NCBI RefSeq assembly: GCF_024808875.1
Contig: NZ_JANUCT010000003.1
Span: forward strand, 62,001 to 126,000
Reading direction: 5' to 3'
DNA: 64,000 bases
Origin: Methylohalomonas lacus
Lineage (GTDB): Bacteria > Pseudomonadota > Gammaproteobacteria > Methylohalomonadales > Methylohalomonadaceae
The first letter of the stretch is position 1; the number at the start of each line of letters is the position of its first letter. This document shows, piece by piece, positions 1-64,000 of the stretch. Position numbers and translations under genes: made by a program. The notes under the pieces were generated by a model that had not been told where the DNA came from, ran no database searches, and was given only the letters and a program-made list of their open reading frames with translations.

Positions 1-1688
1 TCCGTGAACCGGTAGTGGAACAGGCGCGCGCGGATATACCGCGGGCCGTTTTCGGGAAACGGGTTGTCAGCCAGCAGAGCCGTGATCGCCGGCCGGTTTT
101 CCAGCAGGCCGACGAGCAATGGCGCGAACCAGCGCTGGCGGTCGGCGCGGCTCAGGGCGGCGAACCACAGCTGCCAGTCGAGCCGCGGCTGGTGCGGAAT
201 GTTCCAGCCCGGCGCGCGCGCCGGATCGCCCGGCTTGTAAGAGAATTCGTAAGCGCGCCAGTTTTCGCCGTCACGCGAACCCTCGATCACGATCTCCGGG
301 CGCCGCGTGGTCATGTTGGCAAACAGGCCATAGGGATTGACGATATGAAACGGCGCCAGCGCCTGATCGATCGTTTGCGCCACCGGTATGACCTGCTGGC
401 GATAGTGGCGACTCATCTGGTTGATGCCGGGCAGCACGATCAGCACCGCCAGCAGCAGGCACAGGCCAGTCTGCAACGGTCTACTGGCGCGCTGCGGTGC
501 CGGCCAGCCGCGCGTGCGGGCGAGGGCAGCGTCGTCAAACAGCCACAGTGTCAGCAACAGGGTCAGCAGATTGAAGAAGTTGTAGTTGCCGGTGAGCGCA
601 ATGGCGATTTGAAACCCGATGAGCAGCCAGGCGAACAGCATGCGCGGCCGGCGCGGGGCGAACACCAGGAATACCAGTACGATCTCGATCAGCAATGTCG
701 CGGCCGTTGCCGCCTGCAGCAGCGCCGCGGGTAATTGATGCACGTACCAGGCCAGCGGCGTCGGTAACGGCTGGGTCGCAAAGTGATGACTGAGCGCCGT
801 CAGGCCGGTCCAGGTCGGGTCGCCGCTGGCGAGTTTGGCAAAGCCGGCCATGAACACGTAGCGAAACAGCAGCCAGCGATACAGCCAGCGGCTCAGGTTC
901 GGCCAGGCGTTGACGAAGACGGCGATAAAACCGGCCTCGAGCAGCAGGAAGTCCCACTGGAAATGGAAGAAGTCCTGGCCGCCCTGGACCACGCTGAGGT
1001 AGAGCGCGAACGCCGCCGCCAGTGCCGGCGTCGTTAGCCGGTTGGCAACTACTGCCACGCCACTGAGCGCGCCGGCCAGGCAGAGTAACTGCAGCGCCAG
1101 GTCGCTGTGCGCCAGCCACAGTAAGGTTGGCGCATGGTACCAGGCGCCGCTACCGTAATAACCGTGCTGTTGTTCGAGAAACTCGCTGACGGGTAACAGA
1201 CCGTCAGCACCGACCAGGCCGGTGATCTGGACGCCGGCCGAGGCGAAGGCAAACACATAGATGAGGCCAAGGCCGCGCAGAAACCACCACTGCACGTGGT
1301 CGTAGCGTGCCGCTGTACGCCAGGGTCCCCACAGTTGATGGCTCAGTAGCCGCAGCAGGCCGCGCCGGCGCGCGCACAAGTCGTAGATCCGTTCCGCCAG
1401 CCAGGCAAAGCCGGGTACGAAGCGGTAGCACCACCAGCCCGACGGCCGGTCGGCGCGTTGTAACAGCCGGAAAGTCGCGGCGGCGCCACTGTGAATGTGG
1501 CCGTCGCTGTCGATGTACTGGATCGAGCGGCGGCAGTCGGCGGCGCTGAGCCGGGGATAGTCGGCCAGTGCCGACTGGTAGCTGCGATAGATGACGCGAG
1601 CACCGGTCAGGCCGAGCCAGTAGTTCACCCACTCGCGGCAAATGCCACAGTCGCCATCGTAGATCAGTACCGGGGTTGTCCCAGCCAT
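1..1688 (-). CDS. DCC thiol-disulfide domain fused to lipase maturation factor family membrane protein (3' end cut by window)
   Basis: The frame is open from an ATG at 1688 down to base 1, giving about 562 residues with no stop, so the C-terminus lies outside the window. Residues 1-120 look like a DCC1/DUF393 thiol-disulfide oxidoreductase domain, with YDGDCGICREW placing a CxxC pair at C14/C17. The rest matches the lipase maturation factor (LMF) family: a hydrophobic multi-pass region opening with RGLGLIYVFAF, the family signature FHFQWDFLLLEAGF, and a C-terminal soluble part with NPYGLFANMTTRRPEI and HQPRLDWQLWFAAL. Eukaryotic LMF1 helps fold secreted lipases in the ER; the bacterial role is unproven. 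A redox domain on an LMF membrane protein suggests folding or disulfide handling of an exported protein (inference). The gene ends 68 bp downstream of the unknown gene at 1757 and may be co-transcribed with it and amt. Confidence 0.85.
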   Translation of the reverse strand, partial: MAGTTPVLIYDGDCGICREWVNYWLGLTGARVIYRSYQSALADYPRLSAADCRRSIQYIDSDGHIHSGAAATFRLLQRADRPSGWWCYRFVPGFAWLAERIYDLCARRRGLLRLLSHQLWGPWRTAARYDHVQWWFLRGLGLIYVFAFASAGVQITGLVGADGLLPVSEFLEQQHGYYGSGAWYHAPTLLWLAHSDLALQLLCLAGALSGVAVVANRLTTPALAAAFALYLSVVQGGQDFFHFQWDFLLLEAGFIAVFVNAWPNLSRWLYRWLLFRYVFMAGFAKLASGDPTWTGLTALSHHFATQPLPTPLAWYVHQLPAALLQAATAATLLIEIVLVFLVFAPRRPRMLFAWLLIGFQIAIALTGNYNFFNLLTLLLTLWLFDDAALARTRGWPAPQRASRPLQTGLCLLLAVLIVLPGINQMSRHYRQQVIPVAQTIDQALAPFHIVNPYGLFANMTTRRPEIVIEGSRDGENWRAYEFSYKPGDPARAPGWNIPHQPRLDWQLWFAALSRADRQRWFAPLLVGLLENRPAITALLADNPFPENGPRYIRARLFHYRFT

Positions 1689-1756
1689 GGTCGCCGCACC
1701 CTCATGCTTGCGACGCTCATGGAAACAGGCTGATCAGCTATTGGCAAGCGGGCGGG

Positions 1757-2473
1757 TTACAGCCACATCCGTGGCGACTGGCGCCTCCCGGCGTCGCTGC
1801 GTTCGGCTGTATCGAGTGCCCGCGTCAGGCACTGGTCGGTGCGCACGGGACCGAGCCGGTCACAGGCAACGACATAAGCCGCATGCAGCAGTTGCTGCAG
1901 TTGCCCGGCATCGAGCTCCGCCTGTAGCGTCCGCTTGCCATCCCGTAGCCAGTCACTTATAGCCTGTAGCTGGTTGGGGTCCCGGATCAATTCGGGCAGC
2001 CGCCGGAGCAACGCGCTACGTACATCGGCAACGGCCGTTTGCTGGCTGTCACTGATGCCGGTGAAGAAACTGTTCATGAGGATCTCGAACACCTGGATGT
2101 TGTCACTGCGGCGGGCCCCATCGTCCGGAGCATTTGTACTGCCGCCGAGAATGCTCTCGGCCTCGCTGTCACCCAGACGGCTGCCCAGATAATGGCGCAT
2201 GTCCGCCAGCGGGTCGGGGCCGAGACTGTCCTCGTTGAGCATCAGTGAACTGGTCAGGCTCAGATGTATGGCTGCACGTGAACTGGCCAGGCCGGTGTTC
2301 TCGGTAATACGTCGGACGAAGTTGGTTATGGCGAATTTTGGCAAGCGGGAGTAGTGCTGTTGCCAGATACACAGCGCATTTAACAGGTCGTCGCCTTCCA
2401 GGTATTGCTTGAGTCCCATGTAGATGGCCCGACGCCGACGCGGGATATCGGTTGCTGATTTGCGCTCCACCAT
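1757..2473 (-). CDS. Conserved-looking hypothetical protein coupled to amt
   Basis: This 238-residue protein is not one I recognise. It looks soluble, mostly alpha-helical and without a signal peptide. It has a basic start (MVERKSATDIPRRRRAIYMG), a helical core with many Leu/Ala/Arg, and a glutamine-rich stretch near residues 195-205. The ATG shares one base with the amt stop codon (TGATG at 2471-2475), so translation is very probably coupled to the ammonium transporter. That suggests a role tied to ammonium uptake or its sensing, but no PII/GlnK motif is visible, so it is not a degenerate glnK. The coding call is strong because of the coupling and because codon usage matches its neighbours; the function is unknown. 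Confidence 0.75.
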   Translation of the reverse strand: MVERKSATDIPRRRRAIYMGLKQYLEGDDLLNALCIWQQHYSRLPKFAITNFVRRITENTGLASSRAAIHLSLTSSLMLNEDSLGPDPLADMRHYLGSRLGDSEAESILGGSTNAPDDGARRSDNIQVFEILMNSFFTGISDSQQTAVADVRSALLRRLPELIRDPNQLQAISDWLRDGKRTLQAELDAGQLQQLLHAAYVVACDRLGPVRTDQCLTRALDTAERSDAGRRQSPRMWL

Positions 2474-3792
2474 CAGTTTTTCCCCTGGTGCAGCGTGTCC
2501 TGCTGAAACTCCGGATAGCCGATTTCATAGTGTTCGCTGTAATCCAGACCGCGCTGTTCACCAACCGTATCGATGCGCAGGCCGACAAACCGGTTGATGA
2601 CGGCATAAACGATCAGTGCGACCGGGAAGGTCCAGACAAAACCGGCGGCAATGCCGATCAATTGAACGATGATCTGTTCGGGATTAAAAGGATTGTCACT
2701 GTAAAATATGCCGGCGGCGAGCGTACCCCAGACACCGGCAAAGGCATGCACCGGTACGGCACCGACCACATCATCCAGCTGGATGCGTTCCAGCAGCAGG
2801 GTGCCGAGCACGACGATGACACCGGCAATGAGACCGGTGACGATAGCGTAGCTCGGCGCCATGCTGGCGCAGCCGGCAGTAATACCGACCAGGCCGCCGA
2901 TGCTGCCGTTGACGGTCATGGTCATCAGCGGCTTCAGGCGCAGCAGGGCGAGCGCAAGAACGGCGCCGGTGGCGCCGGCTGCGGCGGCCAGGTGGGTGTT
3001 GAGTGCGATCAGGCCGATGCTGACATCGGCACTGACAGTGCTGCCGGCATTGAATCCGAACCAGCCCAGCCAGAGGATGAAGCCACCGAGTGCGACGCTG
3101 CCAAGATTGTGTCCGGGGATATAACGCGGCTCACCATCCTCGCTGAAGCGACCCAGCCGCGGCCCGAGCACGATGATGCCGGCCAGGGCGATCCAGCCAC
3201 CGACCGAATGCACCACCGTGGAGCCAGCAAAGTCGATAAAACCGAGATCGGCCAGCCAGCCGCTGCCGCCGTAGAAACCACCCCAGACCCAGCTGCCGTA
3301 AACCGGATAGACGAAGGCGCAGATGATGATGGCACCGTAGAGATACCCCTGATAGCGCGTACGCTCGGCCATCGCGCCACTGGCGATGGTCACCGCGGTG
3401 GCGGCAAACATGGTCTGGAAAAACAGGAAGCCGAAGTCTCCGGGCTCGGCACGGTTCAGTGCGAAATGGTCCATGCCGAACCAGCCGGTCGGATTGGTGC
3501 CGAACATCAGACCGTAGCCAATAAGCCAGAACATCAGCGAACCGAGGCAGACATCCATATAATTTTTCATGATGACATTGACGGTATTTTTGGATCGGCT
3601 CATACCGCTTTCCAGCAGGGCAAAACCGGCCTGCATGAAAAACACCAGTGCCGCCGCGGTGACGATCCAGACCGAGTCACCGGCAAGTTGGCTGAGACTG
3701 TCCGTTTCCGTCTGTCCCCACGCGCCGATTGGCCACAGCAGGACCATAAGACAGACGAGGCAATGGCGATAATTGAGGGATCGCGAGCGCAT
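2473..3792 (-). CDS. amt: Ammonium transporter (Amt/MEP/Rh family)
   Basis: The 439-residue product carries an N-terminal signal-like segment (residues 1-26, ending AWGQ) as in AmtB, then eleven expected hydrophobic segments. Family hallmarks include FFMQAGFALLESG near residue 51, the two pore histidines in VVHSVGGW and VPVHAFAGVWGT, and the FGFNAGST and GSWVWGGF segments. It conducts ammonium/ammonia across the inner membrane. Length is normal for the family. No glnK lies beside it, which is unusual because glnK-amtB is the common arrangement. The downstream partner is instead the unknown 238-residue protein, overlapping by one base. A GG-N10-GC sequence about 60 bp upstream could be a sigma54 promoter. 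Confidence 0.95.
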   Translation of the reverse strand: MRSRSLNYRHCLVCLMVLLWPIGAWGQTETDSLSQLAGDSVWIVTAAALVFFMQAGFALLESGMSRSKNTVNVIMKNYMDVCLGSLMFWLIGYGLMFGTNPTGWFGMDHFALNRAEPGDFGFLFFQTMFAATAVTIASGAMAERTRYQGYLYGAIIICAFVYPVYGSWVWGGFYGGSGWLADLGFIDFAGSTVVHSVGGWIALAGIIVLGPRLGRFSEDGEPRYIPGHNLGSVALGGFILWLGWFGFNAGSTVSADVSIGLIALNTHLAAAAGATGAVLALALLRLKPLMTMTVNGSIGGLVGITAGCASMAPSYAIVTGLIAGVIVVLGTLLLERIQLDDVVGAVPVHAFAGVWGTLAAGIFYSDNPFNPEQIIVQLIGIAAGFVWTFPVALIVYAVINRFVGLRIDTVGEQRGLDYSEHYEIGYPEFQQDTLHQGKN

Positions 3793-4219
3793 AAGTTTTC
3801 CTGTTTTTATGGGTGGCGGGTGTTACGGTGATTGCCGGAATGTTTTTTATAACTGCAGGCGACCGGCCGGGTCGTAACGGCTTGTTGCCAGATTCATGTA
3901 TGAATTCAGCAAGCAAGAACGTTGCCATTTCCCGATGAACGGGTCAGGCGATATCAGTTGATCGTGCGCACGGCCTGTTCAGGGCGCTGAGCATGCAGCT
4001 TTCGCCTGTTTTTCCAGCTGACATGAGCCAATCAGGGCACCGGGTTGCACTGAAATATGGCAACCATCACAGATTGACCGAGCAGCCTGCACCACGACCG
4101 CGCAGGTTGACCGGGACGTGTTAGAGTGGAGTACGAATGTATTGACCTGCTCACATGCGATTGGCAGGCGGTAATACGGCTGCCGTCGCCGGTTGAGCCA
4201 TGATTAGGGAGTGCATGAA
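3793..4219. other. 427-bp intergenic region between amt and the Pmp3-like gene
   Basis: No open frame with plausible coding character was found here. The region separates two divergent genes, so it must hold both promoters. The only recognisable elements are the weak sigma54-like match at 3854-3869 and a short 6-bp-arm palindrome (ATTCAT..ATGAAT) at about 3893-3906. I see no convincing NtrC site or terminator. Confidence 0.6.
3854..3869 (-). promoter_or_regulatory. Possible sigma54 (-24/-12) promoter for amt
   Basis: Read on the minus strand, CGGCCGGTCGCCTGCA keeps the invariant GG and GC of sigma54 promoters at the correct ten-base separation and ends TGCA. It differs from the TGGCACG-N4-TTGCA consensus at several other bases. 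It lies about 62 bp before the amt start. Amt genes are often under NtrC and sigma54, which raises the prior, but a GG-N10-GC match in GC-rich DNA can be chance. Confidence 0.3.
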
Positions 4220-4378
4220 ATGGATTTACTGAGAATTCTCATCGCCATACTGTTACCGCCGCTGGGTGTGTTTCTGCAGGTCGGCCTGGGCGGCGCTTTC
4301 TGGCTCAATATCCTGTTGACCCTGCTGGGTTACATCCCCGGCATCGTGCACGCGGTCTGGATCATCGCACGGCGCTGA
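4220..4378 (+). CDS. Pmp3/YqaE family small membrane protein
   Basis: This 52-residue protein is almost entirely two hydrophobic helices. It starts MDLLRILIAILLPPLGVFLQ and ends in two arginines. The PPLGVFLQVG segment, the NILLTLLGYIPGIVHAVWII segment and the overall size are the signature of the Pmp3/YqaE (UPF0057) proteolipids of plasma membranes, linked in yeast and plants to salt and stress tolerance. The ATG at 4220 has an AGGGAG ribosome-binding site 8 bases upstream. An overlapping ATG at 4215 runs into a stop after five codons and is rejected. The gene sits 6 bp before a DUF4112 gene, so the two are probably co-transcribed. Confidence 0.9.
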   Translation: MDLLRILIAILLPPLGVFLQVGLGGAFWLNILLTLLGYIPGIVHAVWIIARR

Positions 4379-4384
4379 GTCGCG

Positions 4385-4750
4385 GTGGCGTATCTGCCGT
4401 CTGAGCCGGCCGCATTACGGCGGGCACGCCGTCTGGCGCGCCTGCTGGACAGCGCCTTTCGCCTGCCGGGTACACGCTGGCGCTTCGGCTGGGATGCGCT
4501 TATCGGTCTGGCACCGGGTATCGGCGACCTGATCACGGCCGTAGTCTCGGTCTACATCATCCGGCTGGCCGGCGAACTGGATGTGCCGTTAATGATACGG
4601 CTGCGCATGCTGGCGAACGTCCTGCTGGATTTCATCGTCGGCAGCGTGCCACTCGTCGGCGACCTGTTCGACGCCGGTTTCAAGGCTAATCTGCGCAACT
4701 TGGCCTTGATTGAGCGCCATCGGGCTGAGCCCCGGTCTCTGGAGGAGTAA
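4385..4750 (+). CDS. DUF4112 domain membrane protein
   Basis: The 121-residue product begins with GTG (residues VAYLPSEPA). It has the DUF4112 pattern: an arginine-rich amphipathic start, RFGWDALIGLAPGIGD, a hydrophobic helix (LITAVVSVYIIRLAG), then VGSVPLVGDLFDAGFKANLRNLALI. Biochemical function is not established for this family. It starts 6 bp after the Pmp3-like gene and probably shares its transcript, giving a two-gene small-membrane-protein unit. It ends 9 bp before the convergent end of dusA, with no obvious terminator between them. Confidence 0.85.
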   Translation: MAYLPSEPAALRRARRLARLLDSAFRLPGTRWRFGWDALIGLAPGIGDLITAVVSVYIIRLAGELDVPLMIRLRMLANVLLDFIVGSVPLVGDLFDAGFKANLRNLALIERHRAEPRSLEE

Positions 4751-4759
4751 CCGGAATCT

Positions 4760-5743
4760 CTAGCTACGGGCGCCGTCGACCTGGCGGATGGCCGTTTCGA
4801 TCACCTCAATGCCGGCGCCGGGCCGCTGGCCCTGCTCCGACAGTACGCGCCGAAAGGCACGGGCGCCCGGCTGTCCCTGAAACAGTCCCATCAGGTGCCG
4901 GGTCATCTGGTGCAGGCGCACGCCCTGCGCCAGGTGGCGGTCCGCGTAATCGCGGAATTGCTCGACGATGGTCCGCCGGTTCGGCTCAGCCGCGGCATCA
5001 TCATCGATAAGCCGATCGGCCGCCGCCAGGATATAGGGATTGTTGTAGGCGGCGCGGCCAATCATGACGCCGTCGACGTGCTCGAGCTGGGCCTGCGCCG
5101 CGGCCAGCGTCTCGATGCCGCCGTTGATGACGATGGTGAGATCCGGGAATTCCCGCTTCAGCTGATGCACCCGGTCGTAGTGCAGCGGCGGCTTGCTGCG
5201 GTTTTCCTTCGGGCTCAGGCCCTGCAGCCAGGCCTTGCGGGCATGGACGATGAACACGCTGCAGCCGGCGGCGCGCACCGGTTCGATGAAATCGAGCAGA
5301 TCCTGGTAGCGGTCACGGTCATCGATGCCGATGCGCGTCTTGACCGTCACCGGCAGGCGCGTGCGTGCGCGCATGGCAGCGACGCAATCGGCGACCCGTT
5401 GCGGTTCGGCCATCAGACAGGCGCCAAAGCGGCCTGACTGCACGCGATCGCTGGGACAGCCGATATTCAGGTTGACCTCGTCGTAGCCCCAGTCCTCCGC
5501 GATCGCCGCGCACTCGGCCAGTTCCTGTGGCTCGCTGCCGCCCAACTGCAGGGCCAGCGGATGTTCGGCGGCGTCGAAATTCAGGAACCGCGCGCGATCG
5601 CCGTGCAGCAGCGCGCCGCTGGTGACCATCTCGGTATACAGCAGGGTGTGCCGTGAGATCAGGCGCAGCAGGTAGCGGCAGTGCCGATCGGTGTGTTGCA
5701 TCATCGGTGCAACGGCGATTTTTCGGTTCAGTGTAGCGGGCAT
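4760..5743 (-). CDS. dusA: tRNA-dihydrouridine(20/20a) synthase DusA
   Basis: This FMN-dependent enzyme reduces uridines in the tRNA D-loop. The 327-residue length fits DusA. Motifs seen: APMMQHTDRHCRYLLR at the start (FMN barrel, DusA-type), LQLGGSEPQELA, NLNIGCPSDRVQSGRFGACLM with catalytic Cys96, VKTRIGID, and the barrel end TIVINGGIETLA plus GVMIGRAAYNNPY. The KAWLQGLSPKENR segment is typical of DusA rather than DusB or DusC. It is a single gene downstream of, and separated by about 100 bp from, mutH. Confidence 0.95.
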   Translation of the reverse strand: MPATLNRKIAVAPMMQHTDRHCRYLLRLISRHTLLYTEMVTSGALLHGDRARFLNFDAAEHPLALQLGGSEPQELAECAAIAEDWGYDEVNLNIGCPSDRVQSGRFGACLMAEPQRVADCVAAMRARTRLPVTVKTRIGIDDRDRYQDLLDFIEPVRAAGCSVFIVHARKAWLQGLSPKENRSKPPLHYDRVHQLKREFPDLTIVINGGIETLAAAQAQLEHVDGVMIGRAAYNNPYILAAADRLIDDDAAAEPNRRTIVEQFRDYADRHLAQGVRLHQMTRHLMGLFQGQPGARAFRRVLSEQGQRPGAGIEVIETAIRQVDGARS

Positions 5744-5845
5744 CGTTTCAGGTCAGGGATGACACTTGCAGGTCGTTACGGCCAGTTATTCTAGCAGGTG
5801 GTCGGAAATTTATGCTGCAGTAGCCTGAATCCTGTTCAGACCGTA

Positions 5846-6526
5846 TCAGTGAAAGTGGTGCTGCAGGATCTGACGGGTGAAGGCTGGGCGCAGATAAAAC
5901 CCCCGCGGCAGGGTCAGGCTCGCATTGCCGTCGGAATCGAAGCTGCGGGTCAGGGCGCGGCTGTTGGCGGCCTTGGGCCGGATCTGCAGGTACTGGCCCT
6001 GGCGCGAGGAGATGTGTTCCAGTTCGCCGGCGCTGACCAGTTCCATCAGCTCCTCCCAGTCCTGTTGCAGTATGTCGGCCTGCTCGGCAGTCGGTGACCA
6101 TAACAGTGCGCTGCCAATCCGGCGTTCGCCCGGCGGTGCGTTCTTTGCCGTAACCAGCGGCAGCCACAGGACCTTCTGCAGTTTCAGCCACACCAGTGAG
6201 TCGTGCCAGCCACCGGGGGCCGGTTGCAGATCGACCGTGCAGACGTAGGTCGATTCCAGTGGCCGGCCGGCTGTATCCACCGGCAGGGTTTTCAGTTCGA
6301 TGCCGAGCTCGGGAAAGTCCGGCGTCGGCTGCGATCCGGCGCTGGCGCCGAGCCAGGTTTCGAGCAGCTGACCGCCCCAGCCCTTGTTGTGATCGAGATC
6401 CGCCGGTGTCTGCACCGCCAGCATGGCGGCCAGTTCGGCCAGCGACTGACCGGCGACGGCGGCGGCGCGCTGCAGCAGTTCCTGTTCGCTGGCGGGAGCG
6501 CTGCGGTGGCCGGTTTCCAGGGTCAT
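5846..6526 (-). CDS. mutH: DNA mismatch repair endonuclease MutH
   Basis: MutH nicks the unmethylated strand at hemimethylated GATC sites once activated by MutS and MutL. The 226-residue protein aligns over its full length. The catalytic residues fall at D70, E77 and K79 (PDFPELGIELKT), the numbering of the E. coli enzyme. HNKGWGGQLLETWLG is the conserved N-terminal motif. MutH occurs in gammaproteobacterial lineages with Dam methylation, so a dam gene is expected elsewhere. The start lies 6 bp after the glnD stop, which suggests the transcript map-glnD-mutH. Confidence 0.95.
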   Translation of the reverse strand: MTLETGHRSAPASEQELLQRAAAVAGQSLAELAAMLAVQTPADLDHNKGWGGQLLETWLGASAGSQPTPDFPELGIELKTLPVDTAGRPLESTYVCTVDLQPAPGGWHDSLVWLKLQKVLWLPLVTAKNAPPGERRIGSALLWSPTAEQADILQQDWEELMELVSAGELEHISSRQGQYLQIRPKAANSRALTRSFDSDGNASLTLPRGFYLRPAFTRQILQHHFH

Positions 6527-6532
6527 GAAACG

Positions 6533-9193
6533 TCAGTTCTGCAGCGACTCGCTGATCGAGTTGCGCAGGCACTCGAACTTGATGGTGTCGCTGATCGGCT
6601 GGTTGGTGTCGGGATCGGTGATGAAAAAGATATCCTCGGCGCGTTCGCCGTAGGTGGCGATCTTGGCGCCCTGGATGCGTGCGCCGCAGAAGCGCAGCGC
6701 CACGCCAACCCGCGACAGCAGGCCGGGCCGGTCGGCGGCGCTGACCTGCATGATCGTGCGGTTGTTGGGTTCGTCGCTGGTGAACTCGATGCGGGTTGGA
6801 ATATGGAAATGCCGCAGCTTGCGCTCGGCCATGCGATTGGTCTTGATCGGCGGCAGCTTGTCGATGTTCAACAGCGCCCGGTGCAGGGCGTCGCTGATTT
6901 CATCGCCACGCTTGCGGCCATCGATCATTTCGCCGTCGGGTTCGAGCACGATATAGGTGTCGAGCACGAAACCGCTGCTCGACGTGATGATACGCGCGTC
7001 GTGAATGTCCAGGCCGAGCTGTTCCATGACCCGGGTCGTGGTGGCGAAGATGAAATCGCGATCCTGCATGTAGATGAATACCTCGGTACCACCACGCTCG
7101 GTCTGTGGTCGCACCAGCACCAGCGGCAGTTCGTCATTATCGCAATCGGCAATGGCCTGGGTATGCCAGGCGATCTCGTCGGCGGAATGGCGCAGGAAAT
7201 AATCGTCACCCAGCGTATCCCAGAGCGCTTCCACGTCGATCGTGTTTTTCAGCTTCCGGCTCATCAGCGCCAGTGCCGCATCGCGTGTCTCGCGAATGCG
7301 TTCATTCTTGTCGAGCGGGTTTTCCAGCCCGCGGCGCAGTGCCAGCAGGGTCTTGCGGTACAGGTCGGCGAGCAGGGCATCCTTCCAGCTGTTCCACATC
7401 GACGGATTGGTGGCGCGGATGTCGGCGACGGTCAGCAGGTACAGGTAGTTCAGGCGCTGGCGATCACCGACCCGGCTGGCAAACCGGTTGATGACCTCCG
7501 GATCGTCGATGTCCTCGCGCTGCGCCGTTTGCGACATCAATAGATGTTCATCGACCAGCCAGGCGACCAGTCTGGCGTCATGTTCACTCAGCAGATGCTC
7601 GCGGCAAAAGTTGTAGGCATCTTCCGCGCCGAGTTTGGCGTGGTCGCCGCCGCGGCCCTTGGCAATGTCGTGGAACAGGCCGCCGAGGTACAGCAATTCC
7701 TGCTTGGGAATGCCGGTCCTGAGGATCTGTGTGCACAGCGGGAACTCTTCCGCTTTTTCGGGCACGCCAAAATGGCGCAGGTTTCTGACCAGCGTCAGGA
7801 TGTGTTCGTCGACCGTATAGACGTGAAACAGGTCGAACTGCATCAGTCCCTCGATGGCCCGGAACTGCGGCATATAGGCACCGAGCACGCCGTAACGGTG
7901 CATGCGCCGCAGCTCGTGACCGACCCAGCGCGGCTGGCGGATGATTTCCAGGAACAGGCTCTTGTTGCGGATGTCGCTGCGGAAGTCGTCGTCGATCAGG
8001 TCCAGGCTTTCGCGTACAAGACGGATGGTGCTGGCGCGCACACCCTGGATTCTTTCTTCCTGTTGTATCAGCAGAAACAGTTCGAGCAAGGCGAACGGGT
8101 AGTGCTCGAAGACCTTTTTGTCTGTGACCTCAATAAAGTCGTTGCGCATCTGGAAGCGCTTGTTCAGCGGCCTGATCTTCTCGCGGCGCCGGGCGTAGAT
8201 GATCGCTTCCTGGAAATGCTGTAACAGCATTTCGTTCAGGCGGCTGAGCTCCTTGATTGTACGAAAGTACATTTTCATGAATTGCTCGACGGCGCTGTTA
8301 TCCTCGGCGTGATAGCCGAAGACAGCGGCAACCTGTTTCTGGTAGTCGAACAGCAGACGATCATCGCGCCGGCCGGTATGCGTGTGCAGGGCGAAACGGA
8401 CACGCCAGAGAAAGGCCAGACCGGTGTTCAGCGTCTGGAACTCGGTCCGGGTCAGAAAGCCGTGATCAACCAGCTCGCGCAGGTCCTCGGCACCGAAATG
8501 CCGTTTTGCCACCCAGCCGATCATCTGGATGTCGCGCAGACCGCCGGGGCTTTCCTTGATGTTCGGTTCGAGGTTGTGGGCGCTGTCGTCATACTTGTGA
8601 TGGCGGGCGACCTGCTCGGCGAGCTTGGCCTCGAAAAACTTGCGCGTCGGCCATATTTTGTCGGGACCGGTCGCCACCCGCATCTTCCGATAGAGATCCG
8701 CGTTGCCGGCCAGGCGCCGCGATTCCATCATGTTGGTGGTGACGGTGATGTCGTTCTTCGACTCGCGCACGCATTCCTTGACCGTGCGTACACTGTGACC
8801 GACCTCCAGACCGATATCCCATAGAAAGGTCAAAAAGCGCTCAATCGCTTCTTTTTGCGTGTTGTTCAGGCGCGGCTGCGTCAGCAGCATGATGTCGATA
8901 TCGGAAGCCGGATGCAGCTCGCCACGGCCGTAGCCGCCGACGGCGACCAGGCTCAGGGCGTCGTTGTCGAGTTCATGCAGGGCCCAGGCCTCGGCCAGTA
9001 CCTGATCGATGAACCAGGCGCGCTTGTATACCAGGGTCTTGATCGGCGTGCCCATGGCGAACGCCTCGCGGAGCTGGTCATGTCCCCGCTCCAGGGCTTC
9101 CTTGAAGCGCTGCAGGTGCGGCATGTCCGCTGCCCGCTGGGCGAACTCGGTGGCGTCGAACAGCTTGCGATCCGTAACATCGGTGTCCCACAT
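6533..9193 (-). CDS. glnD: Bifunctional uridylyltransferase/uridylyl-removing enzyme GlnD
   Basis: GlnD senses glutamine and adds or removes UMP on PII proteins, setting nitrogen control. From the ATG at 9193 it has 886 residues, close to the family norm of about 890. Domain order: nucleotidyltransferase with GGYGRGELHPASDIDIM around residues 86-102, the middle GlnE-like helical region, an HD phosphohydrolase (LGGLFHDIAKGRGGDHA), and two C-terminal ACT repeats (VFIYMQDRDFIFATTT and IMQVSAADRPGLLSRVGVAL). The frame stays open upstream to an ATG at 9271, but that start would run 73 bases into map, while 9193 lies just past the map stop. Upstream map and downstream mutH are in the same direction. 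Confidence 0.95.
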   Translation of the reverse strand: MWDTDVTDRKLFDATEFAQRAADMPHLQRFKEALERGHDQLREAFAMGTPIKTLVYKRAWFIDQVLAEAWALHELDNDALSLVAVGGYGRGELHPASDIDIMLLTQPRLNNTQKEAIERFLTFLWDIGLEVGHSVRTVKECVRESKNDITVTTNMMESRRLAGNADLYRKMRVATGPDKIWPTRKFFEAKLAEQVARHHKYDDSAHNLEPNIKESPGGLRDIQMIGWVAKRHFGAEDLRELVDHGFLTRTEFQTLNTGLAFLWRVRFALHTHTGRRDDRLLFDYQKQVAAVFGYHAEDNSAVEQFMKMYFRTIKELSRLNEMLLQHFQEAIIYARRREKIRPLNKRFQMRNDFIEVTDKKVFEHYPFALLELFLLIQQEERIQGVRASTIRLVRESLDLIDDDFRSDIRNKSLFLEIIRQPRWVGHELRRMHRYGVLGAYMPQFRAIEGLMQFDLFHVYTVDEHILTLVRNLRHFGVPEKAEEFPLCTQILRTGIPKQELLYLGGLFHDIAKGRGGDHAKLGAEDAYNFCREHLLSEHDARLVAWLVDEHLLMSQTAQREDIDDPEVINRFASRVGDRQRLNYLYLLTVADIRATNPSMWNSWKDALLADLYRKTLLALRRGLENPLDKNERIRETRDAALALMSRKLKNTIDVEALWDTLGDDYFLRHSADEIAWHTQAIADCDNDELPLVLVRPQTERGGTEVFIYMQDRDFIFATTTRVMEQLGLDIHDARIITSSSGFVLDTYIVLEPDGEMIDGRKRGDEISDALHRALLNIDKLPPIKTNRMAERKLRHFHIPTRIEFTSDEPNNRTIMQVSAADRPGLLSRVGVALRFCGARIQGAKIATYGERAEDIFFITDPDTNQPISDTIKFECLRNSISESLQN

Positions 9194-9198
9194 GCGGT

Positions 9199-9966
9199 TT
9201 ACCAGGTCTCTCCCGGGCGGGTGGTAAGCACGTCGTGGCCGCTGTCGGTAACCAGTATGGTGTGCTCCCACTGGGCCGACAGCTGCCGGTCCTTGGTGAC
9301 CACCGTCCAGTTGTCCGGCAGCAGCTTCACGTGCCGCTTGCCGGCATTAATCATCGGCTCGATGGTGAAGCACATGCCGGCCTCCAGGGCCAGTCCCGGG
9401 TCGTGGGTAGCGTAGTGCAGGACCTGCGGGTCCTCGTGGAATTCGCGGCCGATGCCATGACCGCAGTATTCGCGCACGACACTGAAATTCTGCGCCTCGG
9501 CATGCTTCTGGATGGCTGCGCCAATCTCGCCCAGGCGCACGCCGGGGGCGACCATGTCGATGCCCAGCTTCATGCAGTCGTAGGTGACGTCGATGAGCTT
9601 GCGGGCGCGCACGGCCGGCTCGCCGACGCAGAACATCTTGCTGGTGTCGCCGTGATAGCCGTCCTTGATGACGGTTACGTCGATATTGAGAATATCGCCG
9701 TTTTTCAGTTTCTTGTCGCCGGGAATGCCGTGGCAGACGACGTGGTTGACCGAGGTGCAGACGGATTTCGGGAAACCGCGGTAATTCAGCGGTGCCGGGA
9801 TCGCCTGCTGCTCGTTGACGATGTAGTCGTGGCAGATGCGGTCCAGCTCGTCGGTGGTGGCGCCGGCGACGACGTGTTCGCCGATCATTTCCAGCACGTC
9901 GGCGGCCAGCCGGCCGGCGACGCGCATTTTTTCAATTTCTTCCGGGGTTTTGATGCTGACAGCCAT
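9199..9966 (-). CDS. map: Methionine aminopeptidase, type I
   Basis: This enzyme removes the initiator methionine from nascent proteins. The 255-residue pita-bread-fold protein shows the metal ligands in DVTVIKDGYHGDTSKMF, the catalytic histidine region YCGHGIGREFHEDPQVLHY, GMCFTIEPMIN and the final glutamate in SAQWEHTILVTDSG. It is divergent from rpsB, the usual gammaproteobacterial arrangement, and lies 5 bp before glnD on the same strand. Confidence 0.96.
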   Translation of the reverse strand: MAVSIKTPEEIEKMRVAGRLAADVLEMIGEHVVAGATTDELDRICHDYIVNEQQAIPAPLNYRGFPKSVCTSVNHVVCHGIPGDKKLKNGDILNIDVTVIKDGYHGDTSKMFCVGEPAVRARKLIDVTYDCMKLGIDMVAPGVRLGEIGAAIQKHAEAQNFSVVREYCGHGIGREFHEDPQVLHYATHDPGLALEAGMCFTIEPMINAGKRHVKLLPDNWTVVTKDRQLSAQWEHTILVTDSGHDVLTTRPGETW

Positions 9967-10290
9967 GAGTCGGGTTTTCCATTCTAGAATCGGGGGCCAC
10001 GGCGGTGCGGCGGCTGGCCGGGGAAGGGCGCATGATTGCTCAAGAATCGCTCAATTCCGGGAAACCGCGACGCTGCCGGCCAAAACAGGGTCAAAAACAG
10101 GGTAGGCGCTGTTTTTCAGATGCTTACTATGGTATAAAGCGCGCGCACGATTCGCAACGCGAACGCGCCAAACTTTAAATTTCGTGACTTCACACGCGTA
10201 ACTATGCCCCGGCACTGGGGTGTCCTGTCTTCGGACCGGATCGGTGCCGGCGTTGCGCGGAGGCTCAACCCTTACAAAGGAGCAACAACC
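9967..10290. other. 324-bp divergent region between map and rpsB, with rpsB leader
   Basis: No gene is seen. The right part contains a probable rpsB promoter around 10110-10138 and then a leader of about 150 bases before the rpsB start. Leaders of this size before rpsB are used for S2 autoregulation in gammaproteobacteria; whether this one folds the same way was not tested. The left part should carry the map promoter. Confidence 0.5.
10110..10138 (+). promoter_or_regulatory. Candidate rpsB-tsf promoter
   Basis: TATAAA at 10133-10138 is a good -10 hexamer and is followed by the GC-only run GCGCGCGC. Such a GC-rich discriminator is typical of ribosomal-protein and rRNA promoters under stringent control. 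The -35 region (TGTTTT at 10110-10115, 17-bp spacer) matches poorly. Confidence 0.45.
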
Positions 10291-11376
10291 ATGTCCAACG
10301 TCAGCATGCGCGAAATGCTGGAAGCTGGTGTGCATTTTGGCCACCAGACCCGCTACTGGAACCCGAAGATGGCCGACTACCTGTTCGGCCAGCGCAACAA
10401 GATTCATATTATCAATCTCGAGCAGACCCTGCCGCTGTTTCGGGATGCCATGAACTATGTCGGCAAGCTTGCCGCCCGCGGTGGCACCATCCTGTTTGTC
10501 GGCACCAAACGCTCGGCCCAGAGCATCATCGCCGAGGAAGCCCGGCGCTGCGGCATGCCCTATATCGACCGCCGCTGGCTCGGTGGCCTGTTGACCAACT
10601 TCAAGACCGTGCGCCAGTCCATCGCCCGGCTGAAGGAAATCGAGGCCATGCATACCGACGGCAGCTTTGATCGCCGCCACAAGCGTGAGGTTCTGGCCCT
10701 GACACGGGAAGAAGACAAGCTGAACCGCAGTCTCGGCGGTATCAAGGACATGGGCGGCCTGCCGGATGCCATGTTCGTCATCGACGTCGGCTATGAATAC
10801 ATCGCCATTAAAGAGTCGCAGAAGCTGAATATCCCGGTGATCGGCGTGGTCGACAGCAACAACAGCCCGGATGGCGTTGACTATGTGATCCCCGGCAATG
10901 ACGACGCGATCCGTTCGATTCGCCTGTATGCCAGTAGTGTCGCCGATGCCGTGATCGAGGCGCGCCAGTCGGCCCAGCAGTTCACCGAGTCGGCGGAGGG
11001 TAGCGAGAACGACTTCGTCGAACTGGACGAGTCCGGCGCGCCGGTGGCCGGCGAGGCCAGGGCCGCCGCACCGCGCAAGAAGACGGCGCGCAAGGCCAAG
11101 TCGACCAGTGCCGAGACGGACACCGCCACCGAGACAGCTGCCGAGCCGGCAACCAGCGCCGCGGCTGAAGCCACTGAAGTCGCCACTGAAGCCGCTGATG
11201 CACCGGCCGATGCCACGTCTGAAGCCGAGCCGGCCGCCGCCGATGCCGGCAAAACCGCGACCAAAACGACCAAAAAGAAGGTTGCCAAGAAAAAGGCGAC
11301 CAAGAAGAAGGCCGCGAGCAAGCCGGCAGCAAGTGACGCCGAAGGCGATACGCCGGCAACCGGCGAAGACGCCTGA
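10291..11376 (+). CDS. rpsB: 30S ribosomal protein S2 with a long Ala/Lys-rich C-terminal extension
   Basis: Residues 1 to about 235 are a normal S2, from [20 protein letters not shown] to the [21 protein letters not shown] region. The protein then continues to 361 residues, whereas E. coli S2 has 241. The extra ~120 residues are low complexity: a lysine patch ([10 protein letters not shown]), an Ala/Glu/Thr-rich acidic stretch, then repeated [12 protein letters not shown] motifs that resemble histone-H1-like tails. Start choice: ATG 10291 follows AAAGGAGC at about 10276 with good spacing; the upstream in-frame start at 10204 is rejected. S2 binds the 30S head-platform junction together with S1. 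tsf follows after a hairpin. Confidence 0.96.
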
Positions 11377-11398
11377 ACCGCGGTTCGTCATGATGTAG

Positions 11399-11431
11399 CG
11401 CCAGCCGGCCCGTGAATCGGGCCGACTGGCG
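11399..11431 (+). terminator. Hairpin between rpsB and tsf (attenuator-like, no U-tract)
   Basis: CGCCAG at 11399 pairs with CTGGCG ending at 11431, and the inner CGGCCCG pairs with CGGGCC around a TGAAT loop. This is a strong GC-rich stem without a following T-run, so it is more likely a partial terminator or a processing/stability element than a full stop. Confidence 0.5.
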
Positions 11432-11511
11432 TCTCAATTCAACCGGACGGGCGCGCAGTCATTGCGCGCTTGGGATGTCCGCAACCGAATGATTTGCGAG
11501 GTAACACATTA

Positions 11512-12393
11512 ATGGATATTTCTGCAGCACAGGTTAAGGAACTGCGCGAGCGCACCGGCGCCGGCATGATGGATTGCAAGAAGGCGCTGGTCGAAGCCGG
11601 CGGCGATATCGAGGCGGCCATTGAGGCAATGCGCAAATCGGGCGTCGCCAAGGCGGCGAAGAAGGCCGGCCGTGTGGCCGCCGAAGGCGGCATCATCATC
11701 AAGACCAATGACGCCGGCGACCAGGCGGTCATCCTTGAGGTCAACTCCGAGACTGACTTTGTCGCCAACGACGCCAACTTCCAGAGTTTCGCCCAGAGCG
11801 TGGCCGATACCGTGCTGGCCGAACAGCCGGCCGATGTCGACGCGCTGAACGGCCTGACACTGGCCGGCGGCAGCGAGACTGTCGAGGAAGCCCGCCAGCA
11901 GCTGATTCTGAAGATTGGCGAGAACATTTCCGTGCGCCGTTTCGTATTGCACCTGCGTGCCGGTGACCACCTGGCCAGCTATCTGCATGGCAGCCGCATC
12001 GGCGTGCTGGTGGATCTGGAAGGCGGCAGCGAGGAACTGGCCCGTGATATGGCCATGCACATCGCCGCCAGCAATCCGGCCTGCGTCAGCGAGGACCAGA
12101 TTCCGGCGGAGATGCTGGAGCAGGAAAAGGCGGTGTTCGTCTCGCAGGCGAAGGAAAGCGGCAAGCCGGACGACATCATCGAGAAAATGGTCAGCGGCCG
12201 CATCGCCAAGTACAAGAAGGAAATCACGCTCGAGGGCCAGCCGTTCGTCAAGGACCCCGACCAGAGCGCCGGCGAAATGCTCAAGGCAGCCAAGGCCCGG
12301 GTGAATACCTTCATTCGCTATGAAGTCGGCGAGGGTATCGAGAAGAAGGTGGATGACTTTGCCAGCGAGGTGATGGCCCAGGCGCGTGGCTGA
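11512..12393 (+). CDS. tsf: Translation elongation factor Ts
   Basis: EF-Ts is the nucleotide exchange factor for EF-Tu. The 293-residue protein begins MDISAAQVKELRERTGAGMM, with the family signature MDCKKALVEAGGDIEAAI. It continues with the core domain motifs NSETDFVAND and HIAASNPACVSEDQI and ends in RYEVGEGIEKKVDDFASEV. ATG 11512 is preceded by GCGAGGTAAC; a longer in-frame start at 11470 would add 14 residues not typical of the family. Confidence 0.97.
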   Translation: MDISAAQVKELRERTGAGMMDCKKALVEAGGDIEAAIEAMRKSGVAKAAKKAGRVAAEGGIIIKTNDAGDQAVILEVNSETDFVANDANFQSFAQSVADTVLAEQPADVDALNGLTLAGGSETVEEARQQLILKIGENISVRRFVLHLRAGDHLASYLHGSRIGVLVDLEGGSEELARDMAMHIAASNPACVSEDQIPAEMLEQEKAVFVSQAKESGKPDDIIEKMVSGRIAKYKKEITLEGQPFVKDPDQSAGEMLKAAKARVNTFIRYEVGEGIEKKVDDFASEVMAQARG

Positions 12394-12394
12394 A

Positions 12395-12423
12395 ACACGG
12401 GGTCGTGACGATCAGCCCCGTGT
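12395..12423 (+). terminator. Hairpin after tsf (no U-tract)
   Basis: ACACGGGG at 12395-12402 pairs perfectly with CCCCGTGT at 12416-12423 around a 13-base loop. There is no T-run, so complete termination is uncertain; the stem may trim or attenuate the transcript before pyrH. Confidence 0.45.
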
Positions 12424-12526
12424 TCGACAACGTCTGCCGCACCTGCCGCAATGACAGGCAGCAGCCCGCCGGCCGGCCGCCGCGGGCTGATTCTCGTTTC
12501 TTTTATCGGACGTAAGGTGATACGGC

Positions 12527-13246
12527 ATGACGAGCCCGCTTAAATACCGACGTATTTTGCTCAAGCTTAGCGGCGAGGCGTTGCTGGGCAATGCCAATTA
12601 CGGTATCGACCCGGAAGTGATCGGGCGTATAGCGGACGAGGTTGCCGATCTGATCAAGGCCGGTGCCGAGGTGGCACTGGTACTGGGTGGCGGCAATATA
12701 TTCCGCGGCGCCGGTCTGGCCGCTGCCGGCATGGATCGCGTCACCGCCGACCACATGGGCATGATGGCCACGATCATGAATTCGCTGGCGATGCAGGACG
12801 CGCTCGAACACCGTGGCCGTTTCGTCCGCGTCATGTCCGCCATCCAGGTGCACGAGGTCTGTGAGGACTACATCCGGCGCCGCGCCATCCGTCATCTGGA
12901 GAAAGGCCGGGTCGTGATCTTTGCCGCCGGTACCGGTAACCCGTTCTTTACCACCGACTCCGCGGCCAGCCTGCGGGCGGTGGAAATCAGCGCTGATCTG
13001 ATGATCAAGGCGACCAAGGTCGATGGCGTCTACAGCGCCGATCCGAATGTCGATGCCGGTGCCCGGCAATATAACCACCTGACCTATGATGAGATCATCG
13101 AGCGCAAGCTCGGCGTCATGGATGCCACTGCGGTGGTCATGTGCCGGGACAACAACATGCCGCTCAGAGTGGTCAACATGAACAGTCCCGGTACCCTGAT
13201 GCGCGCCGTCCTCGGCGGCGATGAAGGCACACTGATTACCAAGTAA
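12527..13246 (+). CDS. pyrH: UMP kinase
   Basis: PyrH phosphorylates UMP to UDP in pyrimidine synthesis. This 239-residue amino-acid-kinase-fold protein shows [14 protein letters not shown], the glycine-rich [34 protein letters not shown], the nucleotide-binding [17 protein letters not shown] and [13 protein letters not shown]. It sits between tsf and frr, the standard order. Confidence 0.97.
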
Positions 13247-13297
13247 TAATGGCCGTGTCTGTTGCAGCAGACCGCGGTTGATCAATGAGGCAATACT

Positions 13298-13855
13298 ATG
13301 ATTGACGACGTTATCAGCGATTCCAAACAGCGGATGCAGAAAAGTCTGGATGCCCTCAAGCACGAGCTGGCCAAAATCCGTACCGGCCGTGCGCACCCGA
13401 GTCTGCTTGAGCACGTGACGGTCAAGTATTACGGCACCGAAACGGCGCTGAATCATGCCGCCAGCATCAATGTCACCGATGCGCGCACCCTGAGTGTCAC
13501 GCCGTTCGACAAGAGCATGGTCGGTGACATCGAAAAGGCCATTCGCGACTCCGATCTGGGCCTCAATCCGGCAACGGTGGGCGAGACCATCCGCGTACCG
13601 CTGCCGTCGCTGACTGAGGAGCGGCGCAAGGAGATGATCAAGATCGTCCGCCACGAGGCCGAACAGGCGCGCGTGGCGGTCCGCAATATTCGCCGTGACG
13701 CCAATCAGACACTCAAGGATCTGACCAAGGAAAAGGAAATCACCGAGGACGATGAACGTCGTGCCGAGGATCGGGTCCAGAAGCTGACGGATGAAAATAT
13801 CAGCGCCATCGACAAGCTGCTGGAGCAGAAAGAACAGGACCTGATGGAGGTTTGA
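13298..13855 (+). CDS. frr: Ribosome recycling factor
   Basis: RRF splits post-termination ribosomes with EF-G. The 185-residue length is exact for the family. It starts [20 protein letters not shown] and includes [15 protein letters not shown], the hinge-proximal [25 protein letters not shown] and the helical C-terminus with [11 protein letters not shown]. It lies 51 bp after pyrH. Confidence 0.97.
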
Positions 13856-13895
13856 GGCCGGCGACGGACATAACGAGCGTGTTGGCTTGTTGGGT

Positions 13896-14633
13896 ATGAC
13901 GCCCGCGGATTCCAATGCCGTCGTGCCACAGCACGTTGCCATCATCATGGATGGCAACGGCCGCTGGGCACGCCAGCGCAGCAAGGCCCGGATCAGCGGT
14001 CACCGCGCCGGTGTCACCGCACTGCGCAATATCGTCGAACACGCCGCCCGGCGTGGTGTGGGTGCATTAACGGTGTTTGCCTTCAGCAGCGAAAACTGGC
14101 GCCGTCCCGGCACCGAGGTCAAGTTGCTCATGGAACTGTTCATGAAGGCGCTGGGCCAGGAAGTGGCGCACCTGCATGCCAACGGCGTGCAACTGCAGTT
14201 CATTGGCGATCGCGGTGCCTTTTCCCGCGATTTACGCGAGGCCATCACTACGGCCGAACAGCGGACCGAACGCAATGACGGACTGCGGCTGGTGGTTGCC
14301 GCCAACTATGGCGGCCAGTGGGATATCGTCGATGCCGCACGCCGTCTGGCCGAGGCGGTGCAGCGCGGCGAGCTGAGCGTCGACGCCATCGATGAGGATA
14401 CTTTCGGCCGCGCCCTGGCGCTGGCCGATACACCGCGTCCCGATCTGTTTATCCGCACTGGCGGTGAACAGCGCATCAGCAACTTCCTGCTCTGGCAGCT
14501 CGCTTATACGGAGCTGTATTTCACCGACTGTCTGTGGCCGGATTTCGACGCCTCTGCCTTTGATGCGGCGCTCGACTGGTACGCCGGGCGCGAGCGCCGT
14601 TTCGGTGGCATCGACGAACAGCTGGCACGGTGA
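13896..14633 (+). CDS. uppS: Isoprenyl transferase (undecaprenyl diphosphate synthase family)
   Basis: This cis-prenyltransferase elongates farnesyl diphosphate to the C55 lipid carrier for peptidoglycan and LPS. Motifs: HVAIIMDGNGRWARQRSKAR (catalytic Asp and phosphate site), VFAFSSENWRRP, and RTGGEQRISNFLLWQLAYTELYF near the end. The ATG at 13896 gives about 245 residues; an in-frame TTG at 13887 adds three residues and cannot be excluded. It is followed by cdsA and dxr, so lipid-carrier, phospholipid and isoprenoid supply genes are adjacent. Confidence 0.95.
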   Translation: MTPADSNAVVPQHVAIIMDGNGRWARQRSKARISGHRAGVTALRNIVEHAARRGVGALTVFAFSSENWRRPGTEVKLLMELFMKALGQEVAHLHANGVQLQFIGDRGAFSRDLREAITTAEQRTERNDGLRLVVAANYGGQWDIVDAARRLAEAVQRGELSVDAIDEDTFGRALALADTPRPDLFIRTGGEQRISNFLLWQLAYTELYFTDCLWPDFDASAFDAALDWYAGRERRFGGIDEQLAR

Positions 14634-14644
14634 ATTCAGCCACC

Positions 14645-15466
14645 ATGCTCAAACAGCGCATCATCACCGCGATTTGTCTTATTCTGCCGGTTGTTGCGGC
14701 GGTGCTGTGGTTGCCGACGGGCTGGCTGGTCTGGCCGCTCGCGTTGATCGCAGCGCTGACGGCCTGGGAATGGACCGGACTGTACCGTAACAGTCGTGGC
14801 GTGCGCTGGCTTTACAGTATTGCCGCCGCCATGCTGGTTGTTGCCGGTTTTGTGCTGTTGCCGGCGTCGATACTGGGCAGCATCGTCCTGATCGGCGCTG
14901 TCGCCTGGCTGTTGGCGCCGCTGTTACTAGTGGCCTATGAGCGTGGTACCTGGCAGCGGCAGCCACGGTCAGCGTTGATGGCCGTAGCCGGTCTGTTGCT
15001 GCTGTTGCCGGCCTGGCTGGGTCTGCTGGCATTGCACCAATACGCCGTGGGCGGCAGTGGCTGGGTTCTGTTCCTGTTCGTGTTAATCTGGGGCGCAGAC
15101 AGCGCAGCCTACTTCGCCGGCCGGCGCTGGGGGCGGCGGCGGCTGGCGCCACGGATCAGTCCGGGCAAGACCCTGGCCGGTCTCACCGGTGCGCTGCTCA
15201 GCGGCGTGCTGCTGGCCTTGCTGACGGCGGTGTTCTGGCAGCCCGGCGCGGCCATGACGCTGGGACTGCTGGCGCTGACGCTGATCACCGTTATCATTTC
15301 CGTGGTCGGCGACCTGGTCGAAAGCCTGTGTAAACGCCAGGCCGGGGTCAAGGACAGCGGTAACCTGTTGCCCGGGCACGGCGGGCTGCTGGATCGTATT
15401 GACAGTATGATGGCGGCGACGCCGGTGTTCGTGACCGGCCTCTGGCTGCTTGGAGTCGTTCAATGA
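14645..15466 (+). CDS. cdsA: Phosphatidate cytidylyltransferase
   Basis: CdsA makes CDP-diacylglycerol from phosphatidate and CTP in the inner membrane. About 273 residues, with several hydrophobic segments and the C-terminal signature [37 protein letters not shown], here quoted in part: [12 protein letters not shown] and [15 protein letters not shown] chose ATG 14645 because [10 protein letters not shown] is the usual family start; an in-frame GTG at 14630 that overlaps the uppS stop is the alternative. Its stop overlaps the dxr start by 4 bases. Confidence 0.93.
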
Positions 15467-16644
15467 TTGGAGTCACCATCCTCGGTGCGACCGGCACGAT
15501 CGGTCTGAACACCTTGGACGTCATCGGCCGCCATCCGGATCGCTACCGTGTCGTGGCCCTGACTGCCAACCGCGATGTCGAGCGCATGGCCGGGCTGTGC
15601 CGTCAGTGGCAGCCGGCGTACGCGGTCATGGCCGACGCCGATGCCGCCGAACAGTTACGCCAACAGCTCGGCGATTGCCCACAGGTGCAGGTGCGCGCCG
15701 GCAACGAGGCGCTGGCCGAGGTGGCGGCGCTGGACGAGACCGATTACGTCATGGCGGCGATTGTCGGCGGCGCCGGCCTGTTGCCGACGCTGGCCGCGGC
15801 GCGGGCCGGCAAGCGCGTGCTGCTGGCCAACAAGGAGGCGTTGGTCATGTCCGGGCGACTGTTCATGGACGCGGTACGCGACCATGGCGCTGAACTGTTG
15901 CCGATCGACAGCGAGCACAACGCCATTTTCCAGTGCCTGCCGCCGGATCATCAAAGCCGCGGGCTGGCCGCCGCCGGCGTCGAGCGCATATTACTGACCG
16001 CGTCCGGCGGGCCGTTCCGCGATATGCCGCTGGACCAGCTTGCTCAGGTGACCCCGGATCAGGCCTGCGCGCATCCGAACTGGGTGATGGGGCGCAAGAT
16101 CTCGGTTGATTCAGCGACGATGATGAACAAGGGTCTGGAGGTGATCGAGGCCTGCTGGCTGTTCGATACGACGCCGGCGAATATCCAGGTCGTATTGCAT
16201 CCGCAAAGCGTTATCCATTCGCTGGTACAATACTGCGACGGCACGGTGCTGGCGGAACTGGGCAATCCTGATATGCGTACGCCGATAGCGCATGCCCTGG
16301 CATGGCCGGAACGGGTCGCGGCCGGGGTTGAGGCGCTGGACCTGTTCGCGGTTGCGCGACTGGATTTCCAACCACCGGACATGACCCGTTTCCCCTGCCT
16401 GCACCTGGCCGCCGAGGCCATGCATGCCGGCGGTACGGCGACTGCGATCATGAATGCCGCCAATGAGGTCGCGGTCGAGGCATTTCTCGATCAGCGTATC
16501 CGGTTTACCGATATCGCCCGGGTGGTGGAAGCAACACTGGCCCAGGGCCGTGTGGAACCGGCGACGGCACTGGAGACAGTGCTGGCCGCCGATGCCAAGG
16601 CGCGCAGTCATGCGCACGAGTATATTCGCGAACAGGCAGCCTGA
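15463..16644 (+). CDS. dxr: 1-deoxy-D-xylulose 5-phosphate reductoisomerase
   Basis: Dxr performs the second step of the MEP isoprenoid pathway (DXP to MEP, NADPH-dependent). The 393-residue protein starts [20 protein letters not shown], the NADPH-binding motif. It has [27 protein letters not shown] (metal-site Asp/Glu), [30 protein letters not shown] and [15 protein letters not shown] overlaps the cdsA stop (ATGA), and its own stop overlaps the rseP ATG by one base, so the genes look translationally coupled. Confidence 0.97.
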
Positions 16645-18011
16645 TGGAAGTTTTACAACACATTATCGCCTTTATCGTTGCCATCGGCATCCTGGTGACG
16701 TTTCACGAATTCGGCCATTACTGGGTGGCGAAACGCTGCAACGTGAAAATACTGCGCTTTTCGGTCGGTTTCGGCCGCGCGCTGTGGCGTCGCCGGTTTG
16801 GCCCGGATGGTACCGAGTTCGTCGTTGCCGCGTTACCGCTTGGTGGCTACGTCAAGATGCTGGACGAGCGCGAAGGCGAGGTGCCGGCAGCCGAACTGGA
16901 TCGCGCCTTCAACCGCAAGCCGCTGGGTCAGCGTTTCGCCATTGTGCTGGCCGGTCCGTTGTTCAATCTCATTTTTGCCGTAGCCGCCTACACGCTGATG
17001 TACACGGTGGGCATGACCGGCATCAAGCCGCTCGTCGGCCAGGTGGAACCGGAGTCGATCGCCGCCGAGGCGGGCCTGGACAGTGGTGACGAGATCATCG
17101 CCGTCGGTGACCGGAGTACCGGTACCTGGGCGTCGGTCGCCGAGATCATTGTCGGCCGAGTGGTCGACGGTGAGCCGGTACGCCTGCAGGTGCGCGACGC
17201 AGATGGCGGTGTCAGTACGCGGACGCTGGATATCGCTACATTGTCGCTGGATGATATCGCCGCCGGCAGTCTGCTGACCCGGCTGGGTATCGAGCCGCGT
17301 CGGCCGCCCCTGCCGGCCCGCGTGGCCCAGGTCGTCGATGACAGCCCGGCTGCCCGTGCCGGCCTGCAGTCCGGGGATGAAATCGTCGCTGTGGACGGCA
17401 TGGCTGTGGCCGACTGGTTTGCGCTGGTCGAGCAGGTCCAGGATCGGGCCGGTGAGCCAGTCACACTGACGCTCGAGCGAGACGCTGAGCGGCGCCAGGT
17501 CGAGCTGACGCCGGAAACAGCGACCCTGGAGGATGGCAGTGAAGTGGGTCGTATCGGTGTCTCCGTTGATACGGAACCGGATATCCCGGCAGAACTGCGC
17601 GGGACCGAGCGTTACGGACCGCTGGAGTCGCTGGCGAGAGGTGTGGTTCGTACCGGTGAGATGTCCCTGTTGACGCTGCGGGTGCTCGGCAAAATCGTCA
17701 CCGGCGAAGCATCGGTAAAAAATCTGAGTGGCCCCATCAGCATTGCCCAGTATGCCGGCTATTCGGCGGCAGTCGGTATCGCCGCTTTCCTTGGCTTTCT
17801 TGCAATTGTCAGTGTCAGCCTCGGCGTGTTAAACCTTCTGCCGGTACCGCTACTGGATGGCGGTCATTTAATGTATTACCTTATCGAGTTCGTAAAAGGT
17901 AGCCCCGTGTCCGAACCGGTTCAGGCGGTCGGACAACAAATCGGTCTCGCTCTCCTGCTGGGTCTGATGTCGGTCGTTATATACAACGACATCGCCCGGC
18001 TGTTGGGATAG
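16644..18011 (+). CDS. rseP: Site-2 intramembrane protease RseP
   Basis: RseP cleaves anti-sigma factor RseA within the membrane and clears signal peptides. The 455-residue protein has the zinc motif HEFGH at residues 21-25 in the first TM helix, two tandem PDZ domains (around PLVGQVEPESIAAEAGL and ARVAQVVDDSPAARAGLQ), and the second catalytic motif NLLPVPLLDGGHL near the end. Start and stop are normal. It lies 35 bp before bamA, the conserved gammaproteobacterial order. Confidence 0.96.
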   Translation: MEVLQHIIAFIVAIGILVTFHEFGHYWVAKRCNVKILRFSVGFGRALWRRRFGPDGTEFVVAALPLGGYVKMLDEREGEVPAAELDRAFNRKPLGQRFAIVLAGPLFNLIFAVAAYTLMYTVGMTGIKPLVGQVEPESIAAEAGLDSGDEIIAVGDRSTGTWASVAEIIVGRVVDGEPVRLQVRDADGGVSTRTLDIATLSLDDIAAGSLLTRLGIEPRRPPLPARVAQVVDDSPAARAGLQSGDEIVAVDGMAVADWFALVEQVQDRAGEPVTLTLERDAERRQVELTPETATLEDGSEVGRIGVSVDTEPDIPAELRGTERYGPLESLARGVVRTGEMSLLTLRVLGKIVTGEASVKNLSGPISIAQYAGYSAAVGIAAFLGFLAIVSVSLGVLNLLPVPLLDGGHLMYYLIEFVKGSPVSEPVQAVGQQIGLALLLGLMSVVIYNDIARLLG

Positions 18012-18046
18012 TGGCCTGGTCACACGACAAGTAATATAAAGACAGT

Positions 18047-20395
18047 ATGCAGACCCCTATCAAGCAAGTATTGTGGTTTTTATTGGCTTTTATCCTGTTT
18101 CAGAACGGTATTCAGGCCGCAGAAGAATTCACAATCGAAGACATTCGTGTCGAAGGACTTGAACGTATCACTCCGGGTACGGTATTCAACTACCTGCCTG
18201 TGAAGGTAGGTGACCGCTTCGATGACGCCTTGTCCGGACAGGCCGTACGATCGCTGTTCCAGACCGGGTTCTTCAATGACGTCAAGCTCGAGCGTGACGG
18301 CAACGTGCTGGTTGTCCAGCTGGAAGAACGACCAGCCATTGGCAGTATCGAGGTTAACGGCAACGAGGCTATTGATTCCGAGGATCTCATGACCGGGCTG
18401 CGTCAGGTCGGGTTTGCCGAGGGCCGTGTTTTCGATCAGGCGTTGCTGGAGCAGGTCCAGCAGGAGCTGCGTCGTCAGTATTTTTCGCGTGGCAAATACG
18501 CCGTCAAAATCAACACGGATGTTACAGAGTTGAATAATAACCGTGTTGGTATAACCATCGATATTTCCGAGGGTAGAACGGCCCGGATCAAGGATATCAA
18601 CATCGTCGGTAATGAATCCTTTGATACCGATGATCTGCTGGACGAGTTCAATCTGACCACAGAGACGTGGTTTTCCTTTATTACCAGTTCCGATCAGTAT
18701 TCGCGTCAGAAGCTGGGCGCTGACCTGGAAACATTGCGTTCATACTACCTCGACCGGGGCTATGTGAATTTCAATGTCGATTCGACCCAGGTATCGATAA
18801 CGCCAGACAAAAAGGACATTTATATAACGATAAACATTAGTGAAGGCGAACAGCATAAAATCAATGAGATTAAGCTGGCCGGCGAACTGATTCTTCCAAA
18901 AGAAGAACTGGTGGAGCAAATCACCATTTATCGTGATGATATCTTCTCACGCAAGGAGATAACAGCAACCAGCGAAAATCTTACTGATGCGCTGGGAGAT
19001 GAAGGCTATGCCTTCGCCAATGTTAATGCGATACCCGATATCGATAAGGAAAATAAAGTTGTTGACCTCACTTTCTTTATAGATCCAGGCAAGCGTGTTT
19101 ATGTGCGGCGTATCAATTTCTCTGGCAATCAGAAAACTCGTGACGAGGTTCTGCGGCGGGAAATGCGTCAGCAGGAAGGCGGCTGGGTATCGACCAAACA
19201 AGTTGAACGTGGCCGTGTTCGACTGCAGCGTCTGGGTTATTTCCGTACAGTCAATGTCGAAACGCCGGCTGTTCCCGGAACCGTTGATCAGGTAGATGTC
19301 AATTACGAGGTTGAGGAAATGCCCTCGGGCAACCTGATGGCGGGTATCGGTTTCTCACAGAACCAGGGCCTGATATTCCAGACCAGCGTAACCCAAGATA
19401 ATTTTCTGGGCAGCGGCAAGCGGATTTCATTCAGCTTCAATAACAGTGAAGTTAACCGGCGATTCGGCTTTGGTTACACGAACCCCTATTACACGATTGA
19501 TGGTATCAGTCGAGGCTTTAATGCTTTTTACCAGGAAACCGATGCTTTTCAGGCCAACCTGACCCAGTACGATTCAACCATCTGGGGCGGCAGTGTCAAT
19601 TTCGGGATTCCGATCAGTGAGTTCAACACACTGAATTTTGACTTCGGTTATGAAAATACCGAAATCGAAACAAACCAGCGACTTGGTTCCAGTATTGTTA
19701 CAGACTTTCTGGAAGGTAACGAAGGCCGTTTTGATATATGGCGTGCGGGAACCAGTTTTACGTATGATTCCCGGAATAAGGCCATATTACCGGATTCCGG
19801 CACACTACAGCGTATTCGCGCCGAGGTATCGGTGCCGTTGATTGGGGAGTCACTGGAATTCTACAAACTCGATTATCGTTCGGAATATTTCTTCCCGTTG
19901 ATCGAGGATTATATTCTGAATATCAGTACTCAGGTCGGTTATGGCGATGGTTACGGGGGTACTGAGGAGTTGCCATTTTTTGAAAACTTCTTTGCCGGTG
20001 GCCCACGTTCCGTAAGAGGTTATGAGGAAAATACCCTGGGCCCGAAGGATGTGACAAGTTTTGGTAGAAATCGTCCAATTGGCGGTAAGCTGAAATTGGT
20101 CGCTGGTGCTGAAGTGATATTGCCGGTGCCTTTTTTCAAGGATAACGAGTCGGTAAGAATATCCGGTTTCTTCGATGCAGGTAATGTATATGGTCCGAAC
20201 CCGAATGACCCAAACTATGATCCGGATAATCCGAGTTATGACGTCAAACTGAGCGAGTTGCGCTATTCAACGGGTCTGAGCGGCATATGGATATCGCCAT
20301 TTGGCGTGGTCAGTGTCAGTCTGGCGGTTCCGATCGGCGATAAAGAGGGTGATGACACCCAGCCATTCCAGTTCACATTTGGTACATCTTTTTAA
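18047..20395 (+). CDS. bamA: Outer membrane protein assembly factor BamA
   Basis: BamA is the central Omp85 insertase of the BAM complex. The 782-residue protein has a signal peptide (cleavage near GIQAAEEF), five expected POTRA repeats beginning FTIEDIRVEGLERITPGTVF, and a C-terminal 16-strand barrel. The barrel holds the lid-loop motif GGPRSVRGYEENTLGP (VRGY in place of the usual VRGF) and ends QFTFGTSF with the aromatic BAM recognition terminus. The DNA begins to lose GC across this gene. Confidence 0.97.
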   Translation: MQTPIKQVLWFLLAFILFQNGIQAAEEFTIEDIRVEGLERITPGTVFNYLPVKVGDRFDDALSGQAVRSLFQTGFFNDVKLERDGNVLVVQLEERPAIGSIEVNGNEAIDSEDLMTGLRQVGFAEGRVFDQALLEQVQQELRRQYFSRGKYAVKINTDVTELNNNRVGITIDISEGRTARIKDINIVGNESFDTDDLLDEFNLTTETWFSFITSSDQYSRQKLGADLETLRSYYLDRGYVNFNVDSTQVSITPDKKDIYITINISEGEQHKINEIKLAGELILPKEELVEQITIYRDDIFSRKEITATSENLTDALGDEGYAFANVNAIPDIDKENKVVDLTFFIDPGKRVYVRRINFSGNQKTRDEVLRREMRQQEGGWVSTKQVERGRVRLQRLGYFRTVNVETPAVPGTVDQVDVNYEVEEMPSGNLMAGIGFSQNQGLIFQTSVTQDNFLGSGKRISFSFNNSEVNRRFGFGYTNPYYTIDGISRGFNAFYQETDAFQANLTQYDSTIWGGSVNFGIPISEFNTLNFDFGYENTEIETNQRLGSSIVTDFLEGNEGRFDIWRAGTSFTYDSRNKAILPDSGTLQRIRAEVSVPLIGESLEFYKLDYRSEYFFPLIEDYILNISTQVGYGDGYGGTEELPFFENFFAGGPRSVRGYEENTLGPKDVTSFGRNRPIGGKLKLVAGAEVILPVPFFKDNESVRISGFFDAGNVYGPNPNDPNYDPDNPSYDVKLSELRYSTGLSGIWISPFGVVSVSLAVPIGDKEGDDTQPFQFTFGTSF

Positions 20396-20416
20396 TTAAT
20401 TTGGAGTTGTCTCTTG

Positions 20417-20944
20417 ATGAAATCGATTACAGCTAGTTTCTTTATCGCAGTAGTGCTGATGTTATCAGCACCTGTGGTATCCAGTCAGGAGGTCAAGATA
20501 GGTGCTGTCAACGCGGTACGTATCCTGGAAAATTCTCCTCAGGCAAAAGCCGCACGCGAAAAGATACAGCGCGAATTTGCGCCGCGTGATCGCGAGCTTG
20601 TTGAAGATCAGAAGCGGCTCAAGGAAATGGAAGACAGACTATCCAAGGATGGCGCCATTATGAGTGAAGCTGAACGCTCGGAACTGGAGCGCAAAATTGT
20701 TCAGCTTAAACGTGACATGAAACGGAGTCAGGATGAATTTCGTGACGATCTGAACTTCCGGCGTAACGAGGAATTTGGGGAAATACAGAAATCGATTCTC
20801 CAGGCCATACAGACTGTTGCCAAGGATATGGGCTACGACATCGTCCTGGGTGAAGGCGTCATATATGCCAGTAAAAAGGTCGATATAAGTGATCAGGTTA
20901 TCGAGTACCTGCGGAAGCAGCATGAGTCCGGAGGCGGTCAGTAA
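20417..20944 (+). CDS. skp: Periplasmic chaperone Skp/OmpH
   Basis: Skp holds unfolded outer-membrane proteins in the periplasm as a trimeric jellyfish-shaped chaperone. About 175 residues with a signal peptide (ends VVSSQEVK), the family start VKIGAVNAVRILENSPQAKAA, a long charged coiled coil (about residues 50-125) and a C-terminal beta segment with DMGYDIVLGEGVIYASKKVD. ATG 20417 is preceded by GGAG; an adjacent TTG adds only one residue. Confidence 0.93.
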   Translation: MKSITASFFIAVVLMLSAPVVSSQEVKIGAVNAVRILENSPQAKAAREKIQREFAPRDRELVEDQKRLKEMEDRLSKDGAIMSEAERSELERKIVQLKRDMKRSQDEFRDDLNFRRNEEFGEIQKSILQAIQTVAKDMGYDIVLGEGVIYASKKVDISDQVIEYLRKQHESGGGQ

Positions 20945-20956
20945 GTACCGTATATT

Positions 20957-21979
20957 ATGCCTTATAAACTGGGCGATATAGCAGAGCATCTTAATGCCGA
21001 ATTGCGCGGTGACCCTGAATGTCTGATCAGTGAGTTATCTACGCTCGCGGAAGCGACGCCCAGTTGTCTGAGCTTCCTGTCGAATCGTCGCTATATCAAG
21101 CAACTGGAGTCTACACAAGCTGCTGCAGTAATTCTGGATAATAAAAATGCCAACAAATGTCCCGCTCATGCACTTGTTGTAGATAATCCCTATCTCGGCT
21201 ATGCGCTTGCAGCCCAGCTATTGTATCCGCTTACTGATATAAAGCCTGGTATCCATAGTACTTCGTCGATTGCCGAGACCGCCAGAATTGATGCCAATAG
21301 CCAGATTAATGCGCACGCCGTTGTGCAGGAGGGTGCCGTAATTGGCACTGGTGTTTTTATAGCCTCCGGTTGTGTGATTGGCAGTAATGTTGTCATTGGC
21401 GATAACACGCGATTACTCGAGAATACGGTTGTTTGCCATCATGTTGTGATCGGGAAGAATGTATTAATTCATCCGGGCGTCGTTATTGGCGCTGATGGTT
21501 TTGGCCTTGCCGAACAGAATGATGGCAGCTGGATAAAGATTCCACAGATTGGCAGTGTGATCGTTGAGGACGATGTTGAAATAGGGGCTAATACGACGAT
21601 TGACCGTGGTGCTCTTGGAGATACCTATATAGGCAGGGGCGTGAAAATTGATAACCAGGTTCAGATTGGACACAACGTCACTATTGGTGAATTTACTGCC
21701 ATAGCCGGCTGCACCGGAATTGCTGGTAGTTCCAGACTGGGTAAGCGGTGTCGTATTGGTGGAGGGTGCGGTATAAGTGGCCATCTGGAAATCACGGATG
21801 ATGTAATACTCACTGGAATGTCTGCTGTTAATAATTCCATAATACAATCAGGTATTTATTCATCACCGCTCTCAGCAACAGACAATAAGACCTGGCGCAA
21901 GAATGTAGCTCGATTTCATCGACTGGATGAATCCTTTAAAAAAATTCGCGATGAAATCAGCGAAATAAAAAATGGCTGA
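20957..21979 (+). CDS. lpxD: UDP-3-O-(3-hydroxyacyl)glucosamine N-acyltransferase LpxD
   Basis: LpxD adds the second 3-hydroxyacyl chain in lipid A synthesis. The 340-residue protein has an N-terminal uridine-binding region (LSTLAEATPSCLSFLSN) followed by a left-handed beta-helix of hexapeptide repeats. These include VVIGADGFGLAEQNDGSWIKI and the catalytic-His region DNQVQIGHNVTIGEFTAIA. It sits 12 bp after skp and before fabZ-lpxA-lpxB. Confidence 0.96.
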   Translation: MPYKLGDIAEHLNAELRGDPECLISELSTLAEATPSCLSFLSNRRYIKQLESTQAAAVILDNKNANKCPAHALVVDNPYLGYALAAQLLYPLTDIKPGIHSTSSIAETARIDANSQINAHAVVQEGAVIGTGVFIASGCVIGSNVVIGDNTRLLENTVVCHHVVIGKNVLIHPGVVIGADGFGLAEQNDGSWIKIPQIGSVIVEDDVEIGANTTIDRGALGDTYIGRGVKIDNQVQIGHNVTIGEFTAIAGCTGIAGSSRLGKRCRIGGGCGISGHLEITDDVILTGMSAVNNSIIQSGIYSSPLSATDNKTWRKNVARFHRLDESFKKIRDEISEIKNG

Positions 21980-21994
21980 GCTTGCGCCTATATA

Positions 21995-22456
21995 ATGGTA
22001 AATGAAATGAATTCATTAGATATAGATAAGATAAAGGCCTGCCTGCCGCACAGGTATCCATTTTTGCTGATTGATAAAGTTCTGGACTATGATCCACATA
22101 AATCATTGACAGCTATAAAAAATGTCACGGTTAATGAGCCTTTTTTTCAGGGACATTTTCCTAATAAGCCGGTTATGCCAGGTGTGTTAATTATAGAGGC
22201 AATGGCGCAAGCTACCGGTCTTCTGGGGTGTATCAGCGCAGAGAACGATAGGGCGGATGACTCGCTTTATTATCTTGTTGCTGTTGATAACGCACGATTC
22301 AGGCATCCCGTGGAGCCTGGAGACCAGTTGGTCATTAATGTTGATTTTGAAAAAGCACGCCGAGGTATCTGGTGCTTCAAGGTTAAGGCAACTGTTGATA
22401 AAGAAGTGGTTGCGTCTGCCGATTTAATGACAACAAAGAAGGACCCGACTTCTTGA
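21995..22456 (+). CDS. fabZ: 3-hydroxyacyl-ACP dehydratase FabZ
   Basis: FabZ dehydrates 3-hydroxyacyl-ACP in fatty-acid elongation and competes with lipid A synthesis for substrate. This 153-residue hotdog-fold enzyme has [13 protein letters not shown], the catalytic His in [14 protein letters not shown] and the catalytic Glu in [12 protein letters not shown]. An ATG at 22007 is an alternative start. Its stop overlaps the TTG start of lpxA. Confidence 0.96.
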
Positions 22457-23226
22457 TTCACGCAACTGCGATTATTGATCCTGCAGCGCAGATTGATGAA
22501 TCTGCAGATATAGGACCATATAGTGTCATTGGATCCGAAGTAGAGATTGGCGCTGATACAGTTGTTGGTTCGCATGTAACCATAACAGGTCCTACAAGGA
22601 TCGGTCGGAACAACCAGATTTATCAATTCTGCTCAATTGGTGAATGTCCTCAGGATAAAAAATTTTCTGGTGAAAAAGAATCATCTCTGGTTATAGGGGA
22701 CGGTAATGTCATTCGTGAATATTGCTCGCTCAATCGCGGAACCGCCCAGGGTGGTGGGACTACCCGGATAGGAAATTACAACTGGATAATGGCCTATGTA
22801 CATGTGGCTCATGATTGTATTGTTGGCAACCACAATACGCTCGCTAACAATGCTACATTGGCTGGACATGTAATAATTGATGATTATGTAACATTAGGTG
22901 GTTTTACTGGTATTCATCAATTTTGTCATATTGGCAGTTATAGTTTTATGGCTATATCGTCAGTTATTGTTAAGGATGTTCCACCTTATTTAATGGTGGC
23001 CGGGAATACCGCCAGACCCTGTGGTTTGAACAAGGAAGGTCTTAAAAGACATGGTTTTACTGTGGACACCATAAATGCGATAAAAAAGGCATATAAAATT
23101 TTGTATCGCGATGGCCTGATGTTGAATCAGGCCATGGAAAAACTTACTGAACTTGCTATCGATTTCGATGAAGTCAGTAGATTTGTCGAATTTATACGTA
23201 ATTCAAAACGCGGTGTTGTCCGCTAA
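22453..23226 (+). CDS. lpxA: UDP-N-acetylglucosamine acyltransferase LpxA
   Basis: LpxA starts lipid A synthesis by O-acylating UDP-GlcNAc. The 257-residue protein begins [20 protein letters not shown], has hexapeptide beta-helix repeats, [19 protein letters not shown] and the catalytic histidine at about residue 120 in [15 protein letters not shown], then a helical C-terminus. The start appears to be TTG at 22453, overlapping the fabZ TGA, because no suitable ATG precedes the conserved N-terminus. That implies re-initiation coupling. Confidence 0.95.
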
Positions 23227-23264
23227 TCAATACTTGTAAAAATTCTACTGATAAATGCAAAACC

Positions 23265-24410
23265 ATGTTGCGCGTTGGATTGGTTGTAGGAGAGCCATCA
23301 GGAGATGAGCTGGCTGCTGGTCTGGTCAAAGCGCTGCAGAAGTTACATGGGCAAGTAAAAGTAGAAGGCATACTCGGCCCCCGGCTAGCAGAACTTGGCG
23401 GGAAAATCATTTTCCCCATGGACGCTCTTTCTATTATGGGGCTTGCAGAAGTCGCCTCCCATTATCTTGAATTGGTGAGTGTTCGAAACAGATTAAAGCA
23501 TTATTTTTTAAGAAACCCCCCAGATGTTTTTATTGGCATTGATGCTCCAGACTTTAATTTAAAACTTGAATATGAGCTTCGCCAGTCAGGTATAAAAACG
23601 GTTCATTATGTCAGCCCCAGTGTCTGGGCATGGCGCTCCGGCCGTGTTAAGACAGTTGCTGAATCAGCGGACCTGTTATTAACACTTTTCCCTTTCGAAG
23701 AAAAATTTTATCGCGGCGAGCAGATAAGAACGATCTGTGTCGGGCATCCATTAGCTGATGCCATACCTCTTCAGCCATCTACCGAGGAAAGACGAAACGA
23801 ACTCGGCTTGCCAGCTGATAAAACGATAATTGCACTAATGCCGGGCAGCCGCCGAGCTGAAATGGATCGACATATTGTCCCGTTTATATTGACAGCTTCT
23901 GAGTGTTTCGCACGAGATAAAAATTTACATTTTGTAACAAGTCTTATCAATGAGGACATGCTAAGCCAGTTTCGAGAGACTGTGGAAAGATATGCACCAG
24001 GCTTGCCTGTCACTAGTTTTATCGGTATATCACGCAAGGTCCTTGAAAGCTGCGACCTGGCTTTATTGGCTTCGGGAACAATTACACTGGAGACAATGCT
24101 TCTAAAAAAGCCAATGGTGATTGGCTATAAAATGTCGACAATAAGTTATTACCTGCTTCGGTGGTTAATATCATCAAAATGGGTCGGTCTTCCGAATATC
24201 CTTGCTCAGGAAAACCTTGTTCCTGAGTATTTCCAGTATGACGTCAATCCTGAAGTCCTTGTGCCTGCTCTCAAGCATTGGATATTTGACAAAAATGCTG
24301 CGGATAACCTGCGCTCAAAATTTTATAATATGCATGTTGAAATGAGGCGTGATACCAACAAAATTGCTGCAAATGCAGTACTGGAACTCTGTGAGAACAA
24401 CCTGACATGA
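23265..24410 (+). CDS. lpxB: Lipid-A-disaccharide synthase LpxB
   Basis: LpxB joins lipid X and UDP-diacylglucosamine into the disaccharide core. This 381-residue GT19 glycosyltransferase has VGLVVGEPSGDELAAGLVKA, GIDAPDFNLKLEYELR, VHYVSPSVWAWRSGRVK, VGHPLAD, ALMPGSRRAEMDRH and GLPNILAQENLVPEYFQ. Its stop overlaps the rnhB ATG by 4 bases. Confidence 0.96.
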   Translation: MLRVGLVVGEPSGDELAAGLVKALQKLHGQVKVEGILGPRLAELGGKIIFPMDALSIMGLAEVASHYLELVSVRNRLKHYFLRNPPDVFIGIDAPDFNLKLEYELRQSGIKTVHYVSPSVWAWRSGRVKTVAESADLLLTLFPFEEKFYRGEQIRTICVGHPLADAIPLQPSTEERRNELGLPADKTIIALMPGSRRAEMDRHIVPFILTASECFARDKNLHFVTSLINEDMLSQFRETVERYAPGLPVTSFIGISRKVLESCDLALLASGTITLETMLLKKPMVIGYKMSTISYYLLRWLISSKWVGLPNILAQENLVPEYFQYDVNPEVLVPALKHWIFDKNAADNLRSKFYNMHVEMRRDTNKIAANAVLELCENNLT

Positions 24411-24997
24411 ACCACCTTATTTTGACAGCAGACAAGCTTATAGCGGGTGTCGACGAAGTAGGCAGGGGGCCTTTGGCGGGACCCGTTGTCGCAGCTGCAG
24501 TCATCCTGGATCCAGAACGCTCTATACCCGGGCTGACTGATTCCAAGAAATTAAGTAATAAAAAGAGAGAGTATTTCGCACTGCAGATCCAGGAAAATGC
24601 TTATGCAATAGGTATTGGTAGTGCGGATGTGCATGAAATAGATAAAGTCAATATTCTTCAGGCTACCTTTCTGGCCATGCAACGGGCTATTTCAGATCTT
24701 GGCTGTTCCCCAGGTCGTGTTCTCGTTGATGGCAACCAGTGTCCTGAATTATCTTGTACTGTTGAAGCAATTATCAATGGTGATTGCCTTGAGCCGGCTA
24801 TTAGTGCGGCTTCTATTATTGCGAAAGTGCATCGTGATAATTTAATGTATGATTTTGACAAGGAATTCCCGGATTATGGGTTTGCCGGTAATAAAGGCTA
24901 CCCTACAAGGGAGCATATAAATGCATTGAATGCCTTAGGTCCTACCCGCATTCATAGGCGCAGTTTCAAGCCTGTCGCCAATTGTCTGGGTCAATAG
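24407..24997 (+). CDS. rnhB: Ribonuclease HII
   Basis: RNase HII cuts RNA in RNA/DNA hybrids and removes misincorporated ribonucleotides. The 196-residue protein has the signature IAGVDEVGRGPLAGPVVAAAV (catalytic Asp/Glu), LTDSKKLSNKKRE, VLVDGNQCPEL and AASIIAKVHRDNLM. It is overlapped by lpxB upstream and followed directly by dnaE (1 bp gap), which is the conserved order. Confidence 0.96.
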   Translation: MNHLILTADKLIAGVDEVGRGPLAGPVVAAAVILDPERSIPGLTDSKKLSNKKREYFALQIQENAYAIGIGSADVHEIDKVNILQATFLAMQRAISDLGCSPGRVLVDGNQCPELSCTVEAIINGDCLEPAISAASIIAKVHRDNLMYDFDKEFPDYGFAGNKGYPTREHINALNALGPTRIHRRSFKPVANCLGQ

Positions 24998-24998
24998 C

Positions 24999-27900
24999 AT
25001 GTCGGATTCATTTGTACATCTTCATGTCCACAGCGAGTATTCCATAGCAGATAGTCTGCTTCGTGTACGGGAGACAGTAAATAGGGCAGCTGAATTAGGC
25101 ATGCCGGCAATAGCCCTTACAGAATTGCATAACTTATTTTCTGTCGTAAAATTCTACCGCGCGGCCGAAGAGGCTGGTATTAAGCCAATAATTGGTGCCG
25201 AGATTACGGTCGCTGATGAGGCCAGTTCGGCGCCTCGTGGACGCATGGTCATGCTTTGCCAGGATATCCATGGTTATCATAATCTATGCCATTTAATAAC
25301 CGAATCCTATGTCAATGGCCAGATTAATGGTGTCCCCACGGTCAATATATCCTGGCTAAATGATTATAATGATGGTCTGATTGCTTTATGCAGTGCACGA
25401 CATGGTGACGTAACTTCTGCTCTTCGCCATGGGAATATAGAATATGCTAAAGAATCAATAAATTATTGGAAGAGTCTGTTTTCTGACCGTTATGTGATCG
25501 AGGCCGTCCGAGGCAACCGTGAAGACGATATCCTGGTTGATCAGACTCTGCGTTTGACACAAGAGTATGATGTCCCTGTTATAGCCAGCAATGATGTCCG
25601 CTTCATGCATCGTGATGATTATGATGCTCATGAAGTTAGAGTATGTATACAGCAGGGACGCAGTCTGACTGATCCAAGAAGAATCCGCGAATATACTGAA
25701 TCTCAATACCTTCGCAGCTCACATGAGATGCGTGAATTATTCTCGGATTATCCTGAAATCCTGGACAATACACTTAGAATTGCCGAGCGTTGCAATCTTA
25801 TTCTGGATCTGGATAAGCCAAACATGCCGGACTACCCGGTGCCGGCTGGTTATGATCAGGATTCACTTCTGGTTGAAGAAGCTTATAACGGTTTGCGCGA
25901 ACGAGTCATTGCGCGCGCTCAATTACGACATGGTGAAGTTGACGAAGCACAATATCAGTCGCGCCTACAAAGGGAATTGGATGTTATTACTTCAATGGGG
26001 TTTTCAGGCTATTTTCTGATTGTTTCTGATTTTATTAGGTGGGCCAAGTCAGAAAACATACCTGTTGGCCCAGGCCGTGGCTCGGGTGCCGGCTCTCTCG
26101 TTGCTTATGCACTGGGCATTACAGCGCTTGATCCCCTGGATTACGATCTTCTTTTTGAGAGATTTCTTAACCCTGAACGCGTGTCTCTTCCAGATTTTGA
26201 TATCGACTTCTGCATGGAGAGACGTGATGAAGTTATCGCATACGTTGCCAAACGCTATGGACGTAATCAAGTATCACAGATCATAACCTATGGCAGTATG
26301 GCAGCAAAAGCGGTTGTTCGTGACGTTGGCAGAGCACTAGGTCATGCCTATGGTTTCGTAGATCAGATTGCGAAATTGATACCTTTCGAAATTGGTATGA
26401 CATTGGACAAAGCGCTCCAGGAAGAGCCGTCCTTGAAAGAGCGCTATGATTCTGAAGAAGACGTCACGATATTGATAGATCTTGCCTGTAAGTTGGAAGG
26501 TCTGTGTAGAAATGCGGGTCGTCATGCTGGAGGCGTTGTTATAGCACCCAAGCCTCTTATCGAGTATATGCCTTTATATGCAGAGCAGGGTAGCGAGAGT
26601 ACCGTTACCCAGTTTGATATGGGCGATGTTGAAGCTATTGGGCTTGTTAAGTTCGATTTTCTTGGTCTCAGGACACTAACCATTATTGAATGGGCCGTAC
26701 GCGATATAAATGCGCGCCGTTCAGCTGATGGTGAAGAGCTTCTGGATATTACAACTATTCCATTAGATGATAAGCAGGCATTCAAGCTTGTACAACGAAC
26801 GGATACCATGGCAGTTTTTCAGCTTGAATCAGAAGGAATGAGAAAGCTGATCAAGCGACTTCAGCCAGATAGTTTCGAAGATATGGTAGCTCTGGTAGCT
26901 CTATTCAGACCTGGACCACTACAATCCGGCATGGTGGACGATTTTGTCGACCGCAAGCATGGGCGTTCTAAAATTCATTATCCTCACCCGGCGCTTGAAC
27001 CAATATTAAAACCTACTTATGGCGTTATCCTGTATCAGGAGCAGGTGATGCAAATTGCCCAAACATTAGCCGGTTATACTTTGGGCGCAGCAGATCTTTT
27101 ACGCCGTGCTATGGGCAAGAAGAAGCCGGAGGAGATGGCGAAACAGCGTGATATCTTTGTTAGTGGTTCTATAGCTAATAATGTTGATAAAGACACGGCT
27201 GTTTATATTTTTGATTTGATGGAAAAATTTGCAGGATACGGCTTCAATAAATCACATTCTGCTGCTTATGCTTTAGTTGCATACCAGACTGCCTGGTTAA
27301 AAGCGCACTATCCGGCTGCTTTTATGGCGGCGGTACTTTCTTCTGATATGGACAATACCGATAAGGTAGTTCAGTTGCGTGAAGAATTGCGCCGGATGAA
27401 TTTGGATCTGTTACCCCCTAATGTCAACCAAAGTCTATATGAATTCAGTGTTTCAGACGATAACTCTGTCAGATATGGTCTGGGCGCTGTTAGAGGTGTC
27501 GGACGTAATGCGGTTGAGGCCATTATAGATGAACGTAAAAATGGTTTCTTTTCTGATCTTTTTGATTTTTGCAGACGTTGTGATTCAAGGAAAGTAAATA
27601 GGCGTGTGCTTGAAGCCCTGGTTCGTTGCGGTGCGCTGGATGATTTTGGCCACCATAGAAGTTCCTTGATGGCCAGTCTGGATAAGGCCTTGCATTATGC
27701 GGAACAGTCAATAACCAATGATCGTCTTGGCCAAAATGATTTGTTTGGTCTTGGCTCTGATAAAAACCCTGATGCAGAAACAAATACTATTATTGAAATG
27801 CCCGAATGGGCGGATGATGAGCGCCTGCAAAATGAAAAAGATACTCTGGGGTTTTATCTCCATGGTCATCCAATAATTAAATATGAAACTGAATTATCAC

Positions 27901-28469
27901 AGTTTATATCCAACAGACTTGATGCAATACAGCCTGGTGACACTATGGTTGTTATTGCCGGTTATATTGCAAGTATTCGTATACGAAATGGTAGAAGAGG
28001 ACGAATGGCAGAAGTTCGGTTAGACGACCGTTCCGCCACGGTCCCGGTTACTGTTTACAACGAGGCATATCAGAACTATCGCAATCTTCTTATCAAGGAT
28101 AATCTTGTAATTATTCGTGGCAAGGTTGAACGTGACGAATTTTATGAAATAGGATATACAGTTACTGTTAATGAGGTTCTCACTCTAGATAGCCTTAGAT
28201 CAGAACGTGCCACATTATTATTGACGATAAGTTCGAATTCTGATGGTAAGGCCTTGCTTCAACCACTCAAGGAATTACTTGCAAGTTACAGGGATGAAGG
28301 CAGCCCTGTAATTATCGATTATCATAATGGACAGGCACGTGCACGCCTGAAACTGGGTGATAACTGGCGTGTTCGACCAGAGAATGAACTCATTGACAGG
28401 TTACATTCATTCCTGGGCACGGATAATGTTAGAATCTGTTATGGCAATCTCAAAGATCAATATAACTAA
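24999..28469 (+). CDS. dnaE: DNA polymerase III subunit alpha
   Basis: This is the replicative C-family polymerase subunit. The 1156 residues match the gammaproteobacterial length. They start with a PHP domain (FVHLHVHSEYSIADSLLRV) and contain IPVGPGRGSGAGSLVAYALGI, the palm carboxylates in SLPDFDIDFCMERRDEV, the fingers motif RNAGRHAGGVVIAP, the helix-hairpin-helix region, and an OB fold (VVIAGYIASIRIRNGRRGRMAEV) near residues 990-1060. Local base composition is AT-rich for this window. Confidence 0.97.
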   Translation: MSDSFVHLHVHSEYSIADSLLRVRETVNRAAELGMPAIALTELHNLFSVVKFYRAAEEAGIKPIIGAEITVADEASSAPRGRMVMLCQDIHGYHNLCHLITESYVNGQINGVPTVNISWLNDYNDGLIALCSARHGDVTSALRHGNIEYAKESINYWKSLFSDRYVIEAVRGNREDDILVDQTLRLTQEYDVPVIASNDVRFMHRDDYDAHEVRVCIQQGRSLTDPRRIREYTESQYLRSSHEMRELFSDYPEILDNTLRIAERCNLILDLDKPNMPDYPVPAGYDQDSLLVEEAYNGLRERVIARAQLRHGEVDEAQYQSRLQRELDVITSMGFSGYFLIVSDFIRWAKSENIPVGPGRGSGAGSLVAYALGITALDPLDYDLLFERFLNPERVSLPDFDIDFCMERRDEVIAYVAKRYGRNQVSQIITYGSMAAKAVVRDVGRALGHAYGFVDQIAKLIPFEIGMTLDKALQEEPSLKERYDSEEDVTILIDLACKLEGLCRNAGRHAGGVVIAPKPLIEYMPLYAEQGSESTVTQFDMGDVEAIGLVKFDFLGLRTLTIIEWAVRDINARRSADGEELLDITTIPLDDKQAFKLVQRTDTMAVFQLESEGMRKLIKRLQPDSFEDMVALVALFRPGPLQSGMVDDFVDRKHGRSKIHYPHPALEPILKPTYGVILYQEQVMQIAQTLAGYTLGAADLLRRAMGKKKPEEMAKQRDIFVSGSIANNVDKDTAVYIFDLMEKFAGYGFNKSHSAAYALVAYQTAWLKAHYPAAFMAAVLSSDMDNTDKVVQLREELRRMNLDLLPPNVNQSLYEFSVSDDNSVRYGLGAVRGVGRNAVEAIIDERKNGFFSDLFDFCRRCDSRKVNRRVLEALVRCGALDDFGHHRSSLMASLDKALHYAEQSITNDRLGQNDLFGLGSDKNPDAETNTIIEMPEWADDERLQNEKDTLGFYLHGHPIIKYETELSQFISNRLDAIQPGDTMVVIAGYIASIRIRNGRRGRMAEVRLDDRSATVPVTVYNEAYQNYRNLLIKDNLVIIRGKVERDEFYEIGYTVTVNEVLTLDSLRSERATLLLTISSNSDGKALLQPLKELLASYRDEGSPVIIDYHNGQARARLKLGDNWRVRPENELIDRLHSFLGTDNVRICYGNLKDQYN

Positions 28470-28502
28470 TTGATTTTAAATAATTATTAATCTGGTGAAT
28501 GT

Positions 28503-29456
28503 ATGAATTTTCTGGAATTTGAACGCCCTATCGCCGAGCTTGAGGCCAAGATAGAAGAGTTACGCCATGTAGGTAATGACAAGGAAATTAATATTAATGA
28601 GGAAATCAGCCGCCTGCAAAAGCGTAGTAGTGAACTGACACAATCCATATTTTCGTCGCTAACGCCATGGCAAATCTCACAAGTAGCCAGACATCCTCAA
28701 AGACCGTATACCCTGGATTATATTGAAAGACTCTTTACTGACTTTGAAGAATTACATGGTGATCGCTCTTATGCAGATGATGCTGCTCTGGTTTGTGGTA
28801 TTGCCAGGCTTGATGACAGACCGGTAGTTATCATAGGTCATCAGAAAGGACGTGATACCAAAGAAAAGTTATTACGCAATTTTGGAATGCCGAGACCGGA
28901 AGGTTATCGTAAAGCCCTGCGAGTCTTTAAATTAGCCGAACGTTTTTCCTTGCCAGTACTAACATTCATTGACACACCCGGTGCGTATCCCGGAATTGGT
29001 GCCGAAGAGCGTGGTCAGAGTGAAGCTATAGCACGTAATCTTCTGACCATGTCCGAGTTACGTGTTCCCATTATTACTACGGTCATTGGTGAGGGGGGAT
29101 CAGGAGGTGCGCTTGCTATTGGTGTAAATGACCGCCTTCTAATGCTTGAATATAGTACATATTCAGTTATATCGCCCGAGGGTTGTGCCTCGATCCTCTG
29201 GAAAAGTCCTGATAAGGCTAGCGATGCAGCGGATGCTTTAGGTGTAACTGCTACCCGTCTGAATGAACTACAGTTGACAGATGAAATTATTACTGAGCCC
29301 CTGGGTGGTGCGCATCGTGACCATGATTCAATTGCCAAGCGTATAAAGACTTCCATTGCCAAACACCTTCAGGATGTAGAGAACCTGGGTACTGAAAAGA
29401 TGATTGACTCACGTCATAAGCGTTTGCGTAATATGGGTTTTTTCGAGGAACATTGA
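28503..29456 (+). CDS. accA: Acetyl-CoA carboxylase carboxyltransferase subunit alpha
   Basis: AccA with AccD transfers the carboxyl group from biotin to acetyl-CoA, the first step in fatty-acid synthesis. The 317-residue protein begins [20 protein letters not shown] and includes [73 protein letters not shown] and [17 protein letters not shown]. It is placed as usual between dnaE and tilS. Confidence 0.97.
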
Positions 29457-29507
29457 CAGCTAACAGCTTGATTTTCATTCAGGCTTCTGAAAAATTACGG
29501 TATTTTC

Positions 29508-30887
29508 TTGGCCACGAAAGAGTTCAGCGTAGAGTCATTGTCTAATGTCATATCGCAATATGATTATGCCAATGATTATGTTGTTGCTTATAGTGGTGGA
29601 CTGGACTCACATGTTTTGCTGCATGCATTAAGTGTCCTGGCTCAAAATGAAAATATAACGGTTACTGCTGTTCATGTTAATCATGGTTGGTCTCCAAATT
29701 CAGCCAATTGGGTTCGCCATTGTGGTCTCGTATGCAAAAATCTGAAAATCCCACTGAATGTTATTTCTGTAGATGCCAAGTCAGGTCCCGGAGCCAGCCC
29801 TGAGGCCTACGCCAGAGATGTTCGTTATTCTGTACTGGCAGAATATCTCAAGTGCATGCAAGCACTTGTTACAGCTCATCATCTTGATGACCAGGCTGAG
29901 ACATTTTTACTGCAATTATTACGTGGAGCCGGTCTTCGTGGTTTGTCATCCATGCCGGCGTGTCAGGTTTTCTCTGTTGGTTGGCTGATACGCCCTTTAC
30001 TTGAGTTTAGTCGTGAATCCTTGCACGAATACGCTCTCGTTCATGATCTGAAATGGATAGAGGATGAAAGCAATTCTGATACGGACCTTGACCGAAATTA
30101 CCTGCGACATACAGTTATACCCCTGATACTCGACCGTTGGCCTTCAGCGCATTCGACGCTATCCAGGGCCGCTTCCCATGCAGCCAACACGTCAGCAATG
30201 GCTGATATGCTGGCACGACAGGATCGAATAAAGGCGATGAGTTGCAGGGATACCAGCCTGTCTGTACCAGTTCTTAAATCCCTGGATACATTGCGACGAT
30301 ATAACTTGCTGCGTACATGGATCCGGGATAACGGCTATAGCGTGCCGTCAACAAAAGTACTTGAGTGCCTGGGCGGTGAATTGCTTGATGCCGCCGGGGA
30401 CAGTATGCCTTTAGTTGAGTGGCCTGGTGCACAGATTCGACGTTTTCAACAGAGGATCTATCTATTGCCACCATTGCCATCGGAACCCGGCAGCATGTTA
30501 TTGCCATGTTCTTTAACGGCATCAACAGATTTGCCTATAGGTAAATTGCAGATTCGCACTTCTCATGGTCAAGGTTTAAGTATCAAGCGCTGTACGAATG
30601 AGCCGTTAATTATACGGTTTCGTAATGGTGGCGAATCCCTACGCCCCGTCAGACGGCACAGAACGATTGCATTGAAAAAAATACTGCAAGACTCATGTGT
30701 GCCACCGTGGTTGCGTAATTTTGTACCATTGATTTGTTCTGGTGATACGATCGTAGCTGTTGCTGGTATTGCTATTCATGAGGATTGGCAAACAACTGCG
30801 GGGGAGGTTGGCTATCAGCCAATCTGGGAAATTCCGACTGCATTTTCCGAGGCCATGCCCAGGAATCTATTTGAACCTAGAGAATGA
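29508..30887 (+). CDS. tilS: tRNA(Ile)-lysidine synthase TilS
   Basis: TilS puts lysidine on C34 of the AUA-reading tRNA-Ile. The PP-loop SGGLDSHVLLHAL lies near residues 28-40, followed by AVHVNHG, ARDVRYSVLAEY, TAHHLDDQAETFLLQLLRG and RPLLEFSRESLHEYA. The C-terminal substrate domain includes RFRNGGESLRPVRRHRT. The start appears to be TTG at 29508 with no clear Shine-Dalgarno, giving 459 residues; no better ATG precedes the PP-loop in frame. Confidence 0.93.
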   Translation: MATKEFSVESLSNVISQYDYANDYVVAYSGGLDSHVLLHALSVLAQNENITVTAVHVNHGWSPNSANWVRHCGLVCKNLKIPLNVISVDAKSGPGASPEAYARDVRYSVLAEYLKCMQALVTAHHLDDQAETFLLQLLRGAGLRGLSSMPACQVFSVGWLIRPLLEFSRESLHEYALVHDLKWIEDESNSDTDLDRNYLRHTVIPLILDRWPSAHSTLSRAASHAANTSAMADMLARQDRIKAMSCRDTSLSVPVLKSLDTLRRYNLLRTWIRDNGYSVPSTKVLECLGGELLDAAGDSMPLVEWPGAQIRRFQQRIYLLPPLPSEPGSMLLPCSLTASTDLPIGKLQIRTSHGQGLSIKRCTNEPLIIRFRNGGESLRPVRRHRTIALKKILQDSCVPPWLRNFVPLICSGDTIVAVAGIAIHEDWQTTAGEVGYQPIWEIPTAFSEAMPRNLFEPRE

Positions 30888-30890
30888 TTG

Positions 30891-31634
30891 ATGAAATTGA
30901 GTAACCTACTACGCTATCTTAAGCGTAGCCAGAAGAGTTCCACTGCTGATTTGAATACGGCCAACAATACGGTTGATTCCAATAACCGCGCGCTGGAATG
31001 GCTAGGCAAGGAATTTCTTGATAGACAGAAATTTTATGAAAAATGGTCTGCGCGTGAAAACTGGCTTGTGTACGACGAGGGTTTGTGCCTGTTATTGGGC
31101 CGTGATCCGGAAGACAAGGCACTAGGACAGGATGCTGACTTTGTCGAACAGCGCAATATTTTTTGGGATCATCTCCAACGCTGTGTAAGTCAGCGTGTTC
31201 CACCAGTACTGAGTAATCCGGCGGCTGAAAGTAATGCATGGAGGGTTGAGCCCGTAGAGCTTTATCGTTGGGCTGTAGCAGCGAGGGTGCCCATGCCTGC
31301 TGAGCTGGAGGAAATTCTGTCATTCATAAGTTCGACAGTACCCGCTCGATCAGCAGCACAGCCAGAAGTTGTAGTCAATGATGAATCAATTGATAACAGT
31401 GAATTAATGGCGCGGGAACAGGTGCTGAGTATCATGCTGAGCCTGAGTCTTCAGGCACAACATAATGCAACACAGGCCAGTCCGGATAAAATGCGTGAAC
31501 ATATCTTGAATGATTTGTATGCATGCTCTAGGCGCTACTTCAATAGCGATGAACCACCACTGAGTCGACCAGCGCTACACGACCTGATTGACCGTAGCCT
31601 CGAGCATGCTGGTCTTATTCATATGGCCAGCTGA
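30891..31634 (+). CDS. Hypothetical protein downstream of tilS
   Basis: This protein of about 247 residues is not recognised. It has no signal peptide or TM segment. Residues 1-40 are basic and Asn/Ser-rich (low complexity). A central part with aromatic residues (KFYEKWSARENWLVYDEGLCLLLGRDPEDK) resembles a compact helical domain, and a linker near 150-175 leads to a C-terminal helical part with a DLIDRSLEHAGLI segment. ATG 30891 starts 3 bp after the tilS stop, so it is probably co-transcribed with tilS. It ends convergently 24 bp from the gene at 31659. Confidence 0.7.
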   Translation: MKLSNLLRYLKRSQKSSTADLNTANNTVDSNNRALEWLGKEFLDRQKFYEKWSARENWLVYDEGLCLLLGRDPEDKALGQDADFVEQRNIFWDHLQRCVSQRVPPVLSNPAAESNAWRVEPVELYRWAVAARVPMPAELEEILSFISSTVPARSAAQPEVVVNDESIDNSELMAREQVLSIMLSLSLQAQHNATQASPDKMREHILNDLYACSRRYFNSDEPPLSRPALHDLIDRSLEHAGLIHMAS

Positions 31635-31658
31635 AAGAGCCGAACATATATGATGACC

Positions 31659-32174
31659 TTATTTTTCAGGAAACAATGGATCAGGTAAATCGTAAAATTC
31701 GATAGGGTTTTTTGTTGAGACGCCAGCCTTGGAGGTATCCTGCATGTCAGCTTCCATGGAACCTTCCGTGAGTTCACCCAGTTGCGGGATATCCTTTTTC
31801 AGCTTTGCATTGGCTTTTATAACAGCTTCATGCAGCATGTCTGAATAGGGCAATTTATATGCGCGCGGGGCGCCATAGGATGTGAGGTCATCAATCCTGG
31901 TGACCCACAGATAGATATTACCCTCATCACCGCTGGTTTTGTCAGGTTGCTCGACGTGTACAGCTATAAGCTTGAAACGCTCAGGCAGTTTCTGCATTGT
32001 CGGCCAGCCCAATAACGGCGGAAATGAGATATAGGAAATGATGTAGAAGGCAGTTGTTATGATAATTGCACCGGCCTTTACTCGCCATGACCAGTTAGAG
32101 TAGAGATTGATGCTAAGCAGTAAAAGCGCAATCAGAACATAAGCTGTAACAAGTCCGGCTATCCCCAGAGTCAC
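31659..32174 (-). CDS. Two-TM protein of unknown family, third gene of the ExbB-like set
   Basis: The 171-residue product has two hydrophobic segments (about residues 5-22 and 32-52). They are followed by a soluble part beginning PPLLGWPTMQKLPERFKLIAV, with HVEQPDKTSGDEGNIYLWVTRI and the segment APRAYKLPYSDMLHEAVIKA. The tail is acidic and proline-containing (YDLPDPLFPEK). I recognise no family. It lies 33 bp downstream of the ExbD-topology gene on the same strand. It may be the membrane-anchored partner of the channel pair, but that is inference from position only. Confidence 0.7.
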   Translation of the reverse strand: MTLGIAGLVTAYVLIALLLLSINLYSNWSWRVKAGAIIITTAFYIISYISFPPLLGWPTMQKLPERFKLIAVHVEQPDKTSGDEGNIYLWVTRIDDLTSYGAPRAYKLPYSDMLHEAVIKANAKLKKDIPQLGELTEGSMEADMQDTSKAGVSTKNPIEFYDLPDPLFPEK

Positions 32175-32207
32175 GTCAAAATCTCCTTGATATCATCCAT
32201 ATAATTT

Positions 32208-32816
32208 TTATTTGCCCACAGAGACCAACTGTTTGGGCAGAAAGTTGATGCCACCGACCTTGCCGTCACGGTCGATTCTGAAGCGTAAAGCGGTTTTTTC
32301 GTCGCCTTCTTCTTCCAGTCTGACTGTATCGTAATAAACAACTTCAAGCGCCGGATTTACCTTGGCCAGATTAACATTAACATCGACGGCCTTGTTGCTT
32401 TCTGATTTGTAATAGTGCAGGTTCACGACATATTCTCCCTTGACCACGCCGCGGAGAGTAACTACTTCCTGATTTAGCGGGTTCTCCACCTCTTTACCTG
32501 CAACTTCAATGGTATCGTTTGCCATGCCCCGGTCATCCCGGTCCAGGTGCAAAAGTCCGACTTCAGAATTGCGAAAATACAATACCCTGCCGTCAGGATC
32601 CTCTACCCATACGTCTATATCATCAGGACTGAAGTCCTTCCAGGTGATTGTAAGTATGTACTCTGCCTTGGGATCAATGATGCCTGATTTTGCCTCCGGG
32701 TTCATAAACATTATGGCGACCAGAAACAGGAATGTGAAACCAAGCAGGGCATTGAATAGGAGGTCTACGAAAGGATCAACCGTGCCGCGACCGATTTTTC
32801 TGGAGACAATCTTCAT
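32208..32816 (-). CDS. ExbD/MotB-topology protein with DUF2135-like periplasmic domain
   Basis: A short basic cytoplasmic N-terminus leads into one TM helix (about residues 15-38). DPFVDLLFNALLGFTFLFLV places Asp14 and Asp18 at the membrane edge, as in ExbD, TolR and MotB, which carry the proton-relay aspartate there. The periplasmic part is not an ExbD fold by sequence. ILTITWKDFSPDDIDVWVED followed by PDGRVLYFRNSEVGLLHLDR and a DDRG motif resembles the DUF2135/YfaP-type beta-sandwich pattern (LTW..DID..V.DP.G....LD.DD). The protein has 202 residues. It is 15 bp downstream of the ExbB-like channel gene, which supports a stator pair. The domain match is by eye. Confidence 0.75.
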   Translation of the reverse strand: MKIVSRKIGRGTVDPFVDLLFNALLGFTFLFLVAIMFMNPEAKSGIIDPKAEYILTITWKDFSPDDIDVWVEDPDGRVLYFRNSEVGLLHLDRDDRGMANDTIEVAGKEVENPLNQEVVTLRGVVKGEYVVNLHYYKSESNKAVDVNVNLAKVNPALEVVYYDTVRLEEEGDEKTALRFRIDRDGKVGGINFLPKQLVSVGK

Positions 32817-32831
32817 GATTCTATTGAGTCG

Positions 32832-33626
32832 TCATGCCTGACTCAGTGCGGGCTTCAGTCGGACCTCAGAGATATGTTGCATGGCTTCAAGCATCTGATC
32901 GGAACTGCGATCCAGCATATAATATTGGGCTGCTGCCAGCATACTGGCTGACAGGCCGGCCATGGTCGTATATAGCGCCGTGCCCATGCCCGAACTCATC
33001 AACTGCAGGATTTTCTGCATGGTCGTTACATCAAAATCGGATATATTGGCCACGGAACCCAGCATCATGATAAAACCGACAATTGTGCCCAAAAGGCCCA
33101 GCTTAAGCATGATGTCAGTGGCAAACCAGCCGATTTCCTGCGGTCCTTTCAGTTTAGCAGCATATACCTCGATTAGATCACGGCTTGCATTGTTATCTTC
33201 ATTATTGATGCTGGTGCGATGTTGATGTTGCAAAACAAGGTCATGTAAATAACGGCCCATTAGGCTGTTCGGCACATAACCATAGCCACTCAGGCGTGCC
33301 CTGTTATCTTCCACATCGAGCCGCACGTCCGGGTTTTCATAAATATAGTGACTGATGTTATGAACCTGGTTGGATTCATAGGAGAGCTTGCCTATACGCA
33401 TGGCGCAGTGGCCAGTGACAAGAATATATATGAGTGTGATTGCAATTGATATATGACTGCGATCAGTCTCGTATAGTTGCGATAGTATGTTTTCCTGCCA
33501 GCCTACATATAACGCAAAAAGGAGCACACCGGTAAAGACGAGCCAGGAGAGCAGTAAGTGGTGCTGTCCGGCTTCCATTGCCTTGTTTACTTCTGTGTCT
33601 TGAATATATTTACTGACACTGCTCAT
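32832..33626 (-). CDS. MotA/TolQ/ExbB family proton channel protein (atypical)
   Basis: The 264-residue protein has TM segments at about 27-43, 58-72, 172-192 and 212-236. The family core is present: the helix with GLLGTIVGFIMMLGSV at about 177-192, and MSSGMGTALYTTMAGLSASM, which holds the Thr/Ser residues lining the proton path. The N-terminal half, with a 100-residue cytoplasmic segment between TM2 and TM3, differs from ordinary ExbB or TolQ. It should form a channel with the ExbD-topology protein encoded 15 bp downstream and power some envelope process; the load is unknown. It starts 43 bp after the L,D-transpeptidase gene on the same strand. Confidence 0.85.
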   Translation of the reverse strand: MSSVSKYIQDTEVNKAMEAGQHHLLLSWLVFTGVLLFALYVGWQENILSQLYETDRSHISIAITLIYILVTGHCAMRIGKLSYESNQVHNISHYIYENPDVRLDVEDNRARLSGYGYVPNSLMGRYLHDLVLQHQHRTSINNEDNNASRDLIEVYAAKLKGPQEIGWFATDIMLKLGLLGTIVGFIMMLGSVANISDFDVTTMQKILQLMSSGMGTALYTTMAGLSASMLAAAQYYMLDRSSDQMLEAMQHISEVRLKPALSQA

Positions 33627-33669
33627 CTGCAGGTTCCCCCGGATCCACGTTATGTTGATGATCTAAGGA

Positions 33670-34251
33670 TCATTCTTTGATGACGATAGGAGTGCCAATC
33701 GTCACGTACTGACGCAACTCGATGATTTCATCGTTGGTTAATGCGATACAACCGGCTGTCCAGTTCTCCCGGGCATGGATCGCGCGCTTTTCATCGTTCA
33801 TCTCACCGATGCCATGGATGCCGATTTGACCACCCAGAGCGGTATCCTGCGGCGGTTTCTGATTGTTTTTGACTGCCGTAGTTATTTCATGGAATTCAGA
33901 GGCATCGATCAATTCATTCTTGTAACCGTACCAGGCGTCAAGAAGATTCGGATAATCAATCTGCATGAAGAAATGAAAGCGGCTGTCATCCTTGAAATCC
34001 ACCACGCGGTATACACCGATGGGCGTTTTCCTGTCACCTTGTACACGTTTCGTCCCCTGGCCACCACGGCCGGTAGCCGCACGATAGCGCTTGATAACGC
34101 TGTTCTCGTGTTTGACCACGAGTTCGGAACGGGATTTGTCGATTTCTATGCTGTATTCGCCAGACGTCGCATGAGCGGCACCGGCAATCTGCTGCGCCAG
34201 TGCCGGTGACGACAGTATCAAGAGCAGGTATAGGATTATTAACAGGCGCAT
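33670..34251 (-). CDS. L,D-transpeptidase (YkuD family), exported
   Basis: The start at 34251 gives 193 residues opening with a clear signal peptide (MRLLIILYLLLILSSPALAQ). A longer open frame upstream to 34527 overlaps the permease gene and has no export signal, so it is rejected. The YkuD core follows: VYRVVDFKDDSRFHFFMQIDYP, IGIHGIGE and the catalytic motif ARENWTAGCIALTNDEI (nucleophile Cys in AGC). Such enzymes cross-link peptidoglycan 3-3, attach lipoproteins or cleave such links in the periplasm. It lies between an ABC exporter and the proton-channel set, all on the same strand. Confidence 0.88.
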   Translation of the reverse strand: MRLLIILYLLLILSSPALAQQIAGAAHATSGEYSIEIDKSRSELVVKHENSVIKRYRAATGRGGQGTKRVQGDRKTPIGVYRVVDFKDDSRFHFFMQIDYPNLLDAWYGYKNELIDASEFHEITTAVKNNQKPPQDTALGGQIGIHGIGEMNDEKRAIHARENWTAGCIALTNDEIIELRQYVTIGTPIVIKE

Positions 34252-34354
34252 GGTTCTATTGGATTTTGGCCGGGTCAATAACGGTGGTATGAGATGGTTA
34301 GTGATTATTAGCAAAAATATACACACTGGGCAATCTTGTCCATGCGCTTGTCCT

Positions 34355-35161
34355 CTATTGCCGCCGGCAGCTGAGTATGCTGGCCAGACTTTCCATGACG
34401 GGGGCCTGGGTGAAACGCAGGCAGGCGACGAACAGTGCCGCAATAATACAGCCGATTTGTATGAAAATGCCCTGGACAATACTGAATTCCGGCGCCAGCG
34501 CACCCGCTTCATTGCTGATAAGTGCATGCTTCAACAAATCGACACCATAGGTGAACGGGTTGATGAGGGTAATACTTTTTAACCATAAGGGCAGGTGCTC
34601 CAGCGGATAGAGTGCGCCGCTGAGGAAAAACACCGGAAAAATAATGAAATTCATGATGACGGCAAAATTATCCAGGCTTTTGCTGAATACCGCGATCAAC
34701 ATGCCAAAGGCGGCACACAGCAGGGCGGTCAGCACCAGGCCCAGCGCGAGCAGGGCAAACTGGATGGGCAGGCTGAGATAGCCCAGTATGGCCAGTATCG
34801 CCAGTAGCAGTAATACCTGCACCAGGCCGGCAATGGCGGCACTTACCGTGCGTGCAAGAATGATCCAGTAATGCGAAAAAGGCGCTATGACAAGCATGCG
34901 CATGACGCCGGATTCCTTGTCATAGACCAGTGACAGCGATGCCAGCATGGCACCGAACAGTAACACCATGCACAGCAAACCGGGCACCAGAAACTGCTGG
35001 TAGTCACCACTGCCGTGTTGTTCCAGCATCGCGCCGACACCGCCGCCGATGACCAGTAGCCAGATGAGCGGCCGAATCATGGCGCTCAGCAGTCGGCCGC
35101 GCTGGCGCAACATGCGGGTCAGTTCACGGCCGATAATGGCGCGCGTGGCACGTGCGATCAT
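34355..35161 (-). CDS. ABC-2 type transporter permease
   Basis: This 268-residue integral membrane protein has about six hydrophobic segments and the ABC-2 pattern: a basic amphipathic start (IIGRELTRMLRQRGRLLSAM), a central KESGVMRMLVIAPFSHYWIILAR segment and LSGALYPLEHLPLWLKSITLINPFTYGVDLLKHAL, the ABC-2 signature. Its ATG overlaps the stop of the ATPase gene by 4 bases, so the two proteins form one exporter. The substrate is unknown. Confidence 0.9.
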   Translation of the reverse strand: MIARATRAIIGRELTRMLRQRGRLLSAMIRPLIWLLVIGGGVGAMLEQHGSGDYQQFLVPGLLCMVLLFGAMLASLSLVYDKESGVMRMLVIAPFSHYWIILARTVSAAIAGLVQVLLLLAILAILGYLSLPIQFALLALGLVLTALLCAAFGMLIAVFSKSLDNFAVIMNFIIFPVFFLSGALYPLEHLPLWLKSITLINPFTYGVDLLKHALISNEAGALAPEFSIVQGIFIQIGCIIAALFVACLRFTQAPVMESLASILSCRRQ

Positions 35162-36087
35162 GCGGCTTCCCCCTTGCCAGTCGGCTGATTGCGCCAGATG
35201 TAGACATCATTCAGATCCGGTTTGCGCAGTTGCAGGGCCCGTACCTCGTGCTGCAGGCGTTGTTGCAAGGCGCCAAATTGAAAATCCTCGTCCTGGATGG
35301 CAAATAGCAGCCGCTCATCTTCCTGTACCGGGGTGCCGAGCTCGCTACTGAGCTGTTCTATATAGTAGTCTGGCTGGTCTGTTTCTATCTCCAGGATGTA
35401 ATGGCCAAGCGCGCGGATCAGGTCACTGGGTTGGCCCTGACCGATAAGCTGGCCGTGACGCAGGAAGGCGACTTCGTCGCAGCCCTCGGCTTCCTCCAGG
35501 TAATGGGTGGTCAGCAACACGCTCATGCCGTGTTCCTGGCGCAGCCGGCTGATGAACCGCCAGATGGCGCGGCGGTTGATGATATCGAGACCGATGGTCG
35601 GTTCATCCAGAAACAATACCCGCGGGCGGTGCAGAACGCCGCGGGCGATATCCAGGGCACGGCGCATACCGCCGGACAGCGCAGCCACCCGTACCTCGCG
35701 TTTACTTTCCAGATCGAACAGGTCCAGCAGTTCAGCCAGCCGCTGTTCCACGGTGGTCGCGTCGAGCCCGTACAGTGCCCCGGCGAAATGCAGGTTCTCC
35801 GCCACTGTCAGGCTGCGATCGAGAGCTGATTCCTGAAATACCAGGCCGATGCAGGCGCGTGCCTGAACCGGCTGCTTCAGCACATCGTAGCCGGCAACCC
35901 GTATGCTGCCGACAGTTGGCCGTGCCAGTGTGCTCAGCATATGGATCGTTGTGGTCTTGCCGGAGCCGTTCGGGCCCAGCAGACCAAAAAAGCTGCCGTC
36001 GGCCACGTTCAGTGTCAGTTCATTCACGGCGCGGACGTCACCGTACTGCTTGGTCAGGCCGCGGCATTCGATTGCGGACGCTTGCAT
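35158..36087 (-). CDS. ABC-2 type transporter ATP-binding protein (DrrA-like)
   Basis: The 309-residue ATPase has Walker A GPNGSGKTTTIHML near residue 38, a Q-loop in GLVFQESALDRSLT, the ABC signature LSGGMRRALDIARG, Walker B VLFLDEPTIGLD and the H-loop TTHYLEEAE. A C-terminal extension of about 80 residues (from LIRALGHYILEIETD) is typical of DrrA-type exporters. It starts a minus-strand run of six genes (ATPase, permease, L,D-transpeptidase, ExbB-like, ExbD-topology, two-TM protein) that could be one transcript. Confidence 0.93.
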   Translation of the reverse strand: MQASAIECRGLTKQYGDVRAVNELTLNVADGSFFGLLGPNGSGKTTTIHMLSTLARPTVGSIRVAGYDVLKQPVQARACIGLVFQESALDRSLTVAENLHFAGALYGLDATTVEQRLAELLDLFDLESKREVRVAALSGGMRRALDIARGVLHRPRVLFLDEPTIGLDIINRRAIWRFISRLRQEHGMSVLLTTHYLEEAEGCDEVAFLRHGQLIGQGQPSDLIRALGHYILEIETDQPDYYIEQLSSELGTPVQEDERLLFAIQDEDFQFGALQQRLQHEVRALQLRKPDLNDVYIWRNQPTGKGEAA

Positions 36088-36243
36088 GGTCTAGGCTGGA
36101 ATCCGGTTATTGTTCTTTAGTCTCAGTCTAACGCCGACCCGTCGTGCATCACAATGCAGCGGGATTGCGGCAGGCCGCGATGGAAAGGTTGATTCGAACA
36201 TGGTCTATATCAACCACCCGACTGATTGGTTATACTCGCGATC

Positions 36244-37752
36244 ATGATATCCCTGCGCCCGAAATCCCTGAAAAATCTTCTTTTTATTCATGAAGTTGCC
36301 TTTTTGATCCTGGTGCTGGTCACGGGCCTGATCGGTGGCCTGTCGGCCTACTTCTGGCAACAGACGTCATCCGAGTCCGTGCGCCTCAACAACCTTGCCG
36401 CACTGAACGAACAGGTACGCAGTGACCTGTTTCGCCAGATTCAGACCATGATTCGTGCGCGTTTGCTCGAGGAGCAACAGGCCGTCAAGCGTTACGCCGA
36501 CTATTCGCGCCGCATCGATGACATGTTCAATCAAATGCACGCACTCACGGAAGTCGAGCGCGAACGTGGTGCGATCGACGACCTGCGTGACAGTTACCGG
36601 GTGCTGCAAAAGGACATGAACAATATATTTCGCGATCCGTACATGACCCAGGCGGCCGGCATCAACATGATCGATCCGCGTTTCGCCGAGCAGATGGTCG
36701 GCCAGTATGAACAGGAATACAAGGCTTTCAAGCAACTGCTCGATCAGCTGCAGGCGGAGAACGATGCCACGGTGGACCGCTGGACGCAGCTGGCGCGCAT
36801 CTTCATCCCGGTGGCCCTGATACTGGTGATTGCCTTGCTGTTTTACACCCGCTACAGCCTGAAACACGGTTTCCGTGTACCGATGCAGCACATCATGTCC
36901 GGTGCCGATACCATCAGCCACGGCAAGCTCGACCACGAGATTCCCGAGCAGGGCGTGCAGGAAGTCTCCGACCTGGCTCGTGCCATCAACCGCATGGCCC
37001 GCGACCTGGCTGCCAGCCGTGATGCGCTGGTACAAAGCGAGAAACAGGCCGCGCTTGGCGCACTGGTGCCGGTGGTGGCACACAATATCCGTAATCCGCT
37101 GGCCAGCATTCGCGCCACGGCCCAGGTGCTCGATGGCAGCGAAACCGCCGAGGAATTGCACGAAAGCAAGCAGGCCATTATCGACACGATCGACCGGCTC
37201 GGTCGCTGGGTCAGTGCGCTGGTCAGTTACCTGCACCCGCTGGAGCCGCATTATCGCCGCGTTTATATGAGCGAGCTGGTCGCCGGGGCACTGGGGCCAT
37301 TGAAGCCGAAACTGGAGGAAAAGGGACTCGAGCTCGAGCAGTTCGACTGGGACCAGGACCGTGAGCTGTCTGCGGATCCGGACCTGATGGAGCAGGCCAT
37401 CTACAGTCTGCTGTCCAACGCGATCGAGGCATCGCCGGCCGGCGGCAGCTTGACCCTGGGCTTGGAGGCGCTCGACAGCAGCGGCCAGGTCCGGCTGAGA
37501 ATCCGTGACAGTGGTCCGGGCATGCCGTTCTCTCCGCAGCCCGGCAATCTCGCCCCCGGCCCCAGCACCAAGCGTTTCGGCACCGGCCTGGGTATTCCGA
37601 TCGCCTACAAGATTTGCCAGTCTCACGGCTGGGAGTTGCGTTTCAATATCGAGACAGACACCGGTACCGAAGTCACGATTACCGCCAGTACGGCCGTGGT
37701 CAGTGATGCGGACACGAGTGGCGAAGACGATTCACCCACACAGGAAAGCTGA
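36244..37752 (+). CDS. Sensor histidine kinase with variant H-box (NtrC-type partner)
   Basis: The 502-residue kinase has TM1 (about 15-37), a long periplasmic helical sensor (about 40-182) without a recognised domain, TM2 (about 185-202), a HAMP-like linker and HisKA/HATPase domains ending RFGTGLGIPIAYKICQSHGW. The phospho-acceptor motif reads VVAHNIRNPLASIRA, with His280 followed by Asn281. The residue after the histidine is normally Glu or Asp and acts in catalysis. The N-box (LLSNAIEASPAGG) and G-boxes are intact. ATG 36244 is preferred to an in-frame TTG at 36226. The cognate regulator starts 8 bp downstream. Confidence 0.92.
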   Translation: MISLRPKSLKNLLFIHEVAFLILVLVTGLIGGLSAYFWQQTSSESVRLNNLAALNEQVRSDLFRQIQTMIRARLLEEQQAVKRYADYSRRIDDMFNQMHALTEVERERGAIDDLRDSYRVLQKDMNNIFRDPYMTQAAGINMIDPRFAEQMVGQYEQEYKAFKQLLDQLQAENDATVDRWTQLARIFIPVALILVIALLFYTRYSLKHGFRVPMQHIMSGADTISHGKLDHEIPEQGVQEVSDLARAINRMARDLAASRDALVQSEKQAALGALVPVVAHNIRNPLASIRATAQVLDGSETAEELHESKQAIIDTIDRLGRWVSALVSYLHPLEPHYRRVYMSELVAGALGPLKPKLEEKGLELEQFDWDQDRELSADPDLMEQAIYSLLSNAIEASPAGGSLTLGLEALDSSGQVRLRIRDSGPGMPFSPQPGNLAPGPSTKRFGTGLGIPIAYKICQSHGWELRFNIETDTGTEVTITASTAVVSDADTSGEDDSPTQES

Positions 37753-37760
37753 ACAATACC

Positions 37761-39197
37761 ATGGCCGAAAATACCGCCAGCGCGACGAGCAGCGAGGTCC
37801 CGGTACAAAAGACCGATATTCTCATCGTTGAGGATGAAGCCGTGCTGGCCAAGGCGGTATCCAAACGGCTCAACCGCAATGGCTACCAGACCCGCATCGC
37901 TGGCGACCTGAAAAGTGCTTACAGGTACTTCAAGGAGCAGACACCGGACATGATCCTGCTCGACATGCGCCTGCCGGACGGCTCCGGGCTGGATTTCCTT
38001 GCCGACCTGCGCGAACAGCAGCAGTCACAGGTTCCGGTACTGGTGATGTCGGCCTACGGCGAGCTCGAGGACGCGGTTGCAGCGATGAAGCTGGGGGCGG
38101 CCGATTACCTGAAAAAGCCGGTGGATCTCGACGAGCTGGTGCTGAACGTTGAAAAGGTAATGGAAAAGGCCACGCTTAGCCGCAAGCTCGACTACTCGGC
38201 GACGCGCGAGCGCCACGCCAGTGCCGAATCGGTTCAGTTCCTGGGCGAATGCGAGGCGCTCAAGCAGGTTCAGGAGCAAATCCAGCGTATTGCCGAGCTG
38301 ACCCGCCAGCAGACCGATGCACCGCCGCCGACCGTGCTGATCCTGGGCGAGACCGGCACCGGCAAGGATGTGCTTGCGCGGTTGCTGCATGACCACAGCG
38401 CGCGCCAGGAACAGCCCTTCGTACAGGTAGACTGTGCCTCGTTGCCGAAGGACCTGATCGAGGCGGAACTGTTCGGCCACGAAAAGGGCGCTTTTACCAG
38501 TGCCCACAGTGCGCGGACCGGCCTGATCGAGGCGGCCGAGGACGGCGTGCTGTTTCTCGACGAGATCGGCGAAATCCCGCTGGATCTGCAGTCGAAACTG
38601 CTGGCGGTGCTGGAACGCCGGGTGGTCCGGCGTGTCGGCACCACCCAGGAACGGCCGGTAGATGCCTGGTTCATTGCCGCCACCAATCGCGATATCGATC
38701 GGCTCGTCGAGCAGGGTGAATTCCGTTCCGACCTGTACTATCGGCTTAACGTGCTCAGCGTGCGATTGCCACCGCTGCGTGAACGCGGTGACGATATATT
38801 GCTGCTGGCACGCCATTATGCCGATCGCACGGCGAAGCGTTACGGGCTCGGTCAGGTGCAGTTCAGCAAGGATGCCGAGCAGGCGATGCAGGACTACAAC
38901 TGGCCCGGCAATATCCGCGAACTGCGCCATATCATCGAGCGCGCAGTGCTGTTGTCGGCGGGTGGCGAGATCAGCCGTGCCGGCCTCGGTCTCAACGCCA
39001 GCGAGCGACCCCCGGAACCGACTACGGACAGTAGTGAAGCGCTGTCGGCAGATACGACGCTGGAAGAGGCGGAATACAATCTCATCAAGCAGGCGCTGGA
39101 ACGCACCGAAGGCAACGTTTCACAGGCTGCCCGCGAACTCGGCATTACCCGCATGGCCTTGCGCTATCGTATGAAAAAACACGGCTTCGATAGTTGA
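37761..39197 (+). CDS. Sigma54-dependent response regulator with GAFTSA variant
   Basis: The 478-residue protein has three domains: a receiver (phospho-acceptor Asp68 in DMILLDMRLPDGSG), an AAA+ sigma54-activator domain (Walker A GETGTGKD at 196-203, Walker B LFLDEIGE) and a Fis-type helix-turn-helix (GNVSQAARELGITRMALRYR). The loop that contacts sigma54, normally GAFTGA, reads GAFTSA at 243-248. Such regulators remodel the sigma54-RNA polymerase complex after phosphorylation by the partner kinase. The target is unknown; no convincing -24/-12 site was found beside it. Confidence 0.93.
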   Translation: MAENTASATSSEVPVQKTDILIVEDEAVLAKAVSKRLNRNGYQTRIAGDLKSAYRYFKEQTPDMILLDMRLPDGSGLDFLADLREQQQSQVPVLVMSAYGELEDAVAAMKLGAADYLKKPVDLDELVLNVEKVMEKATLSRKLDYSATRERHASAESVQFLGECEALKQVQEQIQRIAELTRQQTDAPPPTVLILGETGTGKDVLARLLHDHSARQEQPFVQVDCASLPKDLIEAELFGHEKGAFTSAHSARTGLIEAAEDGVLFLDEIGEIPLDLQSKLLAVLERRVVRRVGTTQERPVDAWFIAATNRDIDRLVEQGEFRSDLYYRLNVLSVRLPPLRERGDDILLLARHYADRTAKRYGLGQVQFSKDAEQAMQDYNWPGNIRELRHIIERAVLLSAGGEISRAGLGLNASERPPEPTTDSSEALSADTTLEEAEYNLIKQALERTEGNVSQAARELGITRMALRYRMKKHGFDS

Positions 39198-39307
39198 GGC
39201 GCTATACTTCAGGCAAGGCAGAAATATAAAGACAGACCAGCGTGCCGCTGCCTGATTGAGTTTTAAAGGGTCTGCCGGCACGCCTGGCGAGACAGGGGAG
39301 ACAGGCT

Positions 39308-39724
39308 ATGGCGAAAGTCAGCATGCAGACCGAGCTGGATGTGCCGGCGCAACAGGTCTGGGACCTGGTCGGCCGCTTCAATGCGTTGCCGGACTGGCAT
39401 CCGGCTATCGAACACAGTGAACTCGATAACGGCGGCCAGGTACGCAAGCTGAGCCTGGTTGGTGGCGGCACGATCGTCGAGCAGCTCGAACAGGTCAACG
39501 ACAACGAGCACCTGTATACCTATTCGATCCTCGACAGCCCGCTGCCGGTCAGCAATTACACCGCCAGCATCCGCGTGCGCCAGGACGCCAGCGGCAACGG
39601 TACGATCATTGAATGGTCGAGTTCCTTCCAGCCCGCCGGTGCGCCGGAAAACGAGGCGGTAAAGATCATCGAGGACATCTACCAGGCTGGCTTTGACAAC
39701 CTGAAGCGGATTTTCGGTATGTAA
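39308..39724 (+). CDS. SRPBCC family protein (polyketide cyclase/dehydrase-like)
   Basis: The 138-residue protein shows the START/Bet v1-like layout: AKVSMQTELDVPAQQVWDLV as strand and helix, NALPDWHPAIEHSE (the usual W-HP motif), a mid-region with RKLSLVGGGTIVEQLEQVN, GTIIEWSSSFQP and a C-terminal amphipathic helix. The cavity in this fold binds small hydrophobic ligands, but no ligand can be named. It is probably a single gene, and a GC hairpin follows it. Confidence 0.87.
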   Translation: MAKVSMQTELDVPAQQVWDLVGRFNALPDWHPAIEHSELDNGGQVRKLSLVGGGTIVEQLEQVNDNEHLYTYSILDSPLPVSNYTASIRVRQDASGNGTIIEWSSSFQPAGAPENEAVKIIEDIYQAGFDNLKRIFGM

Positions 39725-39725
39725 T

Positions 39726-39747
39726 GGCGCGGCGCAAGCGCCGCGCC
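39726..39747. terminator. GC hairpin between convergent genes
   Basis: GGCGCGGCG at 39726-39734 pairs perfectly with CGCCGCGCC at 39739-39747 around a CAAG tetraloop. It sits directly after the SRPBCC stop and before a second inverted-repeat element. No T-run follows, so it is a likely transcript 3' end stabiliser or terminator rather than a canonical one. Confidence 0.5.
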
Positions 39748-39835
39748 CGTATCTCGTTATTCGTGAAGCGTATCTCGTGGGGCGGGCCGGGCTTGACTGT
39801 CCTGGCGGTCAAGCCTCGTTGAATAACGAGATACG
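39748..39835. repeat. Nested inverted repeat element, copy 1
   Basis: Outer 15-bp arms CGTATCTCGTTATTC (39748-39762) and GAATAACGAGATACG (39821-39835) are perfectly complementary. Inside lies a second stem, GGCTTGAC pairing with GTCAAGCC. The left 33 bases match the element at 58905 with two differences. It fills the space between two convergent genes and ends 3 bases before the ndh stop, a typical site for REP- or MITE-like repeats. Confidence 0.85.
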
Positions 39836-39838
39836 AGA

Positions 39839-41173
39839 TTAATGCAGTTTCATGCGCGGCTTGGCACGGCGCGTCAGCACATTGGCGATGGTGGTCATGA
39901 TCACGCGGGCGGCGCCGTGCAGGGCCAGCTGGTGCATCTTGTACAGTGAGAAATACATCAGCCGCGCCATCAGACCCTCGATCACGACACTGCCTGTCCA
40001 TTTGCGCGTGATGCCGCCCATGAGGTTACCTACCGCGGTGTAACGGCTGAGATTGATCAACGAGCCGTAATCAACATAGGTGTATTTCAGCGGCGGTTCA
40101 TTCTGCAGCCGCCGGCGGATGGTCTTCACCAGGGTGGCGGCCTGCTGGTGCGCGGCCTGGGCGCGCGGCGGAACGAACTCGCCGTCATCCTGCGGGCAGG
40201 CGGCACAATCGCCGATGGCGAAAATATTCTCGTCGCGGGTGGTCTGCAGGGTCCGCTCGACCGCCAGCTGGTTGACACGATTGGTCTCCAGACCATCGAT
40301 TTCGGCAAGGAACTGGGGTGCCTTGATGCCGGCGGCCCAGACCTTGATCTCGGCCGGTATGAAATGGCCGCTCTCGGTATGAAAGCCCTCCGCCGTTGCC
40401 TTGACGATGCGTTCGCTGGTCAGGACATCGACGCCGAGTTTGTGCAGCTGGTTGGTGACCTGGTCGGTCAGCCGTTCCGGCAGCGCCGGCAGGACCCGTT
40501 CGGCGGCCTCGAGTATCGATATCTGGATATCCTCGTCCGGGTTTACGCCGTCAAGGCCAAACGTGGCCAACTGGTGGGTGGCGTCGTGCAGCTCGGCGGC
40601 CAGTTCCACGCCGGTCGCGCCGGCACCGGCGATGGCGATGCCGAGCTGGCCGGGACGCAGATCCGTGGTGCGCGTGTGGGCCTTATAGAAACAGCGCAGC
40701 AGGTGCTGGTGGAAGGCATCGGCCTGATTGCGGCGATCGATGAAATGGCAGTGCTCGCGCACGCCTTCGACGCCGAAATCGTTAGTTTCGCTGCCGACGG
40801 CGAAAACCAGCGTGTCATAGTGGAACTCGCGGCTGGGAATGAAGACGTTGCCATCCTCATCCAGCGTCGGTTCGGTGGAGACGACGCGCCGTTCGCGGTC
40901 CAGATCCCCGACCCGGCCAAGCCGGAAGTAGAAATGATGCCAGTGCGCCTGCGCCAGGTAACTGAGCTCGTCCTCGTAGGAATTCATCGTGCCGGCAGCC
41001 ACCTCGTGCAGCAATGGCTTCCAGAGATGGGTCAGGGCGGCATCGATTAGCGTGATATCGGCCTGCTGCTTGCGGCCCAGCTTGTCGCCCAGCTTGGTGG
41101 CGAGTTCCAAGCCGCCGGCACCGCCGCCGACGATAACGATTTGATGACGTTTGCTGCGTTCCGGGTTGCTCAT
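39839..41173 (-). CDS. ndh: Type II NADH:quinone oxidoreductase (NDH-2)
   Basis: This non-proton-pumping flavoenzyme passes electrons from NADH to quinone at the inner membrane face. The 444-residue protein has two Rossmann motifs: FAD IVIVGGGAGGLELATKLGDK at about 12-31, and the NAD site IAIAGAGATGVELAAELHDA near 180. It also has LIDAALTHLWKPLLHEVAAG, VWAAGIKAPQFL and the family FAD motif IFAIGDCAACPQDD. The C-terminal amphipathic stretch (LMARLMYFSLYKMHQLAL) fits membrane attachment. It is divergent from the DUF1244 gene with a shared, symmetric promoter region. Confidence 0.92.
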   Translation of the reverse strand: MSNPERSKRHQIVIVGGGAGGLELATKLGDKLGRKQQADITLIDAALTHLWKPLLHEVAAGTMNSYEDELSYLAQAHWHHFYFRLGRVGDLDRERRVVSTEPTLDEDGNVFIPSREFHYDTLVFAVGSETNDFGVEGVREHCHFIDRRNQADAFHQHLLRCFYKAHTRTTDLRPGQLGIAIAGAGATGVELAAELHDATHQLATFGLDGVNPDEDIQISILEAAERVLPALPERLTDQVTNQLHKLGVDVLTSERIVKATAEGFHTESGHFIPAEIKVWAAGIKAPQFLAEIDGLETNRVNQLAVERTLQTTRDENIFAIGDCAACPQDDGEFVPPRAQAAHQQAATLVKTIRRRLQNEPPLKYTYVDYGSLINLSRYTAVGNLMGGITRKWTGSVVIEGLMARLMYFSLYKMHQLALHGAARVIMTTIANVLTRRAKPRMKLH

Positions 41174-41194
41174 GCGCGAAGTGCCAACTGGCTG

Positions 41195-41222
41195 TTATTG
41201 CGGAATTTGAACGCGTTATAAT
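41195..41222 (+). promoter_or_regulatory. Candidate promoter for the DUF1244 gene, overlapping the ndh promoter region
   Basis: TATAAT at 41217-41222 is a perfect -10 hexamer within the short palindrome GTTATAATAAC (41215-41225), so the same bases offer a -10-like TTATAA to the divergent ndh gene. The -35 (TTATTG, 16-bp spacer) is poor. The DUF1244 ATG follows 39 bp downstream. Confidence 0.5.
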
Positions 41223-41261
41223 AACGGAATAAGGCACTGAAACAAACGACAGGTGTGAATA

Positions 41262-41519
41262 ATGGACGAAAAGACACAAACCGAGCTGGAAGCTGCGGCG
41301 TTCCGCCAGCTGGTCAGCCACCTGCGCGAGCACACCGAGGTCCAGAACATCGACCTGATGAACCTGGCGGGTTTCTGCCGCAACTGCCTGTCCAAGTGGT
41401 ACCGGGCGGCAGCCGAGGAACGCGGTCTCGAGATGGACTATGAGCAGGCGCGCGAGATCATCTACGGTATGCCCTACAGCGAATGGAAGGCGAAATACCA
41501 GAAAGATGACAGTAAATGA
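41262..41519 (+). CDS. DUF1244 family protein
   Basis: This 85-residue protein matches the DUF1244 family along its length, with FRQLVSHLREHTEVQNIDLM, NLAGFCRNCLSKWYRAAAEE (paired cysteines CxxC), YEQAREIIYGMPYSEWKAKY and a polar tail. The family is common in proteobacteria and has a small helical fold; the role is not established. The CRNC motif could bind metal or be redox-active (inference). It is convergent with the TraB/GumN gene 13 bp away. Confidence 0.9.
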   Translation: MDEKTQTELEAAAFRQLVSHLREHTEVQNIDLMNLAGFCRNCLSKWYRAAAEERGLEMDYEQAREIIYGMPYSEWKAKYQKDDSK

Positions 41520-41532
41520 TCGCTGGCCGGCT

Positions 41533-42507
41533 CTAATTGACCGGTTCGACGCTGTAGCCGGCAGCCTCAATCAGCGCCAGCAGGCCGTCTTCCTCCGGTA
41601 GATGTAACGCGCCCAGGGCGATGAAATTGCCGCCCGGCGCCAGGTGCGGTTGCAGGCGCTCGAACATGCGCCGGTTACGATCATAGACCATGGTCTGCAT
41701 AAAGCGCTCGAAGACCGCCTCGTCGTAATGCGGCTGCTTGTTGAAGGCGACCATGCCGGCCAGATCGTCCGCCAGGTAGTGATCAACCAGGGTCTTGCTT
41801 TCCCGAACAATGCGCGTGTGGTTACAGATCGTATCCTTCAGGATCACCATCTGATCGTCCATGGGCAGTGACGCCAGCGTGTCGATCAATTCCGCCATCT
41901 TTTCCAGTCCGTGGATCGGCTTGTCCATGCGCATGGCGGTTTCATGGATGCGCTGGTCCAGGGTCGGCCCGGAAACCGGTTGCGGTCGGCCAATCTGGCT
42001 GAATGCGGCCCAGGGCTTCAGGTCAGCGACCCGTTCGGTCGGCAGGCCGTAATCGCTGGCAATACGCCTCAGCCGCCGATAGAGGGGGGCAGGCAGCCGT
42101 TCATCGAGGCCGGTACCGTCATCCGCGTACATGGCATTCAGGTAGCGGCGATTGGCAGCCGGGTCGGGCACGACCTCGATCAGCAGGCGATCGCTTCGTG
42201 CCAGTCGCAATCGCTGTGCCGGTGACAGCTGGGCAACCCGGCGGTCCTGGGAATGCACGGTACCGAGGATGTAGCTGGGCTTGTCGCCGCCGTCAATACG
42301 CCAGAATACGCTGTCACTGTAAGGGACATTACTGGCTTCGACGCTGCCACTGGCAGTCGTCGTGAATGGCGCGCAGATGTGCTCGATTTCCCCGCCAGCC
42401 CCTTTGCCATTATGATGTTTATCAGCGTGACTTGGCGTAACGATCGAGCTGCAGATAAGCAGACACAGGCCGCGCGTCAGACTGGATATTGCGGTGCGAT
42501 TACGCAT
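41533..42507 (-). CDS. TraB/GumN family protein, exported
   Basis: From ATG 42507 the protein has 324 residues with a signal peptide (residues 1-28, ending TPSHA). Family hallmarks are SYILGTVHSQDRRV near residue 79 (GTxH) and NFIALGALHLPEEDGLLALI near the C-terminus (GxxHL), which together hold the putative metal/catalytic residues of the TIKI/TraB fold. Members are suspected metalloproteases or erythromycin esterase-like enzymes; the substrate is unknown. The frame is open further upstream to 42630, but those residues do not resemble an exported protein. Confidence 0.88.
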   Translation of the reverse strand: MRNRTAISSLTRGLCLLICSSIVTPSHADKHHNGKGAGGEIEHICAPFTTTASGSVEASNVPYSDSVFWRIDGGDKPSYILGTVHSQDRRVAQLSPAQRLRLARSDRLLIEVVPDPAANRRYLNAMYADDGTGLDERLPAPLYRRLRRIASDYGLPTERVADLKPWAAFSQIGRPQPVSGPTLDQRIHETAMRMDKPIHGLEKMAELIDTLASLPMDDQMVILKDTICNHTRIVRESKTLVDHYLADDLAGMVAFNKQPHYDEAVFERFMQTMVYDRNRRMFERLQPHLAPGGNFIALGALHLPEEDGLLALIEAAGYSVEPVN

Positions 42508-42657
42508 ATTTTTACCAGACTCTGAGAAATAAAAATAATTCACAGCTCGCGGGTGCAAAACAGCGCCATGCCATAACGGCCATTGGCGTATGCACGCGGC
42601 GCTGCTTGTACTGAAGGGAACATGCTCCATCCTGCCACTTACCGATAGGGATTCAAT

Positions 42658-43191
42658 ATGTTCAGGTTAATTTCAGTCTCGTTGGTTAGCGTTGTCATGA
42701 CCATGGCGCCGGTTTACGCCGATGCGCAGGAGTCGGCGGAATTGCTGCACGGCAAGGTCCATCTGGAAACCTGCATGGCAGCGGCGCTGGCCGAGCGTGC
42801 CGGTCGGGTCATCAAGGTGGAGATGAAACGCGAGGCCGGCGGACCGGTATATGAATTCGATATCCGCGACAATAATGCCCGGGACTGGGATATCGAGTGC
42901 GATGCCGACAGCGGCGAGATCATCGAGATCGAACAGGAAGTCACGACGCCGCGGCATCCGTTGTTCCAGGAAGTCGCCACGGTGTCGGAACAAAGCGCCC
43001 GGGAGATTGCGCGCCAGGCGTATCCCGGTGTCATCGTTGAAACCGAGTATGAAATCGAAAGCGATGGCCGCGCCGTCTATGAATTCGATATCCGCCAGGA
43101 TGACGGTACGGAAATGAAAGTGGAGATCGATGCGGCTACCGGTGAGGTTCATGAAGCCAATCGCGAATACTGGCAGATTGGCTATGAATAG
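42658..43191 (+). CDS. PepSY domain protein, exported
   Basis: The 177-residue protein has a signal peptide (ends VYADAQES) and two PepSY-like repeats, each ending in a YEFDIR segment (about residues 62-67 and 141-146). The first is GRVIKVEMKREAGGPVYEFD, the second GVIVETEYEIESDGRAVYEF. PepSY domains often inhibit proteases or sit in metal/redox-linked envelope proteins. It directly precedes a heavy-metal-type RND efflux operon; a PepSY gene at that position suggests a shared metal-linked function (inference). Confidence 0.88.
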   Translation: MFRLISVSLVSVVMTMAPVYADAQESAELLHGKVHLETCMAAALAERAGRVIKVEMKREAGGPVYEFDIRDNNARDWDIECDADSGEIIEIEQEVTTPRHPLFQEVATVSEQSAREIARQAYPGVIVETEYEIESDGRAVYEFDIRQDDGTEMKVEIDAATGEVHEANREYWQIGYE

Positions 43192-43225
43192 TTTATTGCC
43201 GTTGGGTTCGGCTGTGCCCTAAGCC

Positions 43226-44716
43226 ATGTTGGTACGACACCAAGCCGCGGTCTGTCCGCCCGTTCGCCTGGCCGTGCTGTTATTGCTGCTGCTACTGGTG
43301 GCCGGTTGCGCACTGCAGAGTTACGAGCCGCAGCCATTACAGGTGCGTCAGACCTACAGCGAACTGGCCGACCGCAGCCTAGATGCACCGGCGTTGCGCA
43401 AGTTCATGCGCGCACATGGCAGGCCGGCGGATGATGGCCAGTCACTGGTCTGGGATGAACAGGCACTGGTACTGGCAGCGCTGTACCTGAATCCCGATAT
43501 GCAGGTGGCATTGGCCGAATGGCGCCTGCAGCAGGCCGGCGAGGTCACCGCCGCCCAGCGTATCAACCCCAATCTGAATGTGCCGCTGGAATGGCATACC
43601 GATACGGGTGATGGCCAGTCGCCATGGATGATCGGTCTGGTGTTTGACCTGGTGTTTGAACGCCGCGGCAAGCGCGCCGCACGAATCGAACGCGCCGAAT
43701 TACAAAGCGCAGCGGCGCGCATCGCCGTCGATGAAGTCGCCTGGCAGGTACGTGGTCAGGTGCGTCAGGCACTGGCGTCGCTGGCCGTTGCGCGTGCCGG
43801 CAGCGAGTCGTTACAGCGGCGTATCGAGGTGGTCGAGGCCACACAGCAGCTGCTTGGCCGGCGTCAGGAACTCGGTCAGATGGCCGCGTTTGAACTGAAC
43901 CGGAACCGGCTCGAATTGCAGCGCCTGCGGCTCGGCCTGAGTGAACAGCGTCGCCAGGTGGTGGCCGCACGCAACCGGCTGGCCGCGGCAATCGGGATCA
44001 CCCCCGACAAGCTGGCGACGATCGATATTGAATTACCGGATGCCGCGGCATTACCGGCCGCCGAGTCGGTGCCGGTGGCGGATGTCCAGGGCCTGGCACT
44101 GCGCGAGCGTTACGACATCCGCATGGCCCTGCTCGAATATGCCGCCCAGGAAGCGGCGTTGCGGTTGCAGATAGAAAAGCAGTATCCGGACATCAACCTG
44201 TCGCCGGGCTTTGTCTTCGACCAGAGCGATAATGTCTGGGAACTCGGCTCGGCCTGGGTGTTGCCACTGTTTCACAATCACCAGGGCGAAATCGCTGAAG
44301 CCATGGCCCGGCGGCGCTTGCTGCAGGCCCGCTTTATCGACCTGCAGGCCGGCGTCATCGCGCGTGTGGCTAATGCCCGCAGCGAGTATCTCGGGCGCCG
44401 GCAGACCAACCGCGAGGCACAGGAACTCAAGGCCGAGGCAGATCGGCACGCCGAGCAGATGCGCCGGCAGTTCGAGGCCGGCTATGCCGACCGCCTGCAG
44501 TTTCTGCGCGCCCGTCAGGTGGCCGCCGAGGCGGATCAGGCGCTGGTCGACAGCCGCGCCGCGTTACTCAGCGCCCATGCCGCACTGGAACAGACGCTGC
44601 AACATGAACTGAACGCGTCCAATCGGACTGCTGCCGTGGTTGCCGATCTGGTTGATAAAGACAACGCCGCCATTGCCGCCGGAGCGGCCGGCACTGAAGG
44701 GGAGACGAATCCATGA
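43226..44716 (+). CDS. Outer membrane efflux lipoprotein (TolC/CusC-like)
   Basis: The 496-residue protein has a lipoprotein signal (LLLLLLVAGCALQ, lipobox Cys near residue 29). Two OEP repeats of long helices follow, e.g. QVALAEWRLQQAGEVTAAQR and AAQEAALRLQIEKQYPDINL with the family SPGF motif. It forms the trimeric outer-membrane exit duct. Its stop overlaps the ATG of the adaptor gene by 4 bases. The first gene of a three-gene efflux operon. Confidence 0.92.
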   Translation: MLVRHQAAVCPPVRLAVLLLLLLLVAGCALQSYEPQPLQVRQTYSELADRSLDAPALRKFMRAHGRPADDGQSLVWDEQALVLAALYLNPDMQVALAEWRLQQAGEVTAAQRINPNLNVPLEWHTDTGDGQSPWMIGLVFDLVFERRGKRAARIERAELQSAAARIAVDEVAWQVRGQVRQALASLAVARAGSESLQRRIEVVEATQQLLGRRQELGQMAAFELNRNRLELQRLRLGLSEQRRQVVAARNRLAAAIGITPDKLATIDIELPDAAALPAAESVPVADVQGLALRERYDIRMALLEYAAQEAALRLQIEKQYPDINLSPGFVFDQSDNVWELGSAWVLPLFHNHQGEIAEAMARRRLLQARFIDLQAGVIARVANARSEYLGRRQTNREAQELKAEADRHAEQMRRQFEAGYADRLQFLRARQVAAEADQALVDSRAALLSAHAALEQTLQHELNASNRTAAVVADLVDKDNAAIAAGAAGTEGETNP

Positions 44717-45801
44717 AATGGCTGCTGGGGACAGTGCTTGTAGTGGCATTGGTGGTCGTGTTCGCGACACCGGCGGGCCAGCAGATGCTGGCCGGATTGC
44801 TGGCGCCGGAGGCGGCGAAATCGGCCGCGGTGGCGGATGACGACGACGATGATGACGATGTGCCGTCGCGCCTGCACCATCGTGACGGCGTACTCGGCAT
44901 TGAACTGCCGCCGGCAACGCAGGCGCTCAGCGGCCTGCGCACACAGCCGGCCGACCCCATGCAGTACCGCCCGGAAATCGAGGCACTGGCTGAAGTGGTC
45001 GATATCAAGCCGTTGCTCGACCTGCGCAGCCGTTACCGGGCGTTGCGTGCCGATATCCGTATCAGTGAGGTCAAGCTGCGCCAGTCGCGTGCCAGCCATG
45101 AGCGTCTGCAGCTGCTGCACAAGGACGATGCCAATATTTCCACCAGCCAGCTGGAGCAAAGCCGCGCCGAGCTCGACTCCGCCGCGGCGCGTCTCGCTGC
45201 CCAGCGCCAGCAGGTCGCCAGCCTGCGCGACGAGGTCACGCAGACCTGGGGCGGGACGCTGGCCGACTGGGTGCTGGACGGTGACAGCGACAATGGTCAT
45301 TTCCAGCAATTGCTGCAACGCCAGGAGGTGTTGCTGAAAGTGTCGCTGGGCCGCGACCAGTCCATGCCCAGTACGACCCGCGTCATCTACGTCAATCGCA
45401 GTGACGACCGCCTCAATGCGCGCAAGGCCTATTACGTGTCCGTGGCCGCGCGTACCGATCCCAGCCTGCAGGGGGAAACCTATTATTTCCGCAGCGGCGC
45501 GGACAAGCTGCGCGTCGGCATGCGCATCCGGACCTGGATTCCGGTAACCGGCGAGATCATCGATGGGGTGCATATACCGGCCGAGGCCGTCGTCTGGCAG
45601 GCCGGCCAGCCGTGGGTTTACCTGCAGGACGGCGAGACGTTCTTTTATCGGCGCGTACTCGATGAGCCGGTACGCCAGGGTCGGGGCTGGTTCGTGCCGG
45701 CCGAGCAGATCGCCGCGGGTGAGCGCATTGTCACGCGCGGCGCGCAAATGCTGCTGTCAGAAGAGTACCGCTGGCAGATTCCCGACGAAGACGACGACTG
45801 A
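44713..45801 (+). CDS. RND efflux periplasmic adaptor with polyaspartate linker
   Basis: The 362-residue protein has one N-terminal TM anchor (about residues 4-20), then an eight-residue aspartate run (DDDDDDDD, about 43-50). Next comes an adaptor domain with a coiled-coil hairpin (RYRALRADIRISEVKLRQSR to AAQRQQVASLRDEV, about 110-175) and beta-barrel/membrane-proximal parts with HIPAEAVVWQAGQPWVYLQD. It bridges the RND pump and the outer-membrane duct. The acidic run after the membrane could bind cations. I do not see a clear CusB-type methionine cluster. Confidence 0.88.
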   Translation: MKWLLGTVLVVALVVVFATPAGQQMLAGLLAPEAAKSAAVADDDDDDDDVPSRLHHRDGVLGIELPPATQALSGLRTQPADPMQYRPEIEALAEVVDIKPLLDLRSRYRALRADIRISEVKLRQSRASHERLQLLHKDDANISTSQLEQSRAELDSAAARLAAQRQQVASLRDEVTQTWGGTLADWVLDGDSDNGHFQQLLQRQEVLLKVSLGRDQSMPSTTRVIYVNRSDDRLNARKAYYVSVAARTDPSLQGETYYFRSGADKLRVGMRIRTWIPVTGEIIDGVHIPAEAVVWQAGQPWVYLQDGETFFYRRVLDEPVRQGRGWFVPAEQIAAGERIVTRGAQMLLSEEYRWQIPDEDDD

Positions 45802-45815
45802 GCGGAAGATAGCGC

Positions 45816-48800
45816 ATGCTGGCGGCCCTGGTTCGTTTTTCCATACGCTTTCGCGGCGTCATCCTGATGCTGGCGGTGGTCGCCATGGCCTATGGCGGCT
45901 ATCGACTGATGAACGCCGGCCTCGACATCTTTCCGGAGTTTGCGCCGAAACTGGTCACCATCCAGACCGAGGCGCCGGGACTGACCGCCGAACAGGTCGA
46001 GGTGTTGGTGACGCAGCCGATCGAGCAGGCGCTGGCCGGCATCGTGGACCTGGAATACGTGCGCTCGGAATCGATCCAGGGACTGTCGGTGATCACGATG
46101 GTGTTCGCCGAACATACCGATGTCTACCGCAACCGCCAGCTGGTCACCGAGCGACTCGCCGGCGTCGGCAAGCAGTTGCCGCCGGGCGTTGAGGTTCCGG
46201 TGCCAGTACCGCTGGCCTCGTCATCGGCGACCGTACAGACCATCGGTCTGACCTCGGACGAATACAGTCTGATGGAGCTGCGCGACCTGGTCGACTGGAC
46301 CCTGGTGCCGAACATCATGAGCGCCGAGGGCGTTGCCGACGTCAATGTCTTCGGCGGCGAGATCCGGCAGTTGCAGATTCAGCTGCTGCCCGATCAGCTG
46401 GACCGTCATGGTGTCAGCGTGCAGCAGGTCATCGACGCTGCCCGCCAGGCCACCGGCATCTACGGCGCCGGCTTCGTCGAGAACGAGAACCAGCGCATTA
46501 CACTGCGCATGGAAGGCCAGCCGGACAGCGCCGCCGAGCTCGCCAAGGTCGTGCTCAAGCGTCAGCAGGGCAGGCCCATCCAGCTAGGCGATGTTGCCGA
46601 GATCGAGATGGCCGCGGCACCGCCGATCGGTGCCGGATCGATCATGGGCAAAGACGGCATCGTCATGATGATCATCGGTCAGTACGGTGCCAACACGCTG
46701 ACCGTTTCACGCAATGTCGAACAGGTGCTGGCAGGCTTCGAGCCGATCCTCTCGGACCGCGACATCACCCTGTACCCGGAACTGTTTCGCCCGGCCAACT
46801 ATATCGAGGATTCGCTCGCCAACATCAGCGGCCATCTGTTCATCGGTGGCCTGTTCGTGATCGTCGTGCTATTGCTGTTCCTGTTCAACCTGCGCACCGC
46901 GCTGATATCGGCGCTGGCGATTCCGCTGTCCCTGATCAGTGCCGCGGTCGTGATGCTGGAACTGGGCATGAATCTCAACATCATGGTGCTCGGCGGCCTG
47001 GCAATTGCACTCGGCGAGGTAGTCGATGATGCCATCATCGACACCGAGAATATATTCCGGCGCTTGCGCGAAAATCGTCTGCTCGATCGCCCGCGCCGGG
47101 CGCTGGAGGTCGTCTATGAAGCCTCCATGGAGGTGCGCGGCTCGGTGGTCTATGCCAGCTTCATCGTCGCCCTGGTGTTCGTGCCGTTGCTGACCCTGGG
47201 CGGCGTTGCCGGGCGGCTGTTCGCGCCACTGGGTATTGCCTACATTCTGGCGATCCTGATGTCGTTGCTGGTGGCACTGACCGTGACGCCGGCACTGTGT
47301 TACCTGCTGCTGGTGCGCAGCCACCTGAGTGACAAGGACCCGCCCCTGATTGCCGCCATCAAGCCGGTTTACGCGGCCACACTGCGCGGCCTGGCGCGGG
47401 TGCCGGGGCTGGCCATCGGTGCCAGCCTGGTGGTCTGCCTGATTGGCGCGGCAATCCTGCCGCGCCTGGGCGGCGAGTTTCTGCCGGAACTGCGCGAGGG
47501 CCATTACATGGTGCACACCACGCTGCTGCCCGGCACTTCGCTGAACGAGTCGATCCGCGTCGGCAACCAGCTGACCGAGCAGTTCCTCGAGATCCCCGGC
47601 GTGCGCTCGGTGTCCCAGTGGGCCGGCCGCGCCGAACGCGGCGCCGATACCTACGGCAGCCACTACAGTGAATTCGAGGTCGACCTGGAACGCGGCCTGT
47701 CCGGTAGCGAGCAGCAGGCCGTGCTCGATCGGCTGCGCGAGATCCTGCGCGAGTTTCCCGGCCTGCTGTACGAGGCCAATACCTTTTTGATCGAGCGTGT
47801 CGACGAGACCATTTCCGGCTACTCTTCGCCGGTGGTCGTAAATATCTATGGCAACGACCTCGACTATCTGGATCGCAAGGCGGCGGAGGTGGCCGAACAT
47901 ATCCGTGCCATCGACGGTGCCACTGATGTCCAGGTGCGCTCGTCGCCGGGCACACCGCTGCTGCGCATGAAACTGGATATGGATAACCTGGCATTCTGGG
48001 GACTGCAGCCGGTAGAGGTGCTGAATACCGTACAGACGGCCTACGAGGGCAAGACGGTCAGCCGCATCAGTGAAGATAACCGGTTGTACGAAGTCGCGGT
48101 CATGCTTGACGAGACGCGGCGCCGCGACATCCACGATGTTGGCACTTTGCCGTTGCGCAATAGTGACGGTGAACTGATCCCGCTGGACCGCGTTGCCAGC
48201 CTGACCCAGACTGATGGCCGTTACAATATCCTGCACCAGGACGGTCAGCGGCTGCAGACGGTGACCGCCAATGCCGAGGGCCGCGATACCGCCGGCTTCC
48301 TCGACGAGATACAGCGGAAATTGCATGCAGAAGTCGACTTTGCTGCCGACACATATCCGGAGTACACCGGTGCGGCTGTCGAACAGGCCGAGGCACGCGC
48401 CGATCTGCTCCTGCACGCGGCGCTAGTCAGCGTCATCGTGCTGCTGCTGATCTACATCGCCATCGGCAGTCTGCGGCACATGTTGCTGACCCTGGTCAAC
48501 GTGCCGTTTTCACTGGTTGGCGGTGTGATCGCAGCACTGGTGACCGGCGGCACACTGTCGGTGGGCTCACTGGTCGGTTTTATCACGCTGTTCGGTATCA
48601 CCGTACGCAACTCGATCATGCTGCTCTCGCATTACCAACACCTGATCCAACAGGAACAGCAGCCGTGGAATGTCGATACGCTCGTCCGTGGCGCCCAGGA
48701 GCGGCTGCCCTCGATCCTCATGACGGCGCTCGTCACGGCGCTCGCCATGCTGCCGATTGCTTTTGACAGCGATAACGCCGGCCGCGAGATCATGGGACCG

Positions 48801-48950
48801 ATGGCCGCGATTATCATCGGCGGGCTGGCGTCGTCAACGCTGCTCAACCTGCTGGTCCTGCCGGTGATTCTCTACCGCTTCGGCAATTTCACGTCGGACA
48901 GTGATCGCGACGAGCAACCCGCCGCGGAGACCGCCGTGCACGGTCGATAG
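45816..48950 (+). CDS. Heavy-metal-type RND efflux pump (CusA/CzcA family, divergent subgroup)
   Basis: The 1044-residue pump has the RND layout: TM1 at the start, a periplasmic loop (FPEFAPKLVTIQTEAPGLTA, then EQVEVLVTQPIEQAL, the HME signature), the TM2-TM6 block, a second loop and the final TMs. TM4 reads LAIALGEVVDDAIIDTENIF, where proton-relay Asp and Glu are present but the usual CzcA/CusA wording (VDGAVVMVEN or VDAAIVMIEN) is not. It is energised by proton influx and exports its substrate from periplasm or cytoplasm. Ion specificity cannot be set from sequence. Operon partners are the two genes upstream. Confidence 0.92.
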   Translation: MLAALVRFSIRFRGVILMLAVVAMAYGGYRLMNAGLDIFPEFAPKLVTIQTEAPGLTAEQVEVLVTQPIEQALAGIVDLEYVRSESIQGLSVITMVFAEHTDVYRNRQLVTERLAGVGKQLPPGVEVPVPVPLASSSATVQTIGLTSDEYSLMELRDLVDWTLVPNIMSAEGVADVNVFGGEIRQLQIQLLPDQLDRHGVSVQQVIDAARQATGIYGAGFVENENQRITLRMEGQPDSAAELAKVVLKRQQGRPIQLGDVAEIEMAAAPPIGAGSIMGKDGIVMMIIGQYGANTLTVSRNVEQVLAGFEPILSDRDITLYPELFRPANYIEDSLANISGHLFIGGLFVIVVLLLFLFNLRTALISALAIPLSLISAAVVMLELGMNLNIMVLGGLAIALGEVVDDAIIDTENIFRRLRENRLLDRPRRALEVVYEASMEVRGSVVYASFIVALVFVPLLTLGGVAGRLFAPLGIAYILAILMSLLVALTVTPALCYLLLVRSHLSDKDPPLIAAIKPVYAATLRGLARVPGLAIGASLVVCLIGAAILPRLGGEFLPELREGHYMVHTTLLPGTSLNESIRVGNQLTEQFLEIPGVRSVSQWAGRAERGADTYGSHYSEFEVDLERGLSGSEQQAVLDRLREILREFPGLLYEANTFLIERVDETISGYSSPVVVNIYGNDLDYLDRKAAEVAEHIRAIDGATDVQVRSSPGTPLLRMKLDMDNLAFWGLQPVEVLNTVQTAYEGKTVSRISEDNRLYEVAVMLDETRRRDIHDVGTLPLRNSDGELIPLDRVASLTQTDGRYNILHQDGQRLQTVTANAEGRDTAGFLDEIQRKLHAEVDFAADTYPEYTGAAVEQAEARADLLLHAALVSVIVLLLIYIAIGSLRHMLLTLVNVPFSLVGGVIAALVTGGTLSVGSLVGFITLFGITVRNSIMLLSHYQHLIQQEQQPWNVDTLVRGAQERLPSILMTALVTALAMLPIAFDSDNAGREIMGPMAAIIIGGLASSTLLNLLVLPVILYRFGNFTSDSDRDEQPAAETAVHGR

Positions 48951-49012
48951 CATCGCCCTGCGACGGCAGGCATAATGACTGCCAGTCAGGGGACAGGACC
49001 AGTGCTATCCGC

Positions 49013-50263
49013 ATGAACGTATTGATCATTGATGATTCGTCCGACTTCGTGTCGCTGTTGCGACTCTACCTGGGAAAGGCAGACGGCGACTACAACGTTA
49101 TCGACTATGACTTCCCGCGCAATGGACGCCCGGCCGATGACTACGACTGGACGTCCTATGATGTCGTGTTGCTGGATTACAAGCTGAGCGCGACCGAGGA
49201 CGGTCTTGAGTGGCTGAAGTCTTTTGGCAAGCGCGCCGGATTTCCGCCGACGATTATTCTTACCGCCGAAGGCGATGAATATGTCGCAGCCCGGGCGATC
49301 AAGCTCGGCGCCGCCGACTATATCAACAAAAAGGACGTCTCGCCGAAGCGCCTGTCACAGCTGATCCATGACGCGCTGAATGTGAATGCGGAGAGAACCG
49401 CCGAACAGCAGGCACAGTTGGCGCAGGATGAACGGATTGTTGATCAGCTGCGTAAGGGCGATACGCTCACCCCGCGCAAGTCCACCAGCGATTACAAGCT
49501 GGTGCGTCTGATCGGCAAGGGTGCCATGTCGCATGTCTATCTGGCCGAACGTGCCAGCGACAGTTTGTCACTGGTGCTGAAGGTTCTGGATATCCAGGAC
49601 ATTGAACATCACCTGTTGCGACGTTTCATCCAGGAAGCCGAGTTAATTGCGAACATCAGCAGTCCGTTTATCGTCAAGGTGCATGAACATGGCGTGACGC
49701 AAAAGTACGGCTACATTGCCATGGAGTTTTTCTCGCGCGGCGATCTCAAGCAGCGGCTTGAACATGGCATCCACGAGGAAGTCGCCGTGTCCTATATGAC
49801 CCACGTCGCCTATGGTCTGGATGTTATCCACCGGGCTGGTATCATCCACCGCGATCTCAAGCCGGCCAATATCATGTTTCGCGGCGACGACAGCCTGGCG
49901 ATAGCCGATTTCGGCATCTCCAAGCGGCTCAACAGCCGTAACGAACTGACGACCATTGGTAAGGTGCTGGGGACACCACATTACATGAGCCCGGAGCAGG
50001 GCCAGGGCTACGAAATCGATACGCGCTCGGACATCTACAGCGCCGGTGTACTTTTCTACGAACTGCTGACCAGCAGGAAACCGTTCCAGGCTGATTCACC
50101 GGCCTCTTTGATATACCAGCATGTGCATGCGCCGATACCACAATTGGATGCCTCGTTGCAGCAGTACCAGCCGATTCTGGAGCGCTGTCTGGCGAAGAAG
50201 CCGGAAGATCGTTATCAGCAGGCCGGCGATCTGATTCGCGCTCTCGAGGCTTTTGACGTCTAG
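49013..50263 (+). CDS. Receiver domain fused to Ser/Thr protein kinase
   Basis: The 416-residue protein joins two signalling systems. Residues 1-125 are a response-regulator receiver (acidic pair D7/D8, phospho-acceptor D55 in YDVVLLDYKLS). Residues 161-412 are a Hanks-type kinase: GKGAMSHVYLAER (P-loop), Lys190, HRDLKPANIMF at 279-289, DFG at 299-301, HYMSPEQGQG (activation/P+1 region) and SDIYSAGVLFYELL. All catalytic residues are present. It has no TM helix. Histidine-kinase or other signalling would control Ser/Thr phosphorylation through the receiver. No phosphatase, FHA gene or cognate kinase is adjacent. Confidence 0.93.
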   Translation: MNVLIIDDSSDFVSLLRLYLGKADGDYNVIDYDFPRNGRPADDYDWTSYDVVLLDYKLSATEDGLEWLKSFGKRAGFPPTIILTAEGDEYVAARAIKLGAADYINKKDVSPKRLSQLIHDALNVNAERTAEQQAQLAQDERIVDQLRKGDTLTPRKSTSDYKLVRLIGKGAMSHVYLAERASDSLSLVLKVLDIQDIEHHLLRRFIQEAELIANISSPFIVKVHEHGVTQKYGYIAMEFFSRGDLKQRLEHGIHEEVAVSYMTHVAYGLDVIHRAGIIHRDLKPANIMFRGDDSLAIADFGISKRLNSRNELTTIGKVLGTPHYMSPEQGQGYEIDTRSDIYSAGVLFYELLTSRKPFQADSPASLIYQHVHAPIPQLDASLQQYQPILERCLAKKPEDRYQQAGDLIRALEAFDV

Positions 50264-50336
50264 GGTTTCGAGTCGCCGGCCGATTCCATAAACCGGTTCT
50301 GCGCAGACGCAGTCAACCCGCGCCACCCTTGCTGTA

Positions 50337-51593
50337 TTAATCGCGTTCCGAACGTTCTTCGATTTGCCGGAGCCAGTAGTCGGCCTGCGAGCGGGTCTTG
50401 TCATATTCACGCGCGCGTTTCAGGGCATTACTGGCGCGTTCATAGTCCTCGAGGTGATAGGCGGACATGCCCAACAACAGATGGGCCATGGCCCGGTGAT
50501 CCAGGTCGTTGTTCTGCAAGGCCTGCTGCAGGGCGTCGCGTGCTTCCTGCCAGCGCTGCTCCTGCACCAGCAGCTGGCCCTGACGGAAGTACAGTTCCGG
50601 GTTGCCCGCGGCACGGGCCGCGTTGCCGTAGGCCTCGATGGCTGCGTCGGTCTCACGCGCCAGGTGAAAACTGTCGGCCAGCAGCTTCAGGTTCTTGGCG
50701 TTTTTTTCGATACGACCGTTGGCCATTTCCTGTTCCAGAAACCGGGCCGCGCGGTAGGGTGCCTGCTGGGACAGGTACAGCCGTGCGAGATTCAGCTTTT
50801 CTTGGCTGTTCAGATAACCGCGACGGTTGGCCAGTTCGGTAACCGCCAAGACCTTGCGATCCTGATCGAGAAACTGGTAGCTGGCGGCAAGCTGTTTCCA
50901 GTAGTCCGGGTTGTCGGGGAATAACTCCAGCATGCGTTCAAGCAGATTGGCAGCCCGACCGTAGTCATTCGTTTCAAAGTAGGCCGCCAGTAACAGCTGG
51001 TAGAGGTTTTCATTCGCCTTTTTGCTTTTGCGAATGGCCATCTGCGCCTGTTCGATAACACCGGCATAATTTTTCAGTTCATAGTAAAGCCCGGCGGCCA
51101 AGCGATGGGCGTCGACGCCCGGATCGTCTTCCGCGGCCAGCCAGTCTTCCAGGTAACTGATGGCGCGATTGTAGTCGCCCGTCTGGGCGAGCAGCTGGGC
51201 GATGAAATATGTCAGCCGGTGGCTGACATCCGCGGGCAGGGCATTGCTTTCGACGGCCTGAATAAAGGCTTCGGCGGCCTGATCGTAGCGTTCCAGTCCA
51301 TTGTAGGCATAGCCGAATGTCTGGTTGACTACCGCCTGTTCGTAGTCGTCATCGGCCGCGATAGCCTGTTCCAGCTTGCGCAACGCGGTCAGTGCGCCAT
51401 TGTAGTTTCCGTCCTGCAGTTGTTCGTTGATTTTGTTCAGCGCGTTGTAGGTGGGTTCCGAGAGCAGATATTCGCCGTCCTCGTCCTCCCGTGACTGGCC
51501 GTTGGCAGTAGCACTGGCCAGCAGCAACATCATGGCCAGTAGCAGGGCAGGGCACCGGAATGAAAGACTGTTAATGGAAGGCATGATCATCAT
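50337..51593 (-). CDS. TPR protein of the TonB2-type operon
   Basis: The 418-residue protein has an N-terminal signal (ends SATANGQ) and a chain of tetratricopeptide repeats, e.g. YNGALTALRKLEQAIAADDD, ALPADVSHRLTYFIAQLLAQ, ERMLELFPDNPDYWKQLAAS and HRAMAHLLLGMSAYHLEDYE. It is periplasmic by prediction. TPR proteins are commonly encoded at the end of TtpC-type TonB operons, where they are thought to support the complex. Its ATG overlaps the tonB stop by 4 bases. Confidence 0.88.
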   Translation of the reverse strand: MMIMPSINSLSFRCPALLLAMMLLLASATANGQSREDEDGEYLLSEPTYNALNKINEQLQDGNYNGALTALRKLEQAIAADDDYEQAVVNQTFGYAYNGLERYDQAAEAFIQAVESNALPADVSHRLTYFIAQLLAQTGDYNRAISYLEDWLAAEDDPGVDAHRLAAGLYYELKNYAGVIEQAQMAIRKSKKANENLYQLLLAAYFETNDYGRAANLLERMLELFPDNPDYWKQLAASYQFLDQDRKVLAVTELANRRGYLNSQEKLNLARLYLSQQAPYRAARFLEQEMANGRIEKNAKNLKLLADSFHLARETDAAIEAYGNAARAAGNPELYFRQGQLLVQEQRWQEARDALQQALQNNDLDHRAMAHLLLGMSAYHLEDYERASNALKRAREYDKTRSQADYWLRQIEERSERD

Positions 51594-52252
51594 TGCAGTT
51601 TGAAACGCACGACCTGGCGCGCACGGCGTTCCACCACTTCGCCGTCAACGCGCTGTTTTTCGAATTTCCAGCGCCGAATCGAGCGTAATACGGCATCATT
51701 GAAAATGTGTTCGGGGTCGGCCGCGACGATTTCCGGATCCTTGACCGTGCCGTCTGTGGTGATCGTGAATTCGACGGTGACGCTGCCCTCAATGCCGGAA
51801 CGCAGGGCACGTGGCGGGTACTGTGGCGGCACCTTGGAGGTGGGCTGAATGTCGGTAAGTACGCCTGATGTATCCGGTTTCTGCGGTTCCGGCGTCGGTG
51901 ACTTCATGAAATCGCCGACATAGGGCACACCATCGATACCCATGGGAATATCGATATTGGGCGCCGATACGCTGGGCTGTGCCTGCTGCTGCGGTTCGGG
52001 CGCCTCCGGTTCAGCCATTTCCGGCTGTTGCTGCGGTTCGGGTTCGTCCGGCGGTTCCGGCGGTTCCTCTTCCTTGCGTTCCGGCTCCGGTTCCGGTTCC
52101 TCCTCACGCATGCGGACAAAGTCGACGAACTGTACATCCTCGTAATCCTGCATGCCGTCCTGATCGCCGCTGACCAGTTCCTGAATGAAATAAAACAGCA
52201 GCAGGTTGAGTATCACTGCCGCGATGATGATCAGGGGAAATCTCAGGCTCAT
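51590..52252 (-). CDS. tonB: Energy transducer TonB
   Basis: TonB spans the periplasm to energise outer-membrane receptors. The 220-residue protein has an N-terminal TM helix (about 6-24), a proline/glutamate-rich rigid region (EEEPEPEPERKEEEPPEPPD), and a C-terminal domain with VPPQYPPRALRSGIEGSVTV, EFTITTDGTVKDPEIVAADP, and the closing RRWKFEK segment. The Pro-Glu rather than Pro-Lys spacer matches the TonB2 subgroup. It is fifth in the six-gene operon. Confidence 0.93.
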   Translation of the reverse strand: MSLRFPLIIIAAVILNLLLFYFIQELVSGDQDGMQDYEDVQFVDFVRMREEEPEPEPERKEEEPPEPPDEPEPQQQPEMAEPEAPEPQQQAQPSVSAPNIDIPMGIDGVPYVGDFMKSPTPEPQKPDTSGVLTDIQPTSKVPPQYPPRALRSGIEGSVTVEFTITTDGTVKDPEIVAADPEHIFNDAVLRSIRRWKFEKQRVDGEVVERRARQVVRFKLQ

Positions 52253-52273
52253 GGCCGCTGCGTCGGATGGTTG

Positions 52274-52690
52274 TTAATTGCCGGTGCCGGGCCGTTTGGC
52301 AGCAATGGCGATATTACTGACACCGGCCAGCCGCACCTGGTCCATTACATCGACCATGAGACCACTGCGTGACTGCTTGTCGGCCGTGATGATTACCGTG
52401 CCTTCCGGATTCTGGGCATGAAGTCTCTGTACATGGGCGCGTACCGAACGGATGTCGACCTGGTTGTTATCGATCCAAATCTCGCCGTTCTGGCTGATGG
52501 CTATGACCAGGTTGCCGCGTTCCTGGCGATTGGCGGTTTCCGCCGATGGCCGGTCAACATCGATACCGGATTCCTTGGTAAACGAGGCGGTGACCAGAAA
52601 GAAGATCAGCAGGATGAATACCATGTCGATCAACGGTGTCAGATTGACGCCGACATCGGTACTGTCACGCTGTGTATGGGACGGTCGCAT
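52274..52690 (-). CDS. exbD: TonB-system ExbD
   Basis: The 138-residue protein has one TM helix near residues 18-36 (VNLTPLIDMVFILLIFFLVT), with the proton-relay aspartate at D22, and a periplasmic ExbD fold with GNLVIAISQNGEIWIDNNQV and TADKQSRSGLMVDVMDQVRL. It partners the ExbB encoded directly upstream (1 bp gap). Confidence 0.95.
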   Translation of the reverse strand: MRPSHTQRDSTDVGVNLTPLIDMVFILLIFFLVTASFTKESGIDVDRPSAETANRQERGNLVIAISQNGEIWIDNNQVDIRSVRAHVQRLHAQNPEGTVIITADKQSRSGLMVDVMDQVRLAGVSNIAIAAKRPGTGN

Positions 52691-52691
52691 A

Positions 52692-53210
52692 TTATTCGCT
52701 TATGTTGAGTTGGTCCTGCGCGCGCTGGCGTTCGACCTTGGCGCGGTGGCGCAGATTGGCACTGAAATACAGTCCGGCAATGGCGGTGGTCAGCCCGGCC
52801 GTGGTCGGAAGCAGCGCCCGGCCAATGCCGTCGGCCATGCCGCGGGCGTTGCCGGTGCCGAACACGGTAATGACGTCGAAAATCGCAATCATGCCGGTGA
52901 CCGTGCCAAGCAGGCCAAGCAGTGGCAGTATCTGCGTGATCGTCTGGATCGGCGTCAGGTAGGACTGTAGGGCCAGATTGATCTCTGCAGACAGCCCTTC
53001 GCGCAGTCGCAGTGCATGCCACGAACTCTTGTCTGAACGCTGTTGCCAGCGTTGAATGATCGACCGTAACCGTTTTGGATAGGTGAAATACAGGAAACAG
53101 TAGCGCTCGAGGATCAGTATCCACAGCAGAGTCGAGACGCACAGAATGCCAACCAGCACGGGGCCGCCGCGCTCGAAGAAAACAATCAGTTGCTCGACGT
53201 ACTCAGGCAT
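52692..53210 (-). CDS. exbB: TonB-system ExbB (ExbB2 type)
   Basis: The short 172-residue ExbB2-type channel protein has TM helices at about 14-34, 92-114 and 133-152, with PLLGLLGTVTGMIAIFDVIT and ALLPTTAGLTTAIAGLYFSA as the proton-channel core. It forms the pentameric motor with the ExbD dimer. It follows the TtpC-like gene by 3 bp. Confidence 0.95.
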   Translation of the reverse strand: MPEYVEQLIVFFERGGPVLVGILCVSTLLWILILERYCFLYFTYPKRLRSIIQRWQQRSDKSSWHALRLREGLSAEINLALQSYLTPIQTITQILPLLGLLGTVTGMIAIFDVITVFGTGNARGMADGIGRALLPTTAGLTTAIAGLYFSANLRHRAKVERQRAQDQLNISE

Positions 53211-53213
53211 GGG

Positions 53214-54569
53214 TTACTTGCCAGTGGCAGCCTTGTGTTCGCCTTCGGCCAGTACTGCAACGTAGGCGGCACTTTGCTGGTCCAGTATCTGGATGATGGC
53301 GTTACTCTTTGACGACAGGAAGCTGTGAATCAGTAGCAGCGGAATGGCTGCCAGCAGACCCAGTGCAGTCGTCACCAAGGCCTCGGATATGCCGGCCGAC
53401 ATGAGCTTCGGGTCGCCGGTGCCGAACAGCGTGATCGACTGGAATGTCTCGATGATGCCGGTAACGGTGCCAAGTAGCCCGAGCAGCGGCGTAACCGCGG
53501 CGAGAATGGCGATCGTGCCGAGCCCGCGCTGCAGCGGGTTGATCTCGCGCAGTATTGACTCGTCCAGCTTGTGCCCCAGCGTATCCGTGTCGACGTGCTT
53601 GTTGTCGAAATAGACCTGCATGATGCGTCCGAGCGGGTTGTTGCCCGGGCTCTTGTCACGCAATTGCCGGCGAACCTTGCGGTAGGCGCTCGACAGTACG
53701 AAGAAACGTTCGATGGCGACCAGCAGGCCGATCAGGGCCAATGCGAGAATCACGTAAGCGACGATGCCACCCTGCTGGATACGAGTGGTGAGATCCGGCG
53801 ATTGCACCAGCAGGGCCAGCAGACTGCCCCGGGTGGGGTCGATGGCTACCGGGTGCATGCCATCCTCGGCACTTTCGAGTGCCCGCGCCTGAGCCAGATA
53901 GCGGTTGCTGGGCTGGCGCTGCGGTTCGACCAGCTTGCCGCCGTCTTCCAGATAGCGCAGGTACTTGCCATCGGCCAGCGCCACAAAGGTACCGATCCGG
54001 GTGACCTGGCGTTGTTGTTTTTCGCCCTGGAGATTGATCACTGGAGCATTGAATTGTGTTACAGCGCCGGCGGCGGCAATTTCGTCAAGGGTCATTTGCC
54101 AGAGCCGGCGGATTTCATCCAGCGACGGCAGTTCTTCGCTGGTGGCCAGCTGTTCGACGAATTCGGCGCGATCCGGTATCTGTGCCGATACCAGAGAGTT
54201 CTCCAGTGACGCCTGGATATCGCCGGCAATCTGGCGTATGACGCCATGCAGCTCGTCCAGGTAGCCCATGCGTTCTTTCAGCTGTGCTTCCTGCGCCTTG
54301 ATGTTTTCGGCGTTGCTTTCGAATTCCTCACGCAACGACTCGCTTTCGCCTTCCAGCGCGGCCAGCTCGGCGCGGGCCTGTTCCAGCATCTGCTGCTGTT
54401 CGTCGCGGGCGTTGCGGAATTCTTCCAGCCGCTGGTTGAACTCGCGTTTTTCAGTAGCGCTTTCCTGGCGTACTTGCTCGACCAGCTGATCGAGACTCTG
54501 GGCCTGTGCCGGGGCGGTGGCGAGCCAGCCGCAAAGGCCCAGAAGTAGGGTCAGTGTCTGTTTTTTCAT
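53214..54569 (-). CDS. ttpC: TtpC-like protein (MotA/TolQ/ExbB with periplasmic coiled coil)
   Basis: The 451-residue protein has a signal peptide (ends TAPAQAQS), then a long periplasmic coiled coil (about 27-130, VRQESATEKREFNQRLEEFR and on) plus a second domain. Its C-terminal ExbB-like channel region (about 270-440) contains TPLLGLLGTVTGIIETFQSI and EALVTTALGLLAAIPLLLIH. This architecture is that of TtpC of the Vibrio TonB2 system, needed there for siderophore-iron uptake. Its ATG overlaps the end of the DUF3450 gene by 4 bases. Confidence 0.92.
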   Translation of the reverse strand: MKKQTLTLLLGLCGWLATAPAQAQSLDQLVEQVRQESATEKREFNQRLEEFRNARDEQQQMLEQARAELAALEGESESLREEFESNAENIKAQEAQLKERMGYLDELHGVIRQIAGDIQASLENSLVSAQIPDRAEFVEQLATSEELPSLDEIRRLWQMTLDEIAAAGAVTQFNAPVINLQGEKQQRQVTRIGTFVALADGKYLRYLEDGGKLVEPQRQPSNRYLAQARALESAEDGMHPVAIDPTRGSLLALLVQSPDLTTRIQQGGIVAYVILALALIGLLVAIERFFVLSSAYRKVRRQLRDKSPGNNPLGRIMQVYFDNKHVDTDTLGHKLDESILREINPLQRGLGTIAILAAVTPLLGLLGTVTGIIETFQSITLFGTGDPKLMSAGISEALVTTALGLLAAIPLLLIHSFLSSKSNAIIQILDQQSAAYVAVLAEGEHKAATGK

Positions 54570-55342
54570 TCGGCTTGCTCCGGCGCCGGGACCGGTATCC
54601 TGAAGAAATCCGGTGGTGCTTCCTTACGTGCGATTTTCAGGCCCTTGCTGATGGCGGCATTGAAGTCCTGCGACAGGGTCTGCCAGCGGTTGTTCTCGTC
54701 GTCCCAGTAGCCGGACTCCTGACCGTCCAGGGTCTGGTAATAGAGGCCGACGCGGCCCACCCGCAGGAACTCCACGGTCAGCCGGTCGCCGTTGTCACGT
54801 TCGAGTTCGCCCTCGTAAACCTCCATGTTGCGGCCATAGTCCATCTCGATCTGGTAAGCTTCCATGATGCGGCGGAACTTGTCGGGCAGGTTAACGTCCG
54901 GGCGATACATCATTTCCTTGAGTGCGCTCAGGCGCGCCTCACGTTCACGCGGCAGAAACGGGGTGTCGACCTCGATCATTTCGTCGAGCACTTCGATCAT
55001 GCGCGACATCAGCGGCACGATATTGCGCTGGGTCTCCTCAACCTCGTTCAGTTGCCGCTCGAACGAGGCCAGACGCTGATTCTGCTGTTCGACCTGCTTG
55101 CGCAACTGCTCGTTGTAGGATTTGGCATTCTCAATCTTGCGCAGGGTATCGCGGTATTCCTGTTCCATGGTCTCGGTTTCGTCGGCGAGCTGATCGACTT
55201 CCTGCTCCGAGCGCTCGGCCTGTTCCTGAACCTCGACGCGTTCGCCGACAGCCTGCTCGACCGGGCCGGCGATGGCCTGCGGCGCTACTGCCGGCAACGC
55301 CAGCAGGTAGAGAAGGTGGTAATTCCTGGGCTGACACCACAT
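54566..55342 (-). CDS. DUF3450 family protein, first gene of the TonB2-type operon
   Basis: The 258-residue protein has an N-terminal export signal (ends PQAIAG), a long coiled coil (about 30-110) and a C-terminal compact domain with DVNLPDKFRRIMEAYQIEMD, GLYYQTLDGQESGYWDDENN and the DFNAAISKGLKIARK end. This matches DUF3450, regularly encoded ahead of ttpC-exbB2-exbD2-tonB2. The role is structural and periplasmic by inference. A Fur-like operator lies 48 bp upstream. Confidence 0.92.
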   Translation of the reverse strand: MWCQPRNYHLLYLLALPAVAPQAIAGPVEQAVGERVEVQEQAERSEQEVDQLADETETMEQEYRDTLRKIENAKSYNEQLRKQVEQQNQRLASFERQLNEVEETQRNIVPLMSRMIEVLDEMIEVDTPFLPREREARLSALKEMMYRPDVNLPDKFRRIMEAYQIEMDYGRNMEVYEGELERDNGDRLTVEFLRVGRVGLYYQTLDGQESGYWDDENNRWQTLSQDFNAAISKGLKIARKEAPPDFFRIPVPAPEQAE

Positions 55343-55389
55343 GGGGATTTTTCCTATGGGTTAGCGGCTAAATAAAAGTTATTGTCAAA

Positions 55390-55404
55390 TGATAAAGGTT
55401 ATCA
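55390..55404 (-). promoter_or_regulatory. Fur-like box controlling the TonB2-type operon
   Basis: TGATAAAGGTTATCA at 55390-55404 is an exact 15-bp palindrome apart from its centre. Compared with the 7-1-7 Fur box (TGATAAT-N-ATTATCA) it matches 6 of 7 bases in each arm. On the minus strand TTGATA fits a -35 with ATAACT 17 bp on, so the box would cover the promoter. Position before an iron-uptake energising operon makes repression by iron-loaded Fur likely. The divergent histidine kinase gene starts 130 bp away and could be affected too. Confidence 0.7.
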
Positions 55405-55533
55405 AATAATATCGATGTTAGACAGTCCTTATCAATTGCGATTCATGTTCGCTTCAGCCGGCGTTGATATTGTCTGTACTAAAACGGACCCGCATAATCC
55501 GTTACACACCACAACCGATCAAGTTGATTATTC

Positions 55534-56901
55534 ATGAGTCTGCGCACGCGCCTGAATCTGCAGATCACCCTGTGTTTCGGTCTGATACTGATCCTCGGCA
55601 CCGTTTTCGTTATCCAGCAGGCGCGTCTCGCCGTGCAGGAGGAGGTCGGTTCCACCGCCAACCTGACGCTGCGCCTCATCGAGGTCGCGTTGTCGAATGC
55701 TGAACCGGGCCCGGAGCAGTCCGGTGGGGTACAGCGCAATATTGTCCGCCAGATCGCGCGGCTCGGCGAAACCCGCCACCTGCATATCGAGATCCTGCGC
55801 CAGGGCATGCCGGTTTTCGACACCCGGCGGGAGATGCACAGTCGTTACGACGCACAAGCGCCGCGCTGGTTCATCAGTCTCATCGGTCCGGCACCGATGG
55901 AATTCCGCAGGGTACTCACGACCAACGACGACGTCGATACGGAAATTGTCATCCGCGCCGATCCCAGCGACGAAATCGCCGAGGTGTGGGGCGATGCCCG
56001 TATCGTCCTCGGCCTGCTGGTGCTGGCCGTGCTGACCGCGAACATTCTCGTTTATTTTACCATTGGCCGCGGGCTCAAGCCGGTCGGCACCATTCTCAAG
56101 GCGCTGGACGGCATCGAGCAGGGCGATTATCGCTTGCGCCTGCCGCGTTTCAACCTGCCGGAGATGGGTCAGATTTCGGACAAGTTCAACCATATGGCCG
56201 AGGTTTTGCAACGTTCGCGCGACGAGAACCGCGCCCTGGCACAGCGTTCGCTGGCCATCCAGGAGCGCGAACGGCGCAACCTGGCGCATGAATTACACGA
56301 TGAAATGGGCCAGTCGATCAGTGGCATCAAGGCACTGGCGGTCTCCATCAGCCAGCAGGATATCGATGACCGCGAGCAGATCGCCGCCAGCGCCGAGACC
56401 ATTGTCGCAATCTCGAACGACATTTACGGCGTCGCCCGGCAGATGATGCGGCGCCTGCGTCCGGTCATCCTCGACGAGCTCGGCCTGGTCGTGGCATTGC
56501 AGGAAATGATCGACGACTGGAACAGCCGCCATGAGGATACGTTCTGTCACTTCAGCCATAGCGGCGAGCTCGGTAACTTTGACGAGGAGCTGAAGATCAG
56601 CGTTTACCGCATGGTGCAGGAAGGACTGACCAACATCAGCAAACATTCCGACGCCAACGAGGTGTACATTAATCTGAACCGCGACTCCGCTCAGGGGCAG
56701 GACGTTGTGCAACTGGAACTCAGCGACGACGGCCTCGGCTTTGACGCGCAAAAGGCCCATTGGGGGCTGGGTTTGCTCGGTATGCGTGAACGCTGCGAAG
56801 CACTGGGCGGGAAATTTTCCCTAGTCACGCAGCCGGGTAAAGGGGTATCAATAGACATTCTGCTACCGATCAACCGGGATATATCGCTCCATGACCAGTA
56901 A
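55534..56901 (+). CDS. Sensor histidine kinase, NarX/UhpB (HisKA_3) type
   Basis: The 455-residue protein has TM1 (about 9-27), a periplasmic sensor of about 125 residues with REMHSRYDAQAPRWF, TM2 (about 155-176), HAMP (RGLKPVGTILKALDGIEQGD), the HisKA_3 motif ERERRNLAHELHDEMGQSIS with phospho-acceptor H255, and a HATPase with ELSDDGLGFDAQKAHWGLGL. Its stop codon region overlaps the regulator start by 11 bases. It is divergent from the TonB2 operon. Confidence 0.93.
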   Translation: MSLRTRLNLQITLCFGLILILGTVFVIQQARLAVQEEVGSTANLTLRLIEVALSNAEPGPEQSGGVQRNIVRQIARLGETRHLHIEILRQGMPVFDTRREMHSRYDAQAPRWFISLIGPAPMEFRRVLTTNDDVDTEIVIRADPSDEIAEVWGDARIVLGLLVLAVLTANILVYFTIGRGLKPVGTILKALDGIEQGDYRLRLPRFNLPEMGQISDKFNHMAEVLQRSRDENRALAQRSLAIQERERRNLAHELHDEMGQSISGIKALAVSISQQDIDDREQIAASAETIVAISNDIYGVARQMMRRLRPVILDELGLVVALQEMIDDWNSRHEDTFCHFSHSGELGNFDEELKISVYRMVQEGLTNISKHSDANEVYINLNRDSAQGQDVVQLELSDDGLGFDAQKAHWGLGLLGMRERCEALGGKFSLVTQPGKGVSIDILLPINRDISLHDQ

Positions 56902-57541
56902 ACCCAATCCCATTCGCGTCATGCTTGTCGACGATCATGCCGTCGTGCGTGCCGGCTATCGCATGTTGCTGAAGAACTCGGTGGATATCGAGGTGATCGC
57001 CGAGGCGGATAACGGCGAGTCGGCCTGCAAGCAGTACAACCAACTGCAGCCGGATATCGTGGTGATGGATCTGTCCCTGCCGGGTATCGGCGGACTCGAG
57101 GCCATACGCCGCATTATTGCCCGCGATCCGGATGCGCGCATCCTAGTGTTCAGCATGCACGAGGACACGATTTTCGTCGAGCAGGCGCTGCAGGCCGGCG
57201 CCCAGGGCTACATGACGAAAAGCGGTGCGCCGGAGGCACTGATCGACGCGGTACGGGCGCTGGCCAGCGGCAAAACCCATCTGGACAAGAATATTGCCGA
57301 ACGCTTGGCATTCCAGAAAATGCGCGGCAAGGACACGCCGTTCTCCGGCCTGTCGACGCGCGAGTTTGAGATCTTCTGTCTGCTCGCCGAGGGCCACAGC
57401 ACCAGCGACATCGCCAAGCGCCTGTCGCTGAGCTACAAGACCGTGGCCAACTACAGCACCCAGATCAAGAACAAGCTTGAGGTCGGCAGCATCGCGGAGA
57501 TCGCCCGTCTCGCCATCCGCCACCAGATCGTCAATGTTTGA
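56891..57541 (+). CDS. LuxR/NarL-type response regulator
   Basis: The 216-residue protein has a receiver with phospho-acceptor D60 (QPDIVVMDLSLPGIGG), then a GerE/LuxR helix-turn-helix with LSTREFEIFCLLAEGHSTSD and YKTVANYSTQIKNKL. It is the DNA-binding partner of the overlapping kinase. Targets are unknown; the downstream membrane, cytochrome b561 and aldehyde oxidoreductase genes on the same strand are candidates because of proximity. Confidence 0.95.
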   Translation: MTSKPNPIRVMLVDDHAVVRAGYRMLLKNSVDIEVIAEADNGESACKQYNQLQPDIVVMDLSLPGIGGLEAIRRIIARDPDARILVFSMHEDTIFVEQALQAGAQGYMTKSGAPEALIDAVRALASGKTHLDKNIAERLAFQKMRGKDTPFSGLSTREFEIFCLLAEGHSTSDIAKRLSLSYKTVANYSTQIKNKLEVGSIAEIARLAIRHQIVNV

Positions 57542-57665
57542 TCCCGGCAGCGTAGCGCAGGAATTTTTCCTGCTCTTTTATGCCTCAACGTCCTGCATCT
57601 GAAGGCTTACTTTCAGTTTAAACTCATTTTACCTGAGCATTCTGGCCATCATGCTTGTCATTAGT

Positions 57666-57693
57666 CTGACAAATCGCTGAATTGATCTAGAAT
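57666..57693 (+). promoter_or_regulatory. Candidate sigma70 promoter for the four-TM/cytochrome b561 genes
   Basis: CTGACA (57666-57671) and TAGAAT (57688-57693) are separated by 16 bp, in an AT-rich stretch 36 bp before the gene at 57729. Both hexamers match the consensus at four to five of six positions. Confidence 0.45.
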
Positions 57694-57728
57694 TAGTCTA
57701 AAATTCCAACAAGAGATATAGGTGCTGC

Positions 57729-58298
57729 ATGGCAACATCATTTTTTCAATCGAGTTCGGGTTCATCCGCCTTCGGGCCGGCCTGGGCCAGCAGTCTTGGC
57801 GTGGTCGCCATCGTCCTCGGCGTTTTCCTCACCGGTCTGCACGGTACGGAATGGATGAAGCAGGTCGTTATGGTCAACCACTATTCGGACACTATGGAAA
57901 AGCCGGCCGCGGATTGCCCCGAGGAGGAGCTGGAAGAAGAGGGCATCAGCCTGGCCGAGTGCGAGTTCATGGTTGATCACATCTGGGGGCTGGGTCTGTC
58001 GACACCGGACTGGTTCCCCGGGACGCAGATGACACTGGCTGCCATTGGTACGCTGCTCGCTTTCCTGTCGCTCATTATCGGTGGTGCATTGGTAAATTTC
58101 AGACCGTGGGCGGTACCGGCCGCGATCACCGTATTCGCCGGGCTGACGGCGGTTGATGCTTTGCAGTTTGCCGCAGTGGTTAATGCCGGCCCGATCATTC
58201 GCGATATCTATCTATGGAATATCCTGCTATGGCTGTTGATCCACCTGTTGATGCTGACCGGTGCGATTGCCGGCCGTCACGTTGAGCGCAGTCAATAA
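57729..58298 (+). CDS. Four-TM membrane protein of unknown family
   Basis: This 189-residue protein is not recognised. It has four hydrophobic segments, at about 20-36, 101-121, 128-148 and 162-181. Between the first two is a hydrophilic, acidic loop with two cysteines (DCPEEELEEEGISLAECEFM), which could form a disulfide or bind a metal. It lies 62 bp before a cytochrome b561 gene on the same strand, so a membrane electron-transfer partnership is plausible but unproven. Confidence 0.75.
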   Translation: MATSFFQSSSGSSAFGPAWASSLGVVAIVLGVFLTGLHGTEWMKQVVMVNHYSDTMEKPAADCPEEELEEEGISLAECEFMVDHIWGLGLSTPDWFPGTQMTLAAIGTLLAFLSLIIGGALVNFRPWAVPAAITVFAGLTAVDALQFAAVVNAGPIIRDIYLWNILLWLLIHLLMLTGAIAGRHVERSQ

Positions 58299-58360
58299 TC
58301 AAACTGTCAGACGGTTTCCTTAACACTGACATGAATAAAATCAAATAAGCGGAATTGGTT

Positions 58361-58900
58361 ATGCAAAATCAAGGTTACAGTCGTACAGCGGTTTTCCTGC
58401 ACTGGACAATCGCGGTATCCATCTTCTTCCTGTTCATTTCCAGCTGGTGGATGCTGGGTCTGCCGTTACCGTCGAAGGAATTGCAGTTCCGGGCCTTTCC
58501 ATTTCAGCTACACAAGAATATAGGCATCACGCTCGTGTTGCTGTTGTTCATCCTGCTGTATGTGCGTTTCAAGCACCGGCCGGCACCGGTGGAATCGAGC
58601 ATGAAGCCGTGGATGCACAAGCTCGCTTTGGCCGATCACGTGCTGTTGTATGTGCTGATCCTGGCAACCTGCGTCACGGGTTATCTGTCATCGGCGCACA
58701 CCAAGTGGGATACCGTGTTCTGGTGGGTTATCGAGTTCCCGCGTATTGCCGCACCGAACGAGGATATGAACGAGTTCTGGGGTGAGCTGCACCTGTGGAC
58801 AGCCTGGGCCCTGTTGGCGCTGGTTGCCGTGCATATCAGCGGTGCGGTGTATCATGCCTTCATCAACGACGGCATCGTCCGCCGCATGATGCGATGGTAA
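58361..58900 (+). CDS. Cytochrome b561
   Basis: This four-helix diheme quinol oxidase-type protein has about 179 residues. Candidate heme ligands: HWTIAVSIFFLFISSWW (H in helix 1), LHKNIGITLVLLLFILLYVR, MHKLALADHVLLYVLILATC and WTAWALLALVAVHISGAVYH (helix 4). Family members transfer electrons between membrane quinol and a soluble or periplasmic partner. ATG 58361 is preferred to an adjacent TTG. A repeat and a terminator follow, so it probably ends the upstream transcript before the aldehyde oxidoreductase genes. Confidence 0.9.
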   Translation: MQNQGYSRTAVFLHWTIAVSIFFLFISSWWMLGLPLPSKELQFRAFPFQLHKNIGITLVLLLFILLYVRFKHRPAPVESSMKPWMHKLALADHVLLYVLILATCVTGYLSSAHTKWDTVFWWVIEFPRIAAPNEDMNEFWGELHLWTAWALLALVAVHISGAVYHAFINDGIVRRMMRW

Positions 58901-58904
58901 TATT

Positions 58905-59026
<122 letters not shown>

Positions 59027-59027
59027 G

Positions 59028-59056
59028 AAAAAAGCCCGCCACCGGCGGGCTTTTTT
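59028..59056. terminator. Strong bidirectional intrinsic terminator
   Basis: AAAAAAGCCCGCC (59028-59040) pairs perfectly with GGCGGGCTTTTTT (59044-59056) around an ACC loop, giving a 13-bp stem with an A-tract before and a T-tract after. It stops the cytochrome b561 transcript and isolates the aldehyde oxidoreductase operon. Confidence 0.92.
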
Positions 59057-59241
59057 TATGCATTGTGCATCGCAATATCATGCTGTTTCCGGATTAAAGG
59101 AAACGCTTGTCCCGGTGCCGGCACTTGAGTAATCTAGAGTTGTATAACGTTGCATATATAAAGAATGGCACTAAGCCATCATGCCCGGACCGCAGATGAT
59201 AATTATTCCATATCCTGAGACTGCCGGAGGGGGTAACCCTT
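59057..59241 (+). other. Upstream region of the aldehyde:ferredoxin oxidoreductase operon
   Basis: About 185 bp with no gene. It is AT-rich around 59140-59165 (TATATAAAG at about 59154), consistent with a promoter whose -35 I cannot fix. A GGAGG-type ribosome-binding site lies in the GGAGGGGG run at 59227-59234. A symmetric AT motif at about 59196-59207 has half of a Fur-like box only. Confidence 0.4.
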
Positions 59242-59721
59242 ATGTTGAAAGCGCTACAGATAGAGCCGGAGAAATGCACGGGCTGTCTGCAATGCGAGAT
59301 GGCCTGTTCGTATCGCGCCGAAGGCGTATTTAATCCCGCCAAATCCCGCATCAAGATTTTCACCTTCCACGAGGAAGGCCGTTTCGTTCCCTATACCTGT
59401 ACCCAGTGCACCGAGGCGTGGTGCATGCACGCCTGCCCCGTCGAGGCCATCGTCTACAACGAGGCAACAGGTTCCAAGGATGTGCTCGCCGACAAGTGTG
59501 TGGGGTGCAAGGTCTGCACCATTGCCTGTCCGTTCGGTACCGTGAACTACGATCAGGACAGCGGCGTTGTCTACAAATGCGACCTGTGCCAGGGCGATCC
59601 GGAGTGTTCCAAGGCCTGTCCGACCGAGGCGATCACCTACGTCGACGCCGACCATACCGGTTTGGACAGAATGCGCGCCCACGCTGCGAAAAGCGCCGGG
59701 CTCGATGCGCAACAGCACTGA
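59242..59721 (+). CDS. 4x[4Fe-4S] ferredoxin subunit of aldehyde:ferredoxin oxidoreductase
   Basis: This small electron-transfer protein has 159 residues. Sixteen cysteines in four groups (12/15/18/22, 53/56/61/65, 86/89/92/96, 113/116/122/126) make four [4Fe-4S] clusters, with the familiar CxxCxxxCP endings CPVEAI, CPFGTV and CPTEAI. It corresponds to AorA of the three-subunit aldehyde oxidoreductase described in Aromatoleum. It lies 15 bp before the catalytic subunit gene. Confidence 0.9.
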   Translation: MLKALQIEPEKCTGCLQCEMACSYRAEGVFNPAKSRIKIFTFHEEGRFVPYTCTQCTEAWCMHACPVEAIVYNEATGSKDVLADKCVGCKVCTIACPFGTVNYDQDSGVVYKCDLCQGDPECSKACPTEAITYVDADHTGLDRMRAHAAKSAGLDAQQH

Positions 59722-59736
59722 GGCGGGAGGTGAACC

Positions 59737-61602
59737 ATGGCCTGGACCCAAAAAGTATTACGCATCAATCTGACTGACGGCTCGATCAAACAGGAGCCGT
59801 TGAACATGGAGTGGGCGCGCGATTACCTCGGTCAGCGCGGTCTCGCTACCAAGTACCTGACCGAAGAGATCGATCCGAAATGCGATCCCCTCGGGCCGGA
59901 TAACAAGTTCATCATGACCACCGGTCCGCTCACCGGCACCATGTCATCCACCGGTGGCCGCTACTCGGTCGTGACCAAGAGTCCGTTGACCGGCTGTGTT
60001 GCCTGTTCCAACTCGGGTGGCTTTCTTGGTGCCGAAATGAAGGCCGCCGGCTGGGACATGATCATTTTCGAGGGCAAGTCGCCGCAACCGGTCTACCTGT
60101 ACCTGGAAAACGAGAAGGCCGAACTGTTGCCGGCCGACGAGATCATGGGCACCTCGGTATGGGCGGCCGACGAATGGATACACAAGAAACACCAGGATCC
60201 GCTGATCCGGGTCGCCACGATCGGTCGCGCGGCAGAGAAGGGCAATCTTTACGCCGGGGTCATCAATGATCTGCACCGCGCCGCCGGCCGTTCCGGGGTT
60301 GGCACCGTGATGGCGTCAAAGAACCTCAAGGCAGTCGCCATTCGCGGCACCCGCGGCGTCGGCAACATCAAGGATCCGGCGCGTTTCATGCAGGCGGTCA
60401 GCGACGGCAAGAAGGTGTTACATGATAATGCCGTGACCGGCCAGGGTCTGCCGAAGTACGGCACCCAGGTATTGATGAATGTTATCAACGAGGTCGGCGC
60501 CATGCCGACGCGCAACATGCGCGAGGTGCAGTTCGAGGGCGCCAGCAATATTTCCGGCGAGGCCATGCACGAGCCGCGCGAGTCGGACGGTAAGCCGAAC
60601 CTGGTCACCAACGCCGGCTGTTTTGGCTGCACCATCGCCTGCGGCCGCATTTCCACCATCGACCAGGGCCATTTCTCGGTCGAGAACAAGCCCGAGTACT
60701 GGGATGCTTCCGGTGGTCTGGAATACGAGGCTGCCTGGGCGCTGGGCTCGGATACCGGCATCGACGATCTCGACGCGCTGACCTACGTGCAGTTCCTCTG
60801 CAACGAGGATGGCATCGATCCGATCACCTACGGCGCCACTCTCGCTGCGGCCATGGAAATGTACGAAATGGGTGCGATCGACAAGGAAACCACGGGTGGC
60901 ATCGAACTCAGATTCGGCAACGCCGAGGCGCTGTGCCGGGTCACGGAACTGACCTGCCGCGGCGAGGGTTTCGGTATCGACATGGGTCTGGGATCCAGGC
61001 GTCTGTGCGAGAAGTACGGTCATCCGGAGCTGTCCATGACCGTTAAGGGGCAGGAATTCCCGGCCTACGATCCGCGCGGCGTGCAGGGCATGGGCCTCGG
61101 CTACGCGACTTCCAATCGCGGTGCCTGTCATCTCCGTGGCTACACGGTTGCCTCCGAGATCATGGGCATACCGGAGAAGACCGATCCCCTGACCACCGAT
61201 GGCAAGCCGGAACTGGTCAAGGCGTTCCAGGACATGACCGCCGCGGTGGATTCCTCCGGCCTGTGCGTGTTCACCACGTTCGCCTGGACACTGGAGGATA
61301 TCGCACCGCAGATCGACGCCGCCTGTGAGGGTGACTGGTCACCGGACAAATTGCTGGAAGTCGGTGAACGCATCTGGAACCTGGAGCGGGACTTCAATAT
61401 CGCCGCCGGCATGACGGCCAAGGACGATACGCTGCCGAAGCGTCTGCTCAAGGATGCCGCCAAGACCGGTCCGGCCACCGGCCGGGTCAACGACCTCGAC
61501 CAGATGCTGCCGAAGTACTACGAGGTCCGCGGCTGGACGGCAGATGGTGTGCCGACGTCGGAAACCCGTAAGCGTTTCGGTCTGAAGGCATTGTCGGCAT
61601 AA
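59737..61602 (+). CDS. aorB: Aldehyde:ferredoxin oxidoreductase catalytic subunit (tungsten-pterin)
   Basis: This tungsten bis-pterin enzyme oxidises aldehydes to carboxylates and, in some bacteria, can run in reverse. The 621-residue protein has the family start (MAWTQKVLRINLTDGSIKQE), the pterin-binding RYSVVTKSPLTGCVACSNSGG, the cluster ligands Cys295, Cys298, Cys302 and Cys510 (equivalent to 288/291/295/494 of the Pyrococcus enzyme) and DPRGVQGMGLGYATSNRGAC plus HLRGY, the C-terminal substrate/pterin signature. All needed residues appear present. The gene order ferredoxin, this, FAD/NAD protein, MoaD-like matches a multisubunit AOR. Confidence 0.94.
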   Translation: MAWTQKVLRINLTDGSIKQEPLNMEWARDYLGQRGLATKYLTEEIDPKCDPLGPDNKFIMTTGPLTGTMSSTGGRYSVVTKSPLTGCVACSNSGGFLGAEMKAAGWDMIIFEGKSPQPVYLYLENEKAELLPADEIMGTSVWAADEWIHKKHQDPLIRVATIGRAAEKGNLYAGVINDLHRAAGRSGVGTVMASKNLKAVAIRGTRGVGNIKDPARFMQAVSDGKKVLHDNAVTGQGLPKYGTQVLMNVINEVGAMPTRNMREVQFEGASNISGEAMHEPRESDGKPNLVTNAGCFGCTIACGRISTIDQGHFSVENKPEYWDASGGLEYEAAWALGSDTGIDDLDALTYVQFLCNEDGIDPITYGATLAAAMEMYEMGAIDKETTGGIELRFGNAEALCRVTELTCRGEGFGIDMGLGSRRLCEKYGHPELSMTVKGQEFPAYDPRGVQGMGLGYATSNRGACHLRGYTVASEIMGIPEKTDPLTTDGKPELVKAFQDMTAAVDSSGLCVFTTFAWTLEDIAPQIDAACEGDWSPDKLLEVGERIWNLERDFNIAAGMTAKDDTLPKRLLKDAAKTGPATGRVNDLDQMLPKYYEVRGWTADGVPTSETRKRFGLKALSA

Positions 61603-61631
61603 GTGGCTGTCGCATCTGCAAACAGTAATTA

Positions 61632-61735
61632 CATTCAATATTTATCGTCGTTACGAGCGTAGCGAAGTAATTTCGCTCAGGTTGCATCACGGAGATTGCT
61701 TCGTCGCTTCGCTCCTCGTAATGACGTATTGAATG
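61632..61735. repeat. Intergenic inverted repeat with CATTCAATA termini
   Basis: Terminal 9-bp arms CATTCAATA (61632-61640) and TATTGAATG (61727-61735) are perfectly complementary. Inside lies an imperfect palindrome: the left arm CGTCGTTACGAGCGTAGCGA (from 61646) matches the reverse complement of the right arm (61692-61726) apart from small indels. The inner part resembles the GTCATTGCGAGGAGCG-type repeat family found in many bacteria. It sits between aorB and its downstream gene. Confidence 0.8.
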
Positions 61736-61752
61736 AGTTCAGAGGAACTATT

Positions 61753-63036
61753 ATGAAACATGTAATTATTGGAACTGGTCCGGCCGGTGTCATTGCCGCG
61801 GAAACCCTCCGCAAGATACAGCCCGATTCGGAAGTCATGCTGATCGGCGATGAGCCGGAGCCTCCCTATTCACGCATGGCGCTGCCGTATTACCTGATCG
61901 AGAAGATCGATGAATCCGGTACGCATCTGCGCCACACCGACGGCCATTTTGACAAGCAGGGCATCGAACTCGTCCAGGATCGCGTCGTCGGCATCGACAG
62001 CGGTGCAAAGACGCTGAGCATGGAACAACGGGATCCGATCAGCTACGACCGCCTGTTGTTGGCCACGGGATCCCACCCGGTGCGCCCACCCATCGACGGC
62101 ATGGATCTGCCCGGCATTCACGCCTGCTGGACGCTGGAAGACGGCCGCAACATTGCCAAAAAGGCGAGGAAGGGTTCGAAAGTGGTGCTCATGGGCGCCG
62201 GATTCATTGGCTGCATCGTGCTTGAGGCACTGGCCAAGCGGGGTGTCGACCTTACCGTGATCGAGATGGAAGATCGCATGGTACCGCGCATGATGAACCA
62301 GACATCAGGCGGTTTGATCAAGAAATGGTGCGAGGCGCAGGGCGTTGCCGTGCATACTTCAACCCGGGTCGAGTCGATCGAGAAGGGTGGCCTGCTCGGC
62401 GGCGGTGGTCTGCGGGTCAATCTCGACAACGGCGAGACACTCAAGGCGGATCTTGTCATTTCCGCGACTGGCGTGAAATCGAATATCCAGTTCCTGGACG
62501 GCAGCGGCATCGAGACCGATACGGGTATTCTCGTCAATGATCATCTGCAGAGCAATGTTGACGGCATTTATGCGGCCGGCGATGTCTGTCAGGGCCGTGA
62601 CTTCTCCACCGGTGAATACACCGTCCAGGCCATTCAGCCGACGGCCGCCGATCACGGTCGTATCGCGGCCATGAATATGGCCGGACACGATCTGAAACAT
62701 CAGGGCAGCGTCAACATGAACGTGCTCGATACCATGGGGCTTATTTCCAGCTCCTATGGGTTATGGATGGGTGTCGACGGCGGCGATACGGCCGAATTGC
62801 AGGATATCGAACGCTATCGCTATATCAGCCTGCAGTTCCAGGATGACATCATGGTCGGCGCCCAGGCGCTGGGACTGACCGAGCACGTCGGCGTACTGCG
62901 TGGCTTGATTCAGACGCAGTTGCCGCTGGGCAAGTGGAAGGACCGGCTGATGCAGGATCCGACCCGCATCATGGAAGCCTATCTCGGCACCACCCAGGCC
63001 ATTGGCCACAACGCTGACGTCATGCTCAAGGCCTGA
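61753..63036 (+). CDS. aorC: FAD/NAD(P)-binding subunit of the aldehyde oxidoreductase (AorC-like)
   Basis: The 427-residue protein has an FAD motif VIIGTGPAGVIAAETLRKIQ at the start, an NAD motif KVVLMGAGFIGCIVLEALAK near residue 147, and the second FAD-binding GIYAAGDVCQGRDF. It resembles rubredoxin/nitrite reductase-type FAD oxidoreductases. It would pass electrons from the ferredoxin subunit to NAD+. Start 61753 follows an AGAGGAAC ribosome-binding site; an in-frame extension to 61696 would translate the repeat element and is rejected. Confidence 0.88.
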   Translation: MKHVIIGTGPAGVIAAETLRKIQPDSEVMLIGDEPEPPYSRMALPYYLIEKIDESGTHLRHTDGHFDKQGIELVQDRVVGIDSGAKTLSMEQRDPISYDRLLLATGSHPVRPPIDGMDLPGIHACWTLEDGRNIAKKARKGSKVVLMGAGFIGCIVLEALAKRGVDLTVIEMEDRMVPRMMNQTSGGLIKKWCEAQGVAVHTSTRVESIEKGGLLGGGGLRVNLDNGETLKADLVISATGVKSNIQFLDGSGIETDTGILVNDHLQSNVDGIYAAGDVCQGRDFSTGEYTVQAIQPTAADHGRIAAMNMAGHDLKHQGSVNMNVLDTMGLISSSYGLWMGVDGGDTAELQDIERYRYISLQFQDDIMVGAQALGLTEHVGVLRGLIQTQLPLGKWKDRLMQDPTRIMEAYLGTTQAIGHNADVMLKA

Positions 63037-63044
63037 CGTTTCAT

Positions 63045-63206
63045 TTAAAAGCAGTCCGCGAATGAACGCGAATACACGCAAATAATTTGCAATGGGTTGG
63101 GTTGCTCATCTGACCATGCTTGTCCGGAATCGGCTATAACAATCCAGGTTCCCGTCTGCTTTTAATCCAGAGCGGTATTTGCGTATATTGTGCGTTCATT
63201 TGCGGA
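63045..63206. repeat. Paired inverted repeats before the MoaD-like gene
   Basis: TTAAAAGCAG (63045-63054) pairs perfectly with CTGCTTTTAA (63156-63165). Next to it, TCCGCGAATGAACGCGAATA (from 63055) is matched by an imperfect inverted copy ending at 63206. This is a MITE-like or REP-like element in the 183-bp gap between the FAD subunit and MoaD-like genes. The ...GAATGAACGCGAATA... wording resembles dispersed repeats seen in other genomes. Confidence 0.75.
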
Positions 63207-63219
63207 TATTTATTGATCA

Positions 63220-63477
63220 ATGACCATTCACATTAGCCTCAAGCTGTACGCATCACTCAGTGACTATCTTCCTGACGATGTCGAGGGCAATATCGTCCGT
63301 ATTGAACTCGACGATAGCGCGACACCGCACCAGGTCATTGACCGTTTCCGAGTCCCACGTCAGGAAGCGCACCTGGTGCTTCTGAATGGCGTTTACATCA
63401 AGCCGGAAGACCGCGACCAGTCCGCCTTCAACGATGGCGACACACTGGCCATCTGGCCGCCGGTAGCTGGCGGTTGA
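63220..63477 (+). CDS. MoaD/ThiS-like sulfur carrier protein
   Basis: This 85-residue ubiquitin-fold protein starts TIHISLKLYASLSDYLPDDV, has a middle EVNG-like segment (VLLNGVYIKPED) and ends IWPPVAGG. The C-terminal Gly-Gly is required for thiocarboxylate formation by a MoeB-type enzyme. MoaD-like proteins supply sulfur for the pterin dithiolene. Placed in the tungsten-enzyme operon, it is probably dedicated to the AOR cofactor (inference). Confidence 0.92.
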   Translation: MTIHISLKLYASLSDYLPDDVEGNIVRIELDDSATPHQVIDRFRVPRQEAHLVLLNGVYIKPEDRDQSAFNDGDTLAIWPPVAGG

Positions 63478-63512
63478 GTCACCAGCAAGCAGCAAGCTCG
63501 TTAACTGCGAAC

Positions 63513-63794
63513 ATGAAACGTACCCGGACGATGGCGTACACGCACGCCGAATTCAAACGCCTGCTGCCACACGCATTACAGAATCGTGACTACAGCGATC
63601 GCGGCAGGCAGATCGAGGCGAACGATAGTGGAACCCGCATTCTGATCCAGCTGGGCGATGAGTATGAACGACGCATCGCCTCGCTCAGCATGCCGGTATG
63701 CGACGTTACGCTGGAGCTGCAGGGCTTCAGTGACGACCAGGCTCAGGCCTTCCTGGACAAGTTCGATCGCACCTACCGGCGCGGTGGAGGGTGA
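63513..63794 (+). CDS. Small hypothetical protein following the MoaD-like gene
   Basis: This protein of about 93 residues is not recognised. ATG 63513 (MKRTRTMAYTHAEFKRLLPH) or ATG 63531 are both possible starts; a TTG at 63474 overlapping the moaD-like stop is a third. The sequence has a beta-rich pattern (RILIQLGDEYERRIASLSMP, CDVTLELQGFSDDQAQAFLD) and an Arg/Gly end (RRGGG). It is the last gene of the run and may be an AOR maturation factor, but there is no family evidence. Confidence 0.6.
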   Translation: MKRTRTMAYTHAEFKRLLPHALQNRDYSDRGRQIEANDSGTRILIQLGDEYERRIASLSMPVCDVTLELQGFSDDQAQAFLDKFDRTYRRGGG

Positions 63795-63820
63795 CTGGTT
63801 GATTGGTGACTGGTGATTGG

Positions 63821-64000
63821 TGGTGATTGGCAAGGTCCGGCCCCTGTGGGAACGAATCAACCAACAGCGCGAAGCGCACCCTTATCTCTTCCCCCTTGAC
63901 GGGGGAAGTATGGATGGGGGTGTGGTTAGTAACTGGTTATTCGTGATTGGCAATGCTTGCCATTGTGGGAGCGCATTGACCAATAGCGCGCAGCGCCACC
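63821..64000. repeat. Imperfect 60-bp direct repeats spaced 120 bp apart
   Basis: Bases 63821-63880 and 63941-64000 share GTGATTGGCAA, TGTGGGA, a GACCAA/ACCAAC block and AGCGCG.AGCGC.CACC, with single-base shifts in the middle. The second copy runs to the window edge. Just before the first copy is a short tandem GGTGATTGG array. No gene is visible in 63795-64000. Confidence 0.7.
63888..63908. repeat. Perfect 8-bp hairpin CTTCCCCC/GGGGGAAG
   Basis: CTTCCCCC (63888-63895) and GGGGGAAG (63901-63908) pair around a TTGAC loop, between the two 60-bp direct repeats. It resembles the CTCTCCC..GGGAGAG dispersed repeats of many proteobacteria, and could also help end the preceding transcript. Confidence 0.75.

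Follow-up and report, generated by a model that had tools for sequence, protein, structure and literature searches.

Introduction

The known 5:2 ion-driven motors (Mot, Tol, Ton, Zor and Agl) differ mainly in the head of the rotor and in the load. Among the subunits of these motors, MotA has a layout of four transmembrane (TM) segments and ExbB one of three, and MotB and TolR engage the cell wall. In 2025, motors were described in which a TolQ-like protein goes with a vWA head instead of ExbD, the genes lying in pairs (PMC12204202, Mol Biol Evol).

Here we analyze a set of three genes, hereafter the trio, in a window of 64,000 nucleotides of Methylohalomonas lacus DNA. Its rotor head may be of a type unlike those of the known motors, and the trio may be an undescribed cell-envelope machine. 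We found no description of the trio in the open-licence PMC literature; no paper there contained both ExbB and DUF2135, which, given the limited scope of the search, is weak evidence of absence, and ExbB combined with FHA domain and von Willebrand returned only unrelated transcriptome work. If a DUF2135-type head and a constant third subunit do mark a widespread subclass not yet described, the list of 5:2 motors would grow.

The trio and its proteins

Homology, gene order, single-chain folds and genomic association were established by computation, with ORF-based gene calls. An earlier note on this DNA had proposed three closely spaced genes, and the reading frames were indeed found at the coordinates below, all on the minus strand and with the gaps it had given, 15 bp between ORF1 and ORF2 and 33 bp between ORF2 and ORF3. 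The features of the locus are as follows.

33626-32832, minus strand: ORF1, 264 aa, MotA/TolQ/ExbB-type channel subunit (reading frame and PF01618)
32816-32208, minus strand: ORF2, 202 aa, proposed rotor subunit with one TM helix and a DUF2135-type beta domain
32775..32777, minus strand: codon of ORF2 Asp14 (reading frame)
32763..32765, minus strand: codon of ORF2 Asp18, the residue standing where ExbD/TolR have their Asp (PFxD motif; reading frame)
32703..32774, minus strand: ORF2 TM helix, residues 15-38 (AlphaFold2/DSSP)
32244..32666, minus strand: ORF2 all-beta domain, residues 51-191, presumably periplasmic (AlphaFold2/DSSP)
32174-31659, minus strand: ORF3, 171 aa, GTG start, TM hairpin, alpha/beta domain and conserved C-terminal tail
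33670..34251, minus strand: YkuD-type L,D-transpeptidase, about 193 aa, signal-like N-terminus (PF03734, 79.4 bits)
34355..35161, minus strand: ABC-2 permease upstream of the trio (TIGR03861 PedC, 175 bits, below the cut-off of 241)
35158..36087, minus strand: ABC-2 ATPase upstream of the trio (NCBIfam matches below cut-off)

The YkuD gene, whose start we took at MRLLIIL, position 34251, lies upstream of ORF1 on the same strand and ends 43 bp from it; the two genes are likely to share a transcript. Farther upstream, the best NCBIfam match of the ABC-2 permease was TIGR03861 (alcohol ABC transporter PedC), and the ATPase matched drrA (285 bits) and TIGR03864 PQQ_ABC_ATP (225 bits), both under cut-off. 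It is uncertain that this permease and ATPase are tied to the trio. The GC content of the trio (31659-33626) is 46.6%, compared to 56.6% for the window. The window also has, at 52295-53642 on the minus strand (contig 114295-115642), an ordinary ExbB/ExbB/ExbD cluster that includes a TonB-like protein and offers an internal contrast to the trio.

ORF1 matched PF01618 in Pfam with 39.9 bits, against a cut-off of 22.9, over residues 175-250, and it contains the core KLGLLGTIVGF. By ORF1, the trio belongs to the MotA/TolQ/ExbB class. Hydrophobic segments were found at residues 24-42, 58-76 and 172-190. The first two precede the core and apparently correspond to the additional pair of N-terminal TM segments in MotA, and ORF1 looks nearer to the four-TM layout of MotA than to the three-TM layout of ExbB. 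Residues T181, T220 and T221, which we take, by motif and from what is known of ExbB, to be the pore Thr residues in the final two TM helices, showed no variation in an alignment of six members. The best PADLOC matches of ORF1 were ZorA models (1.5e-6), a likeness that covers the channel part only, about 95 ZorA positions. The trio differs from ZorA/ZorB in that ORF1 lacks the long ZorA tail and ORF2 has no ZorB match, and from Zorya in its conserved chromosomal setting, which is not a defence island. We therefore rejected a role in Zorya defence: the match of ORF1 is limited to its channel part, ORF2 and ORF3 have no PADLOC match, and no partners (ZorC/D/E) were present.

ORF2 contains a single hydrophobic segment (residues 19-37), at the start of which stand Asp14 and Asp18. 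AlphaFold2 predicted (mean pLDDT 87) a helix at residues 15-38 followed by 12 strands within residues 51-191, and DSSP assigned no helix of four or more residues to the model after the TM segment. Searches of Pfam, NCBIfam and PADLOC at loose limits gave no match for ORF2. Among the Pfam families listed, ExbD was matched neither by ORF2 nor by any of 60 members, a VWA match was likewise absent from ORF2, and ORF2 did not match an OmpA-like domain, its fold being all-beta. An OmpA-type or other known peptidoglycan-binding domain was not found in the trio by Pfam, NCBIfam, PADLOC or inspection of the ORF2 model.

The commonest Pfam match among 60 ORF2 homologues was DUF2135 (PF09906), seen in 25 of them below the cut-off, at best 0.0012. 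One homologue (G091) scored 22.3 bits in the genome search and 19.8 in hmmscan, against a DUF2135 cut-off of 22.0. The strongest evidence was reciprocal. The ORF2 profile matched region 996-1083 of a 1118-aa protein at 4.6e-11, and Pfam assigned to that protein VIT and DUF2135 domains, the latter at 1053-1100, overlapping the ORF2 match. These profile comparisons indicate that the beta domain of ORF2 is homologous to the DUF2135 domain of the VIT-domain protein. In VIT/VWA proteins DUF2135 is a C-terminal domain and, unlike in ORF2, is neither fused to an Asp-bearing TM helix nor paired with ExbB.

Foldseek against the PDB gave nothing significant for ORF2 or for ORF3, and a PDB sequence search gave weak matches only, such as that of ORF2 to virion structural protein 11pb (E 0.17). 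In BFVD, eight phage proteins matched the fold of the ORF2 beta domain at E<1e-3 (Foldseek), I7JBZ3, A0A292GCF5 and S0A5K4 among them.

The earlier note had described a MotA/TolQ/ExbB-type channel protein followed by a one-TM partner with Asp14 and Asp18 at the membrane edge, in which a DUF2135-type beta domain replaces that of ExbD or OmpA. The PF01618 score bears out the first part, the position of both Asp residues at the start of segment 19-37 agrees with the second, and the all-beta model together with the match at 4.6e-11 supports the third. The structure prediction, on which the note had staked this reading, did not show a plain ExbD fold, and the reading survives. A plain ExbD identity for ORF2 was ruled out by the all-beta fold, which holds no alpha/beta domain, and by the profile comparison.

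As in ExbB/ExbD and TolQ/TolR, the trio has a PF01618 subunit first and next a subunit with one TM helix, at whose start an Asp lies. It differs from them in the all-beta, DUF2135-type head of ORF2, which is not an ExbD fold, in lacking TonB or TolA, and in its constant third subunit, ORF3. Because ORF2 fails as an ExbD on both fold and profile, the ORF1/ORF2 pair should not be called ExbBD. MotA/MotB likewise combines PF01618 with a one-TM Asp partner, but the trio has no OmpA-like peptidoglycan-binding domain, and flagellar neighbours were not noted. The TPH-vWA motors (PMC12204202) resemble the trio in their Asp-helix rotor, in a head that differs from ExbD and in the absence of an ExbD gene, whereas the trio head is of DUF2135 type and vWA is found only on a separate FHA protein at some loci.

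The motif around the ORF2 Asp residues is DPFVDLLFN. Since PxIDV stands at the corresponding place in the ExbD/TolR proteins of this genome, Asp18 occupies the canonical position. When ORF2 was compared with three of these proteins by hhalign, however, only ten columns were aligned (PFVDLLFNAL / PYIDVMLVLL), with a probability of 3%; thus, the kinship of the TM helix of ORF2 with that of ExbD/TolR is a match of position and motif, not proven homology. In the alignment of 120 ORF2s, Asp14 was kept in 113 and lost in seven divergent ones that have Asp18 only, and Asp18 was kept in 105. Asp14, Asp18 and Asn22 occur together in 98; the 15 that lost Asp18 have Asp14, Val or Ala at position 18, and Lys22 in every case. 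All 120 retain Asp14 or Asp18. The replacement of Asp18 by Val or Ala together with Asn22 by Lys was seen at loci L147-L156, L114, L120, L123, L126 and L127. As the Val18 and Ala18 groups fall in separate parts of the ORF2 tree (a quick tree with some weak forks), Asp18 was probably lost, with Lys22 gained, on two occasions. With Asp18 lost in two clades, one cannot take ordinary ExbD chemistry for granted in every member, and the repeated exchange serves as a natural experiment for identifying the ion-carrying residue.

ORF3 has two hydrophobic segments (4-22 and 32-50), and its AlphaFold2 model (pLDDT 87) is a TM hairpin (2-25 and 30-54) with an alpha/beta domain. The loop between the helices is positively charged, a charge pattern that suggests a periplasmic location for the C-terminal domain; the C-terminal tail (...LPDPLFPEK) is conserved. 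Pfam, NCBIfam and PADLOC placed ORF3 in no family, and it did not match the TonB/TolA families. At one locus (L174, 9199-10253), two tandem ORF3-type genes follow one ORF2.

Occurrence and gene neighbourhoods

Among 56 relatives, ORF2 was found in five genomes including this one, each from its own family, with two copies in this genome. Identity to the window proteins among the six copies was 49-71% for ORF2, 32-48% for ORF1 and 28-56% for ORF3. A scan of genome contigs confirmed 280 ORF2 relatives, 80 of which were kept. Adjoining 121 distinct ORF2s, ORF1 was present in 114 cases and ORF3 in 115, with the order preserved. This is what the earlier note had expected of a trio that stays together in other genomes, and its third member, described there as an unrecognized two-TM protein, is still without a family and keeps its place beside ORF2. 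Most ORF2s that lack a partner lie at contig ends or in loci too divergent for the profiles; for L130 and L131, which had no partner by profile, the cause is likewise contig ends or divergence. One ORF2-profile match (L133) was a TatB-like protein and was dropped. The genes overlap by 4 bp at many loci, as is usual for subunits made together, and distant members still hold the whole trio. Since the order is conserved across families and classes, the trio is not a product of chance.

In a sample of the class, the ORF2 profile matched 40 of 369 genomes, a few of these matches being divergent or doubtful. Carriers are mostly uncultured Gammaproteobacteria and include Alphaproteobacteria, Candidatus Thiodiazotropha and bins labelled Nitrospirae and Deltaproteobacteria. 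Nine sampled genomes of one genus (g363, 6-9 Mb) have the trio, and a divergent but complete one is found on plasmid ABSP7_p1 of the cultured bacterium Azospirillum brasilense Sp7 (L181, 8151-10094).

Two types of neighbourhood were distinguished. Type I is gammaproteobacterial, lies beside tilS, accA and dnaE, and includes genes for YkuD (48 loci), a DUF302 protein (41) and a protein with signal, VWA, TM and FHA parts (39), the YkuD and VWA-FHA counts being over 86 loci. Type II has a gene for a DUF3108-like lipoprotein directly downstream (26 loci) and often includes a PQQ-dependent alcohol dehydrogenase, a SoxYZ-like carrier, a SoxH-like hydrolase and pqq genes. The window trio is of type I but has neither the DUF302 nor the VWA-FHA gene. 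The second copy in this genome, a complete trio on another contig (C15; locus L014, 8567-6646), has an ORF2 that is 70% identical and is of type II, with the DUF3108-like lipoprotein gene downstream and no YkuD gene upstream.

Proposed mechanism and candidate loads

The best reading overall is that the trio forms a new subclass of ExbB/ExbD-type motor, to which we give a probability of roughly 0.6; its motor part, judged by analogy, is likely. For complex formation, proton flow, rotation and load, we infer the following. As in ExbB/ExbD, ORF1 would form a membrane ring with an ORF2 dimer inside, and Asp18 (or Asp14) of ORF2 would be the proton-carrying residue. Turning of ORF2 would move the DUF2135-type beta-sandwich head in the periplasm. 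ORF3 would be the third and obligate subunit in the membrane, with an alpha/beta domain in the periplasm that either links the head to the load or regulates it; given its presence throughout, ORF3 is the obvious candidate for coupling or controlling the heads. The candidate load is the periplasmic PQQ-dependent alcohol dehydrogenase system, with the motor acting in the delivery or assembly of cofactor, metal or enzyme.

Several observations bear on this load. PQQ-linked genes were found in the fetched flanks of 35 of 105 loci, although in a few of the 35 the sole link is an ABC permease or propeller gene; pqqB, pqqC or pqqE were found in five. A strong match to TIGR03075 (E<1e-100, a threshold set after viewing the list) was present in 26/36 trio genomes compared to 36/333 others (odds ratio 21, p 3e-15) and, by family, in 17/21 compared to 23/161 (odds ratio 25.5). 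In a second, phylum-wide draw, the PQQ-dependent dehydrogenase (PQQ-DH) was present in 14/14 trio genomes and in 81/384 others, carriers that are not independent because 10 of the 14 come from two genera of one family. SoxB, used as a control, occurred in 11/28 trio genomes and 92/220 others; with an odds ratio of 0.9 there is no overall association, and thiosulfate oxidation was rejected as the linked trait.

The association has exceptions. No strong PQQ-DH match was found in 10 of the 36 trio genomes, four of whose lineages also lack PqqB, and within the window there is no PQQ-DH gene near the trio. PqqB was present in 13 of 18 trio genomes checked, this one included, and absent from five (G042, G141, G126, G093 and G581). 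Since some carriers have neither PQQ-DH nor PqqB, the link between trio and PQQ is strong, not absolute. Carriers without PQQ-DH belong mainly to four families (f43, f94, f127 and f142), their ORF2s form one supported clade, and all those checked have SoxB except one incomplete genome. Trio genomes with SoxB and without a strong PQQ-DH match include G042, G093, G126, G141, G182 and G213.

The association might reflect shared lineage or lifestyle alone and have no bearing on function, an explanation that has a substantial chance of being right, if short of an even one. The trio and PQQ-DH both track related families, the lineages that have the trio and lack PQQ fall in one ORF2 clade, and a shared lifestyle behind the two is possible. 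On the other hand, the association holds by family, repeats in the second draw and is absent for SoxB, and physical linkage of trio and PQQ genes was seen in several ORF2 clades. A quinoprotein load (PQQ-dependent, lanthanide-type) for the motor is tentative and, on balance, rather unlikely. Its most specific form, a dedicated ion-driven motor of PQQ/lanthanide alcohol oxidation (cofactor or metal loading, or dehydrogenase assembly), with one clade re-used in PQQ-free, SoxB-bearing sulfur oxidizers and two clades in which Asp18 was replaced and Lys22 gained, is doubtful and a little less likely still. If the quinoprotein link is true, it bears on how periplasmic PQQ/lanthanide dehydrogenases acquire metal and cofactor.

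The motor might instead work on the cell wall, as MotB and TolR do, with peptidoglycan, or the L,D-transpeptidase encoded upstream, as the target of the ORF2 and ORF3 heads. The YkuD gene just upstream here recurs in 48 of the 86 loci, and a probable N-acetylmuramoyl-L-alanine amidase ORF was recognized by eye beside the trio of A. brasilense Sp7. However, nearly all YkuD genes lie at the one syntenic locus marked by tilS, accA and dnaE, YkuD is absent from the second copy and from the alpha, beta and Thiodiazotropha loci, and the trio holds no known peptidoglycan-binding domain. We consider a wall load, which the earlier note had put forward as a possibility, rather unlikely; the lead to PQQ-dependent alcohol dehydrogenase systems, absent from that note, is statistically the stronger of the two.

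Quite unlikely is a signalling device, in which ion flow or the state of the wall would be sensed through ORF2/ORF3 and read by the VWA-TM-FHA protein, which would bind cytosolic phosphothreonine. In its favour, this fourth gene product has a signal-like N-terminus with VWA and FHA domains in 39 of the 86 loci, DUF2135 and VIT/VWA domains co-occur in other proteins, and this genome has a kinase/phosphatase/FHA cluster. Yet the gene is absent from the window and from the second clade, and the core function thus does not require it; the kinase cluster lies away from the trio, and FHA is a common domain. Among the FHA proteins of this genome no equivalent of VWA-TM-FHA was found, only that generic FHA/kinase cluster. 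The VWA-TM-FHA gene directly follows ORF3 at L027, L028, L029, L032 and 35 other loci; its architecture would link a periplasmic VWA domain to a cytosolic phosphothreonine reader.

A TonB-like energizer of an outer-membrane receptor, for lanthanide complexes for instance, with ORF3 as TonB, fits the D-x-D lanthanide motif of most neighbouring PQQ-DHs and the need of known lanthanide uptake for a TonB-dependent receptor (PMC7391723), but is very improbable: ORF3 is modelled as a TM hairpin joined to a compact domain and lacks a long Pro-rich span, an outer-membrane receptor gene was not seen as a recurring neighbour of trio loci, and this genome already has ordinary ExbB/ExbD/TonB genes. The open-licence PMC papers on lanthanides that we consulted make no mention of genes such as those of the trio. 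The D-x-D motif has been described as lanthanide-binding (PMC11996626). As W-D-[YF]-D, it was found in the dehydrogenases adjacent to the trio at L018, L066, L077, L082, L085, L096, L098, L136 and L170; the dehydrogenase at L089 lacks D-x-D, and those at L021 and L075 are of another kind.
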